From NCBI RefSeq assembly GCF_000317085.1, contig NC_019702.1, positions 1,146,394-1,210,393 on the forward strand: a DNA stretch of 64,000 bases. The letters are read 5' to 3'. The notes beneath the pieces were generated by a model. That model worked only from the letters and a program-made list of their open reading frames with translations, did no database searches and was not told the origin of the DNA. This DNA comes from Synechococcus sp. PCC 7502. GTDB taxonomy: Bacteria; Cyanobacteriota; Cyanobacteriia; Pseudanabaenales; Pseudanabaenaceae. Shown piece after piece: positions 1 to 64,000 of the stretch. How positions within the stretch are numbered: the first letter of the stretch is position 1; every line of letters starts with the position of its first letter. The position numbers were made by a program, and so were the translations under genes.

Positions 1-79
1 CCAATCCTTACCCTCTGAACGCAAAAATGACCCAGCCAAAGAACGTAGGACTTTTTTAGCCCCTCGACTAGATCGGTAG
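1..79 (+). CDS. C-terminal end of an unidentified protein (partial)
   Basis: A reading frame open from the window edge ends with TAG at 77-79. The last residues are charged (KNDPAKERRTFLAPRLDR) and read like a natural protein tail. It would converge on ndhE with a gap of about 23 bases. Only about 25 codons are visible, so no family can be named, and a chance open frame is possible. Confidence 0.3.
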   Translation, partial: QSLPSERKNDPAKERRTFLAPRLDR

Positions 80-102
80 AGAGAAATTAGCTAAAAATCC
101 TA

Positions 103-408
103 TTACCAGCGCAATAAATTAAACTGCTCCATATCAACTGTGTCACGACTACGGTAAATAGATAGAATGATTGCCAAACCAACAGCAGCTTCAGCAGCAG
201 CGATCGCAATCACAAAAGTAGCAAATACCTGTCCTCGAATATTGCCAGAATCTAAAAAATTAGAAAATGCTAACAAATTCAAATTCACGGCATTTAGCAT
301 TAGTTCCACAGACATTAATACCCGTACAGCATTACGACTGGTAATTAGCCCATAGATGCCAATACAAAACAAAGCTGCTGCAATCAGTAAAAATGGTTCT
401 AGAGACAT
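103..408 (-). CDS. ndhE: NAD(P)H-quinone oxidoreductase subunit 4L (NdhE)
   Basis: NdhE is the NuoK-type membrane subunit of thylakoid NDH-1. The complex carries electrons from ferredoxin to plastoquinone in cyclic flow and respiration, and pumps protons. The 101 residues form three membrane helices. Helix 2 carries the family glutamate in the stretch [12 protein letters not shown], and helix 3 has the acidic [10 protein letters not shown] motif. Length and C-terminus are normal for the family. It is last in the ndhI-ndhG-ndhE operon, 35 bases after ndhG. The ATG start at 408 fits the family N-terminus. Confidence 0.96.
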
Positions 409-443
409 AATTTTTATTATTTATAGAAAATACTCGGATAAAT

Positions 444-1046
444 TTAAGGCTTGGTACTAACTAACTGTTCCCGTGGTTTCTCCAGTAGAGATAAGGAATC
501 ATCTTCAGAGATACTAGATTTTATGGTTTCGGGAATAAACTCACGGCGCGCCAACACAATTGCTCCAATTAAAGCTACTAATAGCAGTACAGATGCCAAC
601 TCAAAGGGTAACAAGTAGTCGTAGAAGAAATGTTTAGCGATCGTGACTAAAGTTGAAGTTAAAACAAAGGTAGCAGGCTGGACTGTCCAGTTAGTTGAGG
701 TTAAAGTCACAGCTAACAAGGTAAATAGAGCAATGGAAACTAGAGCGGTAATTGTATTTCTCAAACCACTTAGCTTAAATACAGGATAGTCTTGACGCTT
801 ATTTACAAGCATAATTGCAAATAAAATCAACACATTGACAGCCCCAACATAAATTAAAACTTGAGCAGCTGCCACAAAGTCGGCATTGAGTAACAGATAA
901 AGACCAGCTACACTCACAAATACGCCACCCAATAAAAAGGCTGAATAGACGATGTTAGGTAATAAAACAACACCCATAGCTGCGGCTACTATCATCGCTG
1001 ACAGGATCACTAGTGAAACAGATTGAACTCCATCACTTAAATTCAT
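444..1046 (-). CDS. ndhG: NAD(P)H-quinone oxidoreductase subunit 6 (NdhG)
   Basis: NdhG is the NuoJ-type membrane subunit of NDH-1. The 200-residue protein has about five hydrophobic helices, with the family signature VAAAQVLIYVGAVNVLILFAI near residues 58-78. The C-terminal tail is polar and variable (EDDSLSLLEKPREQL). It starts 11 bases after the ndhI stop, so the two are co-transcribed and probably translationally coupled. It anchors the antiporter-like subunits to the quinone-reducing arm. Confidence 0.96.
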   Translation of the reverse strand: MNLSDGVQSVSLVILSAMIVAAAMGVVLLPNIVYSAFLLGGVFVSVAGLYLLLNADFVAAAQVLIYVGAVNVLILFAIMLVNKRQDYPVFKLSGLRNTITALVSIALFTLLAVTLTSTNWTVQPATFVLTSTLVTIAKHFFYDYLLPFELASVLLLVALIGAIVLARREFIPETIKSSISEDDSLSLLEKPREQLVSTKP

Positions 1047-1057
1047 AGTTCTAATTC

Positions 1058-1639
1058 CTAATTTGTATTGGCTTCGATGATTTCTTCGGGTCTTTGTCCC
1101 GCCCTACGCTCGGTATAGGAGACTTCATGCCCATCCATTACCCCTTTAGGCAAGTATCCCAGTTCACGAATGGGGGTAACTAGAGGGTCTTCGGTAACCT
1201 TGGAGGGTAGTCGTCCTAGAGCCACATTATCAAAATTTAGTTCGTGGCGATCGTAGGTAGATAAATCATATTCCTCGGTCATGGATAGACAATTGGTAGG
1301 GCAGTACTCCACACAGTTACCGCAAAATATACACACGCCGAAGTCAATGCTATAACTTTTTAGTTCTTTTTTCTTAATTTGGGGGTTAAACTCCCAGTCA
1401 ACCACGGGTAAGTTTATGGGGCATACTCGAACACAAACCTCACAGGAAATACATTTATCAAACTCAAAGTGAATACGCCCACGGAAGCGTTCGGAAGGAA
1501 TCAGCTTTTCGTAAGGATACTGCACAGTAATCGGGCGACGGCGCATGTGATCGAAGGTTACAGATAAACCCTGACCAATATATTTAGCTGCTTGTACTGC
1601 TTCTTTGGCATAGTCACCGACCTTATTCAAAAATTTCAT
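1058..1639 (-). CDS. ndhI: NAD(P)H-quinone oxidoreductase subunit I (NdhI), 2x[4Fe-4S]
   Basis: NdhI is the peripheral-arm iron-sulfur subunit of NDH-1 that passes electrons towards plastoquinone. Two CxxCxxCxxxCP cluster motifs are visible, C63/C66/C69/C73 and C103/C106/C109/C113. The N-terminus contains the amphipathic membrane-contact segment common to NdhI, and the length of 193 is normal. It is first of three ndh genes on the minus strand. In most cyanobacteria ndhA lies directly upstream, but here the next 284 bases are non-coding and are followed by a divergent GAF gene. Confidence 0.96.
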
Positions 1640-1929
1640 TTTAGTATTTTCTTGATTAGGCTATTTGGTTAATAAGTTGGCATAAAATGTGAGCGTACTG
1701 TTCTAGTGGTTGTATTGAACCTATTAGACTGGCTCTTAAGTGACATTAATACATTAATATATTACAGCGATCTGAATTTCTATGGTTTTTTACTTTAGAC
1801 TACAAACAATAGTTAATTATCTATAGATTCAAAGCAGATTCACCGCTATTCTTTGCTAAATAACTGACTAATTGACGGAACTTAGTTTTTTACGGTATTT
1901 CTTAAGTTAAATTTTCCACATAGTTGTTT

Positions 1930-2577
1930 ATGATCGACCAGACTGAAGCTAACCTTAGAGCAGAGCAAATAATTGAGACTGAGGGTGTTAAATTAATCGA
2001 TAACCTTTTGGCGATCGGTAATGCTTTATCCACAAGGACAGACCTTCAGGATATTCTCAATCTGATTTTGCTTAAAGCCCGTGAGATTACTTATAGCGAT
2101 GCGGGAAGTTTTTACTTGATTGATCATCGCTTACCCCATCCCGCTATTTGTTTTGAGGTTTCTCAGAATTCTTCCCAGCCTGAACGGTCTTTAGTTGATT
2201 TTGCTGTACCAATGACGAAGCAAACCTTAGTTGGATATGTGGCAATTACGGGAGAGGTCTTAAATATTCCCAATGTCTATGAAATTCCTACGGATGCTCC
2301 CTATCACCATCATCACGCCTTTGATGAAGATATTAGTTATAGGGCATGTTCGGTGGTAGTTTTACCGATGAAAAATGCTGAAGGTTTGGTGTTTGGAGTA
2401 ATGCAGCTAATTAATCGCAAACTTAGTCCAGATATTATTCTTACTCCAGATAATGCCTTGGCAATGACCCAGCCTTACTCGATTTGGGAAGAAAAAATCC
2501 TGAGATCGCTCGTCAGTCAGGCTACTTTATTTGTTGAGCATTATCGCTTATTAAATCCTGAGTCTTCAATACATTAA
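1930..2577 (+). CDS. GAF-domain sensor protein
   Basis: The protein has about 215 residues and a single GAF domain over roughly residues 20-205. The domain shows the order seen in cyanobacterial GAF/HD-GYP proteins: LDDILNL-like helix, SDAGSFYLID, VGYVAITGEVLNIPNVYEI, RACSVVVLPMKN and GVMQLINRK. No output domain follows. A histidine run (HHHHAF) sits where bilin-binding GAFs hold their loop, but there is no obvious chromophore cysteine. A TTG two codons upstream (1924) is in frame, and the ATG at 1930 is preferred. Function is probably small-ligand sensing; the ligand is unknown. Confidence 0.75.
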   Translation: MIDQTEANLRAEQIIETEGVKLIDNLLAIGNALSTRTDLQDILNLILLKAREITYSDAGSFYLIDHRLPHPAICFEVSQNSSQPERSLVDFAVPMTKQTLVGYVAITGEVLNIPNVYEIPTDAPYHHHHAFDEDISYRACSVVVLPMKNAEGLVFGVMQLINRKLSPDIILTPDNALAMTQPYSIWEEKILRSLVSQATLFVEHYRLLNPESSIH

Positions 2578-2713
2578 CTGATAGCTGCCATAGGGTGAGT
2601 TTATAGTTCATCTTGACTTTAGCTGACACTTCACCTGAGGGACACACAAACTCCAAAAGAAATAATGATCCCAGTAGGTGCTGAACACAGCCCCCATGAG
2701 TAATACCAAATCG

Positions 2714-3280
2714 TTAAATACGAGCTACAGATAAAGCCTCTAAAATATAATCCCACCCAACAATCGAAGCAATTACCTCCTGAGTCATAACTTCTAACCT
2801 TTCCCGCATTAATGCACGCAACTGGTCAAGATCTTTTGGCAGTTTCCACCTCAACCCTAATTTGAAATGCTGCCACACTCTTTCAATGGGATTAGTCTCA
2901 GGTGCATGGGCAGGCTGAAATAGCAAAATAATATTTTTAGGAATCTTTAACCGTTTTGCTCTGTGTGCTCCTGCTTGATCCACTTGCATAACGATGATGT
3001 CACCTTGAAAATATGCGCTTACTAAGTTCAGAAATACTTGGAAGCATTCACTATTAAGGTGAGTAAATTCATAGAAAAAGCTTTCCCCTGTTGATGGTTC
3101 TACAATTCGATAGAGGTAAGTTGCCTTAAACTGCCACTGAACTTTACCTTTGGGTTTGACTCCTCTTGCTGTGATCTTCCTTCCACTAATTGTCTTTAAC
3201 CCAATTCGTGTTTCATCTTGACAAAAGAATCTCACTTTGCCATTTAGTCCGATTATATTAATGCCGAACCAGGCAATCAT
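2714..3280 (-). CDS. IS630 transposase, C-terminal DDE part (OrfB)
   Basis: This is the catalytic half of an IS630-type transposase, 188 residues. Key segments are FFCQDETRIGL (first Asp), VMQVDQAGAHRA (second Asp) and the APETNPIERVWQHFK motif (the Glu). It overlaps the end of OrfA by 23 bases in another frame, and its open frame extends upstream of the ATG towards the A-run in OrfA. A fused product by frameshifting is therefore the likely active enzyme, as known for many IS630 members. Confidence 0.9.
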   Translation of the reverse strand: MIAWFGINIIGLNGKVRFFCQDETRIGLKTISGRKITARGVKPKGKVQWQFKATYLYRIVEPSTGESFFYEFTHLNSECFQVFLNLVSAYFQGDIIVMQVDQAGAHRAKRLKIPKNIILLFQPAHAPETNPIERVWQHFKLGLRWKLPKDLDQLRALMRERLEVMTQEVIASIVGWDYILEALSVARI

Positions 3281-3782
3281 GCTTATAATACTGGCAAGGT
3301 TTTTTATATGCTTCTACTTGCTCTTCTGACTTTCCTGCGCTGACTGGACGTGTCACTTTCGGTCTGGCTTTCAGCCGATATCGGACTAGATGATGCACAG
3401 TTTTATAGTTTGATTTGATTCCTAATTGGTTCTCTAACCATTGGCAGATCTGCCCATAACTTTCAAAGCCTTCTGCTTCTTCCAGCTTTTTTATCAATGC
3501 TTTCTGCGCCCATTGTGGAATACTCTGTTTTCGCCCTGTTCTAGGTTTATGTCCTAATAGTCCTACTATTCCCCCTTTGCGATAATTCCCTAACCAATCT
3601 TGCAATGTAACTCGATGCCGTCCCAGTATTGTCGATGCTGTCTGGATTGTGCTTGCTTGTTTTGTTTTTAACAGATACAGCATCTGAATTCTTTCTTTAT
3701 CTGATGCGGTCTTTTGCACTCTCAGCATATGTTTTAGCTCTTCTTCACTTTCTTTGATCTCTAATTTGTATACTCCTGCCAT
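3258..3782 (-). CDS. IS630 transposase, N-terminal DNA-binding part (OrfA)
   Basis: The 174-residue protein has two helix-turn-helix units, with ASTIQTASTILGRHRVTLQDW around residues 42-62 and a second winged-helix-like part ending in VHHLVRYRLKARPKVTRP. This is typical of the IS630 paired-type DNA-binding region that recognises the terminal repeats. Near its end, the coding strand has a run of six A after GCATAT. To enter the OrfB frame the run must be read as five or eight A. Copy 2 has seven, so neither copy encodes the fusion directly. Confidence 0.88.
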   Translation of the reverse strand: MAGVYKLEIKESEEELKHMLRVQKTASDKERIQMLYLLKTKQASTIQTASTILGRHRVTLQDWLGNYRKGGIVGLLGHKPRTGRKQSIPQWAQKALIKKLEEAEGFESYGQICQWLENQLGIKSNYKTVHHLVRYRLKARPKVTRPVSAGKSEEQVEAYKKPCQYYKHDCLVRH

Positions 3783-3936
3783 TTTTTTCTTTGAACTCGG
3801 TTTATATATTTATACCATCTGTAGCCTATACTCTTCGATTTGGTATAACATCAAAATTGGATTCATGATTAGTTTATAAATCCTTTAATGGAAAATTACA
3901 GGTTAATCGCAATAGCTTGATAGCGGATAAATTGTC

Positions 3937-5220
3937 CTAAGCTAAGGCGGGAATTTTAGTGGCTGTATATAAGTTTGGATAAAGCGGAAAGTGATCGCAC
4001 AGAGTAGCTACCCTTTGTTTACATTTTGCTTCGATATTTTGATCTTCAGGATTGAGTAGGCGATCGGCAATAATATCGGCAACTTCCCTAAAGTCTTCTA
4101 CCCCTAATCCCCGTGTGGTCATTGCTGGCGCACCTAAACGCAAGCCACTGGTAACAAAAGGTGAAGCAGTATCAAAGGGAACTGTATTTTTATTGGCAGT
4201 AATATTGACATCACTAACTAGCTGGTCAGCCACCTTACCAGTCATATTAATCGATCGCAAATCTACCAAAATCAAATGATTATCCGTACCATTGGAAACC
4301 AGCTTAAAGCCTCGTTCCTGTAAGCGTTCTCCCAGAGCTTTAGCATTAGCAATTACTTGCCCAGAGTAAGTTTTAAATTCTGGTTGTAAAGCCTCACCAA
4401 AAGCCACAGCCTTGGCAGCAATTACATGTTCTAAGGGTCCACCTTGGGTGCCGGGGAACACAGCCTTATCAAACTTTTTACCCAATTCCAGATCACGGGT
4501 TAAAATCAAACCACCACGAGGTCCACGCAGGGTTTTGTGAGTTGTAGTCGTAACCACATCACAGTAAGGAATGGGGCTAGGGTGATGTCCGGTGGCAACC
4601 AGTCCCGCAATATGAGCAATATCTGCCATTAGGTATGCCCCAATTTCATCGGCGATCGCTCTGAATTTATCAAAGTAAATTGTCCGAGGATAGGCAGAAT
4701 AACCGCAAATTAAGAGCTTAGGTTTATGCAAAAGAGCCTGTTCACGAATTAAGTCATAGTCAAGCTGCTCAGTTGTGGGACTAACACCATAGCTTGCTAC
4801 CTTAAACCATTTACCTGATACATTTACTGGAGAGCCGTGGGTGAGATGTCCACCGTGGGACAAGTCCATTCCCATGATTGTATCGCCCGGTTCTAGTAGG
4901 GATAGGAAGACAGCAAAGTTAGCCTGCGCTCCCGAATGGGGTTGAACATTGGCATGGGCTGCCCCAAATAATTCCTTTGCCCGATCAATGGCGATCGCTT
5001 CAATTTCATCAACAAATTCACAACCACCATAGTAACGCTTGCTGGGTAAACCTTCAGCGTACTTATTGGTTAAAACTGATCCCTGTGCTGCCATCACTGC
5101 GGGCGAGGCAAAGTTTTCACTGGCAATCAATTCAATATTATTACGTTGTCTATGTAATTCCTTGCCAATAATTAAAGCGATGGTAGGGTCGGTATTACTC
5201 AAAAGTCCTAAATCTGACAC
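3937..5220 (-). CDS. glyA: Serine hydroxymethyltransferase
   Basis: GlyA interconverts serine and glycine with tetrahydrofolate. It supplies one-carbon units and, in cyanobacteria, also serves photorespiratory glycine metabolism. The 427-residue PLP enzyme has the lysine motif [14 protein letters not shown] with K229, the ENFASP segment and the PHSGAQAN loop. The start is GTG, supported by AGGAG seven bases upstream and by the conserved N-terminus. It is transcribed alone: the neighbour aroF lies 54 bases upstream on the same strand without an obvious terminator, so readthrough is possible. Confidence 0.97.
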
Positions 5221-5274
5221 AGTTGTCTCCTAATTCTTTAAAAAATTTCCCCAAAACCTTGACATGATTCTAAC

Positions 5275-6333
5275 CTAGGCGATCACCACGGGTTTTTCCG
5301 CAGAGCGTCCTACTACCTTTGCCATCACATTGATCTCTTTCATTAATTGATCGAATTGCTCAGGAGTCAAAGATTGAGGTCCATCGGATAGAGCTTTTTT
5401 AGGGTTAGGGTGAACTTCAATCATCAAGGAGTCTGTCCCTGCGGCGATCGAAGCTAAACACATGGAAGGTACATAATCTGACCACCCAGTACCGTGACTA
5501 GGATCAATCATGATCGGTAAGTGCGTAAGCTTGCGTAAAACTGGAATACAGGAAATATCAAGGGTATTACGGGTATATTGGCGATCGTAGGTGCGAATGC
5601 CTCGTTCACAGAGAATGACATTAGGATTACCTGCTGCCAAAATATATTCTGCTGCCATTAACCAATCCTCAATGGTTGCTGACATACCCCGTTTCAGTAA
5701 CACGGGCTTGTTTTGCTTGCCAATTTGTTTAAGTAGGGAAAAGTTTTGCATATTGCGCGCCCCAACTTGAAGAACATCGGCGACTTCAGCAATTTTATCA
5801 ATGTCTGGGGTATCCATAACTTCGGTGATAATTCCTAGACCTGAGGCTTTTCTGGCTGCAGCTAATAAAGACAATGCACTTTCACCATGTCCTTGGAAGG
5901 CGTAGGGAGAAGTACGGGGCTTGTAAGCTCCACCTCTAAGGAAATGTGCGCCTGCAGCTTTAACTCGTAGGGCAACGTTAACAATCATTTCTTCGTTTTC
6001 GACAGAGCAGGGTCCAGCCGTAATTACTAAAGGATGAGCTTCACCGAAATAGATATCACCGTTTGGGGTTGGGACTTTAATTTCACTTGCCTCGTTTTGG
6101 CGGTAGGCACGGCTGGCACGCTTAAAGGGTTGTTCTACTCTTAAGACTGACTCAATCCAAGGGCTAACTTCTTCAATACGATAGGGATCAAGTTCGGCAG
6201 TTTCTCCAACTAAACCCAAAACCACTTTATGTTTGCCTACGATTTTCTCTGGAGTCAATCCCCAAGTCTCTAGCTCAGAGCAGACACGGTTAACTTCAAC
6301 TTCAGGCGTACCGATCTTCATTACTACAATCAT
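5275..6333 (-). CDS. aroF: 3-deoxy-7-phosphoheptulonate synthase (AroF-type DAHP synthase)
   Basis: This enzyme condenses phosphoenolpyruvate and erythrose 4-phosphate, the first step of the shikimate pathway. An N-terminal regulatory ferredoxin-like domain (about residues 1-70) precedes the catalytic barrel. The barrel shows ITAGPCSVEN, LRGGAYKPRTSPY, QVGARNMQNF, LLKRGMSAT, CERGIRTYD and DPSHGTG. The 352 residues match the short (class I-beta) bacterial enzymes, whose N-terminal domain gives feedback control by aromatic amino acids. The first ATG is used; a second ATG four codons later is also possible. Confidence 0.96.
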   Translation of the reverse strand: MIVVMKIGTPEVEVNRVCSELETWGLTPEKIVGKHKVVLGLVGETAELDPYRIEEVSPWIESVLRVEQPFKRASRAYRQNEASEIKVPTPNGDIYFGEAHPLVITAGPCSVENEEMIVNVALRVKAAGAHFLRGGAYKPRTSPYAFQGHGESALSLLAAARKASGLGIITEVMDTPDIDKIAEVADVLQVGARNMQNFSLLKQIGKQNKPVLLKRGMSATIEDWLMAAEYILAAGNPNVILCERGIRTYDRQYTRNTLDISCIPVLRKLTHLPIMIDPSHGTGWSDYVPSMCLASIAAGTDSLMIEVHPNPKKALSDGPQSLTPEQFDQLMKEINVMAKVVGRSAEKPVVIA

Positions 6334-6386
6334 GCCAATACCTCAAATGGTTTTTAAAGATTTCTATCAAGATTCATAAGTGAATT

Positions 6387-6845
6387 CTAATCAGGTTTTT
6401 GGGAAGATAGCTTTTCTGCTCTTTGTGCTTTCCAAGCTTCACGTAAGTAACCAAAATTTTGCTTAAACTCTTGCCAGCCCCACCAATGTCCTTCACGATT
6501 TTCGTCCCAAGAGGCAGAGAGGGCTCCATAGCTTAATCCCAACACTCCTATACCTAAAAACAGCATACTTACTAAGACTACGGCAGAATTAGGTAGGTCT
6601 GCCCATTTCTTCACAACAATAATATAACTAGCTATAAATGTCAGAAACCCCAAGGAGGTAGGAATTCCACAAAAGAGGGCAGCTCTTCTAACTAAGCGAC
6701 GATTAACCTCTGGGGGAATGGAGTTGGCAGCAGCAGGTTGTTCTGGCTTTTGACTAGATTTGATTACAGGCGATCGCCCTTGAATCTTATTATTTTTAGG
6801 TTTTTTACCCGAATTTGGTTCAAAGGGAATCTCTGACCTGCTCAC
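6387..6845 (-). CDS. PAM68-like photosystem II assembly protein
   Basis: PAM68 proteins help insert chlorophyll-binding subunits during photosystem II assembly in the thylakoid membrane. The 152-residue protein has a basic, disordered N-terminus and two membrane helices at about residues 58-76 and 84-105. A conserved tail follows (SASWDENREGHWWGWQEFK, then NFGYLREAWK). It starts five bases after the rpsO stop, so the two are one transcript. The pairing with rpsO recurs in cyanobacteria to my knowledge. Confidence 0.88.
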   Translation of the reverse strand: MSRSEIPFEPNSGKKPKNNKIQGRSPVIKSSQKPEQPAAANSIPPEVNRRLVRRAALFCGIPTSLGFLTFIASYIIVVKKWADLPNSAVVLVSMLFLGIGVLGLSYGALSASWDENREGHWWGWQEFKQNFGYLREAWKAQRAEKLSSQKPD

Positions 6846-6850
6846 TTTGT

Positions 6851-7120
6851 TTAACCCCGTACTCCTAGGCGTTGAATTAATTCTTTATAATCAGTCTGAC
6901 TACCTTGCTTGATGTAAGCCAAGAGCCTTTTTCTTTGTCCAATGAGTTTTAACAAACTGCGGCGGGAGGAAAAGTCCTTAGAGTGGGCTTTAAGGTGAGT
7001 ACTTAACTGATTAATTCGTTCTGTTAACATCGCTACTTGAACCTGAGAAGAGCCAGTATCAGTAGGATGAATTTGGTAGGAGCTTAGCAGCTCTTGTTTA
7101 CGCTCTTGTAGCAATGCCAT
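6851..7120 (-). CDS. rpsO: 30S ribosomal protein S15
   Basis: S15 binds the central domain of 16S rRNA and contacts 23S rRNA in a bridge. The 89 residues have the family order: SSQVQVAMLTERINQLSTHL, then DFSSRRSLLKLIGQRKRLLAYI. Length is exact for the family. It is cotranscribed with the PAM68-like gene. S15 commonly autoregulates through its leader, but no leader structure was established here. Confidence 0.97.
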   Translation of the reverse strand: MALLQERKQELLSSYQIHPTDTGSSQVQVAMLTERINQLSTHLKAHSKDFSSRRSLLKLIGQRKRLLAYIKQGSQTDYKELIQRLGVRG

Positions 7121-7232
7121 CTTAATATATTCTAGGTAGTACTTAAAAGTTTAGAGTAGACTAGCTTATCATATTTTGCCAAAAAGCTGGTACAGCCAAT
7201 CCAAACATTTGTGCAGAGTTTATAGAGTTGGT

Positions 7233-7355
7233 CTAATGGGCAGAGCCATTACCGTGATACTTATCAGAATCATAGAAACCGTTACGGGTACCAAAAAATA
7301 AGCAAGCGATAGAGAAGACTACAGTTAAACCGATTAAAAGTAATTTGAAATCCAT
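7233..7355 (-). CDS. Small single-helix membrane protein (40 residues)
   Basis: This open frame runs from ATG at 7355 to TAG at 7233. It encodes one membrane helix (about residues 4-21, LLLIGLTVVFSIACLFFG) and then a soluble tail, RNGFYDSDKYHGNGSAH. The helix followed by GxRNGFYD loosely resembles small photosynthetic subunits such as PetN, but it is longer and I do not assign it to one. The strongly biased tail, neat start and stop, and isolation between rpsO and cruG argue that it is a real gene, possibly a thylakoid-complex small subunit. Flanks 7121-7232 and 7356-7470 show nothing else. Confidence 0.65.
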   Translation of the reverse strand: MDFKLLLIGLTVVFSIACLFFGTRNGFYDSDKYHGNGSAH

Positions 7356-7470
7356 GATTATTATTTAGTTATTCAGATTATCTTAATTTTAATTATCTAC
7401 CTAATATGAATCGTAGCATTTGATATCTGGGGGCAATTATTTAATTCTGCTTAAGTTTTTACCTAAATTC

Positions 7471-8640
7471 TTAAGAATTACCATAAACCCTACCTCGCCA
7501 CTGTTTAGGCTTAGTTAAAGCCGATAGCCATATTCTGAGAACGGCAACAGGATCCGCGAAGGGAGACAGCCAAAACATAAATCCCAACTCGGTATAACTA
7601 CTACGAATTCCACCAACTAACAAGAATCTGATCAAAACTAAAAATCCATTGAGCCATAGCAAAGACTGGGTAAAGATATTTAATTCCAGATCGAAATAGA
7701 CTAAGCCTAATATTAAACCTAAAAATAATGGGATCGGTAGGCACTGGACGGCAAATAGTAATAAACAATCTCCTAGGGTTTGAATTGAGGTAGTTGCATC
7801 TTTTAAGTCTAGCGATCGCCCCCATTCCGTCCATGTTTCTGCCATTGAGGTGTACATCCTAACTTGAATTAAATTAGCACCATCTAAAAATCCCACCTTT
7901 GCACCCTGCTGGGCTGCCGATCGCACAAGGGTGACATCATCACAAAAAGAGGATTTAGCTAATTCATAGCCTTGAATTTTTTCCAGAATTGCTCGCCGTG
8001 ATAAAAAGCATTGACCATTTGCCATGATCCGCTCTTGACTAAATTGTTGGCGATCGCCAGTGGCACCAAACCGAAAAATTAAGGTTACAAGTAAAGCAGG
8101 TTGTAGCCATTGTTCGCCAATAGTTTTCAGAATAAATTTGGGTGAAAGGGATACCATGTCATAGTTTTCAGCGATCGCTTTTTGGACTAAACTTTGGACT
8201 AAACCCACTTGAGGCTGAGTATCCGCATCTATACCCAATATCCATTCACTGTCAGGATCGGAATTTAAGAAGCCCGTATGTAATGCCCAAGGTCTGCCTA
8301 CCCAACCCTGGGGTAACGGATCATCGGTAATTAAGCGTAGTTTAATTGGATAGTTCTCTTGGATTTCTTTGACATATTCAGGCGTACCATCTTGGGATCG
8401 ACTATCGACAATAATAATTTCATGAACTCCTTGCTGCGATCGCAAACCTTCCAAACAATAGGGCAGTCGCAGTCTTTCATTTAAGGTGGGGATTACAATA
8501 GTAACTTTTGCACTACTAATACTTCCATCTTCAACTGGGACTAACGCAGGAATCCGACTAGGGGCTGTACTTAAACGACGGAGCAGAATTAACACAAAAG
8601 GAACTTGGAAAACTAAAACCGATAACCACAAAAAATTCAT
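7471..8640 (-). CDS. cruG: Family 2 glycosyltransferase, CruG-like (carotenoid 2'-O-glycosyltransferase)
   Basis: CruG-type enzymes attach the sugar to the 2'-hydroxyl of myxol-type carotenoids in cyanobacterial membranes. An N-terminal membrane helix (residues 2-20) is followed by a GT2 catalytic domain. It shows VTIVIPTLNERLRLP, IIVDSRSQDGT, the metal-binding GIDADTQPQ and the acceptor-side CDDVTLV. The C-terminus has several more helices (about 290-370). The 389 residues fit CruG. No other carotenoid gene lies nearby, so substrate assignment rests on sequence resemblance. Confidence 0.78.
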   Translation of the reverse strand: MNFLWLSVLVFQVPFVLILLRRLSTAPSRIPALVPVEDGSISSAKVTIVIPTLNERLRLPYCLEGLRSQQGVHEIIIVDSRSQDGTPEYVKEIQENYPIKLRLITDDPLPQGWVGRPWALHTGFLNSDPDSEWILGIDADTQPQVGLVQSLVQKAIAENYDMVSLSPKFILKTIGEQWLQPALLVTLIFRFGATGDRQQFSQERIMANGQCFLSRRAILEKIQGYELAKSSFCDDVTLVRSAAQQGAKVGFLDGANLIQVRMYTSMAETWTEWGRSLDLKDATTSIQTLGDCLLLFAVQCLPIPLFLGLILGLVYFDLELNIFTQSLLWLNGFLVLIRFLLVGGIRSSYTELGFMFWLSPFADPVAVLRIWLSALTKPKQWRGRVYGNS

Positions 8641-9045
8641 GTTTGGTAAATAATGCTACTAGCTTGCTATGCCGAATCTAAACCTATCACATCAGGCTGA
8701 CAACATAATCATCACAAGAGCCTAAGCATCATAATTCTGTGTACCCAAATATGTAGTGTCATGATTACCCGAAATACCGACTTCAAATAACGGGGATTAG
8801 AGCTATGGGAAAGGTCGTAATATTTGCCAAACTAAATAGATGAAAACCCCAATATTTCTAATTGGTCTTGGGTAGAGTAAAAACTACTAATACTAAAAGT
8901 CCTGTTACCAAATCTCAGGCGGCGTTAAGCACAAAGTTTGATGGTAATACAGCCTGTTTCATGACTGAGGGATACGTTGAGATGTGGGGCGCAGCCTTTA
9001 CTTGGTAAATTTGAGTGCGTAAATCCTAATTCGTTGACTAAGATA
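8641..9045. other. Intergenic region, nothing recognised
   Basis: About 400 bases lie between the divergent start side of cruG and the end of the coiled-coil gene. I see only very short open frames (12 codons or fewer), no tRNA-like fold, no convincing terminator and no gene remnant on either strand. Confidence 0.5.
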
Positions 9046-9423
9046 CTAACCAACACAACCCTTGACTAATATGCCTAGCAAAAACCCTAAGCCACTAAAT
9101 CTCACAATTTGCCAAAAAGGTTCCTTAAAGCTACTCCAAGTAATTAACTGGGCAGCGATCGCTGTATCAATATCTTCTAATTTGGTTTGAATGATACTGA
9201 GTTCAGTTTTTAATGCTTGGCGTTGGTGTAGATTTGGTTTAGTTTTATCTTGATTTTTAAGCCGAGTTTCTAATTCTGCCTGCTGTGTTTGTAGATCACT
9301 GCGATCGCTATCCAGAGTTTGAGCATCAGCAAATTTTTGTTTGATTGCCTGCAATTGTGCCTCAGTCTCTTGAATTTGCAACTCGATTTCCTGCCAGTGA
9401 TTAAGAGAACTATCAGGCTTCAT
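9046..9423 (-). CDS. Coiled-coil protein with C-terminal membrane helix
   Basis: The protein is about 125 residues and of unknown family. Residues 5-95 are rich in E, Q, K and L with heptad spacing and likely form a long coiled coil (IELQIQETEAQLQAIKQKF and onward). The last 25 residues (FWQIVRFSGLGFLLGILVK) form one membrane helix, giving a tail-anchored topology. The frame stays open to 9462, but the ATG at 9423 is preferred because the longer form would end five bases from the divergent PBP2 start. The two genes share a short divergent promoter and may both serve the cell envelope, though this is inference. Confidence 0.6.
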   Translation of the reverse strand: MKPDSSLNHWQEIELQIQETEAQLQAIKQKFADAQTLDSDRSDLQTQQAELETRLKNQDKTKPNLHQRQALKTELSIIQTKLEDIDTAIAAQLITWSSFKEPFWQIVRFSGLGFLLGILVKGCVG

Positions 9424-9467
9424 AAAAAAATCTAAAATAATAAAACAACAATAACCTAACACCGATC

Positions 9468-11246
9468 ATGGTTCTCAAAAAAGCTCAATTTTCCCCAGAT
9501 CATGGTAATCGCTCCATGGGTAAGGACTTACAAGCCCCTATCCTTTTGGCGATCGCAGCTTTACTATTGGGCTTAATTGGCGCAAGGCTGGCGTATATTC
9601 AAATTGTAGAGGGCGATCGGAATCGGCAGTTAGCGGAAAATAATCGCATTCGACTCATTGCCAAGGCTCCTGAACGAGGACGCATCCTAGATCGCTACGG
9701 CAAAATTATGGCAACTAATCGCCTCTCCCACGCTATTTACCTGTGGCCCGTTGCCCAATCTAAGGAAAAATGGCAAGACACGATCGCAAAGTTATCCGAA
9801 ATTATTAAAATTCCTGCATCGGAAATTACACGCAAACTAGAACAAGAAGGCTACAACTCTCCTAATAAGGTACGGATTTCCGCAGCAATCAGCCCAAAAC
9901 TAGCTATAGAACTTGGTGAACGTTTTAATGAACTCAAAGGAGTAGAAGTCGATCCTGAACCAGTGCGCTACTATCCTAATGGCGATGTGGCTGCCCATGT
10001 CCTTGGCTATACGGGAGAATTAACAGAAACGGAGCTAAATCAACTTAAAGCTAAGGGTTATCGACTGGGAGATGTAATTGGTAAGGCAGGAGTAGAGTAT
10101 GCCTTTGAAGATAAGTTTCGGGGCGTATGGGGTGGGCAACAGGTAGAAGTTGATGCTGCTGGTAAAGTTATTAGAATTTTAGGACAAAAACCTCCGAAAG
10201 CGGGTAATACCGTAAATCTAACCATTGACTTGGAACTACAAAAAGTCGCAGAAAAGGCTTTGGGCAATCTCCAAGGTGGCATAATCGCCATGAATCCTCA
10301 AAATGGAGAGGTTTTGGCTATGGCAAGCTATCCTAACTTTGATCCCAATTTATTTTCAGGGCGCATTTCTAATGACGCTTGGCAAAGGTTAACAGCTAAG
10401 GATCACCCCTTTGTTAATCGTACTCTGCAAGGATTTCCCCCCGCCAGCACCTATAAGATTATTACAACGACTGCTGGTTTGGAATCAGGTAAATTTTCTC
10501 CTAATTCCTATCTGGATACTTTTCCCTATTTGGAAGTTGGCGGCATTCAATTTTGGGATCATAATAATGCGGGATTTGGCACCATTGGCTTTGCTGATGC
10601 GATCGCTTTTAGTAGTGATACTTTCTTTTATCAAGTGGGTAGAACTATTGGGGTTGATACTTTAGTGGCATGGACAAAAAAATTCGGTTTTGGTAAGCAC
10701 ACAGGCATTGAATTAAAAGATGAAGAATCCCCGGGATTAGTACCCGATCCAGAGTGGAAGCAAAAGGTCTTAAAAGAACAGTGGTATGTGGGTAATACAA
10801 TTAATATGTCTATTGGGCAGGGAGACCTTCAAGCAAACCTGTTGCAAGTGGGAATGATGGCAGCAGTGGCAGCAAATGGTGGGTATTTGATTCAGCCTCA
10901 TCTACTTTATGAAAATACTGATGCTAAGTTATGGCGAAAATCCCTAAACCTTGCCCCTAGCACGATCGCAGTTTTAAGAGAAGGACTTAGACGGGTAGTT
11001 ACTAGTGGTACAGCCCAGGCATTAAATGTCGGTACCGTGGCGATCGCTGGTAAATCTGGAACTGCTGAAGATCATCCAAGACAAGCTCATACTTGGTTTG
11101 TAGGCTATGCTCCCTTTGATAAACCAGAAATTGTCGTAGTTGCCTTTGGAGAAAACTCTGGCGGTGGTGGTGGTTCTGTGGCAGGACCAAAGGTACTAAA
11201 GGTGATTGAGGCATACATGAACTTAAAAAAGTCCCGCAAATCTTAA
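9468..11246 (+). CDS. mrdA: Penicillin-binding protein 2 (peptidoglycan transpeptidase)
   Basis: This class B PBP cross-links peptidoglycan during cell elongation. The order is a cytoplasmic tail, a membrane helix (about 24-45), a PBP dimerisation domain with RGRILDRYGKIMATN, and the transpeptidase domain. The catalytic motifs are S327-T-Y-K330, S382-S-D and K-S-G-T near residue 528. The 592 residues are normal for PBP2. The glycine/serine-rich segment GENSGGGGGSVAG near the C-terminus is also seen in family members. It stands alone, without mreBCD or rodA nearby. Confidence 0.93.
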   Translation: MVLKKAQFSPDHGNRSMGKDLQAPILLAIAALLLGLIGARLAYIQIVEGDRNRQLAENNRIRLIAKAPERGRILDRYGKIMATNRLSHAIYLWPVAQSKEKWQDTIAKLSEIIKIPASEITRKLEQEGYNSPNKVRISAAISPKLAIELGERFNELKGVEVDPEPVRYYPNGDVAAHVLGYTGELTETELNQLKAKGYRLGDVIGKAGVEYAFEDKFRGVWGGQQVEVDAAGKVIRILGQKPPKAGNTVNLTIDLELQKVAEKALGNLQGGIIAMNPQNGEVLAMASYPNFDPNLFSGRISNDAWQRLTAKDHPFVNRTLQGFPPASTYKIITTTAGLESGKFSPNSYLDTFPYLEVGGIQFWDHNNAGFGTIGFADAIAFSSDTFFYQVGRTIGVDTLVAWTKKFGFGKHTGIELKDEESPGLVPDPEWKQKVLKEQWYVGNTINMSIGQGDLQANLLQVGMMAAVAANGGYLIQPHLLYENTDAKLWRKSLNLAPSTIAVLREGLRRVVTSGTAQALNVGTVAIAGKSGTAEDHPRQAHTWFVGYAPFDKPEIVVVAFGENSGGGGGSVAGPKVLKVIEAYMNLKKSRKS

Positions 11247-11274
11247 GTATCTAAAAATTCTCTCTAAAAATTCT

Positions 11275-12138
11275 TTAAAGCCACTTTAAGCACTGCTGCA
11301 TAGAATAAGCCATAGTTTCAGGATCAGAATGATACCGCCGCCCATGTCCCGGTAGCACCCACTCAAATTTATAGCTAGATAACCTGTGCATTGAATTTAT
11401 TAACTCTGTCCAGGAGTACCAGCAGGCATTACGAAAAGCGAATAAATGTCCTAACTGCTCAGACCAAGCCAAATGATCACCCGAAAACAGAAACCTATTT
11501 TTGTATAACAAAACCGTATGTCCCTTAGTATGACCGGGTACTGGAATAATTAATAACTCATCACCCAAGGCGCGCGCATCGTTGCCACTAATCGGCATTT
11601 CCACGTCCTTGGTATCTAGGGAAATATCATCTTGATGTAAAATCCGTACTGCGCCAAAATGTTGATGAAACTTGGCATGATCAGCCACATCATCACGGTG
11701 AGTTAGATATAAATAGCGCACGCCGCCCATCTGCTCTAATTTCTGAACTAGGGGTGGAGAAAACCGAGGGGAATCAATCAGAATATTACCCTCTGGTAGC
11801 TGAATTAAATAACTAGCGGCTCCATAGGAGGACTGGGAGTGATAACCGCAGTGATAGACATTTTCGGCAATTAAAATGGGAAAACTTTGTTGAACCTGCC
11901 CTATATCCTTGGGCTTTGCCACAGTACCAATGGAAGCAGTGGGACAAGCTAATAATGCCTGTAATGCCTTTAGTCTTTCCGCCTCATTAGCGGGTTGATG
12001 ATATACCGCCGATCGCTCATCTACTTCTATAAAAATCTCTGGAGCCATCCACCGACAGGTATCACAATCAATACAAGAGTGATCTACATAAAAATCACCA
12101 CTGACATTTTGCGATCGCCTTTGACTAATCTGAGCCAT
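11275..12138 (-). CDS. Ferredoxin-like domain fused to metallo-beta-lactamase-fold hydrolase
   Basis: The 287-residue protein has two parts. Residues 14-80 look like a single-cluster ferredoxin with CIDCDTC and a later ACPTASI. Residues 90-287 are an MBL fold with THRDDVADHAKFH (metal motif HxxxxxH), a VPGHTKGHT loop, SGDHLAW and PGHGRRY. The pairing suggests a redox-controlled or electron-accepting hydrolase in the cytosol; the substrate is unknown. It converges on the PBP2 gene with a gap of 28 bases. Family knowledge covers only the two domains separately. Confidence 0.82.
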   Translation of the reverse strand: MAQISQRRSQNVSGDFYVDHSCIDCDTCRWMAPEIFIEVDERSAVYHQPANEAERLKALQALLACPTASIGTVAKPKDIGQVQQSFPILIAENVYHCGYHSQSSYGAASYLIQLPEGNILIDSPRFSPPLVQKLEQMGGVRYLYLTHRDDVADHAKFHQHFGAVRILHQDDISLDTKDVEMPISGNDARALGDELLIIPVPGHTKGHTVLLYKNRFLFSGDHLAWSEQLGHLFAFRNACWYSWTELINSMHRLSSYKFEWVLPGHGRRYHSDPETMAYSMQQCLKWL

Positions 12139-12386
12139 GATCTTACGGGATAAGGAATACCAACTCTGAAAATCATTGAAACTATCCTAACAGAATCTAT
12201 AATTCCCCAGTGCATTTCCTAGTGGGCAGCCTAAAGTTTGTAATAATATTTTTTATATCAACATCAAGGCAATGCAGGATATTTTGTGAATTTGACTATT
12301 ACATTAGGTGTTGGGCAAGTTCATGATGCTATTGTAAAACCCTATAACTGAGTGAATTAGCAGTTGGGTAAGCCAAAACTAATGTA

Positions 12387-13259
12387 ATGAAAGTAGTAAC
12401 TCCTAATAATCTTGTTTGTCCCATTGATGGTAAAGAACTAACTCCTCGTAACCAGAGTTTGATTTGCTCTAAAGGACATAATTTTGATATTGCCCGTCAA
12501 GGCTACTTTAATCTCCTCATGGTTCAACACAAGGCATCTCGTGACCCAGGAGATACTAAGGAAATGGTGGCTGCCCGTAGTCGATTTTTACAGACTGGCT
12601 GTTATGAGGCGATCGCTCAGACAATTGCTAACTTAACTGAAAAGCATGTATCTAATCTATCCGATCTCAATTCCATAACGATCCTAGATGCAGGCTGTGG
12701 CGAAGGTTATTATTTAAATTGGCTACTGACTATGGCGCAAAAGTGGAAATACCCCGAAGTTGGAATCTTAATTGGCATGGATATTTCTAAATGGGCAGTG
12801 CAATCGGCAGCAAAGCGAAATCGGGAAATTACATGGATAGTTGGCAGTAACGCACGTCCGCCATTTTCACCAAACTCAATTAACTTAATTCTGTGTGCCT
12901 TTGGCTTTCCCAGTTTTGACGTGTTTAGAAGGGTTTTGAAACCTCTAGGTAAGATCATTATGGTTGATCCTGCCCCCAATCATCTTATGGAGTTGCGTCA
13001 ATTAATTTATCCTGAACTAAAATCTAAGACCTCAACTGTGCAAACTCTTCCGAGCAAGGGATTTAATGGATTTAATTTAGTGGAGAGTTACCATCTCACA
13101 TATAAAGCAAAAGTCGAGAATTCCCAGGCAGTTCAAGATTTATTTTTAATGACTCCCCATTATTTCCGCAGTCCGCCCACAGCTAAAACTACCATTGCTG
13201 CTCTGCAAGAACTGGAATTCACAGTGGATGTTAATTTTCAGGTGTTGGCTAAAGCCTGA
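12387..13259 (+). CDS. rlmA: 23S rRNA (guanine-N1)-methyltransferase, RlmA family
   Basis: RlmA enzymes methylate N1 of G745 (or G748) in 23S rRNA helix 35. An N-terminal zinc-binding part has CPIDGKEL and ICSKGHNFDIARQGYFNLL. A Rossmann methyltransferase follows with ILDAGCGEGYY (about residue 104), GMDISKWAVQSAAKR and IMVDPAPNHLMELR. The HKASRDPGDTKEMVAARSRF stretch is a strong family signature. The length of 290 is slightly above the E. coli enzyme. Which guanine is modified cannot be read from sequence. Confidence 0.88.
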   Translation: MKVVTPNNLVCPIDGKELTPRNQSLICSKGHNFDIARQGYFNLLMVQHKASRDPGDTKEMVAARSRFLQTGCYEAIAQTIANLTEKHVSNLSDLNSITILDAGCGEGYYLNWLLTMAQKWKYPEVGILIGMDISKWAVQSAAKRNREITWIVGSNARPPFSPNSINLILCAFGFPSFDVFRRVLKPLGKIIMVDPAPNHLMELRQLIYPELKSKTSTVQTLPSKGFNGFNLVESYHLTYKAKVENSQAVQDLFLMTPHYFRSPPTAKTTIAALQELEFTVDVNFQVLAKA

Positions 13260-13372
13260 TTTTACAGATTTACAGAAATTTCTCCAAAGTCTCGGATTCT
13301 AAGTTAACTAAATCAGCTGTACTTGAGGAGAAAACTAGAGTAAAAACCTAGTCGTCATAATAAACTGTAGTA

Positions 13373-14752
13373 ATGAGCAAAAATGACGAAAAAATAAACT
13401 TTAAGCCGCCCAGTGGTTTTGATATTGAATTTCTACCTGCGGAAAAACGCCTAGAGCAGTTTCTGATCGATACAATGCGCCGAGTGTTTGAACAGTATGG
13501 CTTTACCCCGATTGAGACTCCTGCTGTAGAAAGATTAGAGGTGTTGCAAGCCAAAGGGAATCAAGGTGACAATATTATCTATAGTATTAATCCAATTGTG
13601 GCTGAGGATGGGGATAAAGATAGCGATCGCCGAGGGTTAAAATTTGACCAGACCGTACCTTTAGCTGCTTATATTGCCCGTCATCTGAATGATTTGACCT
13701 TTCCTTTTGCTAGATACCAAATGGATATGGTATTTCGGGGTGAACGGGCTAAAAAAGGACGTTATCGGCAGTTTCGCCAGTGTGATATTGATGTCGTGGG
13801 AAGAGGGAAATTAAGTCTGCTCTACGATGCCCAAATTCCTGCCATTATTGCCCAGATTTTTGATGATATTAAGATCGGCAAGTTTTTAATTCGGATTAAT
13901 AATCGTAAGGTTTTAACAGGATTTTTCCAAGCGATCGCCATTACTCCCGATCAAATTCGTACCTGTTTAAAGGTTGTGGATATGTTGGATAAAATTGGCG
14001 AAGCTAAAGTCAAACTAGAACTAGAAAAGCAAGGTATTTCCGCAACTCAAGCACAGGAAATTATTGGCTTTACTCAAATTAAGGGTGATACTGATTCCAT
14101 TCTCGATCAACTGGCACAAACATCTCAGGCATTAGGCAATCCCACGGATTTTGAGCAGGGAATTTCTGAACTAAAAACTGTTATAGCAGGAGTAATTGCT
14201 TTAGGAGTTGCTGCGGATAAATTTTGTATTGATTTAGCGATCGCCCGTGGCTTGGAATATTACACAGGCACAGTTTATGAAACTACGCTGATTGGTTACG
14301 AAAGTTTAGGCAGTATTTGTTCGGGTGGTAGGTACGAAGAATTGGTGGGAATGTTTGTGGGTGAGAAGATGCCGGGTGTGGGAATTTCCATTGGTTTAAC
14401 GAGGTTGCTACGACAATTAATGGATGCCAAAGTGCTTAAACCCCTTGCTCCTTCACCTGCTCAAGTTATGGTCTTAAATCTGCAACCAGAATTAATTGAT
14501 ACCTATCTGCAAGTATCCCAAACTTTGCGTCAAGCGGGAATTAATGTGTTCACAGGGTTTGAATCTCGTCCCATTGGTAAGCAATTTCAACTGGCTGATA
14601 AATTGGGGATTCCCCTCTGTGTAATTATTGGAGAGGCAGAGATTGCTAATAAAACCTGTGGTCTTAAAAATTTGCAAACAGGCACCCAAATAGCGATCGC
14701 TCTGGATGATTTAGTGACTGAACTACTGGCAGAAATTGCTATAAAGCATTAA
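13373..14752 (+). CDS. hisS: Histidyl-tRNA synthetase
   Basis: HisS is a class II synthetase that charges tRNA-His in the cytosol. The 459 residues show motif 1 (FEQYGFTPIETPAVE), motif 2 (MDMVFRGERAKKGRYRQFRQ), the histidine motifs GLEYYTGTVYET and CSGGRYEELVG, and motif 3 (GVGISIGLTRL). An anticodon-binding domain covers about residues 365-455. The N-terminus (PPSGF..EFLPAEKRLE) is the form I associate with cyanobacteria. The next gene starts only 25 bases downstream. Confidence 0.95.
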   Translation: MSKNDEKINFKPPSGFDIEFLPAEKRLEQFLIDTMRRVFEQYGFTPIETPAVERLEVLQAKGNQGDNIIYSINPIVAEDGDKDSDRRGLKFDQTVPLAAYIARHLNDLTFPFARYQMDMVFRGERAKKGRYRQFRQCDIDVVGRGKLSLLYDAQIPAIIAQIFDDIKIGKFLIRINNRKVLTGFFQAIAITPDQIRTCLKVVDMLDKIGEAKVKLELEKQGISATQAQEIIGFTQIKGDTDSILDQLAQTSQALGNPTDFEQGISELKTVIAGVIALGVAADKFCIDLAIARGLEYYTGTVYETTLIGYESLGSICSGGRYEELVGMFVGEKMPGVGISIGLTRLLRQLMDAKVLKPLAPSPAQVMVLNLQPELIDTYLQVSQTLRQAGINVFTGFESRPIGKQFQLADKLGIPLCVIIGEAEIANKTCGLKNLQTGTQIAIALDDLVTELLAEIAIKH

Positions 14753-14777
14753 TTCAAAATAACCAAATCCCAAATAT

Positions 14778-15149
14778 ATGAAGACTTCCCAATCGCCAAT
14801 TAAAAATTTTTTGTTTCTAAGTTTAGTTTTGCTTTATCCTACTGGTGCTGCTATGGCAGTGGAAACACGATGTGGTTGGTTGGATAATCCTACTCCCGCA
14901 AATTGGTGGATCACCGATAGTCAAGCTACATGGATAATCTCCGTTCAGGGTGGTTTTAGAGCCAAAGGAATGGACAATATTGAAGAACCTAAGGAATTTG
15001 TCAAAACCAATGGTAGCTATGGATATTCCTGTGCTTGTATGGATGTAGTATCCAATTCTAAGCAAAAAAGAATTCTCTCTATTCAAAGCGTTGAGCAATT
15101 ACCCTTAAAAAATTGCCAAACTGATCAATCTTTGCTCCGTCGTAAATAG
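14778..15149 (+). CDS. Secreted DUF4087 protein
   Basis: The protein has 123 residues with a signal peptide ending near AMA-VETR (about residue 27). The mature part has the DUF4087 look: RCGWLDNPTPANWWITD, then WIISVQGG, YGYSCACM and a last Cys in KNCQTD. Four to five cysteines suggest disulfide bonds in the periplasm. No function is known for the family. It follows hisS closely but could have its own promoter in the AT-rich gap. Confidence 0.75.
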   Translation: MKTSQSPIKNFLFLSLVLLYPTGAAMAVETRCGWLDNPTPANWWITDSQATWIISVQGGFRAKGMDNIEEPKEFVKTNGSYGYSCACMDVVSNSKQKRILSIQSVEQLPLKNCQTDQSLLRRK

Positions 15150-15382
15150 TTTTGTAAACTAACCCATAAATTCGAGGGCTTTTGGTAGCCTTGAGAATGG
15201 TCACTCAAGGGATAAAATAAATCCGAACCTAAGGGCGATCGCTTAAATAATGGCTAAACCAAAACCTCCTTCAGAATGCAATCAGGCTTGATTGGCACAC
15301 CCAAAACGATCAAATCCAAAAGTATAAATTAGGGGTAATTACACCTAAATCCTTGAAAACCAGTAGATCTTGTTTTTTAAGC

Positions 15383-15997
15383 CTAATTATTAGGAATAGG
15401 ATTAATATTTCTCAAGACTCCATTAATAAACCGATAACCATCTTGGCTACTGTAACGCTTTGCCAGCTCTACCGCTTCATTCACAGCTATAGCCTTAGGA
15501 ACCTGTAGATAGGCAATCTCCGCCGTGGCAATTCTGAGAATATGCTGATCAACTTGGGATAGTCGATTTAACTGCCAATCTACTAAAGCTCCAGTAATTA
15601 ATTTATCGATATGCGATCGCTGCTCATAGATAGTTTGGAGAATTTGAATGACATAGGCTCTCACCTCTTGTTGGCGGGCAGTTTGAATTAATTCAGGAAA
15701 TTCTAAAGCTAATCCTGCGCGATTAATGGCAGTTTGAGTTAAGGCGATCGCATCTTTGACCATCACTTGGGCAGTAGCTAAATCCGCAGCACGGGTTTCA
15801 CTGGAAAACAGCATATCCTGTCCCCTTTGCAGTTCATCACTGGCGGTCATGATTAGTTCTTTAACTTCCTCAGTTAGCGATCGCACAGCCGCAATTACCA
15901 TGTCATCAATCGTTTTGGTAATTAGGTTTTCAGGTTTAACAGGCAGTTGGCTGATACTTAAGAGGACGAGTTCACGGGCAATATGACGGGCTTGCAT
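15383..15997 (-). CDS. nusB: Transcription antitermination factor NusB
   Basis: NusB binds boxA RNA with S10 (NusE) in the rRNA antitermination complex. The 204-residue protein begins MQARHIARELVLLSISQLP. It has the all-helical fold ending ILRIATAEIAYLQVPKAIAVNEAVELAKRY, then SSQDGYRFINGVLRNI, which is the family signature. Cyanobacterial NusB is longer than the roughly 140-residue E. coli form because of an inserted helical region, seen here at about residues 50-110. The start at 15997 is divergent from the ferredoxin gene. Confidence 0.93.
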   Translation of the reverse strand: MQARHIARELVLLSISQLPVKPENLITKTIDDMVIAAVRSLTEEVKELIMTASDELQRGQDMLFSSETRAADLATAQVMVKDAIALTQTAINRAGLALEFPELIQTARQQEVRAYVIQILQTIYEQRSHIDKLITGALVDWQLNRLSQVDQHILRIATAEIAYLQVPKAIAVNEAVELAKRYSSQDGYRFINGVLRNINPIPNN

Positions 15998-16055
15998 AAA
16001 ACGGGAGTAATAAAGCTAAAATAGCTTGTTGATCCTACCAGCAAAATCACCTTCT

Positions 16056-16388
16056 ATGACTCAGACCTTTACCGCTAAACTTCATCACCAAGGTCAAATT
16101 TTTACAGTTAACCTACCCGAAGATCAAACCATCCTCGAAGCTGCCACCGATCAGGGCATAGATTTACCTTGCTCCTGTTACACGGGTGTATGTACCACCT
16201 GTGCCGCACAGTTAATCTCTGGAGAAGTTGATCAAAGTCAGGGTATGGGCGTTGGGGGCATGGGTGCCGAACTGGATGCCAAAGGCTACGTTTTACTTTG
16301 TGTGTCTTATCCTAAGTCAGATGTGGAAATAGTTACAGAAAAAGAGTCCGAAGTTTATGAATTAAGATTTGGTAGGGGGTCAGCCTAA
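16056..16388 (+). CDS. 2Fe-2S plant-type ferredoxin
   Basis: A soluble electron carrier of about 110 residues. The cluster ligands are C41, C46, C49 (CYTGVCTTC) and C82 (LLCVSYP). The frame is open back to a TTG at 16026, but the ATG at 16056 gives the family N-terminus (MTQTFTAKLHHQGQIFTV). It differs from the main photosynthetic ferredoxin PetF in the GMGVGGMGAELDAKG segment and a longer C-terminal tail. That fits a specialised paralogue, often called FdxC-like or chloroplast FdC-like. The partner enzyme is unknown. Confidence 0.85.
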   Translation: MTQTFTAKLHHQGQIFTVNLPEDQTILEAATDQGIDLPCSCYTGVCTTCAAQLISGEVDQSQGMGVGGMGAELDAKGYVLLCVSYPKSDVEIVTEKESEVYELRFGRGSA

Positions 16389-16628
16389 TCTAATTTGTAA
16401 ATCAAGATATTAGTTGGGTATATCTATAGCGTCTCAGCCTTGTATTTTTAACCTCAACTCTAGTTATCTGGGCTTTGTTAAATAACTTAGTACCGTTTTT
16501 AGGATTTAGGCTCAGTTAATGAATACTGTTAAGTTTAGATTAAGAATAGATTATCCTTAGTGAGTTGCAAATGTTTATCCACCAGCCCAAGATATTAGGT
16601 GTGACTTAATTTCCAGAGGGATAAGGAT

Positions 16629-18533
16629 ATGGCTGAGCTACAAAAACGAGTATTGTTGACCCAGCTATCAGAGGAGCAGCAGAGGTTTTGGCAGACAGCA
16701 TTAGTAGCACAGGGAATAGAAGTTTCAACGGAACCTGCTAGTAGCGATCTAGTGGAAGTGCTTGAGCAGCTTGGTAAAAATCAACAACAACTCCCAGACC
16801 TATTACTCATGGATATAGGCATTACTACGGCTAACTCCACGTCTCTTCAAGCTAGGGCTGTCTGTCGTTGGTGTGCAGATAATAATCCAGATACCAAAGT
16901 CATTCTCACTAATCCTAGGGAAGATCAGGTTAAAAGTGTGGGATTAAGGTGGGCAATTAGACAGGGAGCGATCGATTTACTGCCCCGTCTCCATAGTCAA
17001 ACTGCAGTGGAATGTATGACTAAGGTTTTGGAAGTACTAGGAATTCAGCCCCATGCCGAAAAACTAGAGCAGTTAGCCAGTGCTTTGGATAGTCAGGAAG
17101 TGCAAGCAACTGAGCCTGAAGGAGTAAGCATTAGAGAAACTGCTACCGCCGATCTAGTACGTCGCATGGCAATGATTCCTATGATTGTAATGGCTACGGC
17201 TGAAACAGAAGAAACCCAAGCATCTGATAGTCCTAATGTTTCCCTTGCTTCAACTTTGGATGAATTGAGCTTATATGATTTGGCGATCGAGTTAGATAGT
17301 TTGGGAATCAATGCCAGTAATGCTTTTAAGGACAATCCACTTTTACCCGGTGTCATTCTGACTGAGAATGGCAATTATATGGGGATGATTTCACGGCAGA
17401 GATTTTTGGAATATATGAGTCGCCCCTACTCCCTGGAGCTATTTTCTAAGCGTCCTCTGAGAATTCTCTATGAAACCGCCCAATCTGAGATTATGGTTTT
17501 AGATGGCAAAAGTCTAGTAGTTGCTTCAGCGCAGCAATGCTTAGGGCGATCGCCAGAGCTAATTTATGAACCAATTGTAGTTTTATCCAACGGTACCTAT
17601 AAATTACTTGATGTCCATGATCTATTTGTGGCTCAGTCTCAAATCCATGAATTGGCAACAAGGTTAATTAGGGAGCAAACCCAAGATCGGATGGTGCAAA
17701 CTGAAAAAATGGCAACCCTTGGCGAAATTGTTTCCGAAGTTTCCCATGACATCGGCACTCCAGTGGAAACCATATACAGTAATTTAACGTATCTCACCGA
17801 CTATACCCATAGCCTGATTGATGTGCTTAAAGCCTATGAAAATCAAAGGGTTAGCTCTAGCCAATTGACAGATCAAATTAATGATCAAATCACAGAGATT
17901 AAAGACGCGGTCAATATTGACTTTGTGTTAGAGGACTTGCCCAAGGTTATTAATGGCATTGTGGCGGGAACGACTCAACTCAAAAAAATTGTAGCGGGAC
18001 TAAAGACTTTTTCCAAAATGGAAGAAACCATGTCCAACGATATAGATATTAATGAGTGTATAGAAAACAGCTTGGCAATTCTCAACACCCGACTAAAGCA
18101 AAATGTGGAGATCTCCAAGAATTATGCAACTTTACCCCATATCGTTGGCTTCCCCAGTCAACTTGTGCAGGTATTTATGAACTTGATTGGTAATGCCCTT
18201 GATGCTTTGGCAGCGATCGCCAACTTCCCCCAAGAAGCCGATTGGCAACCTAGAGTGGAAATTACCACAAGTACCTATACTGCGGAAGGTAAAAATTGGG
18301 TAGTGATTAAAGTTGCTGATAATGGTTCAGGTATTCCTGAGGAAATTCAATCGAAGATTTTTGAAAACTTTTTTGCGACCAAAGACACAGGTAAAGGCAA
18401 GGGACTAGGCTTAGCTATTTCCCATCAAATTGTCAGTCAAAATCATAAAGGTAAAATTTCCCTGCGATCGCCTTGGCTGGAGGATGGCACGGGTACAGAA
18501 TTTCAAGTTTTACTACCCATTTCTAGTACTTGA
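16629..18533 (+). CDS. Hybrid-type histidine kinase with N-terminal pseudo-receiver
   Basis: The protein is 634 residues long. Residues 1-135 resemble a receiver (LPDLLLMDIGI holds the phospho-acceptor-like Asp), but the usual paired acids after the first strand are missing (RVLLTQLSE). Residues 215-350 look like a CBS-like or linker module. The kinase core has an H box (EVSHDIGTPVETI, H373), an N box (QVFMNLIGNALDAL) and G boxes (DNGSGIPEEI, GKGKGLGLAI). No membrane helix is present, so it is cytosolic. No response regulator gene is adjacent. It overlaps larE tail-to-tail by 31 bases. Confidence 0.85.
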   Translation: MAELQKRVLLTQLSEEQQRFWQTALVAQGIEVSTEPASSDLVEVLEQLGKNQQQLPDLLLMDIGITTANSTSLQARAVCRWCADNNPDTKVILTNPREDQVKSVGLRWAIRQGAIDLLPRLHSQTAVECMTKVLEVLGIQPHAEKLEQLASALDSQEVQATEPEGVSIRETATADLVRRMAMIPMIVMATAETEETQASDSPNVSLASTLDELSLYDLAIELDSLGINASNAFKDNPLLPGVILTENGNYMGMISRQRFLEYMSRPYSLELFSKRPLRILYETAQSEIMVLDGKSLVVASAQQCLGRSPELIYEPIVVLSNGTYKLLDVHDLFVAQSQIHELATRLIREQTQDRMVQTEKMATLGEIVSEVSHDIGTPVETIYSNLTYLTDYTHSLIDVLKAYENQRVSSSQLTDQINDQITEIKDAVNIDFVLEDLPKVINGIVAGTTQLKKIVAGLKTFSKMEETMSNDIDINECIENSLAILNTRLKQNVEISKNYATLPHIVGFPSQLVQVFMNLIGNALDALAAIANFPQEADWQPRVEITTSTYTAEGKNWVVIKVADNGSGIPEEIQSKIFENFFATKDTGKGKGLGLAISHQIVSQNHKGKISLRSPWLEDGTGTEFQVLLPISST

Positions 18534-19351
18534 TCTAGGACTTGATTAAGCTTGCCACTGCGGAAGCCTTCTAGGTCTAGGGTCACAGTCTGGAAACCAA
18601 ATTGTTTGAAAGATAATACCAGTTGGGAAAAGTCAATTTCAGCCACAAAACTAGGAATTACCTCGACAGGGATTTCAATCTGGGCAGTGTCACCATAGGA
18701 ACGTACCCGCAGATCGATTTCGTTACCCATTAAGGTACGGAGATGTTGCTCCGCATTTCCTACCCTTTGCAGCTTGGAGATCGTGATACTTTCCCCGTAG
18801 GGAAATCTTGAACTTAGGCAGGGTTGAGATGGTTTATTCCACCAAGGTAAATGCAAATACTTAGATAGCATCCGCACTTCTAGCTTAGTAATTCCTACTT
18901 CTGCTAAGGGCGATCGCACCCCTCTTTCCTTTGCGGCGGCAATACCAGGACGATAGTCCTTAAGATCATCAGCATTTAAGCCATCAATGACATAATCGTA
19001 ACCCAGTTCTTGAGCAAGGGGTTTAAGGCGATCGTGCAATTCGCTTTTACAAAAATAGCAACGATTGACAGGGTTAGAAGTGTAATTGGGATTTTCCATC
19101 TCCGCCGTTGTAATCACTTGATGGGTTATGCCAATTTCTACGGCTTGGGTGATGGCGGACTCTAAATCAGTTGGTAAGAGAGAAGGAGAATTTGCAGTTA
19201 CGGCGATCGCTTGATCTCCTAAAACATCAAAGGCAACTTTTGCCACCAAGGTACTATCAATTCCCCCCGAATAGGCAACTAAAACTCGTTCACATTCTTT
19301 AAATATCTGATGCAAGTGCGCTAGTTTTGCGGTTAAGTGAGAATCCAACAT
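18503..19351 (-). CDS. larE: ATP-dependent sacrificial sulfur transferase LarE-like
   Basis: LarE-type enzymes of the N-type PP-loop ATPase superfamily activate a carboxylate and donate a cysteine sulfur. In lactobacilli they make the nickel-pincer cofactor of lactate racemase. The PP-loop YSGGIDST sits near residue 28, and the NRCYFCKSELHDRL segment is conserved. CLSSRFPYGE carries another cysteine and the family arginine. The 282 residues are normal. No larB or larC is seen in this window, so the sulfur acceptor here is uncertain. Confidence 0.85.
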   Translation of the reverse strand: MLDSHLTAKLAHLHQIFKECERVLVAYSGGIDSTLVAKVAFDVLGDQAIAVTANSPSLLPTDLESAITQAVEIGITHQVITTAEMENPNYTSNPVNRCYFCKSELHDRLKPLAQELGYDYVIDGLNADDLKDYRPGIAAAKERGVRSPLAEVGITKLEVRMLSKYLHLPWWNKPSQPCLSSRFPYGESITISKLQRVGNAEQHLRTLMGNEIDLRVRSYGDTAQIEIPVEVIPSFVAEIDFSQLVLSFKQFGFQTVTLDLEGFRSGKLNQVLDQVLEMGSKT

Positions 19352-19608
19352 ACTGAAGTTTGAGAATATTTGAGAATTATACGAGGCTCAGGGATGCCTT
19401 GCTCGCCGATTAATTGAGCTAATTTAGAATCCACATTAATGGTCATAGCCTCATTTTCGCCTTAACTGAATACTATAAAATCCTAATAATCCTAAGTTCA
19501 GACCAACAATTAACAGACAATTATAGTTGCCTAAGATGCAGACTATTCTTGAGGGCTTACAATACTATTCTAAGCCAAGACCCTAAGCTATGTTAAAAAG
19601 TAGAACGC

Positions 19609-20013
19609 ATGAATGCAACCGAAAAGGCTAATAGTATTGAAGTAGCCACCAAAATTGCGGCGATCGCCTCATTATTTAAGCACCAATTTCCCATTGCTAA
19701 GGCAGATTTAAGTCCTTGGGCAGATGATTCCTGTACCCGCGAGCTTGTTGATCCTGACTCCATTGATATTAGCTTTAACTTCCCGGGCGTAAATAAAAAT
19801 ATTACCAGTCGTAGTGTGTTATTACAGATCAGGTTTTATGAAGGTAAGCTAATTGGTATTGAATCTTCAGGCTTTGGTTATCAGGGCAAGCAGTGGAGTC
19901 TTTCTACAGTTGAAAATTGGGAATTTGTTGGAGACTTTCCCCCTAATGAGGTATTTGCTAATAAGCTGAGGCGGGTTTATCGAGATATATTTGAGCTATT
20001 TCAGGCTAATTAA
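19609..20013 (+). CDS. Conserved hypothetical protein, 134 residues
   Basis: Not recognised. It is a soluble, mildly acidic protein with an N-terminal helix (VATKIAAIASLFKHQFPIAKADLSPW) and then predicted strands (IDISFNFPG, SVLLQIRFYEGKLIGIESSGFGYQGKQW), ending in a helix (ANKLRRVYRDIFELFQ). There are no signal peptide, membrane helices or catalytic motif. It lies upstream of the SRP RNA gene and has its own promoter region of about 250 bases. Confidence 0.7.
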   Translation: MNATEKANSIEVATKIAAIASLFKHQFPIAKADLSPWADDSCTRELVDPDSIDISFNFPGVNKNITSRSVLLQIRFYEGKLIGIESSGFGYQGKQWSLSTVENWEFVGDFPPNEVFANKLRRVYRDIFELFQAN

Positions 20014-20069
20014 TTTACTTTAATTCCTTGCTGATTGTTTATATGCCCGACGGTTAATGCTAGAGTAGT

Positions 20070-20170
20070 TACTGATCCGAATCTATGCGATCGCAACACC
20101 CGAACCGTGTCAGGAATGAAACAGCAGCACTAAGGGATGCTTGAGATAGGCGTAGCGTTCGGGTCTTTTT
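20070..20170 (+). ncRNA. ffs: Signal recognition particle RNA (4.5S type)
   Basis: Domain IV is recognisable as CCGTGTCAGG, a GAAA loop, then CAGCAGCACTAAGGGATGC. GTCAGG and AGCAGC are the conserved internal-loop strands bound by Ffh. The outer arm pairs GATCCGAATCTATGC (from about 20073) with GCGTAGCGTTCGGGTC (to about 20165). A run of eight T follows, so the closing stem also acts as terminator. A likely extended -10 (TGCTAGAGT) sits at about 20058-20066. The loop segment between the two internal-loop strands looks slightly short. Confidence 0.85.
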
Positions 20171-20252
20171 TTTAGAGTAATCTTTAATTAGTTTTTAATT
20201 TTAAAGTAATTCAGTTCTCTAATCCCACACCATAAAGACTAAAAAAGTAAGT

Positions 20253-21257
20253 ATGAAAAAATTAGCCAGTTTTGTCCTAGCAGCCCTAATTACTTTGCTT
20301 GTAGTAGCTGGGGGAAATCAATTTAATGCTTTTAATGCGGCTAATGCTCAGAATATTCCGCAAATAAATGTTAATGCTGGTCTAGCTAAAGCAGGACTTA
20401 AACTACAAGAACTTGGTTCTGGGATATACGGCTTAATCGCTAGTGTTGATCTCCCTCCCGCCAGTAGTGACTTAGCAATTTGTAATGGTGGCATAGTGAT
20501 TGGTAGTGATAGTGTGCTTGTCATTGATCCTTTTCACACCCCAGCTTTAGCAAATTTACTGTTTGCAACTGTAAAAACCCTGACCGATAAACCAATCAAG
20601 TATGTATTGAATACCCATTACCATAATGATCACACAGGTGGAAATATTGCCGCAAGGTCTCTAGGTATTCCCATTGTCGGACGAGGTACCATTCGTGAGT
20701 ATATGCTCAATCGGAGGGGTCCAAATGCCCAAGATTCTAACCCAATCCCGCCCGATCTTATTGTTAATAGTGAAACTAATTTGTGGCTAGGCGATCGCCA
20801 AGTCAAAATCGAAAGGGCTGAAGGACATTCTAGTGGTACTGATATTACTGCTTATGTTCCTGATGCTAAGGTTTTATTTAGCGGAGATATTTTATTTAAT
20901 GGTCGTATACCCTTTGTTGGTGATGGAGATATCAGGGCTTGGCAGGGCAGTTTGTATCGATTAATTTCTACCTATCCAGAGGCAAAAATTGTACCCGGTC
21001 ATGGTGAGGTTGGCGATCGCTCTTCCCTTCAACAGCTACAAGCCTATTTTAATGATTTGGAAAAACTAGCACTAAGTTGGAAAGCAAGAGGTTTATCTAA
21101 AGAGCAGGCGATCGCTGAATCCAGTAAAATCCCTGATACCTATAAAGACTACAAATTCAAACCTCTGTATGCGGCGGAAATTCCTAATTTGCCTAGTAAT
21201 TTAGTGACTGCCTACGACCAATTCACCCGCAGCACGCCAATTCCTTTGATCCCTTAG
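20253..21257 (+). CDS. Secreted metallo-beta-lactamase-fold hydrolase
   Basis: The 334-residue protein has a signal peptide ending near ANA-QNIPQ (about residue 33), so it is exported. The MBL fold shows the metal motif NTHYHNDHTGG near residue 128, then AEGHSSGTD, LFSGDILFNG and IVPGHGEVGD. It belongs to the broad SoxH/quinoprotein-relay-like class of periplasmic MBL proteins; the substrate is unknown. The insert MLNRRGPNAQDSNPIPPD between strands is typical of that class. It starts about 80 bases after the SRP RNA terminator, so it has a separate promoter. Confidence 0.85.
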   Translation: MKKLASFVLAALITLLVVAGGNQFNAFNAANAQNIPQINVNAGLAKAGLKLQELGSGIYGLIASVDLPPASSDLAICNGGIVIGSDSVLVIDPFHTPALANLLFATVKTLTDKPIKYVLNTHYHNDHTGGNIAARSLGIPIVGRGTIREYMLNRRGPNAQDSNPIPPDLIVNSETNLWLGDRQVKIERAEGHSSGTDITAYVPDAKVLFSGDILFNGRIPFVGDGDIRAWQGSLYRLISTYPEAKIVPGHGEVGDRSSLQQLQAYFNDLEKLALSWKARGLSKEQAIAESSKIPDTYKDYKFKPLYAAEIPNLPSNLVTAYDQFTRSTPIPLIP

Positions 21258-21354
21258 CGAAATTTATAATTTTTTACGGAACTAAAAAAATTTTTGATTA
21301 ATCGAACCAAAAAGTATGCGATACTTACAAAGCTGAGGTTAGTCAAAACAAATT

Positions 21355-21426
21355 GCCCTCATGGCTCAGGGGTAGAGCATCTCCTTGGTAAGGAGAAGGT
21401 CATGGGTTCAAATCCCATTGAGGGCT
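21355..21426 (+). tRNA. tRNA-Thr (anticodon GGT)
   Basis: The cloverleaf can be drawn fully. The acceptor is GCCCTCA with TGAGGGC, the D arm is GCTC..GAGC, and the anticodon stem TCTCC/GGAGA carries the loop TTGGTAA. The anticodon GGT reads ACC. The T arm contains GGTTCAAATCC. The gene is 72 bases long with discriminator T and no encoded CCA. It marks the left edge of the accessory region. Confidence 0.95.
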
Positions 21427-21465
21427 TACCTTTCAGGAAATTGGTAAAAATATCCTACCAGCTTC

Positions 21466-21735
21466 CTACCGTTTCTTTCTCCCAGCAATCTTGTCTTGAT
21501 TGTCTGGCTGTAAATTTAAATACGCTTCGATCGCTCTTTGGTAAGCAGGAGCATCATTGCGGTATTGCATCCAAATTAGTAACACCTCAGAGTTATACCT
21601 TAAAGATGTACGACCGAGCCTAACATAATGTAAGCCTTCAATAAACTCACCTACGCTGCGCTTCTGCTTCAAAGTATGCTCACTTAGGCTGATTAACTCA
21701 GATGCTTTATGTTTATCTAAAAATTTAGGTGTCAT
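21466..21735 (-). CDS. Excisionase-like helix-turn-helix protein
   Basis: The protein is about 89 residues (MTPKFLDKHKASELISLSEHTLKQKRS and onward). The segment KASELISLSEHTLKQKRS followed by EFIEGLHYVRLGRTSLRYN matches the winged-HTH shape of Xis/AlpA-type or DNA-binding excisionase proteins. The ATG at 21735 overlaps the stop of the C5 methyltransferase frame (ATGA), which fixes this start over one four codons upstream. It ends 39 bases from the tRNA-Thr gene. No integrase is seen near it, so it may be left over from an integrated element. Confidence 0.6.
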   Translation of the reverse strand: MTPKFLDKHKASELISLSEHTLKQKRSVGEFIEGLHYVRLGRTSLRYNSEVLLIWMQYRNDAPAYQRAIEAYLNLQPDNQDKIAGRKKR

Positions 21736-22484
21736 TTGTCTATCCAAGATTCTAAAAATAAAACTCTTTTCAAAGCGATCGCCGCCACAGTAGGCACAAC
21801 CGAATTACCTAACACTGCAAGTCTGTCTAATCTTTTGGATAACCCATGAGCCACTCCACAAACTGGGGATTCAACACTTGACCACTGGGCAGATAAGCCT
21901 TTACCCGCTTGGGAAAGTCCCCGCCTTGAGAAGCTGTCGGTGTAGGTAACAGCCTTAATTTCCGATCTAACTTGGTTTGATCAGGACGGCGTTTTCCTGA
22001 ATAACTCATAGGCGTAGGCAACCACAAAAACCCTTTCCCGCAGATGCGGCGCACCGATTTCCGCAGCCGATAGGATCTCCACATCAAACAAATAGCCAAT
22101 TCTACTGAGTCCTCGCAAGACTTCGGTAAGTCCGCCTGTGTAGATTGCCCCCTTGACGTTTTCCCAGACCACGAACTTGGGTCTTGCCTCATTGATGACT
22201 CGGAGCATTTCAAACCAGAGAGAAGATCTCTCTCCCGTGATTCCAGTTCTGGCTCCAGCAAGGCTGAGGTCTTGGCATGGAGATCCGCCAGTGATGAGGT
22301 CATATTGATTGGGTTCGGCATGGAAGGTATGGATGTCTTGGTGAATGGGGATATTGGGGAAGTTTTTAGTAAGGACATGGCAGCAATAATCCTGAATTTC
22401 GACAAATTGGATTGTTTCTATGCCAAGGGCTTGAGCCGCCAGAGTAAAGCCGCCAATGCCAGAGAACAGATCGAGATGTTTCAT
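21732..22484 (-). pseudogene. C5-cytosine DNA methyltransferase, frameshifted
   Basis: Residues from ATG 22484 give a clear Dcm N-terminal half: DLFSGIGGFTLAAQALG, TGGSPCQDLSLAG (catalytic Cys), VVWENVKGA and HLRERVFVVAYA. This frame hits TGA at 21981. The shifted frame continues with LLPTPTASQGGDFP and LNPQFVEWLMGYPKD, then TAG at 21827. The first frame then resumes with LDRLAVLGNSVVPTVAAIAL, the conserved motif X, ending TGA at 21732. Two compensating indels near 22010 and 21840 explain this best. The gene is probably inactive unless the sequence has errors. It overlaps the HTH gene by ATGA. Confidence 0.8.
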
Positions 22485-22486
22485 AC

Positions 22487-22813
22487 TCAAAAAGCCTCCC
22501 ATTCAAACAAAGGTTGATCTGGATTTTCAACACGGGAAAGCCTAATTCCTTGCTTATCAACAATCAGCCCTAGTTTGTTAGCCTCAGAGATCGCCGACTC
22601 CCTATATCTTGGATGATGCGTAATCAACCATTGAGCCTGAAGCCTTGCCACCTCACCGCCAATAGTCCGAATTACCTCATGTTCAGGAGGAGGCTGAAAT
22701 AGCTTGTAACAATCACCATTTTCATGGGCTAAATTTCTGAGTCGATGATTTTCAGCAAGTCAATTATCTTTGGTATGCGTTCCGCATTTCCCAAAGTCAA
22801 CAACCCCGATCAT
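22487..22813 (-). pseudogene. Unrecognised small gene upstream of the methyltransferase, interrupted
   Basis: A coding-like frame of 90 codons (22487-22759) ends RLSRVENPDQPLFEWEAF and stops three bases before the methyltransferase ATG, as in a tight operon. Upstream, the same frame passes a TGA at 22760-22762 and reaches an ATG at 22813. A neighbouring frame (GNAERIPKIIDLL) could instead join by a one-base shift. Either way the gene looks broken. No family is recognised; HEVIRTIGGEVARLQAQWLI is the most distinctive stretch. Short phage-like accessory genes of this kind often precede methyltransferases. Confidence 0.45.
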
Positions 22814-22874
22814 GGATAAAATCCCTAGGCGTTTAAATCATAAATTCAAAAATTCTTGATACTATATTTTTAAC

Positions 22875-23276
22875 TCAAGCGTTCTCATGAAGCCAGTTAT
22901 CAAAGGTACTTCTTTGATCATTATATAAGATTCTTTGATACTTACTTTTATCAGATAAATAACAAAGATGTCTTATCTCCGTGTACGGATTAAAAGGATG
23001 CCTGATCCCGTCACTAATATAGGCTTTATACTTATCAACTAAATCAAATCCTTTCTCAATTATCTCTTGCTTGAATTTACTTGGGGTAAGATTTTCTTCA
23101 AACGTTAAAACTTCAGTAACAAATCCATCAACTTTATAAGGTTGGAAATTATAGTGGGGAAATTTCTCTTGAACTATGCTAAGAAATGAAAACGCATTTA
23201 GCTTGTCTGTCTCTGAGGGATTTAGAGACTTTTGCTTCTCTTCTTCTTCAGGTTTTCTTGTAGCTTCTCTAATATA
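22875..23276 (-). pseudogene. Unrecognised gene truncated at its 5' end by an insertion sequence
   Basis: About 133 residues remain. The only start in this frame is a TTG inside the terminal repeat of the adjacent IS, so the native 5' end has been displaced. Features are a charged segment (KPEEEEKQKS) and then a compact domain (FLSIVQEKFPHYNFQPYKV, IIEKGFDLVDKYKAYISDG, CYLSDKSKYQRILYNDQRS, FDNWLHENA). No known motif is seen. Across the IS, after removing one target copy, the frame continues upstream as GRIEINDFKYIREATRKP without an ATG, so the start is unresolved. Confidence 0.45.
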
Positions 23277-24322
23277 GGACTTACGCAAGAATCATAGAAA
23301 TAGAAGGATTTATGAGTTGAGATTTTAAGTAATCAGATAAAAGTCCAAACTTGATTTGGTAGATAGTCTTACCTGCTTGAAAAGCCAAACGCTTGAGGTG
23401 ATTCCACACTAGCATGGCACAAGCAATATGATTACGCTGAATTCTAGACTTACGGCATTGGCAAGCTTCAACACCAGTCAGTTGTTTGAGTTCACGATGA
23501 AATTCCTCAATCTTCCACCTTATGGAGCAAATAGCTAGTACTTCAGGGGTGTAGTCTTGAGTTAAGTCGTTGGTCACGACAAATTCTGTCCTGCTTGGAG
23601 AAACAGTGACCCAGAATAGGTTCCCCTTCTTATCTTTGGGGAATTTATTGATTTTGACCAATTTTCCCTGCAACAGTTCCTGTTCAGACCAAGTTAACTG
23701 GTCAATGCGTTTATATTTTTCCACTCCACCACTATCATCAACTAGGCGATTGGACTTGAGTGGACAGTAATAAATCTTGCCGAAGTTATCAATTTCTGCC
23801 ATCAGTCGTTGTGTGGCATACCAACTATCCATCAGCACCGTCTGAAATGGTAATTGTTTGATATTGATCAACCCTTTAAGCATATCGGACACATGATCTA
23901 ATTTACTCTTGCCATCACCATTTGGGTCATAAACCCGATAGTCTACTACCCAAAATTCTTGCCGTTTGACATTTACATACACACAGTTGACCACCCCTAT
24001 ACCTTGCACAATTCCATGTTCGTTGCCACTGTATTGTCTTTTGGCATGGCGTTTATCTAATACTGTGTCGTCAAACAGCACGTACATATACTCGGCTTCA
24101 TCTGACACAATTGTTGATTTCACATTCTGCCATAGCAATCTCGGTGTTAATCTCTGGGATGCCAAATATCGGTTGATCTTGTCATGGCTATGTCCTTCTA
24201 TATGTTCTGCTAAATTCGTGATTGTGTAGTTTATTTGACTACTTAGCAAGTACTGACAATAATCTAGGGTAGTAAACTTTTTTGACATTGCTCTCCCTCA
24301 AATCATTCTTCTGCGTAAGTCC
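23277..24322 (-). mobile_element. IS4/IS701-like insertion sequence (complete)
   Basis: This is a 1046-bp element with near-perfect terminal repeats: GGACTTACGCA at the left and TGCGTAAGTCC at the right, extending a few bases further as (A)GAAT. It is flanked by TATA on both sides (23273-23276 and 24323-24326), consistent with a 4-bp target duplication. One transposase gene fills it. It separates an antitoxin-like gene from the unrecognised gene downstream. Confidence 0.88.
23281..24288 (-). CDS. DDE transposase of the IS4/IS701 superfamily
   Basis: The 335-residue transposase has the DDE core visible as YVLFDDTVLDKRH (first Asp), TVLMDSWYATQ (second Asp) and IRWKIEEFHRELKQLTGVE (the Glu within the Y/R-E-K-like signature). 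A C-terminal tail LLVWNHLKRLAFQAGKT-like segment follows. The stop codon lies within the left terminal repeat, so the gene fills the element. The frame is intact and the element is potentially active. The exact family (IS4 or IS701) needs a database comparison. Confidence 0.88.
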   Translation of the reverse strand: MSKKFTTLDYCQYLLSSQINYTITNLAEHIEGHSHDKINRYLASQRLTPRLLWQNVKSTIVSDEAEYMYVLFDDTVLDKRHAKRQYSGNEHGIVQGIGVVNCVYVNVKRQEFWVVDYRVYDPNGDGKSKLDHVSDMLKGLINIKQLPFQTVLMDSWYATQRLMAEIDNFGKIYYCPLKSNRLVDDSGGVEKYKRIDQLTWSEQELLQGKLVKINKFPKDKKGNLFWVTVSPSRTEFVVTNDLTQDYTPEVLAICSIRWKIEEFHRELKQLTGVEACQCRKSRIQRNHIACAMLVWNHLKRLAFQAGKTIYQIKFGLLSDYLKSQLINPSISMILA

Positions 24323-24333
24323 TATATTTAAAA

Positions 24334-24579
24334 TCATTGATTTCTATCCTCCCAATCGATCTCTTCCTGTTTTCTCTGGGCAAACAGTTCGCTACTGGTC
24401 TGAACATGAGCATACTTACCACGAAGGGAACGAATAATCTCTGCTTTCTTGTCTTGAGAAGGTGCTGTTTTTTGTTGGGTACTGATAGACCTAAGCGATC
24501 GGATCACATCAAGAGCTTTCGCAAGCTCTAAGTCTGACATTGCATCAATTTCATTGATTAGTAATTCTTTGACAGTCAT
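24334..24579 (-). CDS. Antitoxin-like small protein, 81 residues
   Basis: The protein has an acidic helical N-terminus (MTVKELLINEIDAMSDLELAKALDVIRSL) and a C-terminal tail (KYAHVQTSSELFAQRKQEEIDWEDRNQ). This layout is common among small cyanobacterial antitoxins that precede PIN toxins. AGGAG lies upstream of the ATG. The insertion sequence begins 11 bases after the stop, where a partner toxin would be expected. It is therefore either an orphan antitoxin or the third gene of the PIN operon upstream. Confidence 0.6.
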   Translation of the reverse strand: MTVKELLINEIDAMSDLELAKALDVIRSLRSISTQQKTAPSQDKKAEIIRSLRGKYAHVQTSSELFAQRKQEEIDWEDRNQ

Positions 24580-24596
24580 AACCTATGTAACTCCTT

Positions 24597-24791
24597 TTAA
24601 GAATTTTCCTGACGCTTGCGGATATCAGCCAAAATATCATCCATACTCATCTGATCTAGCCATTGATGACGCTCCGCAGTATAGTCACCACTACCTTGAT
24701 CAAATAATCTCAGAAACCTGACAGCATCGACATAGCCAAGTGTATCAACCAACGCTTTAAAGCCTTTTCTTGTGAGTTCAACTGCGGTCAT
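24597..24791 (-). CDS. Antitoxin partner of the PIN toxin
   Basis: The 64-residue protein begins MTAVELTRKGFKALVDTLG, contains DAVRFLRLFDQGSGDYT and ends MSMDDILADIRKRQENS. It starts four bases after the PIN stop, with AAGGAG upstream of ATG 24791; a longer in-frame start lies within the PIN gene and is less likely. I associate this family with PIN-domain neighbours in cyanobacteria. It would neutralise the toxin and probably bind the operon promoter. The toxin-first order is the reverse of classic vapBC. Confidence 0.7.
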   Translation of the reverse strand: MTAVELTRKGFKALVDTLGYVDAVRFLRLFDQGSGDYTAERHQWLDQMSMDDILADIRKRQENS

Positions 24792-24795
24792 TATT

Positions 24796-25257
24796 TTATT
24801 CTCCTTCTTGTATTGCAATATTCATTAACCAAATGACAGGATTAGCTACGCTGACTTTAAGTGTTTTTTCATAGGCTATTGCCTTCTTCAGCAAGCGATC
24901 GTCAGTTGTCAGAAAAATATCAACATTTCCGCTTTCAGCACAAGCAATATGCAAAGCATCAAACTGTTTAAAGCCCAATTGGATTAGCTCCATAGCCCTA
25001 CTGACAATTGATTCTGTAACTAATATTCTATCTTGGGCGATCGACAAAGCCTCCATAACCTGTTCAGCGATATTGGGCTTTCGATTTTGAGCAATTTCGG
25101 ATTCAAGTGCTGTACTTCTAATCAAAACAAATTCTCCTGATACACATCGCTCCGTAAGCTCATCAATTGCTTCTGTTTCAAGTTTAATCCGTTGTTGTGA
25201 TTGGTCATCAAAAGGACGATTTAGACAGCAAACATCCATGTAAATTCGGTATTTCAT
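24796..25257 (-). CDS. PIN-domain ribonuclease toxin (VapC-like)
   Basis: PIN toxins are Mg-dependent RNases. The 153 residues show MDVCCLNRPFDD (first Asp), the ESEIAQN region, GFKQFDALHIACAE (third acid) and FLTTDDRLLKKA (C-terminal acids). The ATG at 25257 overlaps the stop of the upstream adenine methyltransferase (ATGA), with GGAGG just before it, so translation is coupled. A longer open frame to 25284 is rejected for that reason. Confidence 0.85.
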   Translation of the reverse strand: MKYRIYMDVCCLNRPFDDQSQQRIKLETEAIDELTERCVSGEFVLIRSTALESEIAQNRKPNIAEQVMEALSIAQDRILVTESIVSRAMELIQLGFKQFDALHIACAESGNVDIFLTTDDRLLKKAIAYEKTLKVSVANPVIWLMNIAIQEGE

Positions 25258-27200
25258 GGATTTACCTCCTTTGCCATCATACAAACTGCCACGCCCTGCT
25301 GAATATCAAACACATTTTCATCCTTTGTGCCATCGATCGCCGTCTCCTTCTTTTTAGAATTACCATGCAAATCCAAAATCCTTATCCAATTAAAGCTCTT
25401 CGCCAAACTCTGACGCATTCCCCGAAAAGTAGGATTATCCAAATAACCGTGATTAGTCACAAAAGACAAAATCCCTTTCCCCGTCTTATCAATTCGCCAC
25501 TGTGAAAAGCGAATAAACTTCACATAGTCATCCTGCAACCATTTTGGATTTTTCTCTCCCAAAGGCAACCCATCTACAAAATAATAATCCTTCACCAAAC
25601 TCCCAACCCACTCGCTCTTATTTTCCGAATGTCCCGAATAAGGAGGATTGCCAATCACCACCATGACAGGAATATCTAGCTTGACCCCAGCCGCTTCGTT
25701 GGATTCTTCAGCAATAAACTCCTTAAATAAACTTTCCGATTGCCGTTTAGCGTCATCAAGCGTATTCGTCAGATAAACCCCTAACCTTTGATCGCTATCA
25801 AACGCATAACCCGACTCCTCCAAAAACAAACCCAACTTCAAATGACAAATCGCATAGGGAGCCATCAACAACTCAAACCCAAATACACGGGGCAATAAAT
25901 TATCCTTCACATAGTTTGACCATGAAATATTACCAAGCTTTTGTTTAATTAGCGATCGCGCCTCACCATCATTTTTAAAACGCTCCTCAATCAACTTAAA
26001 AATCCATAACAAAAACGTCCCCGTCCCACAAGCAGGATCGAGAATCATCACCTCTGGATCGGCTAAACCTAGGGGCTTATTAAACTTCTCCTTTAGCAAA
26101 ATATCTACACAGCGCACCATGTATGACACTACAGGCTCAGGCGTATAATAAACTCCTCGCCCCTCACGCATCTTCGGCTTATACGCCGCCAAGAAATCCT
26201 CATAAAACCGAATGACAATATCTTCTCGATTCATCTTCTGCCGAAAATCCGAGAGAATTGCATCCATCTTTGCCGCTCGGAGGATACCAAACACCTCAGC
26301 AATACTCTCAACCAGCTCATCCCCCAATTCTTCGAGAGACCTTTCAGACACATCCTGAAATAGCTTTCTTAAAAAAGGGTTAGTCTCTGGCAATTGCTGC
26401 CATGCACCCTGACGGTTAAAATCGGCTTTAGGATCATGCACATGACTGAATACTCTAGCTGTAAAAAGTCCATAGGCGATCGTCTGGGCATAAATATCAG
26501 CAAAGCTATAATCCTTCTCGTTCTCAGCCTTAAGCTTCAAATTAGGCAACAACTCACGCTGAAAACTCTCTAGCAGATTATGTAAATAACCATCTACACC
26601 CTCCGCCTCATAAGCTAAAGGTAACGCCTGTTCCATCCGCCTTGTCACCTCTGCCAAAAGTTGAGCCAGTTCTTTTGCCGTGTGGGCAGCTTCATAAAAT
26701 ACCCACTCCACCAATGGTATCGATACTAAAGCTCTAGCGGCGATCGGTAATTGCCCCTGTTGCAAACGGCTCAACCGTCCTAATAATTCCTGCTTATCCC
26801 ACCCAAAACTCTCAACTTGACGCTGACGGATACCACCCTCAATCGGCAATACAAAAGTTACCCGCCCCATCTGCTCACCTTCAGGCAATAGCAAATACAT
26901 TACAGGCTGCTGCGCCGCTATTTGATTGGTGTAATGCCCATAGGTTTCTTGTTGCTGGACTTGATCAGTAAAAAAAGCTTTAATTTCACTCTTACTTAAG
27001 CGATCGCACTCAGCATAAAACCCCACTGCGATCGGGCAAGTATCCTCAGCTTCCGCACTATTAACCCCTGGACGCAAGTACCAATATTTTGAACCACTAA
27101 CATCACGCTCTTTGATTGGATACCCTAAGAGCGATCGCAATGCCTCTACCCGTTCTGCTTGAGTACCCTTAGAAATTGCTAGTAAACTGCGTAAATCCAT
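25254..27200 (-). CDS. N6-adenine DNA methyltransferase, C-terminally short
   Basis: The 648-residue protein has an N-terminal region of about 300 residues common to large N-6 methylase/ISP-like proteins. It then has the SAM site ILDPACGTGTFLLW (about 390) and the catalytic GNPPY (about 518). It stops just after DENVFDIQQGVAVCMMAKE, where relatives continue for some 300 residues with the target-recognition region. The ORF joins the PIN toxin directly by ATGA. DNA specificity may therefore be lost, or supplied in trans. No restriction subunit is recognised nearby. Confidence 0.82.
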   Translation of the reverse strand: MDLRSLLAISKGTQAERVEALRSLLGYPIKERDVSGSKYWYLRPGVNSAEAEDTCPIAVGFYAECDRLSKSEIKAFFTDQVQQQETYGHYTNQIAAQQPVMYLLLPEGEQMGRVTFVLPIEGGIRQRQVESFGWDKQELLGRLSRLQQGQLPIAARALVSIPLVEWVFYEAAHTAKELAQLLAEVTRRMEQALPLAYEAEGVDGYLHNLLESFQRELLPNLKLKAENEKDYSFADIYAQTIAYGLFTARVFSHVHDPKADFNRQGAWQQLPETNPFLRKLFQDVSERSLEELGDELVESIAEVFGILRAAKMDAILSDFRQKMNREDIVIRFYEDFLAAYKPKMREGRGVYYTPEPVVSYMVRCVDILLKEKFNKPLGLADPEVMILDPACGTGTFLLWIFKLIEERFKNDGEARSLIKQKLGNISWSNYVKDNLLPRVFGFELLMAPYAICHLKLGLFLEESGYAFDSDQRLGVYLTNTLDDAKRQSESLFKEFIAEESNEAAGVKLDIPVMVVIGNPPYSGHSENKSEWVGSLVKDYYFVDGLPLGEKNPKWLQDDYVKFIRFSQWRIDKTGKGILSFVTNHGYLDNPTFRGMRQSLAKSFNWIRILDLHGNSKKKETAIDGTKDENVFDIQQGVAVCMMAKEVNP

Positions 27201-27303
27201 TAATTATCCCAGATGTAGATGCCTTTAGAATGCCATATTAACTTTACTACAGGCGAACTGATCTAGGATTAACAAAGCAATCGCCCAAGCTTGAATAATT
27301 GTT

Positions 27304-29632
27304 CTACTCAATTCTTTGGAGTAAATTAATTTTATCCTCAGAGGTTTCAACCTCATTAATAAACTCGCTAAAAATCTGAGAGAGAGTTTTGTTCTCACTG
27401 ACAGCTTTTAAGATAATTCGTTCATTTCTTTGCTCAAACAAATCTATTAGCTTTCTAGCATGAATAAAATCTTCTGATCTTTTATGTAAGAATTTTTGGT
27501 TTACACCTCTAAAACTAAAAAGATAAATAAGTGCTAGTAAAGAATTTTGTTTGTACTGATAGTTTCTCTCTTGTTCATCTCTTTGAGATCTAAGAATAAG
27601 CGTTCTACTAATAAAGAAAGGCATAGACATTAGCCTCGAAATAATTGCTTTAGTATGTGCTTGATAATCATTGTATTGTCCATAATTATAATTTGAATAC
27701 CAAAGGAGTATGCGACTATAGCCCCACATATATACATCTAACAAATATGCTTGATCGTTGCCAAATTGATCGAAGAATAATTGAAAGTAAGCTAACTGTA
27801 GTCTTGGTGTAGTTGCTACTCTTGCTAAGAATCTTAAATACTCATCTTTAAGTTTTATAAAATTATTATTATCCTCAACATGATTTGAAACTTTAGTCAA
27901 GAGATTCCTATCATAAAATTTTAATAATTCGGTTTCTGGGACCTGTTGCGTAAACATATACAGCTTTCCAACAAACATTAATGCCTGCTTAAGTATTTCA
28001 ATATCAGATGAAATAAAGCTATGACTATTTAGTAAATTAATCATAAACCTTACTAATTCAATCAATTCCAACTTTTGAAAGAGACGTGTTAGACATAACT
28101 CAGAATTAGGCATGATGTTAATAAGAGCATCTGTTCCATCTCACATACTCCGATGAATTAATCTTTTAGAATCATCAATTATCTTTCGTAATTTATTATT
28201 TCTTAACCTTAAAGATTCTCTTAGATTTATTAATAGCTCTTCTAATTTACTAATATCTAAATTATAAAGTAATTCAATTTTATTCCTGGATTTATATTGA
28301 CGGCTTTCAATAATTTCAGACACAGTTAGATAGCCTTTGATGGAAACTTCACTTCTGTCTAAAAACTCAGAATCCAGCTTACGTGCTTGCTCATCTTTAA
28401 CTATTAGAATAGGTGGATTGCCTAAACTTACAAAAAAAATCTGTACATTATTACTGAAGTTAGAATCCTGTGCACTAATACTTGTGTCTGTTATCTGATA
28501 AGCTTGCTCCTTTGAATTCTTAAATATATTTTTATCATTAACCCTTATGGGTAGCTGAACAGATCGACCAGCCATACTAAATTTATCTATGATACGACTA
28601 CCTTTTTGATACTTAGCAACAAATTCTCGACTTTTTGATTATCCCTCGTAAGAAATTGGATTAACTTTAATATCCATTTCACTGGGCACATCTATCCAAT
28701 CTTCATCAGAACTACCGACTTCAAAAGAGATTTTATCTAAATATTGTCCAAAAAGAGGAAAGTTAGTTACCTTCTTCTCTTACCAAACTCGATCAAATTC
28801 AGCTTTATTTAAATTTGGCAAACAAAAGCCTAAAGAAAGAGAATTACAAAACTTAGGTAAAAAGTTATATTGGCTAATTAAAACAATCTTATAGTTTGAA
28901 TTTGTACGAGCATAATCTAATAAAGCTCCACAATTTATTGTTTCAGTTACTATCTTATCAATCTGGTCAATTTCTAATTCAGCCTTAGTATAGTAGTCCT
29001 GATTATTATGAAAAAACTTTATTAGAAAACTAATATTTCTGGAATTGTTACTTAAAATAGGCTTTACGGCTTGGAAGAAATTGCTTGACTGAGTGTTGGT
29101 TGCCAAGTATTCTTCTAAGATGGTGAAGAAATTAATCTCCTGTAAATATTTTGAGATAGAGTTTAGAGCAGTAGAAGCGATCGCTGAATTTTTATTAATT
29201 ATTTCTTGGGCTAAGTGATCGCATATTTTTTTATATACTGTCTTTGGATCGAAAGGCAGGTTTAGTCTGTCATAGGTTCCGATTTTTCAAGTATCTAGAA
29301 TTGGAATTAACTTAGATGTGCGATCGCTCTTCCTAAATTCAATGGGAATCCTTGCAGCAGGAGTAAAAGCATCTAAATCAATAAGCACTACTTGATATTT
29401 TTGTAAATCTACAGACTCAGAAATTTGGGATACATAATTCCAATAATGGTAGGCACTTGTATAAAGATACTGTTGTCTAAGTTGACGTAAGGATAAAATA
29501 CTACTATCCCTGACGATTAGTAGCTTGTTACTGCTGCTATCATTAACATCATGACCAATATAATTATTTACAGCTTTTTTGGAAGTATTGAGATCAGGAG
29601 CTAATTCTGAAGCTTTAACAGAATGGTTGATA
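27304..29632 (-). pseudogene. Large unrecognised gene with four in-frame stop codons
   Basis: One reading frame stays coding-like for about 776 codons. It is cut by TGA 29287-29289, TAA 28780-28782, TAA 28639-28641 and TGA 28141-28143, and ends at TAG 27304-27306. All stops and all coding segments share the same phase, so no indel is needed. Fragments include KLLIVRDSSILSLRQL and VVLIDLDAFTPAARIP (N-terminal), FPLFGQYLDKISFEVG (middle) and a helical C-terminal part of 269 codons. No family is recognised. The 5' end is cut by an IS cluster. The likely reading is a gene dying by point mutation. Confidence 0.65.
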
Positions 29633-29634
29633 TA

Positions 29635-30143
29635 GAGCCTGTTTCATATCTCATGAGTAGCAATTGTTTTTAGCATCAAGCGAATAAAGCAAAGATTGAG
29701 TTTAGCTGTAGCATTAACGAGAGTTCTCTCAAAGTTCTTAACTAAGATTTTGCATCTTTCAACCCAAGTATCCACCTTGTCGGCACAACTACAAACCCAG
29801 ACAGACCTTTTTCTGCCTTCTGTTGCTTTGATACCTTAGGAGAAATTTCAAACCTAATCTTAGTCATAATCTCAGGATAAACCTTCTGTAAATCAGTCGT
29901 CAATTTTTCGATATGATAACCACTATCCAGCAATATCGTAGTTAGGGTAATGTCATCTGGCTTCGATTTGAAGTAATCAATGTTAAACGTTAACATCTCA
30001 ATCAGTCCTTGGTCATCTGATACATTTGCTCTTGTTAAATAGGTAAAGAAAGGAAATCCCAGTATGTCAACGGCTAAATGTCTTTTGATCCCGTTAGTTG
30101 CTTTGTAGGAGCAGAAGCCCTTGGATTCTATACTTGCATTATA
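29635..30143 (-). mobile_element. IS5-family element, remnant with inverted orientation
   Basis: These roughly 509 bases match the 3' half of the complete IS5-type element at 31212-32101, in opposite orientation. They include its right-end repeat (GAGCCTGTTTCATATCTCATGAG) and the transposase C-terminal part (VSDDQGLIEMLTFN, SGFVVVPTRW). The remnant ends at TA 30142-30143, where the IS630 copy was inserted within it. TATA flanks its outer end (29631-29634). The transposase half is not functional alone. Confidence 0.88.
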
Positions 30144-30151
30144 CCAAATCG

Positions 30152-30718
30152 TTAAATACGAGCTACAGATAAAGCCTCTAAAATATAATCCCACCCAACA
30201 ATCGAAGCAATTACCTCCTGAGTCATAACTTCTAACCTTTCCCGCATTAATGCACGCAACTGGTCAAGATCTTTTGGCAGTTTCCACCTCAACCCTAATT
30301 TGAAATGCTGCCACACTCTTTCAATGGGATTAGTCTCAGGTGCATGGGCAGGCTGAAATAGCAAAATAATATTTTTAGGAATCTTTAACCGTTTTGCTCT
30401 GTGTGCTCCTGCTTGATCCACTTGCATAACGATGATGTCACCTTGAAAATATGTGCTTACTAAGTTCAGAAATACTTGGAAGCATTCACTATTAAGGTGA
30501 GTAAATTCATAGAAAAAGCTTTCCCCTGTTGATGGTTCTACAATTCGATAGAGGTAAGTTGCCTTAAACTGCCACTGAACTTTACCTTTGGGTTTGACTC
30601 CTCTTGCTGTGATCTTCCTTCCACTAATTGTCTTTAACCCAATTCGTGTTTCATCTTGACAAAAGAATCTCACTTTGCCATTTAGTCCGATTATATTAAT
30701 GCCGAACCATGCAATCAT
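30152..30718 (-). CDS. IS630 transposase OrfB (copy 2)
   Basis: 188 residues, differing from copy 1 by one residue (Thr for Ala before YFQGD). The DDE residues are present as in copy 1. Because the element lost one terminal repeat and the OrfA start, this gene is probably silent, but the protein could act in trans if expressed. The coding run upstream has seven A where copy 1 has six. Confidence 0.88.
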   Translation of the reverse strand: MIAWFGINIIGLNGKVRFFCQDETRIGLKTISGRKITARGVKPKGKVQWQFKATYLYRIVEPSTGESFFYEFTHLNSECFQVFLNLVSTYFQGDIIVMQVDQAGAHRAKRLKIPKNIILLFQPAHAPETNPIERVWQHFKLGLRWKLPKDLDQLRALMRERLEVMTQEVIASIVGWDYILEALSVARI

Positions 30719-30720
30719 GC

Positions 30721-31211
30721 TTATATTACTGGCAAGGTTTTTTTATATGCTTCTACTTGCTCTTCTGACTTTCCTGCACTGACTGGACGTGTCACTTTCG
30801 GTCTGGCTTTCAGCCGATATCGGACTAGATGATGCACAGTTTTATAGTTTGATTTGATTCCTAATTGGTTCTCTAACCATTGGCAGATCTGCCCATAACT
30901 TTCAAAGCCTTCTGCTTCTTCCAGCTTTTTTATCAATGCTTTCTGCGCCCATTGTGGAATACTCTGTTTTCGCCCTGTTCTAGGTTTATGTCCTAATAGT
31001 CCTACTATTCCCCCTTTGCGATAATTCCCTAACCAATCTTGCAATGTAACTCGATGCCGTCCCAGTATTGTCGATGCTGTCTGGATTGTGCTTGCTTGTT
31101 TTGTTTTTAACAGATACAGCATCTGAATTCTTTCTTTATCTGATGCGGTCTTTTGCACTCTCAGCATATGTTTTAGCTCTTCTTCACTTTCGCTGATCTC
31201 TAATTTGTATA
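30721..31211 (-). pseudogene. IS630 transposase OrfA (copy 2), 5' end lost
   Basis: The native start codon is missing. The open frame now runs into the adjacent IS5 terminal repeat, giving a chimeric N-terminus (IIDMKQALYKLEIS), which could allow a fortuitous start. The end differs from copy 1 (EAYKKTLPVI) because of the extra A in the A-run. The two HTH segments are intact. Confidence 0.8.
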
Positions 31212-31258
31212 GAGCCTGTTTCATATCTATTATGAGCAAGATGTATGATACTTAGAAA

Positions 31259-31570
31259 ATGCTAAATCCATACTCAAGTAGCCTAACAGATAAAGAATGG
31301 GAAATTATAGAACCATTGCTCCCAAAGAAAAAGCAAACTAGACCGCCAACTTGGACAAAAAGACAAATTTTAGACGGCATACTCTACCAACTCAAAAACG
31401 GTTGTAATTGGCGAGATATGCCCCGAGACTTACCACCATTCTCTACAGTGTATCGATACTACAAGGAGTGGAAAGATACAGGTACATTTACTGCGATTAT
31501 GGAAGCTTTGCATTCAACAGCCCGTGAACAGTCAAAAAAAATCAAAATGGACAACTTTAATCATCATTGA
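31259..31570 (+). CDS. IS5-family transposase, first frame
   Basis: 103 residues begin MLNPYSSSLTDKEWEIIEPLL and contain RQILDGILYQLKNGCNWRDMP and FSTVYRYYKEWKDTG. This is the DUF4096-type DNA-binding part of IS5/IS427 transposases. The frame ends shortly after a run of eight A (about 31535-31542), which is the likely frameshift point into the catalytic part. Confidence 0.88.
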   Translation: MLNPYSSSLTDKEWEIIEPLLPKKKQTRPPTWTKRQILDGILYQLKNGCNWRDMPRDLPPFSTVYRYYKEWKDTGTFTAIMEALHSTAREQSKKIKMDNFNHH

Positions 31571-31994
31571 CTCACAAGCAGTGAAAAATACTTGTAATGC
31601 AAGTATAGAATCCAAGGGCTTCTGCTCCTACAAAGCAACTAACGGGATCAAAAGACATTTAGCAGTTGACATACTGGGATTTCCTTTTTTCACGTATTTA
31701 ACAAGAGCAAATGTATCAGATGACCAAGGACTGATTGAGATGTTAACGTTTAACATTGATTACTTCAAATCGAAGCCAGATGACATTACGCTAACTACGA
31801 TATTGCTGGATAGTGGTTATCATATCGAAAAATTGACGACTGATTTACAGAAGGTTTATCCTGAGATTATGACTAAGATTAGGTTTGAAATTTCTCCTAA
31901 GGTATCAAAGCAAAAGCAGGCAGAAAAAGGTCTGTCTGGGTTTGTAGTTGTGCCGACAAGGTGGGTAATTGGGTTGAAAGATGCAAAATCTTAG
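31524..31994 (+). CDS. IS5-family transposase, second frame (catalytic)
   Basis: 156 residues carry the DDE part: IIIDSQAVKNT (first Asp), LLDSGYHIEKL (second Asp) and a C-terminal segment ending SGFVVVPTRWVIGLKD. The third acid normally lies in the following ERTLV/NATAKLN region, which continues after the stop at 31992-31994 in a different phase. The element may therefore need frameshifts or be slightly damaged. It overlaps the first frame by 47 bases. Confidence 0.82.
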   Translation: MNSQKKSKWTTLIIIDSQAVKNTCNASIESKGFCSYKATNGIKRHLAVDILGFPFFTYLTRANVSDDQGLIEMLTFNIDYFKSKPDDITLTTILLDSGYHIEKLTTDLQKVYPEIMTKIRFEISPKVSKQKQAEKGLSGFVVVPTRWVIGLKDAKS

Positions 31995-32101
31995 TTAAGA
32001 ACTTTGAGAGAACTCTCGTTAATGCTACAGCTAAACTCAATCTTTGCTTTATTCGCTTGATGCTAAAAAGAATTGCTACTCATGAGATATGAAACAGGCT
32101 C

Positions 32102-32377
32102 TATAGCCTCTTTATCAAATAACTGTTTTGCCTTCTCAGCATTATCTGTACCTTGAGCTTGAGGGAAAAATTGTTTGATTACGCATTTGGGTTTTGATGG
32201 CTTTTGCTCATCGACTGCTAGAAAAGTTCCGCCAAATCCTCCACTACCAATAATTTTACTTGCTAAATAGCGATCACCTAATAGCAATTTATGTCCGCAC
32301 TTCACGCAGAACTTTATACTAAACTGATTTTGGCTTAGACACTCAGGGTTAAGACATTGACTAATTGGGCTACTCAT
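32102..32377 (-). pseudogene. Ser/Thr protein kinase N-terminal fragment with zinc ribbon
   Basis: About 91 native codons remain. A zinc-ribbon-like start (CLNPECLS and FCVKCGHKLL) is followed by the kinase glycine loop IIGSGGFGGTFLAVD and the ATP-binding lysine region CVIKQFFPQ. The fragment stops at LFDKEA, where the IS5 element begins. No catalytic loop (HRDxKxxN) or DFG motif is present in the window. If the IS cluster is removed with a TA duplication, this frame joins the multi-stop gene in phase. Confidence 0.78.
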
Positions 32378-32620
32378 AACCCTACTTCAGATTTGACAAT
32401 GCTTTAATTTAGCATTACTCCAAGGGGAAAGTACTGAATAAATCATGTCTGGATTCTCAATTATTTTAGCGATCGCTCATTAATAATTTTCATAATGAGG
32501 ATTGCTTTAGTAATCTTTAATCTTGGTGATCTGATGACTAAAGAGTAAGCTTAGAGCTTTTAAGGAATGAGCCATGACTTGGAGATATACTTATTAAGCT
32601 AAGAATTATAAACTTTTTAA

Positions 32621-33250
32621 ATGACCTTCGACTTTCTGACGCTTGAACATGTGAAAGACCTAGTCCAGAATTATGGATATGGAGTAATATTTCTGGGAAT
32701 CATGCTAGAAAATGCGGGAATTCCGATCCCCGGTGAGACTATTACCTTAGTAGGGGGATTTTTAGCAGGTAGTGGGGAATTAAAATATCCCTTTGTGCTG
32801 GGTGCCGCAGTCAGTGGAGCTATTATTGGCGATAGTGCAGGCTATTGGCTTGGACGATGGGGTGGGATGAACTTAGTGGAATCTGTGGCTAAGATATTTA
32901 AAATTGAGGCTGAGGAAGTAGTCAAAGCCAGAGAAAAATTTACTGCTAATTCAGATCGGGCTGTATTTTTTGGTAGATTTATTGCGCTGCTAAGAATTTT
33001 TGCTGGTCCTATGGCTGGACTAACTGGTATGCCCTATCGGCGGTTTTTATTTTTTAATGCTCTAGGTGCGATCTCCTGGGGAACAATTATGACTGCTCTT
33101 GCTTATTTTACGGGCAGCTTTATTCCCTTAGATAAGTTAATAGATTGGGTTTTAAGATTTGGAATATTTGCTTTAATTGCTTTAATAGTTTGGGTCTGTG
33201 TAGTCCGTTTACAAAAGACTTTAGCTCAAGGTATGGATTTAGAAAAATAG
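32621..33250 (+). CDS. DedA-family membrane protein
   Basis: 209 residues with four to five membrane segments. The DedA signature is clear: ENAGIPIPGETITLVGGFLAG, GDSAGYWLGRWGG and the FGRFIALLRIFAGPMAGL arginine region. DedA proteins act in lipid scrambling or undecaprenyl-phosphate/lipid-carrier recycling and need proton motive force. The 3' end overlaps the carbamoylase gene by 25 bases, tail-to-tail. Confidence 0.9.
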   Translation: MTFDFLTLEHVKDLVQNYGYGVIFLGIMLENAGIPIPGETITLVGGFLAGSGELKYPFVLGAAVSGAIIGDSAGYWLGRWGGMNLVESVAKIFKIEAEEVVKAREKFTANSDRAVFFGRFIALLRIFAGPMAGLTGMPYRRFLFFNALGAISWGTIMTALAYFTGSFIPLDKLIDWVLRFGIFALIALIVWVCVVRLQKTLAQGMDLEK

Positions 33251-34488
33251 CTGTCTAGTTTCAAAATAGTGTGTAAAAGCACATTGGCACCTTGGATACA
33301 AAGCTCTGGGGAGGTAAACTCAGTTTCAGAATGACTTACGCCATTTTGACTTGGCACAAAAATCATTCCCATTGCTGTCAGCTTCGCCATTTCTTGAGCA
33401 TCATGTCCCGCCCGACTCGGTAAATGTAGATAGGTTAGCCCTAAATCTTCACAGGTTTCAGCGATCGCAGATTGAATTACGGAATTGCATAGCGCAGGTT
33501 GGTTTTGCATATACGGGTGCAAACTAATTTCTGTTTTGGTTGCTGTGGCGATCGCTTTAAGATCGGCAGTTAATATTTCCAATAAATGATCTAGGTGCCG
33601 ATCGGATAAATCCCGAATATCCAAAGACATTTCCACAAAATCAGGAATTGTATTAGGGGCATTGGGTTTAACTATCACTCTGCCTACGGTTGCCACTTGT
33701 TGTCCGGGTAGATTTGCTAAGTGATTTATACTTAATACTACCTGTGCGGCGGCAACGAGGGCATCTTGACGCATGGACATGGGTGTAGTTCCTGCATGAC
33801 TAGCACTACCTTTAACAATAATTTTAAAACGCCGTTGCCCTACGATTCCTTCCACAACTCCAATTTGGACTTCAGCACTTTCTAATACTGGACCTTGTTC
33901 AATATGCAGTTCTACAAAAGCAGCCAGTTCTGATCGGTGGCGTTTTGCCTGCATAATTTGCTCCCAGTTTCCACCAATTCTACTTAAACAGGACTGAATG
34001 TCTAGTCCACCGTAATTTTGCAGATCTGGAATCAGGCTCCCAGCCATTGCTTTACAGCCGATCATGCTTCCTTCTTCATCGGTAAAGACAATTACTTCTA
34101 AGGGATGGTTGAGTTGTACAGAACTTTCTTGGAGCGATCGCACCACTTCTATAGCTGCTAAGACCCCGTATGCCCCATCATAAAGCCCCCCATTAGGCAC
34201 AGTATCAAGATGGGAACCCGTAGCGATTGCAGGCAGGTCTGGATTTTTGCCATTTGAATTTTTACTACTATAGCGACCGATGATATTACCAGCAGTATCA
34301 ACTCTAACCTGCATTCCAGTTTCAGCCATCCATTGCTGTACTAAGTCACGAGCTTTAACATCGGCGGGACTAAAAGCTATACGTTGAACACCTCCATTAG
34401 CCAACTGACCAATTGTTCCTAACTTTGCAATAGTATTTAAGAGGCGATCGCTATTGATTGAGACCTTGGTTAAAATTGAGGATGACAT
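33226..34488 (-). CDS. Zn-dependent N-carbamoylase/allantoate amidohydrolase (M20 family)
   Basis: The enzyme hydrolyses carbamoyl or ureide groups from N-carbamoyl amino acids, ureidoglycolate or allantoate; the exact substrate is unknown. The 420 residues show M20 metal motifs TGSHLDTVPNGGLYDGAYG (His, Asp), FTDEEGSMIGCKAMAG (Glu), ELHIEQGPVLE (His) and SRAGHDAQ. The frame is open 57 codons further upstream. The ATG at 34488 is chosen because MSSSILTKVSINSDRLL is the family N-terminus and the longer form would run through the divergent promoter and into the regulator gene. Confidence 0.88.
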   Translation of the reverse strand: MSSSILTKVSINSDRLLNTIAKLGTIGQLANGGVQRIAFSPADVKARDLVQQWMAETGMQVRVDTAGNIIGRYSSKNSNGKNPDLPAIATGSHLDTVPNGGLYDGAYGVLAAIEVVRSLQESSVQLNHPLEVIVFTDEEGSMIGCKAMAGSLIPDLQNYGGLDIQSCLSRIGGNWEQIMQAKRHRSELAAFVELHIEQGPVLESAEVQIGVVEGIVGQRRFKIIVKGSASHAGTTPMSMRQDALVAAAQVVLSINHLANLPGQQVATVGRVIVKPNAPNTIPDFVEMSLDIRDLSDRHLDHLLEILTADLKAIATATKTEISLHPYMQNQPALCNSVIQSAIAETCEDLGLTYLHLPSRAGHDAQEMAKLTAMGMIFVPSQNGVSHSETEFTSPELCIQGANVLLHTILKLDSYFSKSIP

Positions 34489-34503
34489 AAAAAAACTTGC
34501 AAA

Positions 34504-34517
34504 GTAAAGGCACTTAC
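34504..34517. promoter_or_regulatory. Candidate NtcA-binding site (GTA-N8-TAC)
   Basis: GTAAAGGCACTTAC matches the NtcA consensus GTA-N8-TAC in the divergent promoter of a nitrogen-catabolic cluster. NtcA is the global nitrogen regulator of cyanobacteria. A match by six fixed bases is expected by chance every few kilobases. The site is close to the carbamoylase ATG (about 15 bases) and no -10 lies at the usual 22-23 bases, so this is a suggestion only. Confidence 0.35.
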
Positions 34518-34518
34518 T

Positions 34519-34535
34519 ATGTATACTGTATACAT
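34519..34535. promoter_or_regulatory. Palindromic operator, probably for the GntR regulator
   Basis: ATGTATACTGTATACAT is a 17-bp palindrome, perfect except for the centre base. It lies between the divergent carbamoylase (ATG 34488) and GntR regulator (start 34569). FCD-type GntR proteins usually bind short AT-rich palindromes of this kind. The position would allow control of both genes, including autoregulation. Confidence 0.72.
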
Positions 34536-34568
34536 CAAAACCATGCAAGATAATAAGGAACTTATACC

Positions 34569-35261
34569 TTGAGTTTGTCCACGATCCAAAGAAGCCAATC
34601 TTTATACGAACAGACCTATCAAGTCCTACGCACAAATATCTTTTCGGGAATGCTGGCACCTAATGAACGTCTGGTTGAAACTCAGTTGGCTGAGCGTTTA
34701 CAGGTTAGTCGCACTCCAATCCGTGAAGCTATTCGTAAATTGCAGCAAGAAGGTTTGGTTACCTCCGATACCAGTGGGGGAATGCGAGTAACAACCCTTT
34801 CCATTGAGGATGTGATTCAGCTTTATGACTGTCGGATTGCCCTAGAACAACTTTCTGTAACCGGAGCCTGTGATCACGCCAGTGCCGTTGAGATTGAGCA
34901 GCTAGAAGAATACGTGATTTCTGCCGAAAAGATCGCCCATGCTAAATCTACAAATCCTGCCAAACTTTTAGAACTAGATTATCAATTTCATCACCTGATT
35001 GCGGAAAGTTCGGGGAATAAGTGGTTAGTCTCCTTACTGGAGCAGGTATTTGATAAGATGTTTCTCCTGCGATTGCGGACAACTAATCAGAACCCAGAAG
35101 TATTGGAAATTCGGTTAGAACACCGCCAAATTTTTACAGCGATCGCCAAGAGAAATTCTAATTTAGCAAAGGAAGAGATTTATAGTCATCTCACCAATAG
35201 CAAAACCAGAGTTGTTAGTGCCGTGGAAATTCTTCAGACAGGTATAAATTCCAAAGATTAA
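34569..35261 (+). CDS. GntR-family regulator with FCD ligand-binding domain
   Basis: 230 residues. An N-terminal winged HTH (LAERLQVSRTPIREAIRKLQQEGLV, about residues 40-65) is followed by a helical FCD domain with the metal/ligand motif DYQFHHLIAESSGN and a later EHRQIFTAI. FCD members sense carboxylates or related catabolites. The start is TTG, supported by AAGGAA eight bases upstream. It probably controls the divergent carbamoylase gene and the four-gene cluster downstream. Confidence 0.9.
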   Translation: MSLSTIQRSQSLYEQTYQVLRTNIFSGMLAPNERLVETQLAERLQVSRTPIREAIRKLQQEGLVTSDTSGGMRVTTLSIEDVIQLYDCRIALEQLSVTGACDHASAVEIEQLEEYVISAEKIAHAKSTNPAKLLELDYQFHHLIAESSGNKWLVSLLEQVFDKMFLLRLRTTNQNPEVLEIRLEHRQIFTAIAKRNSNLAKEEIYSHLTNSKTRVVSAVEILQTGINSKD

Positions 35262-35286
35262 TTTTGAAAATCCTTAAATAAAAATC

Positions 35287-35727
35287 ATGACTGACTTAAC
35301 AACCCCAATCGAACAACTAAATACGGAAGATACAGCAACAAAAAAAATATTCATTTGTGGTTCTGCCCTCAAAGGTCAACCCGATCATCAAAACCTGCAA
35401 TCTGCTAAGTTTATAAAAACAGCTAAAACCAAACCTCTCTATCGTCTTCATGCGGCTGAAAACGGATGGCATCCTGCAATTTATGAAGTAGAAAATGGAG
35501 GGATTAGTATCCCAGGGGAAATATATGAGTTAACGATCGCCCAATATGAGTATCTACTAGCAAATGAACCGCCTCACATGTATCCCAGTGATGTAATTTC
35601 CGAAGACGGCGAAATTCTCACAGCAATGCTTTACCCACGGGAACTGGTGGAAAAACACCAATGGCTAGATATTTCAGATTTAGGCGGATGGGCAAATTAT
35701 AAGACAATGAACACTGCGCCAGATTAA
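35287..35727 (+). CDS. Allophanate-hydrolase C-terminal-like (GGCT-fold) protein
   Basis: 146 residues. The segment IFICGSALKGQPDHQNL followed by TKPLYRLHAAENGWHPAIY closely resembles the C-terminal domain of allophanate hydrolases (AtzF type), which has a gamma-glutamylcyclotransferase-like fold and acts on N-carboxycarbamate. Here it is free-standing. It starts 25 bases after the GntR gene, so it is likely in the same operon and in a carbamate/ureide pathway. The amidase half of allophanate hydrolase is not in the window. Confidence 0.75.
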   Translation: MTDLTTPIEQLNTEDTATKKIFICGSALKGQPDHQNLQSAKFIKTAKTKPLYRLHAAENGWHPAIYEVENGGISIPGEIYELTIAQYEYLLANEPPHMYPSDVISEDGEILTAMLYPRELVEKHQWLDISDLGGWANYKTMNTAPD

Positions 35728-35817
35728 GCAGCATCTTGATATTCAACATATAATCAAGAAAAACTATCTTCATTTCACTTGTTAAATTTTTTAATTTTTA
35801 AATTTGCGATCTGAACT

Positions 35818-36732
35818 ATGGCTAAGCAACTCTTGACTACAGAAGAACTCAAGTCTTTAAATGTCCGCTCCAATACTCAAGGTTTGATCCGCTTGGCTTT
35901 TCATTTAGGCGTGATGGGGGTTAGCGGTTATCTGTGGGCAACGAATTTGAGTGGTGATCGCTGGTATATTGCCGTTCCTGCTTTAGTTCTATACGGGTTT
36001 AGTTTTGCCATCATGTTCGCACCTCTGCATGAAAGTTCCCATCGTACTGCCTTTGCCAATAATCAGTTGAGTGATGCGATCGCTTGGTTCGCTGGATTAC
36101 TATCTTTTTATAACAGCACTTTTTATCGGCAATATCACAAATGGCATCACCGTTATACGCAAATTCCCGATCAAGACCCTGAACTCAGTGATCCAAAACC
36201 GACAAACTTACAAGAATATTTGCTAGAAATTAGTGGCTTACCTTGGTGGATTGGCAAAATTAAAACCCACTTGCGGGTGGCATCAGGTCTGGTAGATGAC
36301 TATATTTTTATCCCTGAAGCGCAAAGGAAAGCGGTAATTAGTTCAACTCGATGGCAATTATTAGTGTATGGTTTGGCGATCGCTATTTCCATTGGGTTTA
36401 GACAACCTTGGTTTCTCTTATATTGGCTATTACCTTTAGCAGTGGGGCAGCCTTTTTTGCGCTTTATTTTACTTACCGAGCATACAGGTTGCACCAATGA
36501 TGACAATGGGCTGACTAATACAAGAACTACTCTCACCCTGCCAATTTTACGTTACCTAATGTGGAATATTCCTTTCCATACTGAACATCATCTTTATCCT
36601 TCCATTCCCTTTTACTTACTTCCCACTGCCCATGAGAAGTTAAGTAGTCACTTTGCTCACATTGGAGATGGGTATGTGAATGTTAATTTGGAAATAATCA
36701 ATAATATCAGTGGTCGTGAGATCGCAGTATGA
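35818..36732 (+). CDS. Membrane fatty-acid-desaturase-type oxygenase
   Basis: 304 residues with four likely membrane helices and the three histidine boxes of the desaturase/hydroxylase superfamily: H71-E-S-S-H75, HKWHH (107-111) and FHTEHH near residue 260. These bind a di-iron centre that activates O2 with electrons from ferredoxin. A TEHTGC segment near residue 220 adds a further His. The substrate is unknown; carotenoid, fatty-acid and small amine/alkane hydroxylases all share this fold. Its stop overlaps the next start (ATGA). Confidence 0.82.
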   Translation: MAKQLLTTEELKSLNVRSNTQGLIRLAFHLGVMGVSGYLWATNLSGDRWYIAVPALVLYGFSFAIMFAPLHESSHRTAFANNQLSDAIAWFAGLLSFYNSTFYRQYHKWHHRYTQIPDQDPELSDPKPTNLQEYLLEISGLPWWIGKIKTHLRVASGLVDDYIFIPEAQRKAVISSTRWQLLVYGLAIAISIGFRQPWFLLYWLLPLAVGQPFLRFILLTEHTGCTNDDNGLTNTRTTLTLPILRYLMWNIPFHTEHHLYPSIPFYLLPTAHEKLSSHFAHIGDGYVNVNLEIINNISGREIAV

Positions 36733-37736
36733 ATCTGTTTGTAATTCAAAACTTTGAACTGCAATGTGGAATCGTCCTCCCAGAGGCAAAGCTTGGGTAT
36801 CAAACCCATGGAGAACTAAATAGCGATCGCTCCAATGTCATTCTGTATCCCACTTCCTACGGCGCACAACACCCCGATATTGAATGGTTAATTGCCAAGG
36901 AGGGAATTCTCGATCCAAGTCAATGGTTTATTATCATTCCGAATATGTTTGGGAATGGACTTTCTAGTTCTCCCAGTAATTGTGCAGAATGTGGCTTAGC
37001 AGAACAGGGATTTTGGTTTAGCCATTGGGATAATGTGCGTGCCCAAGAACAACTATTACGAAAAGTTTTTGGTATCGAGCGTCTGGCTCTGATCTATGGC
37101 TGGTCAATGGGGGCGCAGCAGGCATATCATTGGGGTAGTTTGTATCCAGATCGGGTTGAGAGAATTGCGGCTCTATGCGGTACTGCCCAGACTACCGATC
37201 ATAATCGAATTTTTTTGGAAAGTTTGCGATCGGCTTTAACCTCTGATCCCACTTGGAATGGTAGCGGCTTTGATGGGTTTCCAGATCGGGGCTTACATAC
37301 CTTTGCTCTGATCTATGCCAGTTGGGCAGCTTCCCCTGCTTTTTACCAAGCGGGACTGTATTATCAATTTGGCTATAGTTCTTTAGCAGATTATTTAGAA
37401 CGAGGTTGGGAAGCCAATTATCGTAAACGCGATCCCCGTAATCTGATTGCAATGATCGATACGTGGTTAAGATGTGATGTCAGTGATAATCCCATATATA
37501 AGGGTGATTACGCCTTGGCGTTAGCCTCTATTCAAGCCGAAACTCTGGTAATGCCCAGTGCCAGCGATCTTTACTTTACTCCCGCCGATTGCCAAAGGGA
37601 AGCAAATATGATTCCTAAAGCTAAGTACCAAGTTATTGCCTCAATTTGGGGACATAGGGCAGGCAATCCCTATCAAAACCCCGAAGACGCTAACTTTATC
37701 CGTCAAGCGATCGCTTTATTAATTGCTCCAGTTTAG
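36729..37736 (+). CDS. Alpha/beta-hydrolase related to homoserine O-acetyltransferase (MetX-like)
   Basis: 335 residues. The MetX-like parts are the N-terminal YQTHGELN, FIIPNMFGNGLSSS and the nucleophile elbow YGWSMGAQQAYHW (Ser near residue 127). The histidine of the triad lies in SIWGHRAGNP. It lacks the typical MetX lid spacing and is shorter, so a different acyl transfer or hydrolysis reaction is likely. Translation is coupled to the desaturase gene, which implies a shared pathway. Confidence 0.78.
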   Translation: MNLFVIQNFELQCGIVLPEAKLGYQTHGELNSDRSNVILYPTSYGAQHPDIEWLIAKEGILDPSQWFIIIPNMFGNGLSSSPSNCAECGLAEQGFWFSHWDNVRAQEQLLRKVFGIERLALIYGWSMGAQQAYHWGSLYPDRVERIAALCGTAQTTDHNRIFLESLRSALTSDPTWNGSGFDGFPDRGLHTFALIYASWAASPAFYQAGLYYQFGYSSLADYLERGWEANYRKRDPRNLIAMIDTWLRCDVSDNPIYKGDYALALASIQAETLVMPSASDLYFTPADCQREANMIPKAKYQVIASIWGHRAGNPYQNPEDANFIRQAIALLIAPV

Positions 37737-38001
37737 ATATTTGTAGAGAAGCGTAAAAGTTCAGACATCAATCAAAGTACCAATCTTTACTGGTTATTGT
37801 CGTAATTTACAAATATTCCTTGGAACAAAATTATGGCTTTAAGAGACATTTATAACTATTGAAGGCAACTTAAAATTACTAAGAAAATTACTGAAAATCA
37901 TTAAAAGAAATATAAACTTTTAGTCTTTTTTGATTAAAGAACAAGTCAATTAATAGTACTGCTCTTCAAATTCACCAAGGATTTTATCTAGGAATTTACC
38001 A

Positions 38002-38580
38002 ATGAATAAATTATTGAAAGCTCTTACTTTCGGAGCGGTTTTATTTGCAGTGACTACTAGTCAAGCATCAGCCGAAAATACAGTAACAATCAAAGGGGCA
38101 GGTTATGGCGGTAACGGTTGCCCAAATGACTCAGCCAGCGTTACAGTCAGTCCCGATGGACAGGTGTTAACTATTCTATTTGATAAGTATATTGCCGATG
38201 CCAGCAAACCATCTACTGCTAGAAAAAGCTGCAATCTTAGCATCCCTATTTTCATTCCTAATGGGTTCCAAATTTCGCTTTATGATGCCGAATATCGTGG
38301 TTATGTAGCTCCTAATACTAGAGGAACTTTACGCTCGGAATATTTCTTTGCGGGCGGTCGAGGTCCAGTATTTCAATCTACCTTCAATGGTGAGACTAAC
38401 TATGATAAGCAAGATAGTTTAGCAACAGTGGCAAATGTTTGGTCTTCCTGCGGTGCCAGCGTGAATATGCGCGTGAATACTTCTTTGCGGGCTAGTGGTG
38501 AAGGCATAGCTACAGTTGACTCCTTTGACTTAACTCATCGAGGTTTGGTTTATCACATCAAGTATCGTAACTGTCAATAG
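38002..38580 (+). CDS. Secreted DUF4360 protein
   Basis: 192 residues with a signal peptide ending at ASA-ENT (about residue 24). The mature protein has DUF4360 marks: GAGYGGNGCPNDSASVTVSPDG, RKSCNLSIPIFIP, YFFAGG and a C-terminal YRNC. Four cysteines suggest two disulfides and a beta-rich fold in the periplasm or outside. The function of the family is unknown. About 265 bases of AT-rich sequence before it should hold the promoter. Confidence 0.85.
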   Translation: MNKLLKALTFGAVLFAVTTSQASAENTVTIKGAGYGGNGCPNDSASVTVSPDGQVLTILFDKYIADASKPSTARKSCNLSIPIFIPNGFQISLYDAEYRGYVAPNTRGTLRSEYFFAGGRGPVFQSTFNGETNYDKQDSLATVANVWSSCGASVNMRVNTSLRASGEGIATVDSFDLTHRGLVYHIKYRNCQ

Positions 38581-38696
38581 CTATTAGACTTTACCGTAGA
38601 TCAAAATAATTGTTAAAGCAAAGTGCCAGTGCAGTTGATAAAAACTCTAAAGTTAAGACCTTCTGGATTGGCACCTTATTAATTTTTAGATATTTC

Positions 38697-39488
38697 CTAG
38701 ATTACTTTCTCTACGGCTCTTTGTTCTTTCTGTTTTTGTACTAACTTTTTTCTGAGAAAACGTACTCCTATTAATAATGGTACTGATACTATCACTCCTT
38801 CCGCAGAGTTGAAATTGAAGGGAACGGCTGTAGAATCGATAGAAGCAATGTAGTTAGCATTTTTACCACTTACTACATTGAAGTCTCCATTTCTAAAAGC
38901 AAAGGTATCATTCTCAGTTATAGTGTAGTTATTCAGAGCAGCAATTTCCAGATTACCCCCTAGGTATGTAGGGAAATCAGTTGGATCAAAGTTGCCATAG
39001 TTAGATAAGGAAATTACGCCACTGATGGCTAGATTCAATGTACTAGGGTTTAGGTTGTTATTAGTAAAGCTTACGCCGCCATTATACTTAATAGATAAAA
39101 TACTACTCCCAGCGTTATATGACGTGATCGTAGCCTTAAACGATCCTGTACCGCCTGTGAATCGGAGAGTAGCAAAATAATTCAGGGCATCTTGTAAATT
39201 TGCGGGTGGGGTAATAGAACTGTTGATCGTAACGAATTTGATGCCAACATTGGTTATGTCCAATACATAGTTAGTATCTGTGACTTTTGTATAAGAAATT
39301 AATGATGGGTCGATGGTAAAGGAAGGATTTATATTTTTATAGGCACCTAAATTAACTGAATTAACGAAAACATTTCCCCCAGTACTTACGCCTGTGAAAT
39401 TCAAAGGAACCGCCCTCGCACTAGCTACTTGAGACATCATACTCAAGCCAGCTAACCCTAATGCCGAAATAATAGTTTTGAGCTTCAT
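38697..39488 (-). CDS. Exported protein with a PEP-CTERM-like C-terminal anchor
   Basis: 263 residues with a signal peptide (about 1-26, ASA-RAV). The mature domain is rich in Asn, Thr, Ser and Gly and predicted to be beta-stranded. The end has VPFNFNSAEG, then a hydrophobic helix VIVSVPLLIGVRF and a basic tail RKKLVQKQK. This three-part end is the pattern of exosortase-type sorting signals. PFNFNSAEG resembles the PF-F-S-type variant of cyanobacteria rather than classic PEP. No exosortase gene is in the window. Confidence 0.75.
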   Translation of the reverse strand: MKLKTIISALGLAGLSMMSQVASARAVPLNFTGVSTGGNVFVNSVNLGAYKNINPSFTIDPSLISYTKVTDTNYVLDITNVGIKFVTINSSITPPANLQDALNYFATLRFTGGTGSFKATITSYNAGSSILSIKYNGGVSFTNNNLNPSTLNLAISGVISLSNYGNFDPTDFPTYLGGNLEIAALNNYTITENDTFAFRNGDFNVVSGKNANYIASIDSTAVPFNFNSAEGVIVSVPLLIGVRFLRKKLVQKQKEQRAVEKVI

Positions 39489-39580
39489 ACGATTAATCTA
39501 TTTGCTTAGTGACTTTGCATATTTAAATTTTAGATTAGGAAATCTTAATATGTCTATAGATCTCGTAACAAAAATAAGTT

Positions 39581-42500
39581 TTAGAAACGGGCTTCATATT
39601 CTACAGATACGCTGTTATTGCCCTTAAGATCAGTATTCGTCAACAGTAAAGTGTTGGGATTGGCACGGTAACGAAATGTATAGTTAGTAACTTGACTGGG
39701 ATCGTTAAGTACTGATCGCACAGCTATGGAAAAACTGGGGCTGATGGAAATTGCTGCTTCTGCTGCTAGTCCGATGGAGCTTAAGTTTCCACCACTGGCA
39801 GAGGTGGTTGTGGGGCTGAGATTAAACTCACTTAGGTTTAAAGCATCGCCAATTAGGTCTTGAAGAAAACCAATAATCGTACCGCCCGCCAGGTTAGCTA
39901 AAACTGCTGTGGGATCGCTGCCTCCCTGTTGTAATAAACCACCGCCTAAAAGGGTTAAGATTTCCGACTGGCTGCGAGGTGGGCTACTGCGTAATTCAAT
40001 ATTGGGACTTTGGACAGAACCTGTGACGCTGGCTTGAATCTGGATCGTGCGTTGCGCGCCTAAATTGCTCACGGGAATATTGGTGGGATTAAAGGAATTG
40101 ATTAAACTATCATCAACACGGGTACGGGTTACCTCTGGGATCGTTCCTAAAACTCTGACATTCAGATTAGGGTTAAGCCCTTGGGAAGGGACAAAATCCG
40201 CATAGTTTTCAAAATCCCGATCTAGCCGTAGCCTTGTGGAAATCGTATTAATCTGCCCGCGCTCAATATTGACTCTACCACTAGGACGAATATCCCGTAA
40301 GGAACCATTAACCGTTAGCTCTCCGTTTGCCAGTAAGTTCAGCAATGGAAACCTTGTGACTTGAATATTCTTGCCAAGGCTAACTAGCAGATTATTAAAG
40401 CCGATATTGAATTGATCTCGTTCGAGACTACGACCATCGGCGGGAGCTTCTTCACCAATAATTACCCGTCCATCCGAGATAGCAACCTTACCCGATACTT
40501 CAGGGAATAAAAGAGACCCACGGACTGTTAAAACCCCGTTAGCAAGACCTGTATAAAGATTTTTAAGATCGAGATTTAGTTTGTCAGCAATGATTGTGAG
40601 AGGATTATCGTAACTGGAGTCGGTAGGTGTAATTAAGTTGGGATTAGCGATCGCCATCACCCCATTAGCTGAAAAGTTACCCTGACTGAACTTACCGCTT
40701 AAGCTGGCTTTAAAGCGATCGAGATTAAAATTAATTTTGCCCTGTACCTGTGTAACATCACTAGGTAATCCTGCCACTTGAAATGCAGCTTGATCTAGGG
40801 TAACGCTCCCCCGCACTTTAGGATCATCTAGCGTCCCACCAATGGTAATCATGCCCGTACCCTGTCCATCTAACCAACGCACGGGGGCATTGAGAATATT
40901 GATAAATGCTAGTCCTCCATTCTTAACACTAATGTCAATATTTAAGGATTTGCTGAGGGATGTACTGGCAGAGCCGACTAGATCACACAAAAGCCTTAGG
41001 GAACTTCCATCAGGAATGGGGCAGAACTGATAGGGAACATCAGCCTTAATTTGAATAGGTTCAGATTGGGCATTGATGGTTACAACTTTGCCATTAAATT
41101 TGAAGCGTCCGTTGGCATAGTCAAAATCTCCACCTACTTCATCAAGGGCTTGACGGTTAATCGTGGCATTATCGAGGCTAATTTTACCCATTGCCTTGGG
41201 GTTGAATAGCCCCCCACTCAGGTTTGCAAATCCATTGGCAAGTCCAGTGATATCGACGGGCAAGCTATTAAAGAACGGAATAGGACGTAGGGACTCCACG
41301 GGAAAGTTGGCTAGATCGACTCTGCCAATTAATGACTTTAGGGTAATGCGGGTGTTGGTAATTTGCCCAAAGCGATCGCCTGATTGGAGTTTAACCGTAT
41401 CTAAAACTAGAACATCTTTATTAAAACTACCCTTGAGCTTGACATCATCCACCGCAAATTTGCCATAGTCCCAGCCTGTCCCCATTAAATCAAAGCCTAA
41501 TTTCAGCCCTTGGTTGGGTAAAAGCGCAAACTTAATCTCTCCTGCTAAGCTGCCTTTAAATTCGGAAAGACTAGGAAAGCTACCCGTGGCTTCAGAAAGT
41601 TCCTGTTGATCTTTGCGGGCTTTAATTTGGGAAAAGTATTGGAGTTGCTGATAAAAAGATTGACTCTTGTCAACTTTGGGTAGGGATGCCAAAGTCGAGG
41701 CTTTACCATATTGAGGTGGACTGAGGACATTGGTAATATCACTAAACTCTTCTAGTTTTAGAAAGTTAAAGAGTTCAGCTACTGATCCAGACTCAATCTT
41801 AATTTTGCCCTGTAGTGTGGTGGATGGGGTTGAACTATATGCCAGCTCAAACTTGTATTTGGATGCTTGGTTGGGAGAGATTTGCAGCAGTCCATTCCTA
41901 ATTCCTAGATTGCCTTTATTAAAGTTAACTTTCGCCGCCAGTCTATTAGCCTGCACTTGTCCAAATCTGGGCTTGGTAATCTCTATATCTCCGATCGCTT
42001 GGATTTGATTATTGAGGTTAACTACTAACTCGCTGGATAGGCTGCCATCAATTAGGTCTGGTTGTCCTGCGATCGCCCCGATTAAGGATAAAGATAAATC
42101 TGTTACTTTGATTGCTAGGTCTTGATTTTTGAGGCGATTTCCCACAACTGAGGTTGAGGCTAACTTGATATTAAAATCTATAGGTTGGAATGTAGGGTCT
42201 AAACGGACTGCGAGGCGATCAGTTTTTCCTTGTAAATTTGTGGTTAAGCCCGTTTGAGAATTAAATTCTAAAAATCCTGTAATTAGCGGATCAAACTTTC
42301 TTGCGCCTAAACCTAAATTCACAAGCTTGACTATACCTTTAACTTGTGGATTAAATTGTGGATTAACTCGAGAGGATGCTGCATTAACAACTCCACTCAC
42401 TTCGCCAGTAAAAGCTACTTTACCTTGGGGTAAAAAGCTAGGGTTAATGTTCCTGCCTAAAGCAACTAATTCGGGAAGATCAAATTCCTGTAAACTAATC

Positions 42501-44644
42501 TTGGCAAGTAATTTGATTTGATTTAAAGTCCCGCTAATCTTGGCATTGAAGTCTATGGTGCCATTAGTAACTTGGAGAATAGGGGGTAAAAATGCTTGAA
42601 ACTTTTGAATTTGCTGCCGTGAGAGCGATCGCAGATTGAAATCAACATTGGTAATCGCTAAATCCCGATCCAGACTGATCACGCCATTGCCGCCCACATA
42701 GTTGCCTAACTGTAATTGTGGTACTTTGAGGTTCCTCCCATTCCAATTAATCGTTGCTGTAATCAAGTCTGGAAGTTGCGTTATTTGTAAATCCAGATTG
42801 CCATTGGCATTAATGTCCTTGGGGGCAAAACTGCCTTCGGGACTGCTTAGTTTCAGTAACCCAAATAAATTGCCTGTGTTTAGTGCCTTAGGTAAGAGAT
42901 TACTGGGAAATACAGATAAAGGTGTACCATTGCTGGATAGCTCTAGTTGCCATGGGCGTTTACCATCTAAAGAAATTGCCCCACTTAAACCCAGATTACC
43001 TGTGGGAAACTGCACCCTAGTATTGCGTAGAGTTGCGATATTATCGACAATTTCCACTTCCCCATTAGTGGGATAAAGAGCCTGTGGAGCTTGAAAGTTA
43101 GCACGAATTGTCGGATTATTAACCTCCCCATTAATTTGCACCTGGGCAGTAACCGCACCAATGGGAATCGGCAGTTTAGTATTGTAAAGGGCAGCGATCG
43201 CCTCGCTATTAATATTTTCCAAGCCTAAGTTAAACTGAAGTCCTATGCTATTCGGTTTTGGCTGTTTCCCAATTTCCTGTGGTTGTCCCAAAGAAAGAAT
43301 ACCGTTACCAACTAGATTCCCAATGGCATTGGATTTAGCTTTAATTTGCCTAAAAATTAGCGATCGCTCATCCTTATTTTCAATCTGCCCCTGTACTTGG
43401 CTAACCACAAACCGATCAACGGTAATTGACTTCGTAGAACTAAAAGTAGCAGTAATTTGGGGCTTTTTACCAAAAATCTTGCCATTAAGCTTAATTTCCC
43501 CTGTTATGGGCAGTGAGGGTTTTAAGTCAAGGCTAGCCAATGCCTTAGCAATATCCGTCGGTTCTAGAGCTATATCTAAATTGAGTCCCGATAGATTGAC
43601 AGTACCATTCACTTTTCCCACAAGGCTGCCATAGTTACCTGAAATGCCTCGGAGAGTTGCGATTTTACCATCAAAGGCGATCGCCCCGGAGATATTTTTA
43701 ACTGGCTTGGGTAAGTCTGGGATTTTTATACTTACATCATGAATTTTAATATTGCCATCAATATCAGCTTGATTATTTCCTGCTTTAAGCCTAAAGCCGA
43801 CAGTCCCATCCGCTTTACCTTGGAGAGGTGTAATTGGCAAATTAGGAAAAAAGCCATCAATTACCGAGATGCCTATATCTTGTGATCGCAACTGTAAATT
43901 GCCTGAACCATTGGTCAGATTAAATTCAGCTTTGGTAATACTAAGGGTACCATTGGGGTTTTGGGCGGCGATCGCTTTCCTTAGTGCGGTTGGGGTAGGA
44001 ATATTAGCATTTAAAAACCTTATCCCCAGAACTTGCCCCGCACCCTGAAACTGCACCCCTTGACGAGTTGGATCAATTATCTGCCAGTTACTGCTTAGGT
44101 TTAGCTTAGTTAAAGTAATCGCCTTTTGGGAATTTAGGGGCTGGAGGGTAAGGTCAGCATCCTCAATTTTAACTGAGCGCAAATCAATGGTTCCCACCTC
44201 TGTGCTAGTGGATGGTTTAATCAGTTGAGGCAAGTACTGTCCATTGGCAAAATCCTGCCTTAGAAAGACATGGGGTTTAACTACGGTGACATCTAAACCA
44301 AGTTGGCGAGTCTGGATATAGTTCCACAGATCAACCTGCACATCGATCGCTTCCGACACAAGAAAATTTGGCTCTGAGTCGGTTGTAGGGATTTCAGTTT
44401 GACCAAATCTCACCCCATTCCAACTAAAGCGATCCACTCCCCCCAAATTTACGGGTCGATTTAATAACTTAGATAGCTCAGTTTGAACTAATGGCGACAA
44501 TTGCTGTTCGAGGAAATATTTACCATAGAAAAATGCAGCTAAACATGAACCAGATAATCCCAAGGCAGCGATCGCTAGCAACTGGTTACGTCTTTTTTTT
44601 GGTTGTGGTAGTTGTTCCACAAGTTTTCCCCCCACACTTTCCAT
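39581..44644 (-). CDS. TamB-like translocation/assembly module (DUF490)
   Basis: A very large protein of 1687 residues with an N-terminal membrane anchor (about residues 20-42, LLAIAALGLSGSCLAAFFYG). A long series of beta-repeat segments (GxxxxxG, QGxG, NGxxxL) forms the lipid-transfer groove. The C-terminal TamB/DUF490 domain includes RSSPPRSQSEILTLLGGG near residue 1555. The end is a beta-signal (SVEYEARF). It links inner and outer membranes and moves phospholipids or helps outer-membrane protein assembly. A TTG two codons upstream is in frame; the ATG at 44644 is preferred. Confidence 0.88.
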   Translation of the reverse strand: MESVGGKLVEQLPQPKKRRNQLLAIAALGLSGSCLAAFFYGKYFLEQQLSPLVQTELSKLLNRPVNLGGVDRFSWNGVRFGQTEIPTTDSEPNFLVSEAIDVQVDLWNYIQTRQLGLDVTVVKPHVFLRQDFANGQYLPQLIKPSTSTEVGTIDLRSVKIEDADLTLQPLNSQKAITLTKLNLSSNWQIIDPTRQGVQFQGAGQVLGIRFLNANIPTPTALRKAIAAQNPNGTLSITKAEFNLTNGSGNLQLRSQDIGISVIDGFFPNLPITPLQGKADGTVGFRLKAGNNQADIDGNIKIHDVSIKIPDLPKPVKNISGAIAFDGKIATLRGISGNYGSLVGKVNGTVNLSGLNLDIALEPTDIAKALASLDLKPSLPITGEIKLNGKIFGKKPQITATFSSTKSITVDRFVVSQVQGQIENKDERSLIFRQIKAKSNAIGNLVGNGILSLGQPQEIGKQPKPNSIGLQFNLGLENINSEAIAALYNTKLPIPIGAVTAQVQINGEVNNPTIRANFQAPQALYPTNGEVEIVDNIATLRNTRVQFPTGNLGLSGAISLDGKRPWQLELSSNGTPLSVFPSNLLPKALNTGNLFGLLKLSSPEGSFAPKDINANGNLDLQITQLPDLITATINWNGRNLKVPQLQLGNYVGGNGVISLDRDLAITNVDFNLRSLSRQQIQKFQAFLPPILQVTNGTIDFNAKISGTLNQIKLLAKISLQEFDLPELVALGRNINPSFLPQGKVAFTGEVSGVVNAASSRVNPQFNPQVKGIVKLVNLGLGARKFDPLITGFLEFNSQTGLTTNLQGKTDRLAVRLDPTFQPIDFNIKLASTSVVGNRLKNQDLAIKVTDLSLSLIGAIAGQPDLIDGSLSSELVVNLNNQIQAIGDIEITKPRFGQVQANRLAAKVNFNKGNLGIRNGLLQISPNQASKYKFELAYSSTPSTTLQGKIKIESGSVAELFNFLKLEEFSDITNVLSPPQYGKASTLASLPKVDKSQSFYQQLQYFSQIKARKDQQELSEATGSFPSLSEFKGSLAGEIKFALLPNQGLKLGFDLMGTGWDYGKFAVDDVKLKGSFNKDVLVLDTVKLQSGDRFGQITNTRITLKSLIGRVDLANFPVESLRPIPFFNSLPVDITGLANGFANLSGGLFNPKAMGKISLDNATINRQALDEVGGDFDYANGRFKFNGKVVTINAQSEPIQIKADVPYQFCPIPDGSSLRLLCDLVGSASTSLSKSLNIDISVKNGGLAFINILNAPVRWLDGQGTGMITIGGTLDDPKVRGSVTLDQAAFQVAGLPSDVTQVQGKINFNLDRFKASLSGKFSQGNFSANGVMAIANPNLITPTDSSYDNPLTIIADKLNLDLKNLYTGLANGVLTVRGSLLFPEVSGKVAISDGRVIIGEEAPADGRSLERDQFNIGFNNLLVSLGKNIQVTRFPLLNLLANGELTVNGSLRDIRPSGRVNIERGQINTISTRLRLDRDFENYADFVPSQGLNPNLNVRVLGTIPEVTRTRVDDSLINSFNPTNIPVSNLGAQRTIQIQASVTGSVQSPNIELRSSPPRSQSEILTLLGGGLLQQGGSDPTAVLANLAGGTIIGFLQDLIGDALNLSEFNLSPTTTSASGGNLSSIGLAAEAAISISPSFSIAVRSVLNDPSQVTNYTFRYRANPNTLLLTNTDLKGNNSVSVEYEARF

Positions 44645-44745
44645 TCCCAAATGTTATACCACTTATCCCGAAATTAGAATTCCAAAATTAAAGTTCTAAA
44701 ATTAGAGTCTTAAATCAGAAAGAGATATTCATTTGGGGAAATTCG

Positions 44746-47304
44746 TTAAATCTGACAGGCAATCCCAATTTTTTCACCTAATGTCAATAGCTGTGATCGG
44801 TCTGCGGCTATTAAATCCTGATCTTCTTCAGTGGTAACTTTAGTCAAATAGCTAAGATATAATTCCTGAGAGCGATCAAGATTTAATGGGATTTTTAAGT
44901 CTTGAGCTAGCTGTAGTACCTGCCCAACCTGGTTAACACTATAGGAAATACTTTGATCGTCTCCACTATAAACTAGATGCCAGAGATGATTAAGAATTAC
45001 TCGTTCGAGGATTTTTGCGGATTCAATTTGATCTAGACTACAACCTAAATGATTCGCCTCCTTAACTACAGCGTCTAATTGGGTAATGGGAAGTTTTTCT
45101 CCTGCTTCAAGGCGTTTTAAGTCGGCAAGTAACCGATGATTTAAGGTAATCTCCGCTGCCACCTGGAGTTCTTTGGGTACTGGCAAACCATCGCGGCGAA
45201 AGGAAGCAAGAATACCGTAATTATCTCGATAGACTTGGGCATAGAGTTGATCTAAGCGCAGTAAGGTTTCGCCTGAAAGTAAGTGCAGAATCCGATGCCT
45301 TTCCTCGGCAAATAGATGTTGCAGGCTAAAGTATTCATTCCCAAATGCCCTAGCTATGGACAAGATTATGCCCGCCGCACTAGCATGTTTGAGTGCCGCA
45401 AAGCAGTCCAGCTTAATCTCTTCGTAATCCTTTCTGCCACTAAATTGCTTGATACCGCAGTGAAAGTCATAGCCTCCAAGATGAACAACGGCAAATATAT
45501 ATTCCACAGACTCTTGGGTAATGCTGGAAATAATATGAATATGCCCGATCGCCAAAGCCATCGATCCAATCCGTTCCAGTTGATAATCCAGTTGATTAAT
45601 AGCGTAGCAATATAGCTGCTGAGCATCTTCCCGTAAATAGTTAGTAAATAGGGAGCTAACAGCATAGTCGGCTGCCACCTGTTTCATGGTGATCTTAAAA
45701 GGATTAACAAGCTGACGATAGACCTCAGCCCCATTGCCAAAATCCTCGACATTACTAGGACATTGAGCTAACCTCTGCACAAATTCTGACTCTAGGAGAA
45801 TGCCAGTTACATCGGCTGCTAGTTCGATCGCTCGGGCAGCATAACGTAAAATTTGTACCCCTTCAGGACGAGATAGTTCCTCAAAAAACCAACCACAGCT
45901 AGTAAACATTAATAGAGCATGACGCTGCATTTCCAAAAGTCTAAGGGCATCAACTTGTAAATGAGTGGATTTTGATGGTGCCGAAATTATGCCTGCTTTA
46001 CCATAGGTACTAAAAAAATCATCTAGGGTATTTTGGCTATTGATAGTGCCATGCCGTAAAGAATCCCTGAGGACATGAATATAGCCATCCCTTGCTGCCC
46101 AAGGATCATTAAAATATTTAGCACCTGCTTCACCGAAAATTACTTCTAGGCGATCGCGTAACCAATTTAAAGCTTGGCGTAGGGGCTTCCGCCATTTGCC
46201 AAAACCGACATCGGCACCACAACCACAGTCATCTTGCCATCGATCTACACCGTGGGCGCAACTCCAAGCCGTAACTGGTTTAATTTCTACTTCCCAAGTG
46301 GGCGGAAATAAGCTGAGATAGTGGGCATAATTAGTTACCTGCCAACCCCGTCGTGGAAATTCTTCGGTAAAGGCGTAGGCGATCGCTTTTTCCGTAAAGT
46401 GCTTATGATGTCCAAAGGTTTCACCATCGGTTGCCACAGAAATTAACTGAGAGGAACGATGATCTCCCCGTACAGCCCGTCCTAATCTTGCCGCTAGATT
46501 ATGGGAGCTATTAAGTAAATCGCTAAAACCCATATCACGGGAAATGGGACCATCATAAAAGAAAATATCTATGTATGCCGAGTTAGGATCGGAAGAATCT
46601 AAGTAGCAACGATAGGGACGGTTGGGATCGATTTGCCCACCATTTACCTCTGTCCAAACTTCTTTCCAAGACTGGCGATCGCTAGAACCAAGAGGACGAC
46701 AACGCTGAGCCTGAGACGGAGCTAGGACAATAAATTTAATCCCTTCGGCAATCAAAGCTTCTAGGGTTGGATAATCCACAGCCGTTTCTGCCAACCACAT
46801 GCCTTCGGTATCTCGCCCAAATCGGGCTTTAAAGTCAGCTTTGCCCCAACGAATTTGCGTCAGCTTATCCCTAGGGTTAGCTAAGGGCATAATAATATGA
46901 TTGTAAACTTGGGCGATCGCGTTACCATGTCCGTCTAGTCGTTCAGCCGAGGCTTTATCCCCATCAATAATACGCTGATAGACTTCGGGATCATACTGTT
47001 CTAGCCAAGACAATAACGTGGCACCAATGTTAAAACTCAGGTATTCAAAGTTATTAACTATTCTTAAAATCTTGCCATTACTATTCAGAATGCGGGCAAA
47101 GGCATTGGGACGATAGCACTCGTGGTGAATCCGTTGGTTCCAGTCATGAAAGGGAAAAGCTCCCTCTTGAGTTTCGATCGCATTCAAGTAGGGATTCTCA
47201 CGGGGAGGCTGATAAAAATGCCCATGCATGGTGATATAAACTCCCGAATCAACCAAGGAGTTAGCAGTCTGTGTAGCAATGGGAGAAGATGAAGCAATAG
47301 TCAC
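44746..47304 (-). CDS. Glycoside hydrolase family 57 (with DUF3536)
   Basis: 852 residues. The GH57 part has YITMHGHFYQPPRENPYL, HDWNQRIHHECYRPNAFARI, LAETAVDYPTLEALIAEG and VATDGETFGHHKHFTEK (catalytic region). A DUF3536 region fills the C-terminal half. GH57 enzymes act on alpha-1,4/1,6 glucans, so a role in glycogen metabolism is likely. There is no signal peptide and the protein should be cytosolic. It ends about 100 bases before the start of tamB on the same strand. Confidence 0.85.
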   Translation of the reverse strand: MTIASSSPIATQTANSLVDSGVYITMHGHFYQPPRENPYLNAIETQEGAFPFHDWNQRIHHECYRPNAFARILNSNGKILRIVNNFEYLSFNIGATLLSWLEQYDPEVYQRIIDGDKASAERLDGHGNAIAQVYNHIIMPLANPRDKLTQIRWGKADFKARFGRDTEGMWLAETAVDYPTLEALIAEGIKFIVLAPSQAQRCRPLGSSDRQSWKEVWTEVNGGQIDPNRPYRCYLDSSDPNSAYIDIFFYDGPISRDMGFSDLLNSSHNLAARLGRAVRGDHRSSQLISVATDGETFGHHKHFTEKAIAYAFTEEFPRRGWQVTNYAHYLSLFPPTWEVEIKPVTAWSCAHGVDRWQDDCGCGADVGFGKWRKPLRQALNWLRDRLEVIFGEAGAKYFNDPWAARDGYIHVLRDSLRHGTINSQNTLDDFFSTYGKAGIISAPSKSTHLQVDALRLLEMQRHALLMFTSCGWFFEELSRPEGVQILRYAARAIELAADVTGILLESEFVQRLAQCPSNVEDFGNGAEVYRQLVNPFKITMKQVAADYAVSSLFTNYLREDAQQLYCYAINQLDYQLERIGSMALAIGHIHIISSITQESVEYIFAVVHLGGYDFHCGIKQFSGRKDYEEIKLDCFAALKHASAAGIILSIARAFGNEYFSLQHLFAEERHRILHLLSGETLLRLDQLYAQVYRDNYGILASFRRDGLPVPKELQVAAEITLNHRLLADLKRLEAGEKLPITQLDAVVKEANHLGCSLDQIESAKILERVILNHLWHLVYSGDDQSISYSVNQVGQVLQLAQDLKIPLNLDRSQELYLSYLTKVTTEEDQDLIAADRSQLLTLGEKIGIACQI

Positions 47305-47664
47305 GATGATTGCCCTATGGGGTGAATATTTAATTTAATGACTTAATTTAATGATTTAAATAACTGACAAAACGTTCTGCAAATTTTAAATAACCTACAA
47401 CGTTAAAGCAAGAAACTCCTGACATACAATGTTTTCTTAATAGTTCTCTTAACAACTGTCACAAGTGAGGTAATCGGGTGATGGGGAGCTATCAGCCAGA
47501 AGTCAGTAATAGCAATTAAAGCATTAGATAAGTCGATTTCGCTCTCTGCTGCTATACCAGTTAGTTCTGAAAAGTGCTGTATATTACATTGATACTACTG
47601 CTCGCTTATACATTCTTAATAATTTATAATTTGATTCGCAGCAGCTTATATTTATCCATTACTA
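47305..47664. other. Intergenic region between divergent genes, nothing recognised
   Basis: About 360 AT-rich bases between the divergent starts of the GH57 enzyme and the 152-residue protein. They should hold both promoters. The left part repeats short TTTAATGA-like units (AATTTAATGACTTAATTTAATG). No open frame, tRNA or terminator is convincing. Confidence 0.5.
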
Positions 47665-48123
47665 ATGGCGATCGCTCTATCTTTGTCTCCTGAAGAGGCT
47701 TTAGGTTATCTGGCACGGATTCATAGCATCATTGTAATTACTCATGCCACACCACCATTGGCAGTGATTAATCAAAGAATCTACATTCATACCCTTGGGT
47801 TTCCTGATCACCCTGAATTAATGCAAGGATGTTTTGAGATTTTAGAAGAATTTGGATTTACGCCAGAAACATTTCCTGCCTTCACGATCCAAGGATATGC
47901 AACTGTTGGGGAAGTGTTTAGGTATGAAGCTCGAAAATTTAGTCAGGATCGCCATGCTCACGGACATTCTGAAAGTTTAACGGAATATAGGTCAAGGTTA
48001 GATCTGCGATCGCCAGTTTGGGGAGTGCGATTTATTGATACTTACATTTTAGAGGAGCCAATTACGGATATTTTACCTCCCGTTGGGATTGAGAGTAATA
48101 GGTTTTGGCACTTTGGCGAATAA
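47665..48123 (+). CDS. Conserved hypothetical protein, 152 residues
   Basis: Not recognised. It is a soluble single-domain protein with helix EEALGYLARIHSIIVITHAT and then ELMQGCFEILEEFGFTPETFP. A conserved-looking core follows (TIQGYATVGEVFRYEARKFSQD, WGVRFIDTYILEEPI). The strand-rich second half with a YxxxxxFRYEA pattern recalls small nucleotide- or RNA-binding folds such as ASCH, but this is only an impression. It has its own promoter. Confidence 0.65.
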   Translation: MAIALSLSPEEALGYLARIHSIIVITHATPPLAVINQRIYIHTLGFPDHPELMQGCFEILEEFGFTPETFPAFTIQGYATVGEVFRYEARKFSQDRHAHGHSESLTEYRSRLDLRSPVWGVRFIDTYILEEPITDILPPVGIESNRFWHFGE

Positions 48124-48280
48124 CTCTACCTTTTTGAGTCAAGAGCCTTGTTGAGCCAAAAAAATGCGTGGAAAGCTAGAAATTTTAGATGTAAAAATCC
48201 TAGAGTTTATCCCTATTGTTCCTTCTGGGATATGATCCAAGAAATTTAAAATTTATAAGTGCGGCATTGCCAAGTAGTTC

Positions 48281-49021
48281 ATGAATAGTGATTCTCCGAT
48301 ATTGACAGTTAAAGATGTGATCGCAGGCTATGTAGCTGGGGTAGATATTTTACAGGGCATTAACATAGTGGTGCATACAGGGGAATTAGTAACTGTAATT
48401 GGTGCCAATGGTGCGGGGAAATCTACTCTGGCGAAAATGATTTTTGGTTTAGTCCCTGTGCGATCGGGAGAAGTGATATTTAACGGGAAAAGAATTGATG
48501 GGTTGTTACCTAATCAGATCGTATTGGAAGGTATGGGTTATGTACCACAGGTTGCTAATGTGTTCCCATCCTTGAGTATTTCCGAAAATCTTGATATGGG
48601 GGGATATACAACTGGCACCAACATTCAAGCCCAAAAACAAAAAATCTATGATATTTTTCCTGCTTTAGCAAAAAGACAACGACAGAGGGCAGGTACTCTT
48701 TCGGGGGGAGAACGCCAAATGTTGGCAATGGGTAGAGCTTTGATGGTGTCGCCAAAATTGTTAATTTTAGATGAGCCGACGGCTGCACTTTCACCGATTT
48801 TAGTCCAGGATGTATTTAATTTAATTCAGTATGTTAATCGTCTGGGGACTACGATTATTTTAGTAGAACAAAATGCCCGTAAGGCTCTAGCGATCGCCCA
48901 TCGAGGTTACGTTTTAGATGCAGGAAAAGATCGCTTTGAGGGTAAAGGTAGTGACTTACTTAATGATCCTAAAATTGGAGAGTTATATTTGGGCATTAGT
49001 CACGGGCAAGGACAAGATTGA
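48281..49021 (+). CDS. ABC transporter ATPase, LivF-type (amino acid or urea uptake)
   Basis: 246 residues. Walker A GANGAGKST lies near residue 44, the signature LSGGERQMLAMGRAL near 140 and Walker B LLILDEPTAALSP near 160, with the switch VEQNAR. The LSGGxRQ and GYVPQxxNVFPSLSISENL features are those of branched-chain amino acid (LivF/NatE) or urea (UrtE) systems. None of its partner subunits is adjacent, which is common in cyanobacteria, so the substrate is unknown. Confidence 0.88.
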   Translation: MNSDSPILTVKDVIAGYVAGVDILQGINIVVHTGELVTVIGANGAGKSTLAKMIFGLVPVRSGEVIFNGKRIDGLLPNQIVLEGMGYVPQVANVFPSLSISENLDMGGYTTGTNIQAQKQKIYDIFPALAKRQRQRAGTLSGGERQMLAMGRALMVSPKLLILDEPTAALSPILVQDVFNLIQYVNRLGTTIILVEQNARKALAIAHRGYVLDAGKDRFEGKGSDLLNDPKIGELYLGISHGQGQD

Positions 49022-49099
49022 GTGTTATTCTGCAATAAATTAAAACTCTATTCAATTTAGATTTAAACCCTATAAACTGCTAAAAAAATTGCTAAAAGC

Positions 49100-49882
49100 A
49101 TGAATAATTTAGGTATCTGGTTTGTTAAAGTCCTTCAGACCTTTTTGCTGGCAGGACAGGTAGTATGGCACCTTCTAGTAAAAAGAAAATTACATTGGCG
49201 TAATACCCTAGAGCAAATGTCAGCAGTTGGTACAGAGTCTTTATTAATTACTCTAGTGACAGCTAGTTTTGTGGGCGGAGTATTTACAATTCAAGTAGCT
49301 AAGGAATTTATTAATTTTGGAGCGCAGCAAGCGATTGGAGGAGTTTTAGCGATCGCCCTGACCAGAGAACTATCACCAGTATTAACGGCTGTAATTATTG
49401 CGGGACGAGTGGGATCGGCATTTGCGGCAGAAATCGGTACCATGCAGGTTACGGAACAAATCGATGCTCTGTATATGCTGCGAACTGATCCTATCGATTA
49501 TTTGATTACACCTAGGGTAATTGCCTGTATTTTAATGCTGCCGATTCTCACAACCCTATCGCTATTAACGGGGATGACAGGAGGCATTTTAATTTCCCAG
49601 AGTCTTTATAATATCCCCCAAGCTGTGTTTCTAAACTCAGTCTTAAATTTCTTAAAAACGTGGGACTTAATTAGTGCCGTGATCAAATCCATTGTGTTTG
49701 GTGGACTGATCGCTCTGATTGGTGCAAATTGGGGAATTACTACTACTGGCGGCGCAAAGGGGGTAGGACAATCAACTACTACGGCAGTGGTAACAGCGTT
49801 ACTGGCAATATTTATATCTAATTTTCTACTGACTTGGTTACTATTTGGGGATGTGGGTAAAAATTTAGCTGGGTCTTTTTAA
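49100..49882 (+). CDS. mlaE: MlaE-family lipid ABC transporter permease
   Basis: 260 residues with five or six membrane helices. MlaE signatures are ALTRELSPVLTAVIIAGRVGSAFAAEIGTMQVTEQIDAL (about 95-133) and the GANWGITTTGGAKGVGQSTTTAVV region near the end. MlaE and the chloroplast homologue TGD1 move phospholipids or glycolipids between membranes with an MlaF ATPase and an MlaD (MCE) protein. Those partners are not in this window. It follows the LivF-type ATPase by 78 bases; co-transcription is possible, but shared function is doubtful. Confidence 0.9.
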   Translation: MNNLGIWFVKVLQTFLLAGQVVWHLLVKRKLHWRNTLEQMSAVGTESLLITLVTASFVGGVFTIQVAKEFINFGAQQAIGGVLAIALTRELSPVLTAVIIAGRVGSAFAAEIGTMQVTEQIDALYMLRTDPIDYLITPRVIACILMLPILTTLSLLTGMTGGILISQSLYNIPQAVFLNSVLNFLKTWDLISAVIKSIVFGGLIALIGANWGITTTGGAKGVGQSTTTAVVTALLAIFISNFLLTWLLFGDVGKNLAGSF

Positions 49883-49949
49883 TTGATTAAATTAAATTGA
49901 TTGAATAATTTGATCCTAAGATTTCCTATTGGTTAAGTACTCCTCTAAC

Positions 49950-50534
49950 CTAGTTATTTGTAAATATTTCTGATAATTCCAGTACAAAATTTGGCAGGAT
50001 GTTCTCACCAGAGACACTGATCGGAGATTGCAAGATTTGTACCACTTGGTTAGGACGATAGATTTCTACAGTTCTCTGCTTGGGATCAATGAGCCATCCC
50101 ATTTGGCAGTCGTTATCTATGTATTCCTGCATTTTAACTTGAAGTGGTTTGAGGCTATCTGTGGGCGATCGCAACTCCACCACAAAATCAGGACATAGGG
50201 GGAGAAATTTTTGACGTTGTTCTAGTGTAAATGCGGCTAATCTTTCTAGTTTTAACCACGAAGCATCGGGCGATCGCTCTGCCCCATTAGGCAAAATAAA
50301 ACCCGTTGATGAATCACATACCTTCCCTAATTTGTACTGACGATTCCAAGCTTGAAGTTGATAGATCAGATCGCTGTTACGATTACCAGTTTCAAATCCA
50401 GTGGGAGGCATAATCACTAGTTCTCCATTACTACTCCGTTCGATTCTTACATCTCGGTTTTGTTGGCAAACTTCAAATAACTGATCAGGGGTTAGATCAA
50501 TTGTGGGCTTGAGATTTAAAGTGATAGATTCCAT
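49950..50534 (-). CDS. Uma2-family putative endonuclease (DUF820)
   Basis: 194 residues with the PD-(D/E)XK fold of the Uma2 family, which is highly expanded in cyanobacteria. Motifs are IVMPPTGFETGNRNSDLI-like (shown as VIMPPTGFETGNRN), SPDASWLKLERLA (acid), PDFVVELRSPTDSL (the E-x-x-S core) and GWLIDPKQRTVEIYRP. Its role is unknown; the family is often linked to mobile elements or restriction-like functions. It stands alone on the minus strand. Confidence 0.85.
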   Translation of the reverse strand: MESITLNLKPTIDLTPDQLFEVCQQNRDVRIERSSNGELVIMPPTGFETGNRNSDLIYQLQAWNRQYKLGKVCDSSTGFILPNGAERSPDASWLKLERLAAFTLEQRQKFLPLCPDFVVELRSPTDSLKPLQVKMQEYIDNDCQMGWLIDPKQRTVEIYRPNQVVQILQSPISVSGENILPNFVLELSEIFTNN

Positions 50535-50717
50535 AGCACACTACCTAATTCATGATTGGCTTGATTGGTTTGATTTTATCTTAGCTAATGCCCAATCCAC
50601 GACGGAGAGTAATTATATGGCTATATATTTAGGGATAATTTCAAGATATAGGGGAAATCTTTGCAGATAGAAGGTTGCCAGATGCCAAAGACTTGAGTTT
50701 AATAGTATTTATACTAA

Positions 50718-52010
<1,293 letters not shown>

Positions 52011-52013
52011 TGT

Positions 52014-53528
52014 TTATTGATTCAGAAAGCTTAAATCTTCAATAAAGCCTTGAGGCGAACTGATGGCAGTACTTTGGGCTGTTTGGCGATCCCTTTGCGC
52101 TAGATTGGTATTGCCCAATCCCAGATAAGCAGCAGCACGAGCTTCGTAGGCATAACTGATATTTGGGTTAATAGCGATCGCCTCATTTAGTATAGTCAGA
52201 GCCTGTTGGTAATTCTGGGTGGCAATTAGTAGCTGCCCTAAAAGCACCCGACTGCCGGCAGATTGAGGATTAATTTGTAAAGCTTTCTCCACAAATGAAA
52301 ATGCCTTTGGTAAATTACGCCTCAAGGCATACAGTAATCCAAGGTTGTAGTAAGCATAATAGGAGTTGGGATCGAGGTCGATTGCTTGCTCTAGATCGGT
52401 TTGGGCAGAATCCGAGTCTTGAAGATTGGCATTGACTAATCCCCGCACGTTGTAGGCGATCGATAGTTTTGGGTCTAGTTTAATCGCGCGATCGCAGAAA
52501 CCTAATGCCTGTTGCCATTGATGCAATTCGTTTAACAGAAAACATTTCCCCGCATAACCAGTAGCATAATTGGGAGCGATCGCAATTACACTTTCCATAT
52601 CAGCTAAGCCTTTACCAATTTGATTGAGCATATAGTTAGCCGCACCCCTAGCAGTATAAGCACGCAGGTATTTAGGATTAAGTTGAATTGCCCGATCCAT
52701 CATGGCAATAGCTTCTGCCCATTTACCTCGACGAAAGCGATCGACACCCTGCAAGAAAAAGTCGTCGGACTTCGGAGCAGCAACCACAGGCGAAGAGCCA
52801 AGTGCCACTTCTGAAAACTTTAATCCTAATCCATTTGAGAGCTTTAGGACTGTGGATATAGTAATTCCAAGATTAAAGCCAGTTTTAATCCTAACATTCT
52901 CATTAATCTCGGAAGGTTTACTACTTTCTTGAAAATCTCCCCGTCCATGAATAGCAATTAACTCGCCATCGGCATTAAAAACAGGTCCACCGCTCATTCC
53001 TGGTAAAGTATTGTTGCTATAAACCAGAGAATATCCGTAGGACAGAGGACGGGCAGCATTAGCGGTAACTTTACCTTCCGTAAAATTGTAGATAGTTTTG
53101 GTAATGACTTGAGTTACCGATGGGAAGCCAGATACATAGACCGTTGCACCTTCCGAAGATTTATTAGCATCCCCCAACTTGGCAACTTGCAGACTCGTTT
53201 TACTCGTGAATTTAACTGTGGCTAAGTCAGCATCTGGAGTGATTGTCGTGCCAGTAATTGCATATTTCTGCCCATTTGGAGTGATAATTTCTAAGGATTT
53301 GGGTCGATCCTTCACCACATGGGCGGCGGTCAAAACCGTGTAAGTATCTCCATCCTTGGTAATCAAAACCCCAGAACCATTAGATTCATCCGTCGTAATC
53401 ATGACCGTAACCGCTTTAGCAACTTTCCCCACCTCTGTCGCCGACATGCCCCAAGCCGATCGGAGAAAAGATGTGAAGGTAATTCCGTGGAGAAGTATGA
53501 GCGTACATAGGTAGGGTTTAATTCGCAT
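52014..53528 (-). CDS. Secreted trypsin-like serine protease with TPR repeats
   Basis: 504 residues with a signal peptide (about 1-27, ending SAWG). The protease domain has TVLTAAHVVKD (His near 70), PDADLATVKF (Asp near 100) and LPGMSGGPVFNADGEL (Ser near 180). From about residue 260 there are six or more TPR units (for example AIQLNPKYLRAYTARGAANY, then AIKLDPKLSIAYNVRGLV). It probably acts in the periplasm or thylakoid lumen, with the TPR region choosing partners. Cyanobacterial genomes hold several such proteins. Confidence 0.85.
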   Translation of the reverse strand: MRIKPYLCTLILLHGITFTSFLRSAWGMSATEVGKVAKAVTVMITTDESNGSGVLITKDGDTYTVLTAAHVVKDRPKSLEIITPNGQKYAITGTTITPDADLATVKFTSKTSLQVAKLGDANKSSEGATVYVSGFPSVTQVITKTIYNFTEGKVTANAARPLSYGYSLVYSNNTLPGMSGGPVFNADGELIAIHGRGDFQESSKPSEINENVRIKTGFNLGITISTVLKLSNGLGLKFSEVALGSSPVVAAPKSDDFFLQGVDRFRRGKWAEAIAMMDRAIQLNPKYLRAYTARGAANYMLNQIGKGLADMESVIAIAPNYATGYAGKCFLLNELHQWQQALGFCDRAIKLDPKLSIAYNVRGLVNANLQDSDSAQTDLEQAIDLDPNSYYAYYNLGLLYALRRNLPKAFSFVEKALQINPQSAGSRVLLGQLLIATQNYQQALTILNEAIAINPNISYAYEARAAAYLGLGNTNLAQRDRQTAQSTAISSPQGFIEDLSFLNQ

Positions 53529-53734
53529 GATCGCACTAATAAACTCAAGTTCATTTTAATGCTATGTTCTTTAATCACTATAGTATCTTGGGGATTAGCG
53601 GTGACCAACTAGTGTAAGCATCATACCAATAACCATTGCTGGTGTAGATTCTAGCAGGCTCTAAGTTGTTTTTAGCCGCACAGCCCCTATGGGTAATGAG
53701 TTAGACTAAAAGCCAAGCTAAATTTAAATTCCCC

Positions 53735-54148
53735 ATGAGTACAGTTGATATTCTTGATTTACGCAATTTACCAAATTTACCAAATTTAAAAGAATCACTG
53801 CATAATCAAGTCAAAAAGCTAAACATCGATAAAATTCAAAAGCATTTATTTCTTTGCGCTGATCAAACTAAGCCATTATGCTGTTCTAAGCAGATTAGTT
53901 TGGATAGCTGGGATTACTTAAAGCGGCGGCTGAAAGAACTAAATTTAGAGACTTATATATTTCGGACTAAGGCAAATTGTTTAAGGGTATGTGGGCATGG
54001 TCCAATTTTAGTAGTTTATCCAGATCGTATTTGGTACCACTCCGTAACTATCCCTGTAGTTGAAAGAATTATCCAAGAACATATTATTGGTGGTCAAGTC
54101 GTTGAAGAGTTTAGTTTTTATGGCGTTATAGATAGTGAATCAAAATGA
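53735..54148 (+). CDS. Thioredoxin-like [2Fe-2S] ferredoxin-domain protein
   Basis: 137 residues. The domain starts at KHLFLCADQTKPLCCSKQ (first Cys) and goes on to FRTKANCLRVCGHGPILVVYPD, with the second pair of ligands Cys-x(3)-Cys. This is the (2Fe-2S) ferredoxin-like family of NuoE/Fd fold often found next to cyanobacterial metabolism genes. The short N-terminal repeat NLPNLPNL comes from a small DNA repeat (ATTTACCAAATTTACCAAAT). There is no membrane helix. The partner is unknown. Confidence 0.8.
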   Translation: MSTVDILDLRNLPNLPNLKESLHNQVKKLNIDKIQKHLFLCADQTKPLCCSKQISLDSWDYLKRRLKELNLETYIFRTKANCLRVCGHGPILVVYPDRIWYHSVTIPVVERIIQEHIIGGQVVEEFSFYGVIDSESK

Positions 54149-54289
54149 TGTAGCACAGACGAAATAGATAGAGCATTAAGTCTGAACTTTTACAGCTAGG
54201 ATAAACTGGCTCTAACCACATTGAAGTAAGGTTGCTAGAAGTTAATTTGTCGAATCTCATCTAAGGGCGATCGCTTTGCGTAAGGATGC

Positions 54290-54406
54290 TTATACGGAGG
54301 TTGTATCAAGCGATCGGAGAGTTGGTTCCTGTTGTAAAAGTTGAAAGATAGATTCTACTTGAGTCTGTAAGTCTTGGCACTGGGCGGGAAGGGAGATTAA
54401 AGACAT
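54290..54406 (-). pseudogene. Possible remnant of a dynamin-family GTPase N-terminus
   Basis: An ATG at 54406 opens a frame of 38 residues: SLISLPAQCQDLQTQVESIF, then QLLQQEPTLRSLDTTSV, and stop TAA at 54290. The same frame goes on ASLRKAIA before another stop at about 54265. This resembles my memory of the start of cyanobacterial dynamin-like GTPases, just before their G1 loop, but the rest is absent. The rest of the stretch 54149-54591 holds nothing else recognisable, only AT-rich sequence before the defence pair. Confidence 0.35.
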
Positions 54407-54591
54407 GGAAGACCTTTGAAATAGTTGTTAAACAAAAGTATATCCCAGAGGATTGCCAGCTTCAATGCAGAAACTAAAGGTTAACCATAACTAAACTGAT
54501 TAAAAAAACTTTAGCTAAGTCCAAATAATTAAAATGCAATAATACTATTATCGTGAATAAGTCACGCAATTTAACCTTAAAGTAACATATT

Positions 54592-55869
54592 ATGCTTTTA
54601 GATTTCACAGTAGAGAACTTTCGCTCAATTAAAGGGGCTGAAACTCTGAGTGCTGTGGCACAGAAGAAAAGAGCAGGTGGCGGAACTAGTGATAATCGGA
54701 GACGAGTTAAATCTGATGATGAAATTGCCCCTCCCTATCATATTGAAGGTTGGGATATAGATGTTTTACCAGTTTTAGCCATTTTTGGGGCTAATGCTTC
54801 AGGTAAAAGTAATATCTTAAAGGCTCTTGATTATCTGCTCAAATTTATGTTTGCTGGCAACTTCGATCATGGATCACAGCTAATCCCTTTTAAGCTAGAT
54901 AAGCAAAGCATAGGAAGTCCAACTCAGTTTATCCTCCGTACCGCATTTAATGAAACTATATATACTTACTCACTGGTTCTAAATAGTAGACAGATATTTT
55001 CAGAAAGGCTTGAATATGCCTTAGCATCTACAAAACGAGATCGCCTTTTATACAGTCGAACTTGGAATGATGAAGAAAAAATATTTGATTGGAAAAACGG
55101 CTCGGATTTCTCTGGAGCGCACAATCAGCTTGAAAAAAGTTTGCAAATACGTGAATCTTTTATAAGTCTTCTCTTTAAACTTGAGGTTAAGCCAGTTCAG
55201 CCACTTCTTGATTGGATTATTAACCAACTTGGCATAGGCATCAGTCTGGAACATGATAAATTTGCTGTTAAGGTTATTAAAGAATTATCAACTTTGAAGC
55301 CTCTAACATTTTCTCAATTATTAGAAAGCTCCAAAAATCTATTGCGTAGATTTGATACAGGTTTATACGATCTAGAGATCAGGAAGAATGGCGAAGACTC
55401 TCAAATATATGCTTTACATGAAACATTAGATGGAGAAACTATGTCTTGGGAGTTTGAAGAAGAGTCCACAGGAACTCAATATTTATTTGGCTTGATATTC
55501 AATATCCAAACTTATATTGGGCGAAGTTCACTATTCGTATCTGACGAACTAGGATCGAATATACATCCAAATATCATTTGTGAGATAGTGCGCCTATTCC
55601 AAAATCCTAAAACCAATCCGAAACGTACCCAACTAATCTTTACTAGCCATGACAATACATTACAAAGAAATAATCTGCTAAGAAGAGATCAGATATGGTT
55701 TACAAAGAAGCGTTCCGATCAGAGTACAGAGCTATATTCCCTTAGTGATTTCAAAGTGCGTAATGATCTAGCTATAGATAAGGCATACTTAGATGGGCGA
55801 TTTGGAGCAGTACCATTTATTCCTGATGATGAAGACTTGGTTTCTACGATGCATAAGGATAATGGCTAA
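54592..55869 (+). CDS. AAA15-family ATPase of an RloA/AbiLi-type defence pair
   Basis: 425 residues. The SMC/OLD-like ATPase has DFTVENFRSIKGAETLS at the N-terminus, Walker A FGANASGKSN (about 65-74), the signature-like STGTQYLFGLIF, Walker B LFVSDELGSNIHP (near 319) and a switch His in IFTSHDN. RloA/AbiLi proteins pair with RloB/AbiLii and cause abortive infection. The next gene is RloB and overlaps by 8 bases, so the pair is complete. Confidence 0.88.
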   Translation: MLLDFTVENFRSIKGAETLSAVAQKKRAGGGTSDNRRRVKSDDEIAPPYHIEGWDIDVLPVLAIFGANASGKSNILKALDYLLKFMFAGNFDHGSQLIPFKLDKQSIGSPTQFILRTAFNETIYTYSLVLNSRQIFSERLEYALASTKRDRLLYSRTWNDEEKIFDWKNGSDFSGAHNQLEKSLQIRESFISLLFKLEVKPVQPLLDWIINQLGIGISLEHDKFAVKVIKELSTLKPLTFSQLLESSKNLLRRFDTGLYDLEIRKNGEDSQIYALHETLDGETMSWEFEEESTGTQYLFGLIFNIQTYIGRSSLFVSDELGSNIHPNIICEIVRLFQNPKTNPKRTQLIFTSHDNTLQRNNLLRRDQIWFTKKRSDQSTELYSLSDFKVRNDLAIDKAYLDGRFGAVPFIPDDEDLVSTMHKDNG

Positions 55870-56488
55870 ATCTTTCAAAAGAAATGATCCGACTATACCA
55901 GTTGGGAAAAAGATTTTGATTGCCTGTGAAGGAAAATATACAGAACCAAGATACTTCTATGCTATTAGAGAAGACCTTCGTTTAAATAAAGAGCTAATTA
56001 AAGTAGTTCCCCATGATGGCACCGATCCGCTAAGTATTGTCAATGCGTTAGTGGAAGCAAGACAAGATGCAAAAAGTGAAAGAAGATGGAGTAGTGGAGA
56101 TTCAGCTTGGGCAGTTATGGATGGAGATGAGCATATTACAAATAATCCCGCTAACTGGTATCAAGCTATTCAAAGAGCAAAAAGTCAAAAAATCAATCTT
56201 GCTATCACAAATCCTAGTATTGAGTTTTGGTATCTTATCCATTTTCAAGATCACTTTGCAAATATTCAGAGGGATAAAGCTACGGAACTTCTAAAGCAAC
56301 ATATTCCCGCCTACGATAAATCGGTATGCTATTACTTTAATCTTCTCAAACCAAATACTCCAAATGCGATCGCACGAGCTAATAAGCTTACAAATTTATC
56401 TAAAGGCAACAATCTATCTGAATATTCAAACCCATGCTGTAGTGGAATATCACGGTTAGTTCAGAGTTTATTTAGCTTAGGGAATTAA
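55862..56488 (+). CDS. RloB/AbiLii-type protein of the defence pair
   Basis: 208 residues. RloB marks are ILIACEGKYTEPRYFYAIRE (TOPRIM-like first Glu), AWAVMDGDEH (acid pair like the TOPRIM DxD), NPSIEFWYLIHF and a C-terminal helical part. It is likely the nuclease effector. The ATG at 55862 overlaps the rloA stop in ATGGCTAA. A longer frame 23 codons upstream in rloA is rejected because MAKSFKRNDPTIPVGKK is the family start. It meets the NUDIX gene tail-to-tail with a 4-base overlap. Confidence 0.88.
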   Translation: MAKSFKRNDPTIPVGKKILIACEGKYTEPRYFYAIREDLRLNKELIKVVPHDGTDPLSIVNALVEARQDAKSERRWSSGDSAWAVMDGDEHITNNPANWYQAIQRAKSQKINLAITNPSIEFWYLIHFQDHFANIQRDKATELLKQHIPAYDKSVCYYFNLLKPNTPNAIARANKLTNLSKGNNLSEYSNPCCSGISRLVQSLFSLGN

Positions 56489-56904
56489 TTTTTTAACGAT
56501 AAATAATCCAGAAGAATATTTTGATGATATTTCCCCATAGGACAGACCTTTCCCGCTTTTTCAGAATAGCGATCGCCTCTCTGAATATCCTCAATCGTAA
56601 ATAATCCTAAATCCCACCCTTCCAGTAAATTTAATGTTTGTACTTCCACAACTAAAGGAACAGCAAAAACATGACGGACTATACCTTCACTGTTGAAATT
56701 CCCAAAGAATGTCGCTTCAGGAACAACATAATCAATTTCTTCTAGAAGTTCTCTTCTCAAAGCTATTTCTGGGGTTTCCCCATCATCTAAATGTCCACCA
56801 AAAAATGCCCAATGCCCAGGATAAAGAATATTCGGAATATCATCCCGTAGTTGTAATAAAAACTTATCCCCTTGATATAGAATTGCGATCGCCACTTCAG
56901 TCAT
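56485..56904 (-). CDS. NUDIX hydrolase
   Basis: 139 residues with the Nudix box GGHLDDGETPEIALRRELLE near residues 35-54, followed by EEIDY. Members hydrolyse nucleoside diphosphates linked to another group, for example oxidised dNTPs or sugar nucleotides; the substrate is unknown. The ATG lies seven bases after the fmt stop on the same strand, so it is the second gene of the fmt operon. Nudix box positions for the metal-binding Glu residues are intact. Confidence 0.88.
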   Translation of the reverse strand: MTEVAIAILYQGDKFLLQLRDDIPNILYPGHWAFFGGHLDDGETPEIALRRELLEEIDYVVPEATFFGNFNSEGIVRHVFAVPLVVEVQTLNLLEGWDLGLFTIEDIQRGDRYSEKAGKVCPMGKYHQNILLDYLSLKN

Positions 56905-56910
56905 GATGAT

Positions 56911-57849
56911 TCAACCCAATATATCACCGTTTTTTAGCCATTGATTCCCATTCAGAAATTCCTTAGCTGACTGCGATCGCTTGCCTGCGGGTTGAACTTC
57001 CTTAATTAGTAATAATCCATCGCCAGTGCATACGGTAAAACCGATATTTTTTTCAATGTAGTAGATTGTTCCCGGAGGATTGGGAATGTTATACATGCTG
57101 CTTACTTGCGTAGTCATAATTTTAAGCCGTTGATTCCGCAGGGTGGTATAACAATTGGGATAAAACCCCCGAATTTGGTTATGGATAGCGATCGCTGATT
57201 TTGACCAGTCTATTTGCCATAGTTCCTTAGAGATAGTGGGAGCATAGGTAAATTGGCTATGATCTTGAGGAGTGGGAGTAATTTGTTCTAAATTTTGTAA
57301 AGTCTCAATTAGTAAATCGGCTCCTAAAACTGCTAACTTTTGGCTTACACTTTCTGCTTGATCTTCAAGGGCAACTTCTAGACTAGCTTTAAGCAGCATA
57401 TCACCAGTATCTATCCCCGCATCCATTTGCATTGTCGTAATACCAACGGTGGTTTCTCCATTAGCGATCGCCCATTGAATTGGAGCAGCACCTCGATATT
57501 TAGGTAAAAGTGAACCATGCACATTAATACAACCTTGCTTGGGCATATCCAAAATTGCCTGAGAGAGAATTTGTCCATAGGCAACTACCACAAACACATC
57601 AGCCTGAGAATTAGCTAAAGTCGCTAGGGTTTCAGTATCTTTTTTAATCCGTTCTGGTGTCCAAATTGGGATATTAGGATTATGGGCGAGGGCGATCGCT
57701 TTTACGGGCGATGGAGTCGTCTGATTCCCTCTTCCTCTTTTCGCATCAGGTTGAGTAACCACACCGATTACTTCAAAATCTGGAGAGTTTAAAAGTCTCT
57801 GTAAAGTGGGGACAGCAAAATCTGGTGTGCCAAAAAAAACTACGCGCAT
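56911..57849 (-). CDS. fmt: Methionyl-tRNA formyltransferase
   Basis: Fmt formylates the initiator Met-tRNA with 10-formyl-tetrahydrofolate. The 312 residues show [45 protein letters not shown] and the catalytic [20 protein letters not shown] (Asn, His). [16 protein letters not shown] follows (seen as [16 protein letters not shown]), with a C-terminal tRNA-binding domain from about residue 205. Length is normal. It is first in a two-gene operon with the NUDIX gene. Confidence 0.96.
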
Positions 57850-57892
57850 ATTCTCTCTAGTGGAATTTGTATAACTATCATTTTTGGGTTAC

Positions 57893-58321
57893 TCATTCAC
57901 TGGCTAAAATCAATCCCATTGCTTGATCTAAAATTACAGTCCGATCAATCATATTAGCGATCGCTTCCGTTTCATACCTACCCTCAAAAGCTTCTAATGC
58001 TGCTTGCCGCACAGCTAAATCATAGGCATCTACTAGGGTTTCCATTAATTCATCTACCGTAAGATAAGTTCCACCTGCTTTGCGACGTTTATTGGAGCGT
58101 TGAATCTGCTTGACGGCATTGAAAATAGATATTTCCCACGATCTAGTGGAGCGTTTTTCGGCGGATTGCTTAATCAAATGAATTAGTAAAACAACACTGA
58201 AACTATAAATTCGATTCAGTTTATCCTCTTTGCTCATTTCTGTCATCTCCTCCACCAATAGCAAAGCCTCTGGGATATGCCCACTTACTAATAAATCTTT
58301 GAGTTCTGATAACTCTTCCAT
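57893..58321 (-). CDS. DUF29-family protein
   Basis: About 142 all-helical residues beginning MEELSELKDLLVSGHIPEAL. DUF29 proteins are abundant in cyanobacteria and have no agreed function. The frame is open to 58417, but the ATG at 58321 has GGAGAG upstream and matches family starts. The longer form would include the transketolase terminator. A later segment, LTVDELMETLVDAYDLAVRQA, is the best-conserved-looking part. Confidence 0.75.
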   Translation of the reverse strand: MEELSELKDLLVSGHIPEALLLVEEMTEMSKEDKLNRIYSFSVVLLIHLIKQSAEKRSTRSWEISIFNAVKQIQRSNKRRKAGGTYLTVDELMETLVDAYDLAVRQAALEAFEGRYETEAIANMIDRTVILDQAMGLILASE

Positions 58322-58380
58322 TGTGTATCTCTCCTGAGCTAGGCTGCCCAAATCTATTTCTAGCAGTGAAATGTATAGAT

Positions 58381-58411
58381 AAATAAAAAGAGCCAGTAAA
58401 AAGCCTGACTC
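58381..58411 (-). terminator. Rho-independent terminator of transketolase
   Basis: On the minus strand GAGTCAG and CTGGCTC can pair with one mismatch around a T-rich loop, and TTTTTATTT follows. It lies about 65 bases beyond the tkt stop and upstream of the DUF29 start, so it separates the two transcripts. Confidence 0.65.
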
Positions 58412-58475
58412 TCTCAATATACTTCCTAAATATAACTAAATCACTAAATTAATAAGCTAGATCAACCGCATAGGA

Positions 58476-60470
58476 TTAACCTAGAACCTTACGCGCTGTA
58501 GCAATAATATTATCAACGGTAAAGCCAAACTTTTCATAAACAACTGGACCTGGGGCTGAAGCACCAAAGGTATCCATCCCAATCACTGCGCCTTCGGAGC
58601 CAACATATTTATGCCAGCCAAAGGTACTACCAGCTTCCACACTGACCCGTTTTTTCACAGAAGCTGGAAGGACGGATTCTTTATATTCATCGGATTGCTC
58701 GTTGTAGAGTTCTTGAGAAGGCATAGACACAACCCGCACAGCTTTACCTTCGCTAGTCAAAATTGCCGCTGCTTTAACAGCCAACTCAACTTCTGAACCA
58801 GTAGCAATAAAGATTAATTCAGGATTAGGGGCGTCAACAACAATATAGCCACCTTTTTTGGTTCCTTCAATGGAAGTGCCAGGTAGATTTTTTACGTTTT
58901 GACGAGTGAATGCTAACGCACTAGGACGCTTACGGTTAGCGATCGCTACCTGATAGACTCCAACGGTTTCCTTAGCATCAGCGGGACGTAAAACCAATAA
59001 ATTAGGAATCACACGCAAAGAAGCGAGGGTTTCCACTGGTTGGTGGGTCGGACCGTCTTCACCTAGCATTACAGAGTCGTGGGTCAAAATATATAACACA
59101 CCTACTTCTGATAGGGCAGACAGACGAATAGCACCACGCATATAGTCTGCGAATACGAGGAAGGTAGCACCGTAGGGAATTGTCCCGCCATGCAGGATCA
59201 TGCCATTCAGGATGGCACCCATACCATGTTCACGCACACCAAAGCGGAAATTACGACCTTCATAGGAACCGGGTTGGAAGTCGGGCAAGCCTTTCACATA
59301 GGTCATATTGGAGTGAGCTAAGTCTGCTGAACCACCCAGAAACTCTGGAAGGATAGGAGATAGCGCATTTAAACAAGCTTCAGACAGTAAACGGGTAGAG
59401 GTTTCTTTTTGAGCTACGGGTTCTAGTGCTTTTTCCCAGCCTTCGGGCAACTCACCAGCCATGATCCGCTTGTATTCGGTAGCTTCGGCAGGATAGGCTT
59501 TTTCGTAGGCAGCAAAACGCTCATTCCATTCTGCTTCAGCCTCTGCTCCTTTGGCGATCGCTTTATGAAAACGAGTATAGGCATCTTCAGGCACTACAAA
59601 CGGTTCGTACTCCCAACCTAAATTGGCACGGGTAGCAGCTACTTCATCAGTTCCAAGCATGGCACCGTGGACACCAGCAGTTCCAGCTTTTTTAGGAGAG
59701 CCATAACCAATGGTGGTTGTGACCACAATTAAACTAGGTTTATCCTTAACCGATTTAGATTCTTCAAGTGCCTTAGCGATCGCATCCAAATCATTATTAC
59801 CATCAGTCACATAGGTAACGTGCCAGCCGTATGCCTCATAACGTTTGCCCACATCTTCGGTAAAGGCTAGGTCAGTGCTACCATCAATGGAAATACTGTT
59901 ACTGTCATAGAGCATGATCAGTTTACCTAGTTTGAGGTGTCCACCCAAGGAAGCTGCTTCAGAGGCAATACCTTCCATGTTGCAGCCATCACCAAGAATG
60001 ACATAGGTATAGTGATCAACAATATTGTGACCAGGCTTGTTAAAACGTGCTGCCAAATGAGCTTCAGCGATCGCTAAACCAACAGCATTACCAACACCTT
60101 GACCAAGAGGACCTGTAGTAACTTCTACCCCAGCAGTTTCAAAATTTTCGGGGTGACCGGGGGTAGGACTGCCCCACTGACGAAATTGCTTAATATCATC
60201 TATGGATACACTGTCATAGCCTGTGAGGTGGAGGAGGGCATATTGCAGCATACAGCCATGTCCAGCAGATAAGACGAAGCGATCGCGATCGACCCATTTA
60301 GGATTTTTGGGATTAAATTTTAAAAATTGATCAAACAGAACAAAAGCCATTGGAGCCGCACCCATTGGTAATCCAGGATGTCCAGACTTAGCCTTTTCTA
60401 CAGCGTCTATAGCCAGAAATCGAATTGAGTTAATGCAAAGTTGTTCTAAAGATTGGGTCACAACAGCCAT
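58476..60470 (-). CDS. tkt: Transketolase
   Basis: Transketolase moves two-carbon units in the Calvin cycle and the pentose phosphate pathway, with thiamine diphosphate. The 664 residues show [15 protein letters not shown], the cofactor site [25 protein letters not shown], the pyrimidine domain [15 protein letters not shown], and [19 protein letters not shown]. Length is normal. It sits alone as a single-gene transcript with a terminator downstream. Confidence 0.97.
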
Positions 60471-60574
60471 GATTATTTACCGTTTGTTTAACTTATTAAT
60501 GCTTTTATCTATATTCTCATCTTGCCGTCACTCCAACAAAACCATTTTTCAATTTTTCTGCTGTGATTGCCATA

Positions 60575-61252
60575 TTACGAATTGGCTACTAAATCTCTAG
60601 TTTTATCTAGTCCAATTATCGAAGTATTGGGCGTATCTATAGTGCGATAGGTTAGTGGTTTAATCAAAAAGTCTGGATGAAGATTCCAACTAAATAGTCC
60701 TGATAGCCCCATAATTAGACCTAGAACAGTGGGAACCATTGCCACACCGTATAACCAGCGTTTTTGGGTAAGAGAAGTTACAGCTAGAATTGAGATGGCG
60801 ATCGCTAAGCTAGCATCAGAAAGATCAAATTGATCATCATGAAAGTTAAGTTGATCATAATCTGCTTGAGCTTTTTTAGCAGCCTCTAATTGCTCTTGTT
60901 TCTTTTTACTTTGATCGTTGGCTAGTTTTTCATAAGTAGCGATTGCCTTCTGATATTCTGACTGCAGTTTAACTGGCTGATTAATGGCTTGCAGTTTTAA
61001 CTGAGTAATAGTGCTTTTATCTATTTCTTCACGAATATTACGAGCCTGATAGAAGTTATATTGATCTACTTTATCAGCTTGAGCCTGTTGCATAGCTTGA
61101 ACAATATTATCATCCTTGACTTTACAGATACCTATAAATGTGGCTAACAGGGCTATAGTAATGGCAATGTAGGTATTTAGACGATCTTTGCGATCCTCCT
61201 TTTTTTGTTCTTCTTCAGCTTTAGATTGGATTATTTCTGTAACTTCGTCCAT
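60575..61252 (-). CDS. DUF4337 membrane protein
   Basis: 225 residues. Residues 28-45 form the first membrane helix (YIAITIALLATFIGICKVKDDN). A long charged coiled coil (about 50-145, QMQQAQADKVDQYNFYQARN-like) follows, then two more helices (ASLAIAISILAVTSLTQK and MVPTVLGLIMGLSGLF). This arrangement and KDDNIVQAMQQAQADKVDQY mark DUF4337. Function is unknown. It is monocistronic. Confidence 0.8.
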   Translation of the reverse strand: MDEVTEIIQSKAEEEQKKEDRKDRLNTYIAITIALLATFIGICKVKDDNIVQAMQQAQADKVDQYNFYQARNIREEIDKSTITQLKLQAINQPVKLQSEYQKAIATYEKLANDQSKKKQEQLEAAKKAQADYDQLNFHDDQFDLSDASLAIAISILAVTSLTQKRWLYGVAMVPTVLGLIMGLSGLFSWNLHPDFLIKPLTYRTIDTPNTSIIGLDKTRDLVANS

Positions 61253-61407
61253 AGCTATCTTATCCTACCGTAATTGACATACTTCCAATAATATAGAACC
61301 TATCTATCACTGAATTCAAATTTATCATAGTGCTATGCCTAAAAAGGATGATAGTTCAAGTATTAGTAAAAAATAGGTTCTATAATTTATAGGGTTTTAT
61401 AGGGTTT

Positions 61408-63312
61408 CTATGCTTTTGCGAGGTGAAGGAGTAATTTATTAGAGCGATCTAAAAATGCCTTCATGCCATTAGCATCAAACCCTTTTTGGGCAATTAATGC
61501 CAAGTCATACACATGGTTACAAATTAGATTTGCCAATTCCTTGGATTCTGAGGGTTTCCCAGCCGCCGAGAGAATAACGCTGTGATCTAAGCTCAACAAG
61601 TTCTCCATTAAAGGATGAGATGTATTAACTAACAGAATATGATCCTCAGGGAAAGGGGCATTAGTCTGCTGCATCAACGCTGCCATTTCTTGCATCCGCC
61701 GTGCTGACTCTGGCAATAGAATCATAGCTGGTGGTGCCGAAGCAAGGTCTTCATACTTTAATGCCTCTGTGCGAATCACTAATTTAGGATTATGTAAAGC
61801 GGCTCTAAAGATTTCCTGTAATTGATCACTCTTAGTTTTATTAGTTTTAGGATCAACTAATTCAGTTTTAGCATCTTGGTTAATTAGGCGATCGCTCAGT
61901 TCCGAATCCACCCGTGAGAATTTAACATCACTAAACTCTCGTTCTAAAAAGTGAATAAAGTGACTATCAATAAATGAATCTAGGGTAATTACTTCCAAGC
62001 CCTGTGCTTTGTGCAAGTCTATATAGGTTGCCTGTGCTACTGGATCGGAAGTGTAAAATACTTGATTTTGATGTTGTTCTTTATTGCGTTCTAGGTAGTT
62101 CTGGAGCGTAGTATAGTTGCCATATTCGCTCTTTGCTTCTGAATCAATAAAGGTCGTAGGATAAACTAGAATTTCCTTCACTTGGCTATAGAACTTATCA
62201 CTATTCATTGCCCCGAACTTCATAAATAGGCTAATATCCTGCCAGCATTTAAGGAACTCTTCCCTTTGGTCAGCATATAAATTACTGAGGTGATCACCAA
62301 CTTTTTTGGCAATATAATCTTGAATTTTTCTGACTTTGCGATCGCCCTGCAAGAAGCTCCGAGACACATTTAAGGGAATATCAGAACTATCAATTACGCC
62401 TCTAAGGGGTAGCAAGAACTTAGGAATAACTTCTTCACAATTGTCACTAATAAAGACCTGATTACAAAAAAGCTTGATCTGTCCTTTGTTGGGATCAATA
62501 TCAGCCTTGAGTTTAGGGAAATAGAGAATACCTTTGATGATAAAAGGATAGTCAGTATTTAGATGAATCCAAAACAGAGGGTCTTCTTGGAAAGGATAAA
62601 GATAACGATAGAATTCCAGATAATCTTCTTTAGTTAAAGAACTAGGAGACTGATTCCACAAGGCTGTCTGCTTATTAACAACTTCATCATTGAGCTTAAT
62701 CGGAACAGGAATAAAATCACAATAGTTGCGAATAATCCGCCTCAGTTCAAATACTTCTAAAAACTCCTCCGCATCTTCCTGCAATTTCAGAGTTATAGTC
62801 GTGCCTACGGTAGTGCGATCGCTCCGACTCAAAGTAAAGGCTGTAGAACCATCACAGAACCAATGCACCGCTTCAGCCCCATCTTTGTAGGACAAAGTAT
62901 CAATTTCCACTTGGGCTGCTACCATGAAAGCAGAATAGAAACCTAAACCGAAGTGTCCAATAATCTGCTGCTGGCTATCGTTAGAGGTATTCGTATATTT
63001 TTGAATGAATTCTTCAGCACTGGAAAAAGCCACCTGGTTAATATACTTTTTCACCTCATCGGCGGTCATACCAATACCATTATCAGTTACGGTGATAATT
63101 TTCTTTTCCTTATCAACGGTAATGCTAATTTCTGGGGCTGGAACTTCTGCAGTTGTCTCCCCAGCATAGGCGACCATCTTCAGTTTGCTAGTAGCATCAA
63201 CCCCATTGGAAATTAATTCCCTTAAAAAAATATCTCTCTCTGAGTAAAGAGCCTTCTTGATAATGGGAAAGATATTTTCGGTATGAATGCTAATCGTTCC
63301 CTGTTCAAGCAT
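61408..63312 (-). CDS. htpG: Molecular chaperone HtpG (Hsp90)
   Basis: HtpG is the bacterial Hsp90, an ATP-driven chaperone that in cyanobacteria protects against heat, cold and oxidative stress. The 634 residues have the GHKL ATPase domain (ELISNGVDATSKLK, TVTDNGIGM, GHFGLGFYSAFM), the middle domain with SDIPLNVSRSFLQ, and the dimerisation domain. The start at 63312 has AGGAG upstream. No CIRCE element is seen in the 120 bases before it. ELISNGVDA has Gly-Val where many have Ala-Ser. Confidence 0.95.
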   Translation of the reverse strand: MLEQGTISIHTENIFPIIKKALYSERDIFLRELISNGVDATSKLKMVAYAGETTAEVPAPEISITVDKEKKIITVTDNGIGMTADEVKKYINQVAFSSAEEFIQKYTNTSNDSQQQIIGHFGLGFYSAFMVAAQVEIDTLSYKDGAEAVHWFCDGSTAFTLSRSDRTTVGTTITLKLQEDAEEFLEVFELRRIIRNYCDFIPVPIKLNDEVVNKQTALWNQSPSSLTKEDYLEFYRYLYPFQEDPLFWIHLNTDYPFIIKGILYFPKLKADIDPNKGQIKLFCNQVFISDNCEEVIPKFLLPLRGVIDSSDIPLNVSRSFLQGDRKVRKIQDYIAKKVGDHLSNLYADQREEFLKCWQDISLFMKFGAMNSDKFYSQVKEILVYPTTFIDSEAKSEYGNYTTLQNYLERNKEQHQNQVFYTSDPVAQATYIDLHKAQGLEVITLDSFIDSHFIHFLEREFSDVKFSRVDSELSDRLINQDAKTELVDPKTNKTKSDQLQEIFRAALHNPKLVIRTEALKYEDLASAPPAMILLPESARRMQEMAALMQQTNAPFPEDHILLVNTSHPLMENLLSLDHSVILSAAGKPSESKELANLICNHVYDLALIAQKGFDANGMKAFLDRSNKLLLHLAKA

Positions 63313-63435
63313 AGTCTGTGTCTCCTGATCTTTCGTTAAAGAGTTTAGTAATGTGCCGATTATACGATCGCACTACCATGCACTTAAGGTGGGTTATCCG
63401 TAATTTATCCAGACTTTAGACTTACTTTGGCAAAT

Positions 63436-63810
63436 TCAATTGGGTAAAGAAATTAAAACTAAACCTACACAAATCAAAACTGTACTAACCCATCTCACCT
63501 TTGTCACCTTTTCCTTTAGTACAAACTTTGTCCCCAGCATATTTACGGGTTCAGTCAGAGCCGTAGCAGGTAAAGCAAAACTTAAATCTGCCCAACTTAA
63601 CAGAGCAATAAACATAAAAAAAGTAATTGCCATGCACACTATGCCCAGTCTTAACAGAGGATTGCTTAATACTTTTATGACAGTTTTCCAGACTTCTTGG
63701 GGATTTAAGCTAGAAACTGCACCCACCTGTTTCATCCCTTGGGTCAAGTATAAATTGCCAGCAGAATCCGCCAGAACCAAAACTATTAATGCCAGCCATG
63801 TTTTAATCAA
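63436..63810 (-). CDS. Small EamA/DMT-type membrane transporter
   Basis: 124 residues with four hydrophobic segments, the half-size form of the drug/metabolite transporter fold. Features are LADSAGNLYLTQGMKQVG in the first loop, SWADLSFALPATALTEPVNMLG and ISTVLICVGLVLISL-like helix 4 (seen as VSTVLICVGLVLISL). Such EamA-type half units work as dimers. Substrate unknown. It is downstream of a candidate terminator at 63867-63892. Confidence 0.78.
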   Translation of the reverse strand: MIKTWLALIVLVLADSAGNLYLTQGMKQVGAVSSLNPQEVWKTVIKVLSNPLLRLGIVCMAITFFMFIALLSWADLSFALPATALTEPVNMLGTKFVLKEKVTKVRWVSTVLICVGLVLISLPN

Positions 63811-63866
63811 ACTAATCCTGATTCCTTAAATTTACTTGTTAATGCGTTTTTTGAAAGAGATCGGAG

Positions 63867-63892
63867 AAAAAGGGGCGTAGGGCGAAGCCCCA
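63867..63892 (-). terminator. Candidate terminator hairpin upstream of the EamA-like gene
   Basis: On the minus strand GGGGC and GCCCC pair around an 11-base loop (TTCGCCCTACG-like), followed by TTTTT. It would end a transcript coming from beyond the window edge. The same GGGGCGTAGGGCGAAGCCCC sequence could instead be a dispersed cyanobacterial repeat. Confidence 0.45.
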
Positions 63893-64000
63893 CCTTGGTT
63901 TTAGCATTTTATCTGTGCCACATTTAACTGAAAATTGCAATACTTAAATACAAATATTTCTGCTGATAAATCATAATATTATCCTCCGAGAAATACTTAA

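Follow-up and report, generated by a model that had tools for sequence, protein, structure and literature searches.

A relic gene with four in-frame stops in Synechococcus sp. PCC 7502 is very probably an IS-truncated cnuD pseudogene of a Type III-C CoCoNuT operon

The genome of Synechococcus sp. PCC 7502 contains, on the minus strand of the 64,000-nucleotide stretch analysed here (contig NC_019702.1, positions 1,146,394 to 1,210,393; hereafter the window), a long reading phase interrupted by four in-frame stop codons. We conclude that this relic is very probably a recently inactivated, 5'-truncated cnuD pseudogene, cut by an insertion sequence (IS) and orphaned from a Type III-C CoCoNuT operon. 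Type III-C CoCoNuTs are predicted RNA-targeting defence systems derived from McrBC-type Type IV restriction, and were described by Bell et al. (2024, eLife 13:RP94800; PMC11090510). They comprise CnuB with an NxD motif and a coiled coil, the DUF2357 protein CnuC, the helicase CnuH, CnuE with its two PLD domains, and CnuD, a separate Hsp70-like protein (PMC11090510). The NxD motif of CnuB is usually followed by E or D, CnuC retains an inactivated PD-(D/E)xK fold, CnuH is a UPF1-like SF1 helicase, a distorted, elongated wHTH stands at the front of CnuE, and there is no TerY-P module (PMC11090510). The Hsp70-like protein is predicted to bind viral or aberrant RNA, which the helicase-coupled PLD nucleases would cut; Cyanobacteria are not named in the main text of that study (PMC11090510). 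Type III-A CoCoNuT genes of Helicobacter are split into small fragments under the standard code, for which conditional translation has been suspected (PMC11090510).

The relic, its stops and the elements at its upstream border are as follows.

27304..29632, minus strand: very probable 5'-truncated cnuD pseudogene, Hsp70-like, of Type III-C CoCoNuT (frame, homology and fold match)
29287..29289, minus strand: internal stop 1, TGA (sequence; column without a stop in 23 intact homologues)
28780..28782, minus strand: internal stop 2, TAA (sequence; homologue alignment)
28639..28641, minus strand: internal stop 3, TAA (sequence; homologue alignment)
28141..28143, minus strand: internal stop 4, TGA, where the protein is poorly conserved (homologue alignment)
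27304..27306, minus strand: terminal stop, TAG (sequence)
29633..30145, minus strand: IS5-family element (DDE_Tnp_1), right-hand part, with 98% identity to the full copy at 31211-32102; the relic borders at its 5' end on the terminal inverted repeat of this element
30146..31210, minus strand: IS630-type element (HTH and DDE_3 transposase in two frames), abutting the cut IS5 copy
31211..32102, plus strand: full IS5-family copy (DUF4096 and DDE_Tnp_1; sequence comparison)
32103..32377, minus strand: zinc-ribbon protein-kinase-like gene, reduced to a stub by the cut at the full IS5-family copy

The original prediction, that one minus-strand phase reads through TGA, TAA, TAA and TGA to TAG, is borne out together with its stop positions, but the start that it gave, 29632, is off by one and falls in the wrong frame: the open phase runs from 29631 to 27304 and comprises 776 codons including the terminal one. 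Over the stretch this frame holds 5 stops and the other five 45-120; in 2000 simulated first-order Markov sequences of the same composition, the frame with the fewest stops out of three has a mean of 57 and a minimum of 38. These counts indicate that the phase codes, or once coded, for protein.

A database search with the frame translated through its stops retrieves uninterrupted single cyanobacterial genes with open frames of ~790-826 amino acids, which cover nearly the whole relic at 28-33% identity. Scanning a genome collection for cnuD homologues yielded 22 loci, all free of internal stops except one decayed copy (L058, below); together with genomes found by the read-through query, they provide 23 distinct stop-free homologues, ~26-33% identical to the relic. 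When 21 intact homologues are aligned by tblastn they cover 29559-27316 in a single frame with no frame change, as expected from the earlier claim that the phase holds no frameshift. Judged from these alignments, the relic is one former gene rather than several. Every one of the 33 strictly conserved residues that it covers is kept (33/33, against the 23 intact homologues), and it departs from 90%-conserved columns in 9% of them, no more often than equally divergent intact genes do. Because no strictly conserved residue has been lost, the inactivation looks recent, in agreement with the original prediction.

In a tree of the family the relic forms a separate deep lineage; its end branch of 1.36 (median 0.66) lies within the range of intact lone lineages (0.97-2.36). 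Synonymous sites are saturated, since the closest homologue is only 33% identical. The G+C content of the relic is 31%, and as intact copies are AT-rich too, this composition is not a product of decay. A profile search finds the family in 2 of 38 Pseudanabaenaceae genomes, a patchy distribution fitting a mobile defence gene. A weak match in a further genome (G010; E 7e-4, 102 residues, four stops) is absent from the profile search and was set aside as noise. No relatives of the relic were found in viral contigs, and the relic itself gives no significant match to Pfam or PADLOC.

The identity of the family comes from the surroundings and fold of its intact members. The intact cnuD homologue is the last gene of a conserved five-gene operon, in which it follows a coiled-coil McrB-type NTPase, a DUF2357/McrC-like protein, a UPF1-like SF1 helicase and a PLD nuclease. 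Of the 22 loci fetched, 15 show this order, and in each of the 20 loci whose contig extends that far the cnuD homologue has the PLD gene immediately upstream. The McrB-type protein carries a shortened NxD motif, V-G-T-M-N-E-D-E, invariant in six sequences, and matches to SMC/Rad50/JetC-type coiled coils upstream of AAA_5 supply the long coiled coil of CnuB. DUF2357 (PF09823) scores above cut-off in three CnuC homologues; a structure model of CnuC (pLDDT 77), compared with solved folds in search of the inactivated PD-(D/E)xK nuclease, gave no significant match. The CnuH homologue matches AAA_12 above cut-off and, more weakly, AAA_11 and the IGHMBP2-family helicase. CnuE homologues carry, besides PLDc_2, another PLD active-site motif close to the C-terminus, which is above cut-off in 2 of 3 proteins. 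In an inspection limited to the long reading frames beside the operons, no TerY-P module was seen. The intact cyanobacterial operons therefore resemble Type III-C CoCoNuT in their NxD McrB-type NTPase with long coiled coil, DUF2357 protein, SF1 helicase and PLD nuclease, and in encoding CnuD, Hsp70-like and helical in its C-terminal part, in a gene of its own; unlike Type III-C CnuD, the PCC 7502 relic is truncated, carries four stops and lacks partners. CnuB homologues of the intact operons also match the PADLOC candidate PDC-M26A (E 2.6e-51 and 2.7e-43), a match limited to the NTPase gene.

The cnuD homologue gave no significant match to Pfam, NCBIfam or PADLOC when an intact copy was searched, nor did a sequence comparison with solved structures turn up a relative. 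For the intact homologue from Pseudanabaena cinerea, an AlphaFold model (pLDDT 77, pTM 0.52) has Hsp110/Hsp70 proteins as its best solved folds (E 2.6e-9, probability 1.00). The matches to DnaK and Sse1 extend over ~550 columns spanning the nucleotide-binding and substrate-binding regions, but identity is ~10%, the TM-score is 0.27-0.29 of the query, there is no match at the level of sequence, and the homologue has an extra helical C-terminal third. The operon gene set, the NxD motif and the fold match together suggest that this unnamed cyanobacterial family is likely the Hsp70-like CnuD of Type III-C CoCoNuT; the product had previously been assigned to no known family.

At its upstream limit the relic has no gene start; it meets the terminal inverted repeat of an IS5-family element, which extends from 29633/29634 onwards. 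In the homologues the alignments start at about residue 45-78, and ~45-70 codons of the 5' end are missing. Beyond this border the cut IS5-family copy is interrupted by the IS630-type element, of which a second copy, 99.3% identical, lies at 2713-3772 of the window; the full IS5-family copy and the kinase-like stub then follow. The stub, an N-terminal gene part, is separated from the relic by this nested IS cluster (29633-32102). Since intact operons do not have it as their upstream neighbour, the cluster marks a rearrangement, and by sequence comparison the relic sits at its edge. The IS5-family element has 42 matches in the 3.58-Mb genome, mostly 95-100% identical and occurring with or without a common 16-base insertion, which represents a recent IS expansion. 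Assignment of the stub to the system as a TerY-P kinase was also considered and rejected: the stub carries its zinc ribbon at the N-terminus, whereas that of TerY-P is C-terminal, and it lies across the IS rearrangement. The absence of TerY-P from Type III-C systems further rules out this assignment (PMC11090510).

On its other side the relic adjoins a defence-type neighbourhood (21827-27200 of the window), with these features.

25254-27200: methylase-type restriction gene, adjoining the relic
24796-25284: PIN-domain toxin gene
23281-24288: IS transposase
21981-22502 and 21827-22405: cytosine methylase-like gene, apparently running on in an overlapping frame for its later part

The split of the cytosine methylase-like gene is possibly a frameshift. 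We considered the methylase-type restriction gene as another truncated gene and rejected this, its closest relatives being of about the same length with a PIN-type toxin-antitoxin pair behind.

The remainder of the operon was not recovered. A search of the PCC 7502 genome, run without query-specific positive controls, found no PLD gene, helicase or CnuB homologue, and DUF2357 gave nothing above cut-off. With these partners not found, and with cnuD truncated and carrying four stops, the genome does not present a complete Type III-C CoCoNuT operon. A gene that is intact in relatives is here both truncated and interrupted, as in a pseudogene, and most likely the relic itself does nothing. The damage had been described as purely nonsense, a description that does not hold given the IS truncation and the partners not found. 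Like other IS-generated bacterial pseudogenes, the relic ends at an IS in an IS-rich genome; unlike the usual ones, it carries nonsense changes and no frameshifts in 2.3 kb.

A plausible course of events is that an AT-rich defence operon was acquired, and that IS insertion and IS-mediated deletion then removed the promoter, cnuB-cnuC-cnuH-cnuE and the start of cnuD. The leftover would have gained nonsense changes without selection over a few per cent of neutral divergence, although the evidence does not fix the IS events before the stops. By calculation, four nonsense changes imply ~66-102 neutral substitutions, or 3-4% of sites. The fourth stop would be reached without a frameshift with a probability of 33%, 10%, 2% or 0.3% at indel:substitution ratios of 0.02, 0.05, 0.1 or 0.2, figures to be read with the fact that the case was chosen partly for looking odd. 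The IS copies, used as an internal mutation control, differ by 9 singleton substitutions, of which 5 are transitions and 4 transversions, and by 2 indels each confined to one copy, numbers too small to settle the indel rate. The absent frameshift is thus a mildly unusual feature and the sole loose end of this explanation. Transition-biased mutation had been raised as one possible cause, with the remark that a C-to-T or G-to-A change can produce each of the four stops from a sense codon. The same holds for any TAA, TAG or TGA; every stop codon is one transition from a sense codon, so the argument carries no weight. Transitions make up 15-53% of nonsense opportunities in the stretch under the models tried, and the relatives are too distant to reveal the actual changes.

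Damage is also seen in other cyanobacterial copies of the operon. In a MAG of the lichen cyanobacterium Rhizonema (L058, 9290-10979) there is a second decayed copy, in which a deletion has fused the PLD gene to cnuD; within cnuD another large piece is deleted and the frame changes. Elsewhere cnuC or cnuE homologues are broken by frameshifts, deletions or inserts while cnuD is open (L050, 8629-9994; L055, 4524-6700; L057, 8299-9983; L056, 3623-5166 and 6860-8553; L012, 8372-11655, with a transposase insert), which suggests that cyanobacteria have lost the system repeatedly, or else that the draft assemblies contain errors.

Three other readings of the four stops were weighed against decay. A functional gene translated through its stops, by conditional or recoded translation, would be a cyanobacterial counterpart of the stop-split Helicobacter CoCoNuT genes, a published precedent for puzzling stops in the same system class (PMC11090510). 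The confinement of the damage to in-frame stops, with no frameshift and no strictly conserved residue lost, is what such a gene would look like. Yet the 5' end and the operon partners are missing, the earliest codon that could serve as an in-frame start, a GTG at 29388, lies ~80 codons into the relic, and none of 23 intact relatives carries a stop. Moreover, the damaged sister operons show frameshifts, deletions and inserts instead of conserved stops, and the four stops in PCC 7502 are of two kinds, with no common pattern in the following contexts. Readthrough, already judged the less likely course by the original prediction, is therefore very improbable. Division of the stretch among several small genes with their own starts is just as hard to credit: frames at 27304-28113 (269 amino acids), 28141-28575 (144 amino acids) and 28780-29106 (108 amino acids) could be opened with ATG or TTG, but every homologue is one continuous gene over its whole length and no relative is split at the stop points of the relic, so that the search for four separate homologous genes came out negative.

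Sequencing or assembly error, by which the real genome would hold fewer stops or none, has a very low probability. The unbroken frame and the intact strictly conserved residues would both be expected of it. Four substitution errors in 2.3 kb are nonetheless improbable for a 3-contig, 99.9% complete assembly, and indels, the common errors of long-read sequencing, are absent from the relic. The IS truncation at the 5' end would in any case remain. A truncated and decaying cnuD gene is the reading that we retain.

Taken alone, the relic is an ordinary dead gene of a kind already known. It nevertheless provides an unnamed cyanobacterial family, without a match in Pfam, NCBIfam or PADLOC, with a likely identity as CnuD, and it documents the patchy gain and IS-driven loss of Type III-C CoCoNuT in the Pseudanabaenaceae. 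A CoCoNuT gene with in-frame stops is not necessarily a recoded one, a point relevant to the puzzle posed by the Helicobacter genes.

Follow-up and report, generated by a model that had tools for sequence, protein, structure and literature searches.

Bacterial gene sets for urate and allantoin breakdown comprise HpxO, UraH, UraD, PuuE and AllC. The cyanobacterium Synechococcus sp. PCC 7502 has the same enzymes, with HpxO, UraH, UraD and PuuE above the NCBIfam cut-offs. Unlike the described sets, however, its genes lie in three places tied together by one predicted operator of an FCD-type GntR regulator. There is no XDH match in this genome, but a Rieske oxygenase is co-located, and the end step lacks AllA and UGlyAH above cut-off but has a protein that we call AHC.

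Many GntR regulators of this kind repress until an acid of the pathway is bound. The FadR subfamily has an FCD domain and, according to the survey PMC4494728, TKGT/ACMA boxes; the table of that survey counts 0 cyanobacterial regulators of the FadR subfamily. The closest described counterparts of AHC are the C-terminal domain of allophanate hydrolase (PF21986; 4gyr and 4iss), the GGCT/GGACT cyclotransferases, and c4763 of uropathogenic Escherichia coli (5c5z). The allophanate hydrolase C domain decarboxylates N-carboxycarbamate; a literature search on this compound found nothing. We know of no function for c4763, and a literature search on it found work on another bacterium only.

Two gene modules in the locus

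We analysed a window of 64,000 nucleotides of NC_019702.1, in which all five predicted open reading frames are present between positions 33226 and 37736. An AllC-type M20 amidohydrolase is encoded on the minus strand (33226–34488); its mechanical open reading frame starts at a GTG at 34659, inside the GntR gene, and for the protein that aligns with its relatives the start codon is the ATG at 34488. The plus strand encodes a GntR/FCD regulator of the FadR subfamily with a TTG start (34569–35261), AHC (35287–35727, 146 aa), a membrane di-iron desaturase/hydroxylase-type protein (35818–36732) and a MetX-like α/β hydrolase of the PRK07581 subfamily (36729–37736). The divergent gap of 80 bases between AllC and GntR holds a perfect 17-bp palindrome, ATGTATACTGTATACAT (34519–34535), which is absent from the original prediction. 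The gene names are supported by Pfam and NCBIfam (M20/allantoate amidohydrolase subfamily, GntR plus FCD, PF21986 AH_C, FA_desaturase and PRK07581). The original prediction's view of the five genes as one unit stands only in part. The open reading frames are real, GntR and AHC are 25 bases apart, and the MetX-like start overlaps the desaturase stop (ATGA), but a gap of 90 bases precedes the desaturase, and the 'cluster' is two modules: module A (AllC, GntR and AHC) and module B (desaturase and MetX-like hydrolase), which happens to adjoin module A in this genome. We looked for a promoter- or terminator-like site on the plus strand of the 90-base gap and saw none, and it is possible that AHC and the desaturase share a single transcript.

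In module B, the desaturase scores 134 bits against PF00487 and has three His motifs; it does not reach the guanitoxin GntB arginine hydroxylase model NF041365 (70 bits of 380). The MetX-like protein scores 484.5 bits against NF005757 (cut-off 332) and has a GWSMG motif; it does not reach the MetX homoserine O-acetyltransferase model TIGR01392 (104.7 bits of 500). Neither gene was found near AHC in the named AHC loci (0/80, the best 80 of 192) or in 22 flank loci of relatives, which came from 21 genomes (G008 contributed two) and exclude the present one. Conversely, we compared 17 desaturase loci, leaving out five of the 22 desaturase genomes (the present genome, G215 with its 6-kb contig, and three distant ones). 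None of the 17 contains AHC, AllC or GntR, or the operator at one mismatch or fewer; one has a single two-mismatch match, some 3.4 kb beyond the gene. The MetX-like gene lies beside the desaturase in 11 of these loci, a partial match in L089 (94 residues, 35%) being left out of the count, and the pair's other frequent partner is a type III glutamine synthetase (7 of the 11). The desaturase and MetX-like genes are a separate pair without the operator.

These neighbourhoods bear on whether all five genes serve one pathway, in which the desaturase would oxidise and the MetX-like protein hydrolyse a ureide-derived metabolite. The common strand and the gap without an evident plus-strand terminator or promoter speak for it, as does the co-occurrence of AHC and the desaturase among the 292 genomes of our sample (8/22 versus 14/270, p=4.5e-5, uncorrected for kinship, like all co-occurrence statistics here), which counts against the two-module split. 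We weigh this association lightly because weak PF04115 matches, which 69 of the 292 genomes contain, are associated with AHC to a similar degree (p=4.6e-6, kinship likewise uncorrected). Seven other sampled genomes have both a close AHC and the desaturase, and in each of them the genes are on separate contigs or separated by 0.8 Mb or more. The five-gene neighbourhood is not conserved, as the genes are scattered in relatives, an outcome that the original prediction itself named as refuting it. We reject its joint pathway, since the 80 named and 22 flank AHC loci lack the module B genes and the 17 desaturase loci lack AHC, AllC, GntR and, at one mismatch or fewer, the operator. Such a pathway is very improbable indeed.

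AllC, the GntR regulator and its predicted operator

The AllC-type protein scores 451.7 bits against NF006771, the allantoate amidohydrolase subfamily model (cut-off 399), and keeps the conserved His/Asp/Glu set; it does not reach the equivalog TIGR03176 of the E. coli type (271 bits, cut-off 597.75). Its sequence is closer to that of 3n5f, an L-carbamoylase with a known structure, than to that of E. coli AllC; this and the missed equivalog cut-off count against the main reading. The protein also aligns with the Arabidopsis ureidoglycolate hydrolase 4pxe (223.6 bits). Homology and context suggest allantoate as its substrate. The regulator contains PF00392 (63.4 bits) and PF07729 (79.4 bits), the HTH and FCD domains of the FadR subfamily, and unlike the FadR-subfamily regulators tabulated in PMC4494728 it is cyanobacterial; it accompanies purine genes. 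The palindrome, which fits the TKGT/ACMA boxes, is its predicted operator, and the GntR protein probably binds TGTATACWGTATACA palindromes.

We found five operator sites in three places of the present genome: the guanine deaminase operon, the stretch that separates UraH-UraD-PuuE from HpxO-Rieske oxygenase, and the divergent gap from AllC to GntR-AHC. The operator also lies upstream of purine genes across cyanobacteria. AHC matches were found in 26 genomes, and four with distant matches alone were dropped. In the 22 remaining AHC genomes there are 37 sites with one mismatch or fewer, 13 of them perfect, in 13 genomes; the other 9 have no match at one mismatch, which counts against the main reading. 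Four sites, none perfect, occur in 4 of 22 AHC-negative genomes, most of which were taken from the top of the no-match lists and not drawn at random. The 80 named loci contain 59 sites at this level, versus a mean of 0.25 and a maximum of 1 for 20 permuted palindromes. When two mismatches are allowed, 80 of 89 sites in these loci are no more than 350 bp upstream of one of the listed genes, AHC in 30 cases.

AHC accompanies purine genes

AllC is the commonest neighbour of AHC in the named loci (52 of the best 80 of 192), of which 25 have a GntR relative and 67 have at least one purine enzyme besides AHC (36 of the 41 with full flanks). In the relatives' flank loci, AllC flanks AHC in 13 of 22 and GntR in 7 of 22. 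On a Pseudanabaena plasmid, one stretch reads GntR-AllC-8-oxoguanine deaminase-ABC-UraH-AHC-ring-opening amidohydrolase-PuuE-UraD-HpxO, and the record names AHC a gamma-glutamylcyclotransferase. Plasmid matches in Novosphingobium and Photobacterium have no annotation at the site. UraD is present in 33 of the 292 genomes. All 21 UraD genomes in the window's class have a close AHC, and 21 of the 22 close-AHC genomes have UraD. The exception, G116, lacks UraD but retains AHC and AllC, a pattern pointing to the allantoate side of the pathway. An AllC-type gene is present in 22/22 AHC genomes, as a single copy in 21. Not every carrier of UraD or an AllC-type gene requires AHC, which counts against the main reading: 12 UraD genomes outside the window's class have neither an AHC nor a PF04115 match, and an AllC-type gene occurs without AHC in 11 genomes. 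The gene set, operator, neighbourhoods and co-occurrence are established by computation, and the purine-enzyme neighbours, the shared operator and the co-occurrence with UraD place AHC in purine/allantoin breakdown. The earlier suggestion of ureide breakdown was well founded for AllC, AHC and GntR, all of which fall in this regulon.

AHC is a stand-alone protein with a GGCT fold

AHC matches PF21986 (96.5 bits, cut-off 27) and PF06094 (44.2 bits, cut-off 22.8) alone in Pfam. It has no PF04115 homology and is at most a functional analogue of AllA/DAL3. Its structure model (pLDDT 85.5) matches c4763, the allophanate hydrolase C domain and GGCT proteins (3cry, 2rbh, 3jub and 1vkb) in Foldseek, and thus has the GGCT fold. 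The best match is c4763 (TMq 0.76, 27% identity), which shares a Glu ahead of the P-x segment; unlike AHC, a c4763-type cyanobacterial protein adjoins an isochorismatase-like hydrolase and not purine genes. GGCT/GGACT cyclotransferases share the overall fold (TMq 0.50–0.57), but AHC is only 15–20% identical to them and differs in its purine context. Glu94 is kept in all 80 named loci (the best 80 of 192), and, placed by eye, it may correspond to the catalytic glutamate of GGACT; the alignment with YtfP ends at residue 91, short of Glu94.

The match to allophanate hydrolase extends to family and fold. However, AHC stands alone, with no amidase domain fused to it or beside it, has EPPxMYP where the aligned allophanate hydrolases have IPxPLGIG, and lies in a purine context. 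Against the whole allophanate hydrolase model NF006043 it scores 60.7 bits of 487, with the C-terminal end matched alone. We reject AHC as an ordinary allophanate hydrolase part because it is stand-alone and its segment is altered. A different protein in the genomes analysed, from a second family about 30% identical (for example, L029), aligns well with allophanate hydrolase 4gyr (131.8 bits).

Candidate reactions of AHC

It is probable that module A forms the ureide end of a purine regulon, that AHC acts in that pathway, and that module B is separate. The FCD-type GntR protein would presumably repress the purine genes until a pathway acid is bound. Urate would yield allantoate by way of 5-hydroxyisourate, OHCU and allantoin, and from allantoate, by homology and context, AllC may form ureidoglycine. 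AHC would act at or right after the AllC step, most likely cleaving ureidoglycolate or ureidoglycine to glyoxylate and urea, and the urea would pass to urease, which is found in 22/22 AHC genomes. AHC is the best candidate for the missing end step (of the ureidoglycolate lyase type, EC 4.3.2.3) because the known post-AllC enzymes are missing here: UGlyAH is above cut-off in 0/22 AHC genomes, and AllA (PF04115) has no match in 7/22, including the present one. The other 15 have weak PF04115 matches that could be genuine AllA relatives, which counts against an end-step gap. Ureidoglycolate decays without an enzyme. Ureidoglycine likewise does so at 60 °C, according to PMC4016543, and this non-enzymatic decay counts against the need for an AHC end step. 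We hold the cleavage to glyoxylate and urea tentatively, at slightly less than an even chance.

Alternatively, AHC might be a decarboxylase partner of AllC, which would free the ureido NH3 and leave an N-carboxy product for AHC to decarboxylate, by analogy with the allophanate hydrolase C domain and N-carboxycarbamate; AllC might then handle ureidoglycolate as well, making a lyase needless. The PF21986 match, the allophanate hydrolase C domain fold, the frequency of AllC beside AHC and the alignment of AllC, a relative of plant UAH, with 4pxe are consistent with this. The EPPxMYP segment and the AllC-type genes without AHC argue against it, and carbamates of the N-carboxy kind usually fall apart unaided. 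We regard a decarboxylase role as improbable. AHC might also act elsewhere in the pathway, for instance on a by-product of hydantoin or ureide type, or as a gamma-glutamyl-amine enzyme that recycles a conjugate, with the end step non-enzymatic or carried out by an unrecognised protein. Its GGCT fold, the name on the plasmid record, and the dihydropyrimidinase and Asp/Glu/hydantoin racemase near some AHC genes would fit such a role; its constant company with AllC and its persistence without UraD in G116 would not, and we give this possibility little credence.

Implications

If AHC is the missing enzyme that cleaves ureides, a precise, testable function would be gained for a protein annotated in databases as gamma-glutamylcyclotransferase or tied there to allophanate hydrolase, and the genomes of many cyanobacteria would tell of their use of purines or allantoin. 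The operator offers a handle for finding more regulon members, such as the Rieske oxygenase, porins and transporters. The locus also teaches that adjacency in a single genome can fuse two unrelated modules. A bolder reading, which we consider unlikely, is that AHC is a GGCT-fold ureidoglycolate/ureidoglycine lyase unrelated to AllA and that the Rieske oxygenase oxidises purine C8 where XDH is absent. If true, a single FCD-type GntR regulator would govern a cyanobacterial version of purine breakdown in which the enzymes at either end are new.

Two modules side by side

We found all five predicted ORFs at the locus, and their family guesses agree with Pfam/NCBIfam-level assignments. An AllC-type amidohydrolase gene (33226-34488, - strand), a GntR/FCD regulator gene (34569-35261, + strand) and the gene of AHC, a 146-aa stand-alone protein like the C-terminal domain of allophanate hydrolase (35287-35727, + strand), form module A. 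A desaturase gene (35818-36732, + strand) and a MetX-like alpha/beta hydrolase gene overlapping its stop (36729-37736, + strand) form module B. The AllC-type start was set at 34488, and an upstream GTG of the mechanical ORF was rejected. The 80-base gap between AllC and GntR contains a perfect 17-bp palindrome (34519-34535), the sole match at ≤2 mismatches in the 64-kb window. GntR and AHC are 25 bases apart. The spacing between AHC and the desaturase is 90 bases, and a search of its + strand turned up nothing resembling a promoter or terminator.

AHC and the desaturase then served as queries against 292 genomes of the phylum, and the neighbourhoods of the matches were compared. AHC matches occur in 26 genomes, 22 of them close, and desaturase matches in 22. 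The flanks of the 22 close AHC loci contain AllC in 13 cases and GntR in seven, and none contains the desaturase or MetX-like gene. MetX-like genes are present in 11 of 17 desaturase loci, none of which holds AHC, AllC or GntR. In a GTDB genome scan, 192 AHC relatives were confirmed; the 80 best, all titled cyanobacteria, were retained. These 80 loci contain AllC (52), GntR (25), the allantoinase PuuE (20), the OHCU decarboxylase UraD (14), the hydroxyisourate hydrolase UraH (14) and HpxO (10); none of them has a desaturase, MetX-like or type III glutamine synthetase gene. None of the 17 desaturase loci has the palindromic operator at ≤1 mismatch, and the single 2-mismatch match (L079) lies ~3.4 kb past the gene. 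The gene that does recur with module B is for a type III glutamate-ammonia ligase (TIGR03105), present in seven of the 11 loci holding both desaturase and MetX-like genes (L078, L082, L086, L087, L090, L091 and L092). The best reading of the five-gene cluster is therefore that two modules have come to lie side by side at this locus. The single unit of the original prediction is not kept in relatives, and the oxygenase and hydrolase, proposed as pathway partners, are neighbours only.

Inspection by eye showed transposase-like ORFs a few kb from the cluster (29742-31994), two of which are near-identical partial copies; these ORFs might have helped to bring the modules together. L087 also has genes for a trimethylamine monooxygenase and a TMAO-demethylase-like protein near its desaturase, MetX-like and glutamine synthetase genes. 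A possible role of the recurring three genes is the oxidation of an amine or a gamma-glutamyl amide.

A probable purine regulon

In this Synechococcus genome, TGTATACWGTATACA occurs at ≤1 mismatch as five sites at three places: one between AllC and GntR-AHC, two between UraH-UraD-PuuE and HpxO-Rieske, and two between a guanine deaminase operon and the gene of an EamA-type transporter. Sites are found in 13 of the 22 AHC genomes (37 sites, 13 perfect) and in four of 22 AHC-negative genomes (one site each, none perfect). The best 80 of the 192 AHC loci contain 59 sites at ≤1 mismatch, versus 0.25 on average and never more than 1 for 20 control palindromes with permuted half-sites. At ≤2 mismatches, 80 of 89 sites in these loci are located at most 350 bp upstream of a listed gene: AHC (30), AllC (23), GntR (17), porin (12), ABC ATPase (10), ABC binding protein (8), UraH (7), Rieske (4) and others. 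The predicted operator is consistent with the TKGT/ACMA boxes described for GntR regulators of the FadR subfamily (PMC4494728); the table of that survey lists no cyanobacterial member of the subfamily. We infer that the module A GntR protein binds the palindrome and acts as a repressor.

The operator-linked Rieske oxygenase has a VanA_C domain and is encoded 3' of HpxO, behind two perfect operators (L207 10700-11737; C3 near 2.577 Mb). No XDH match was found in this genome, and PF02738 is present in 12 of the 22 AHC genomes. This oxygenase may take the place of XDH, or it may oxidise guanine. In L206 (5271-9005; C3 near 0.255 Mb), two small ORFs precede the operator-linked guanine deaminase gene and a 496-aa ORF follows it; none of these three ORFs has a Pfam or NCBIfam match.

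Named neighbours of AHC include PuuE, OHCU decarboxylase, hydroxyisourate hydrolase, 8-oxoguanine deaminase and dihydropyrimidinase. On a closed Pseudanabaena plasmid, a near-complete island for purine breakdown occupies a single stretch (L185, NZ_AP017563.1 8840-33226): GntR, AllC-type Zn-dependent hydrolase, 8-oxoguanine deaminase, ABC transporter, UraH, AHC, ring-opening amidohydrolase, PuuE, UraD and HpxO. The ring-opening amidohydrolase belongs to the AtzD/TrzD family. UraD (PF09349) is found in 33 of the 292 genomes; the 21 within the window's class all have a close AHC, and the other 12, outside that class, all lack AHC. All 22 close-AHC genomes have an AllC-type gene, a single one in 21 of them, as do 11 further genomes. 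Presence and absence of AHC, UraD and AllC-type genes are concordant within genera (G193 vs G282; G121 vs G054), and co-occurrence with AHC across the 292 genomes gives a Fisher p of ~1e-22, a value that ignores relatedness. The earlier ureide reading was right and is exceeded: AllC, GntR and AHC sit amid purine enzymes and are operator-linked.

AHC and the end of the pathway

AHC belongs to PF21986. A model built from 21 homologs (pLDDT 85.5) ranked c4763 of E. coli as the best fold match, followed by the allophanate hydrolase C domain and GGCT-family proteins. Unlike allophanate hydrolases, AHC has neither an amidase domain nor the IPxPLGIG segment. Glu94, a possible counterpart of the GGCT catalytic glutamate, lies within EPPxMYP and is conserved in all of the best 80 of 192 AHC loci; its equivalent is shared with c4763 but absent from the allophanate hydrolases aligned. 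In L031 (702-1883), a c4763-type AH_C protein is flanked on one side by a transporter permease-like ORF and on the other by an isochorismatase-like hydrolase (named by eye), perhaps a context of biuret or allophanate metabolism.

From urate to the hydrolysis of allantoate, an enzyme can be assigned to every step in this genome. AllA (PF04115; 69 of 292 genomes overall) has no match here or in six other AHC genomes, and only weak matches (24-46 bits) in the remaining 15 of 22. UGlyAH is above the cut-off in none of the 22, and 21 of the 22 lack a second AllC-like gene. The enzymes known to act after AllC are missing or doubtful in AHC genomes. Urea would be usable because urease is present in all 22. 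AHC would cleave ureidoglycolate or ureidoglycine after the AllC step, and this is the most economical assignment for the candidate. One close-AHC genome (G116) keeps AHC and AllC without UraD, which points to a role on the allantoate side.

In the main rival readings, AHC would be a decarboxylase working with AllC, or AllC would have a UAH-like second activity. Against AHC as the end-step enzyme, we count AllC-type genes without AHC (11 genomes), genomes that have UraD but lack both AHC and AllA, and the spontaneous breakdown of ureide intermediates.

Our literature search, with most subscription journals outside its reach, found no such purine regulon described in cyanobacteria and no AH_C/GGCT protein reported to act on ureides, which is weak evidence of novelty for both. 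We read module A as part of a purine regulon in cyanobacteria, with AHC as a candidate enzyme for an end step.
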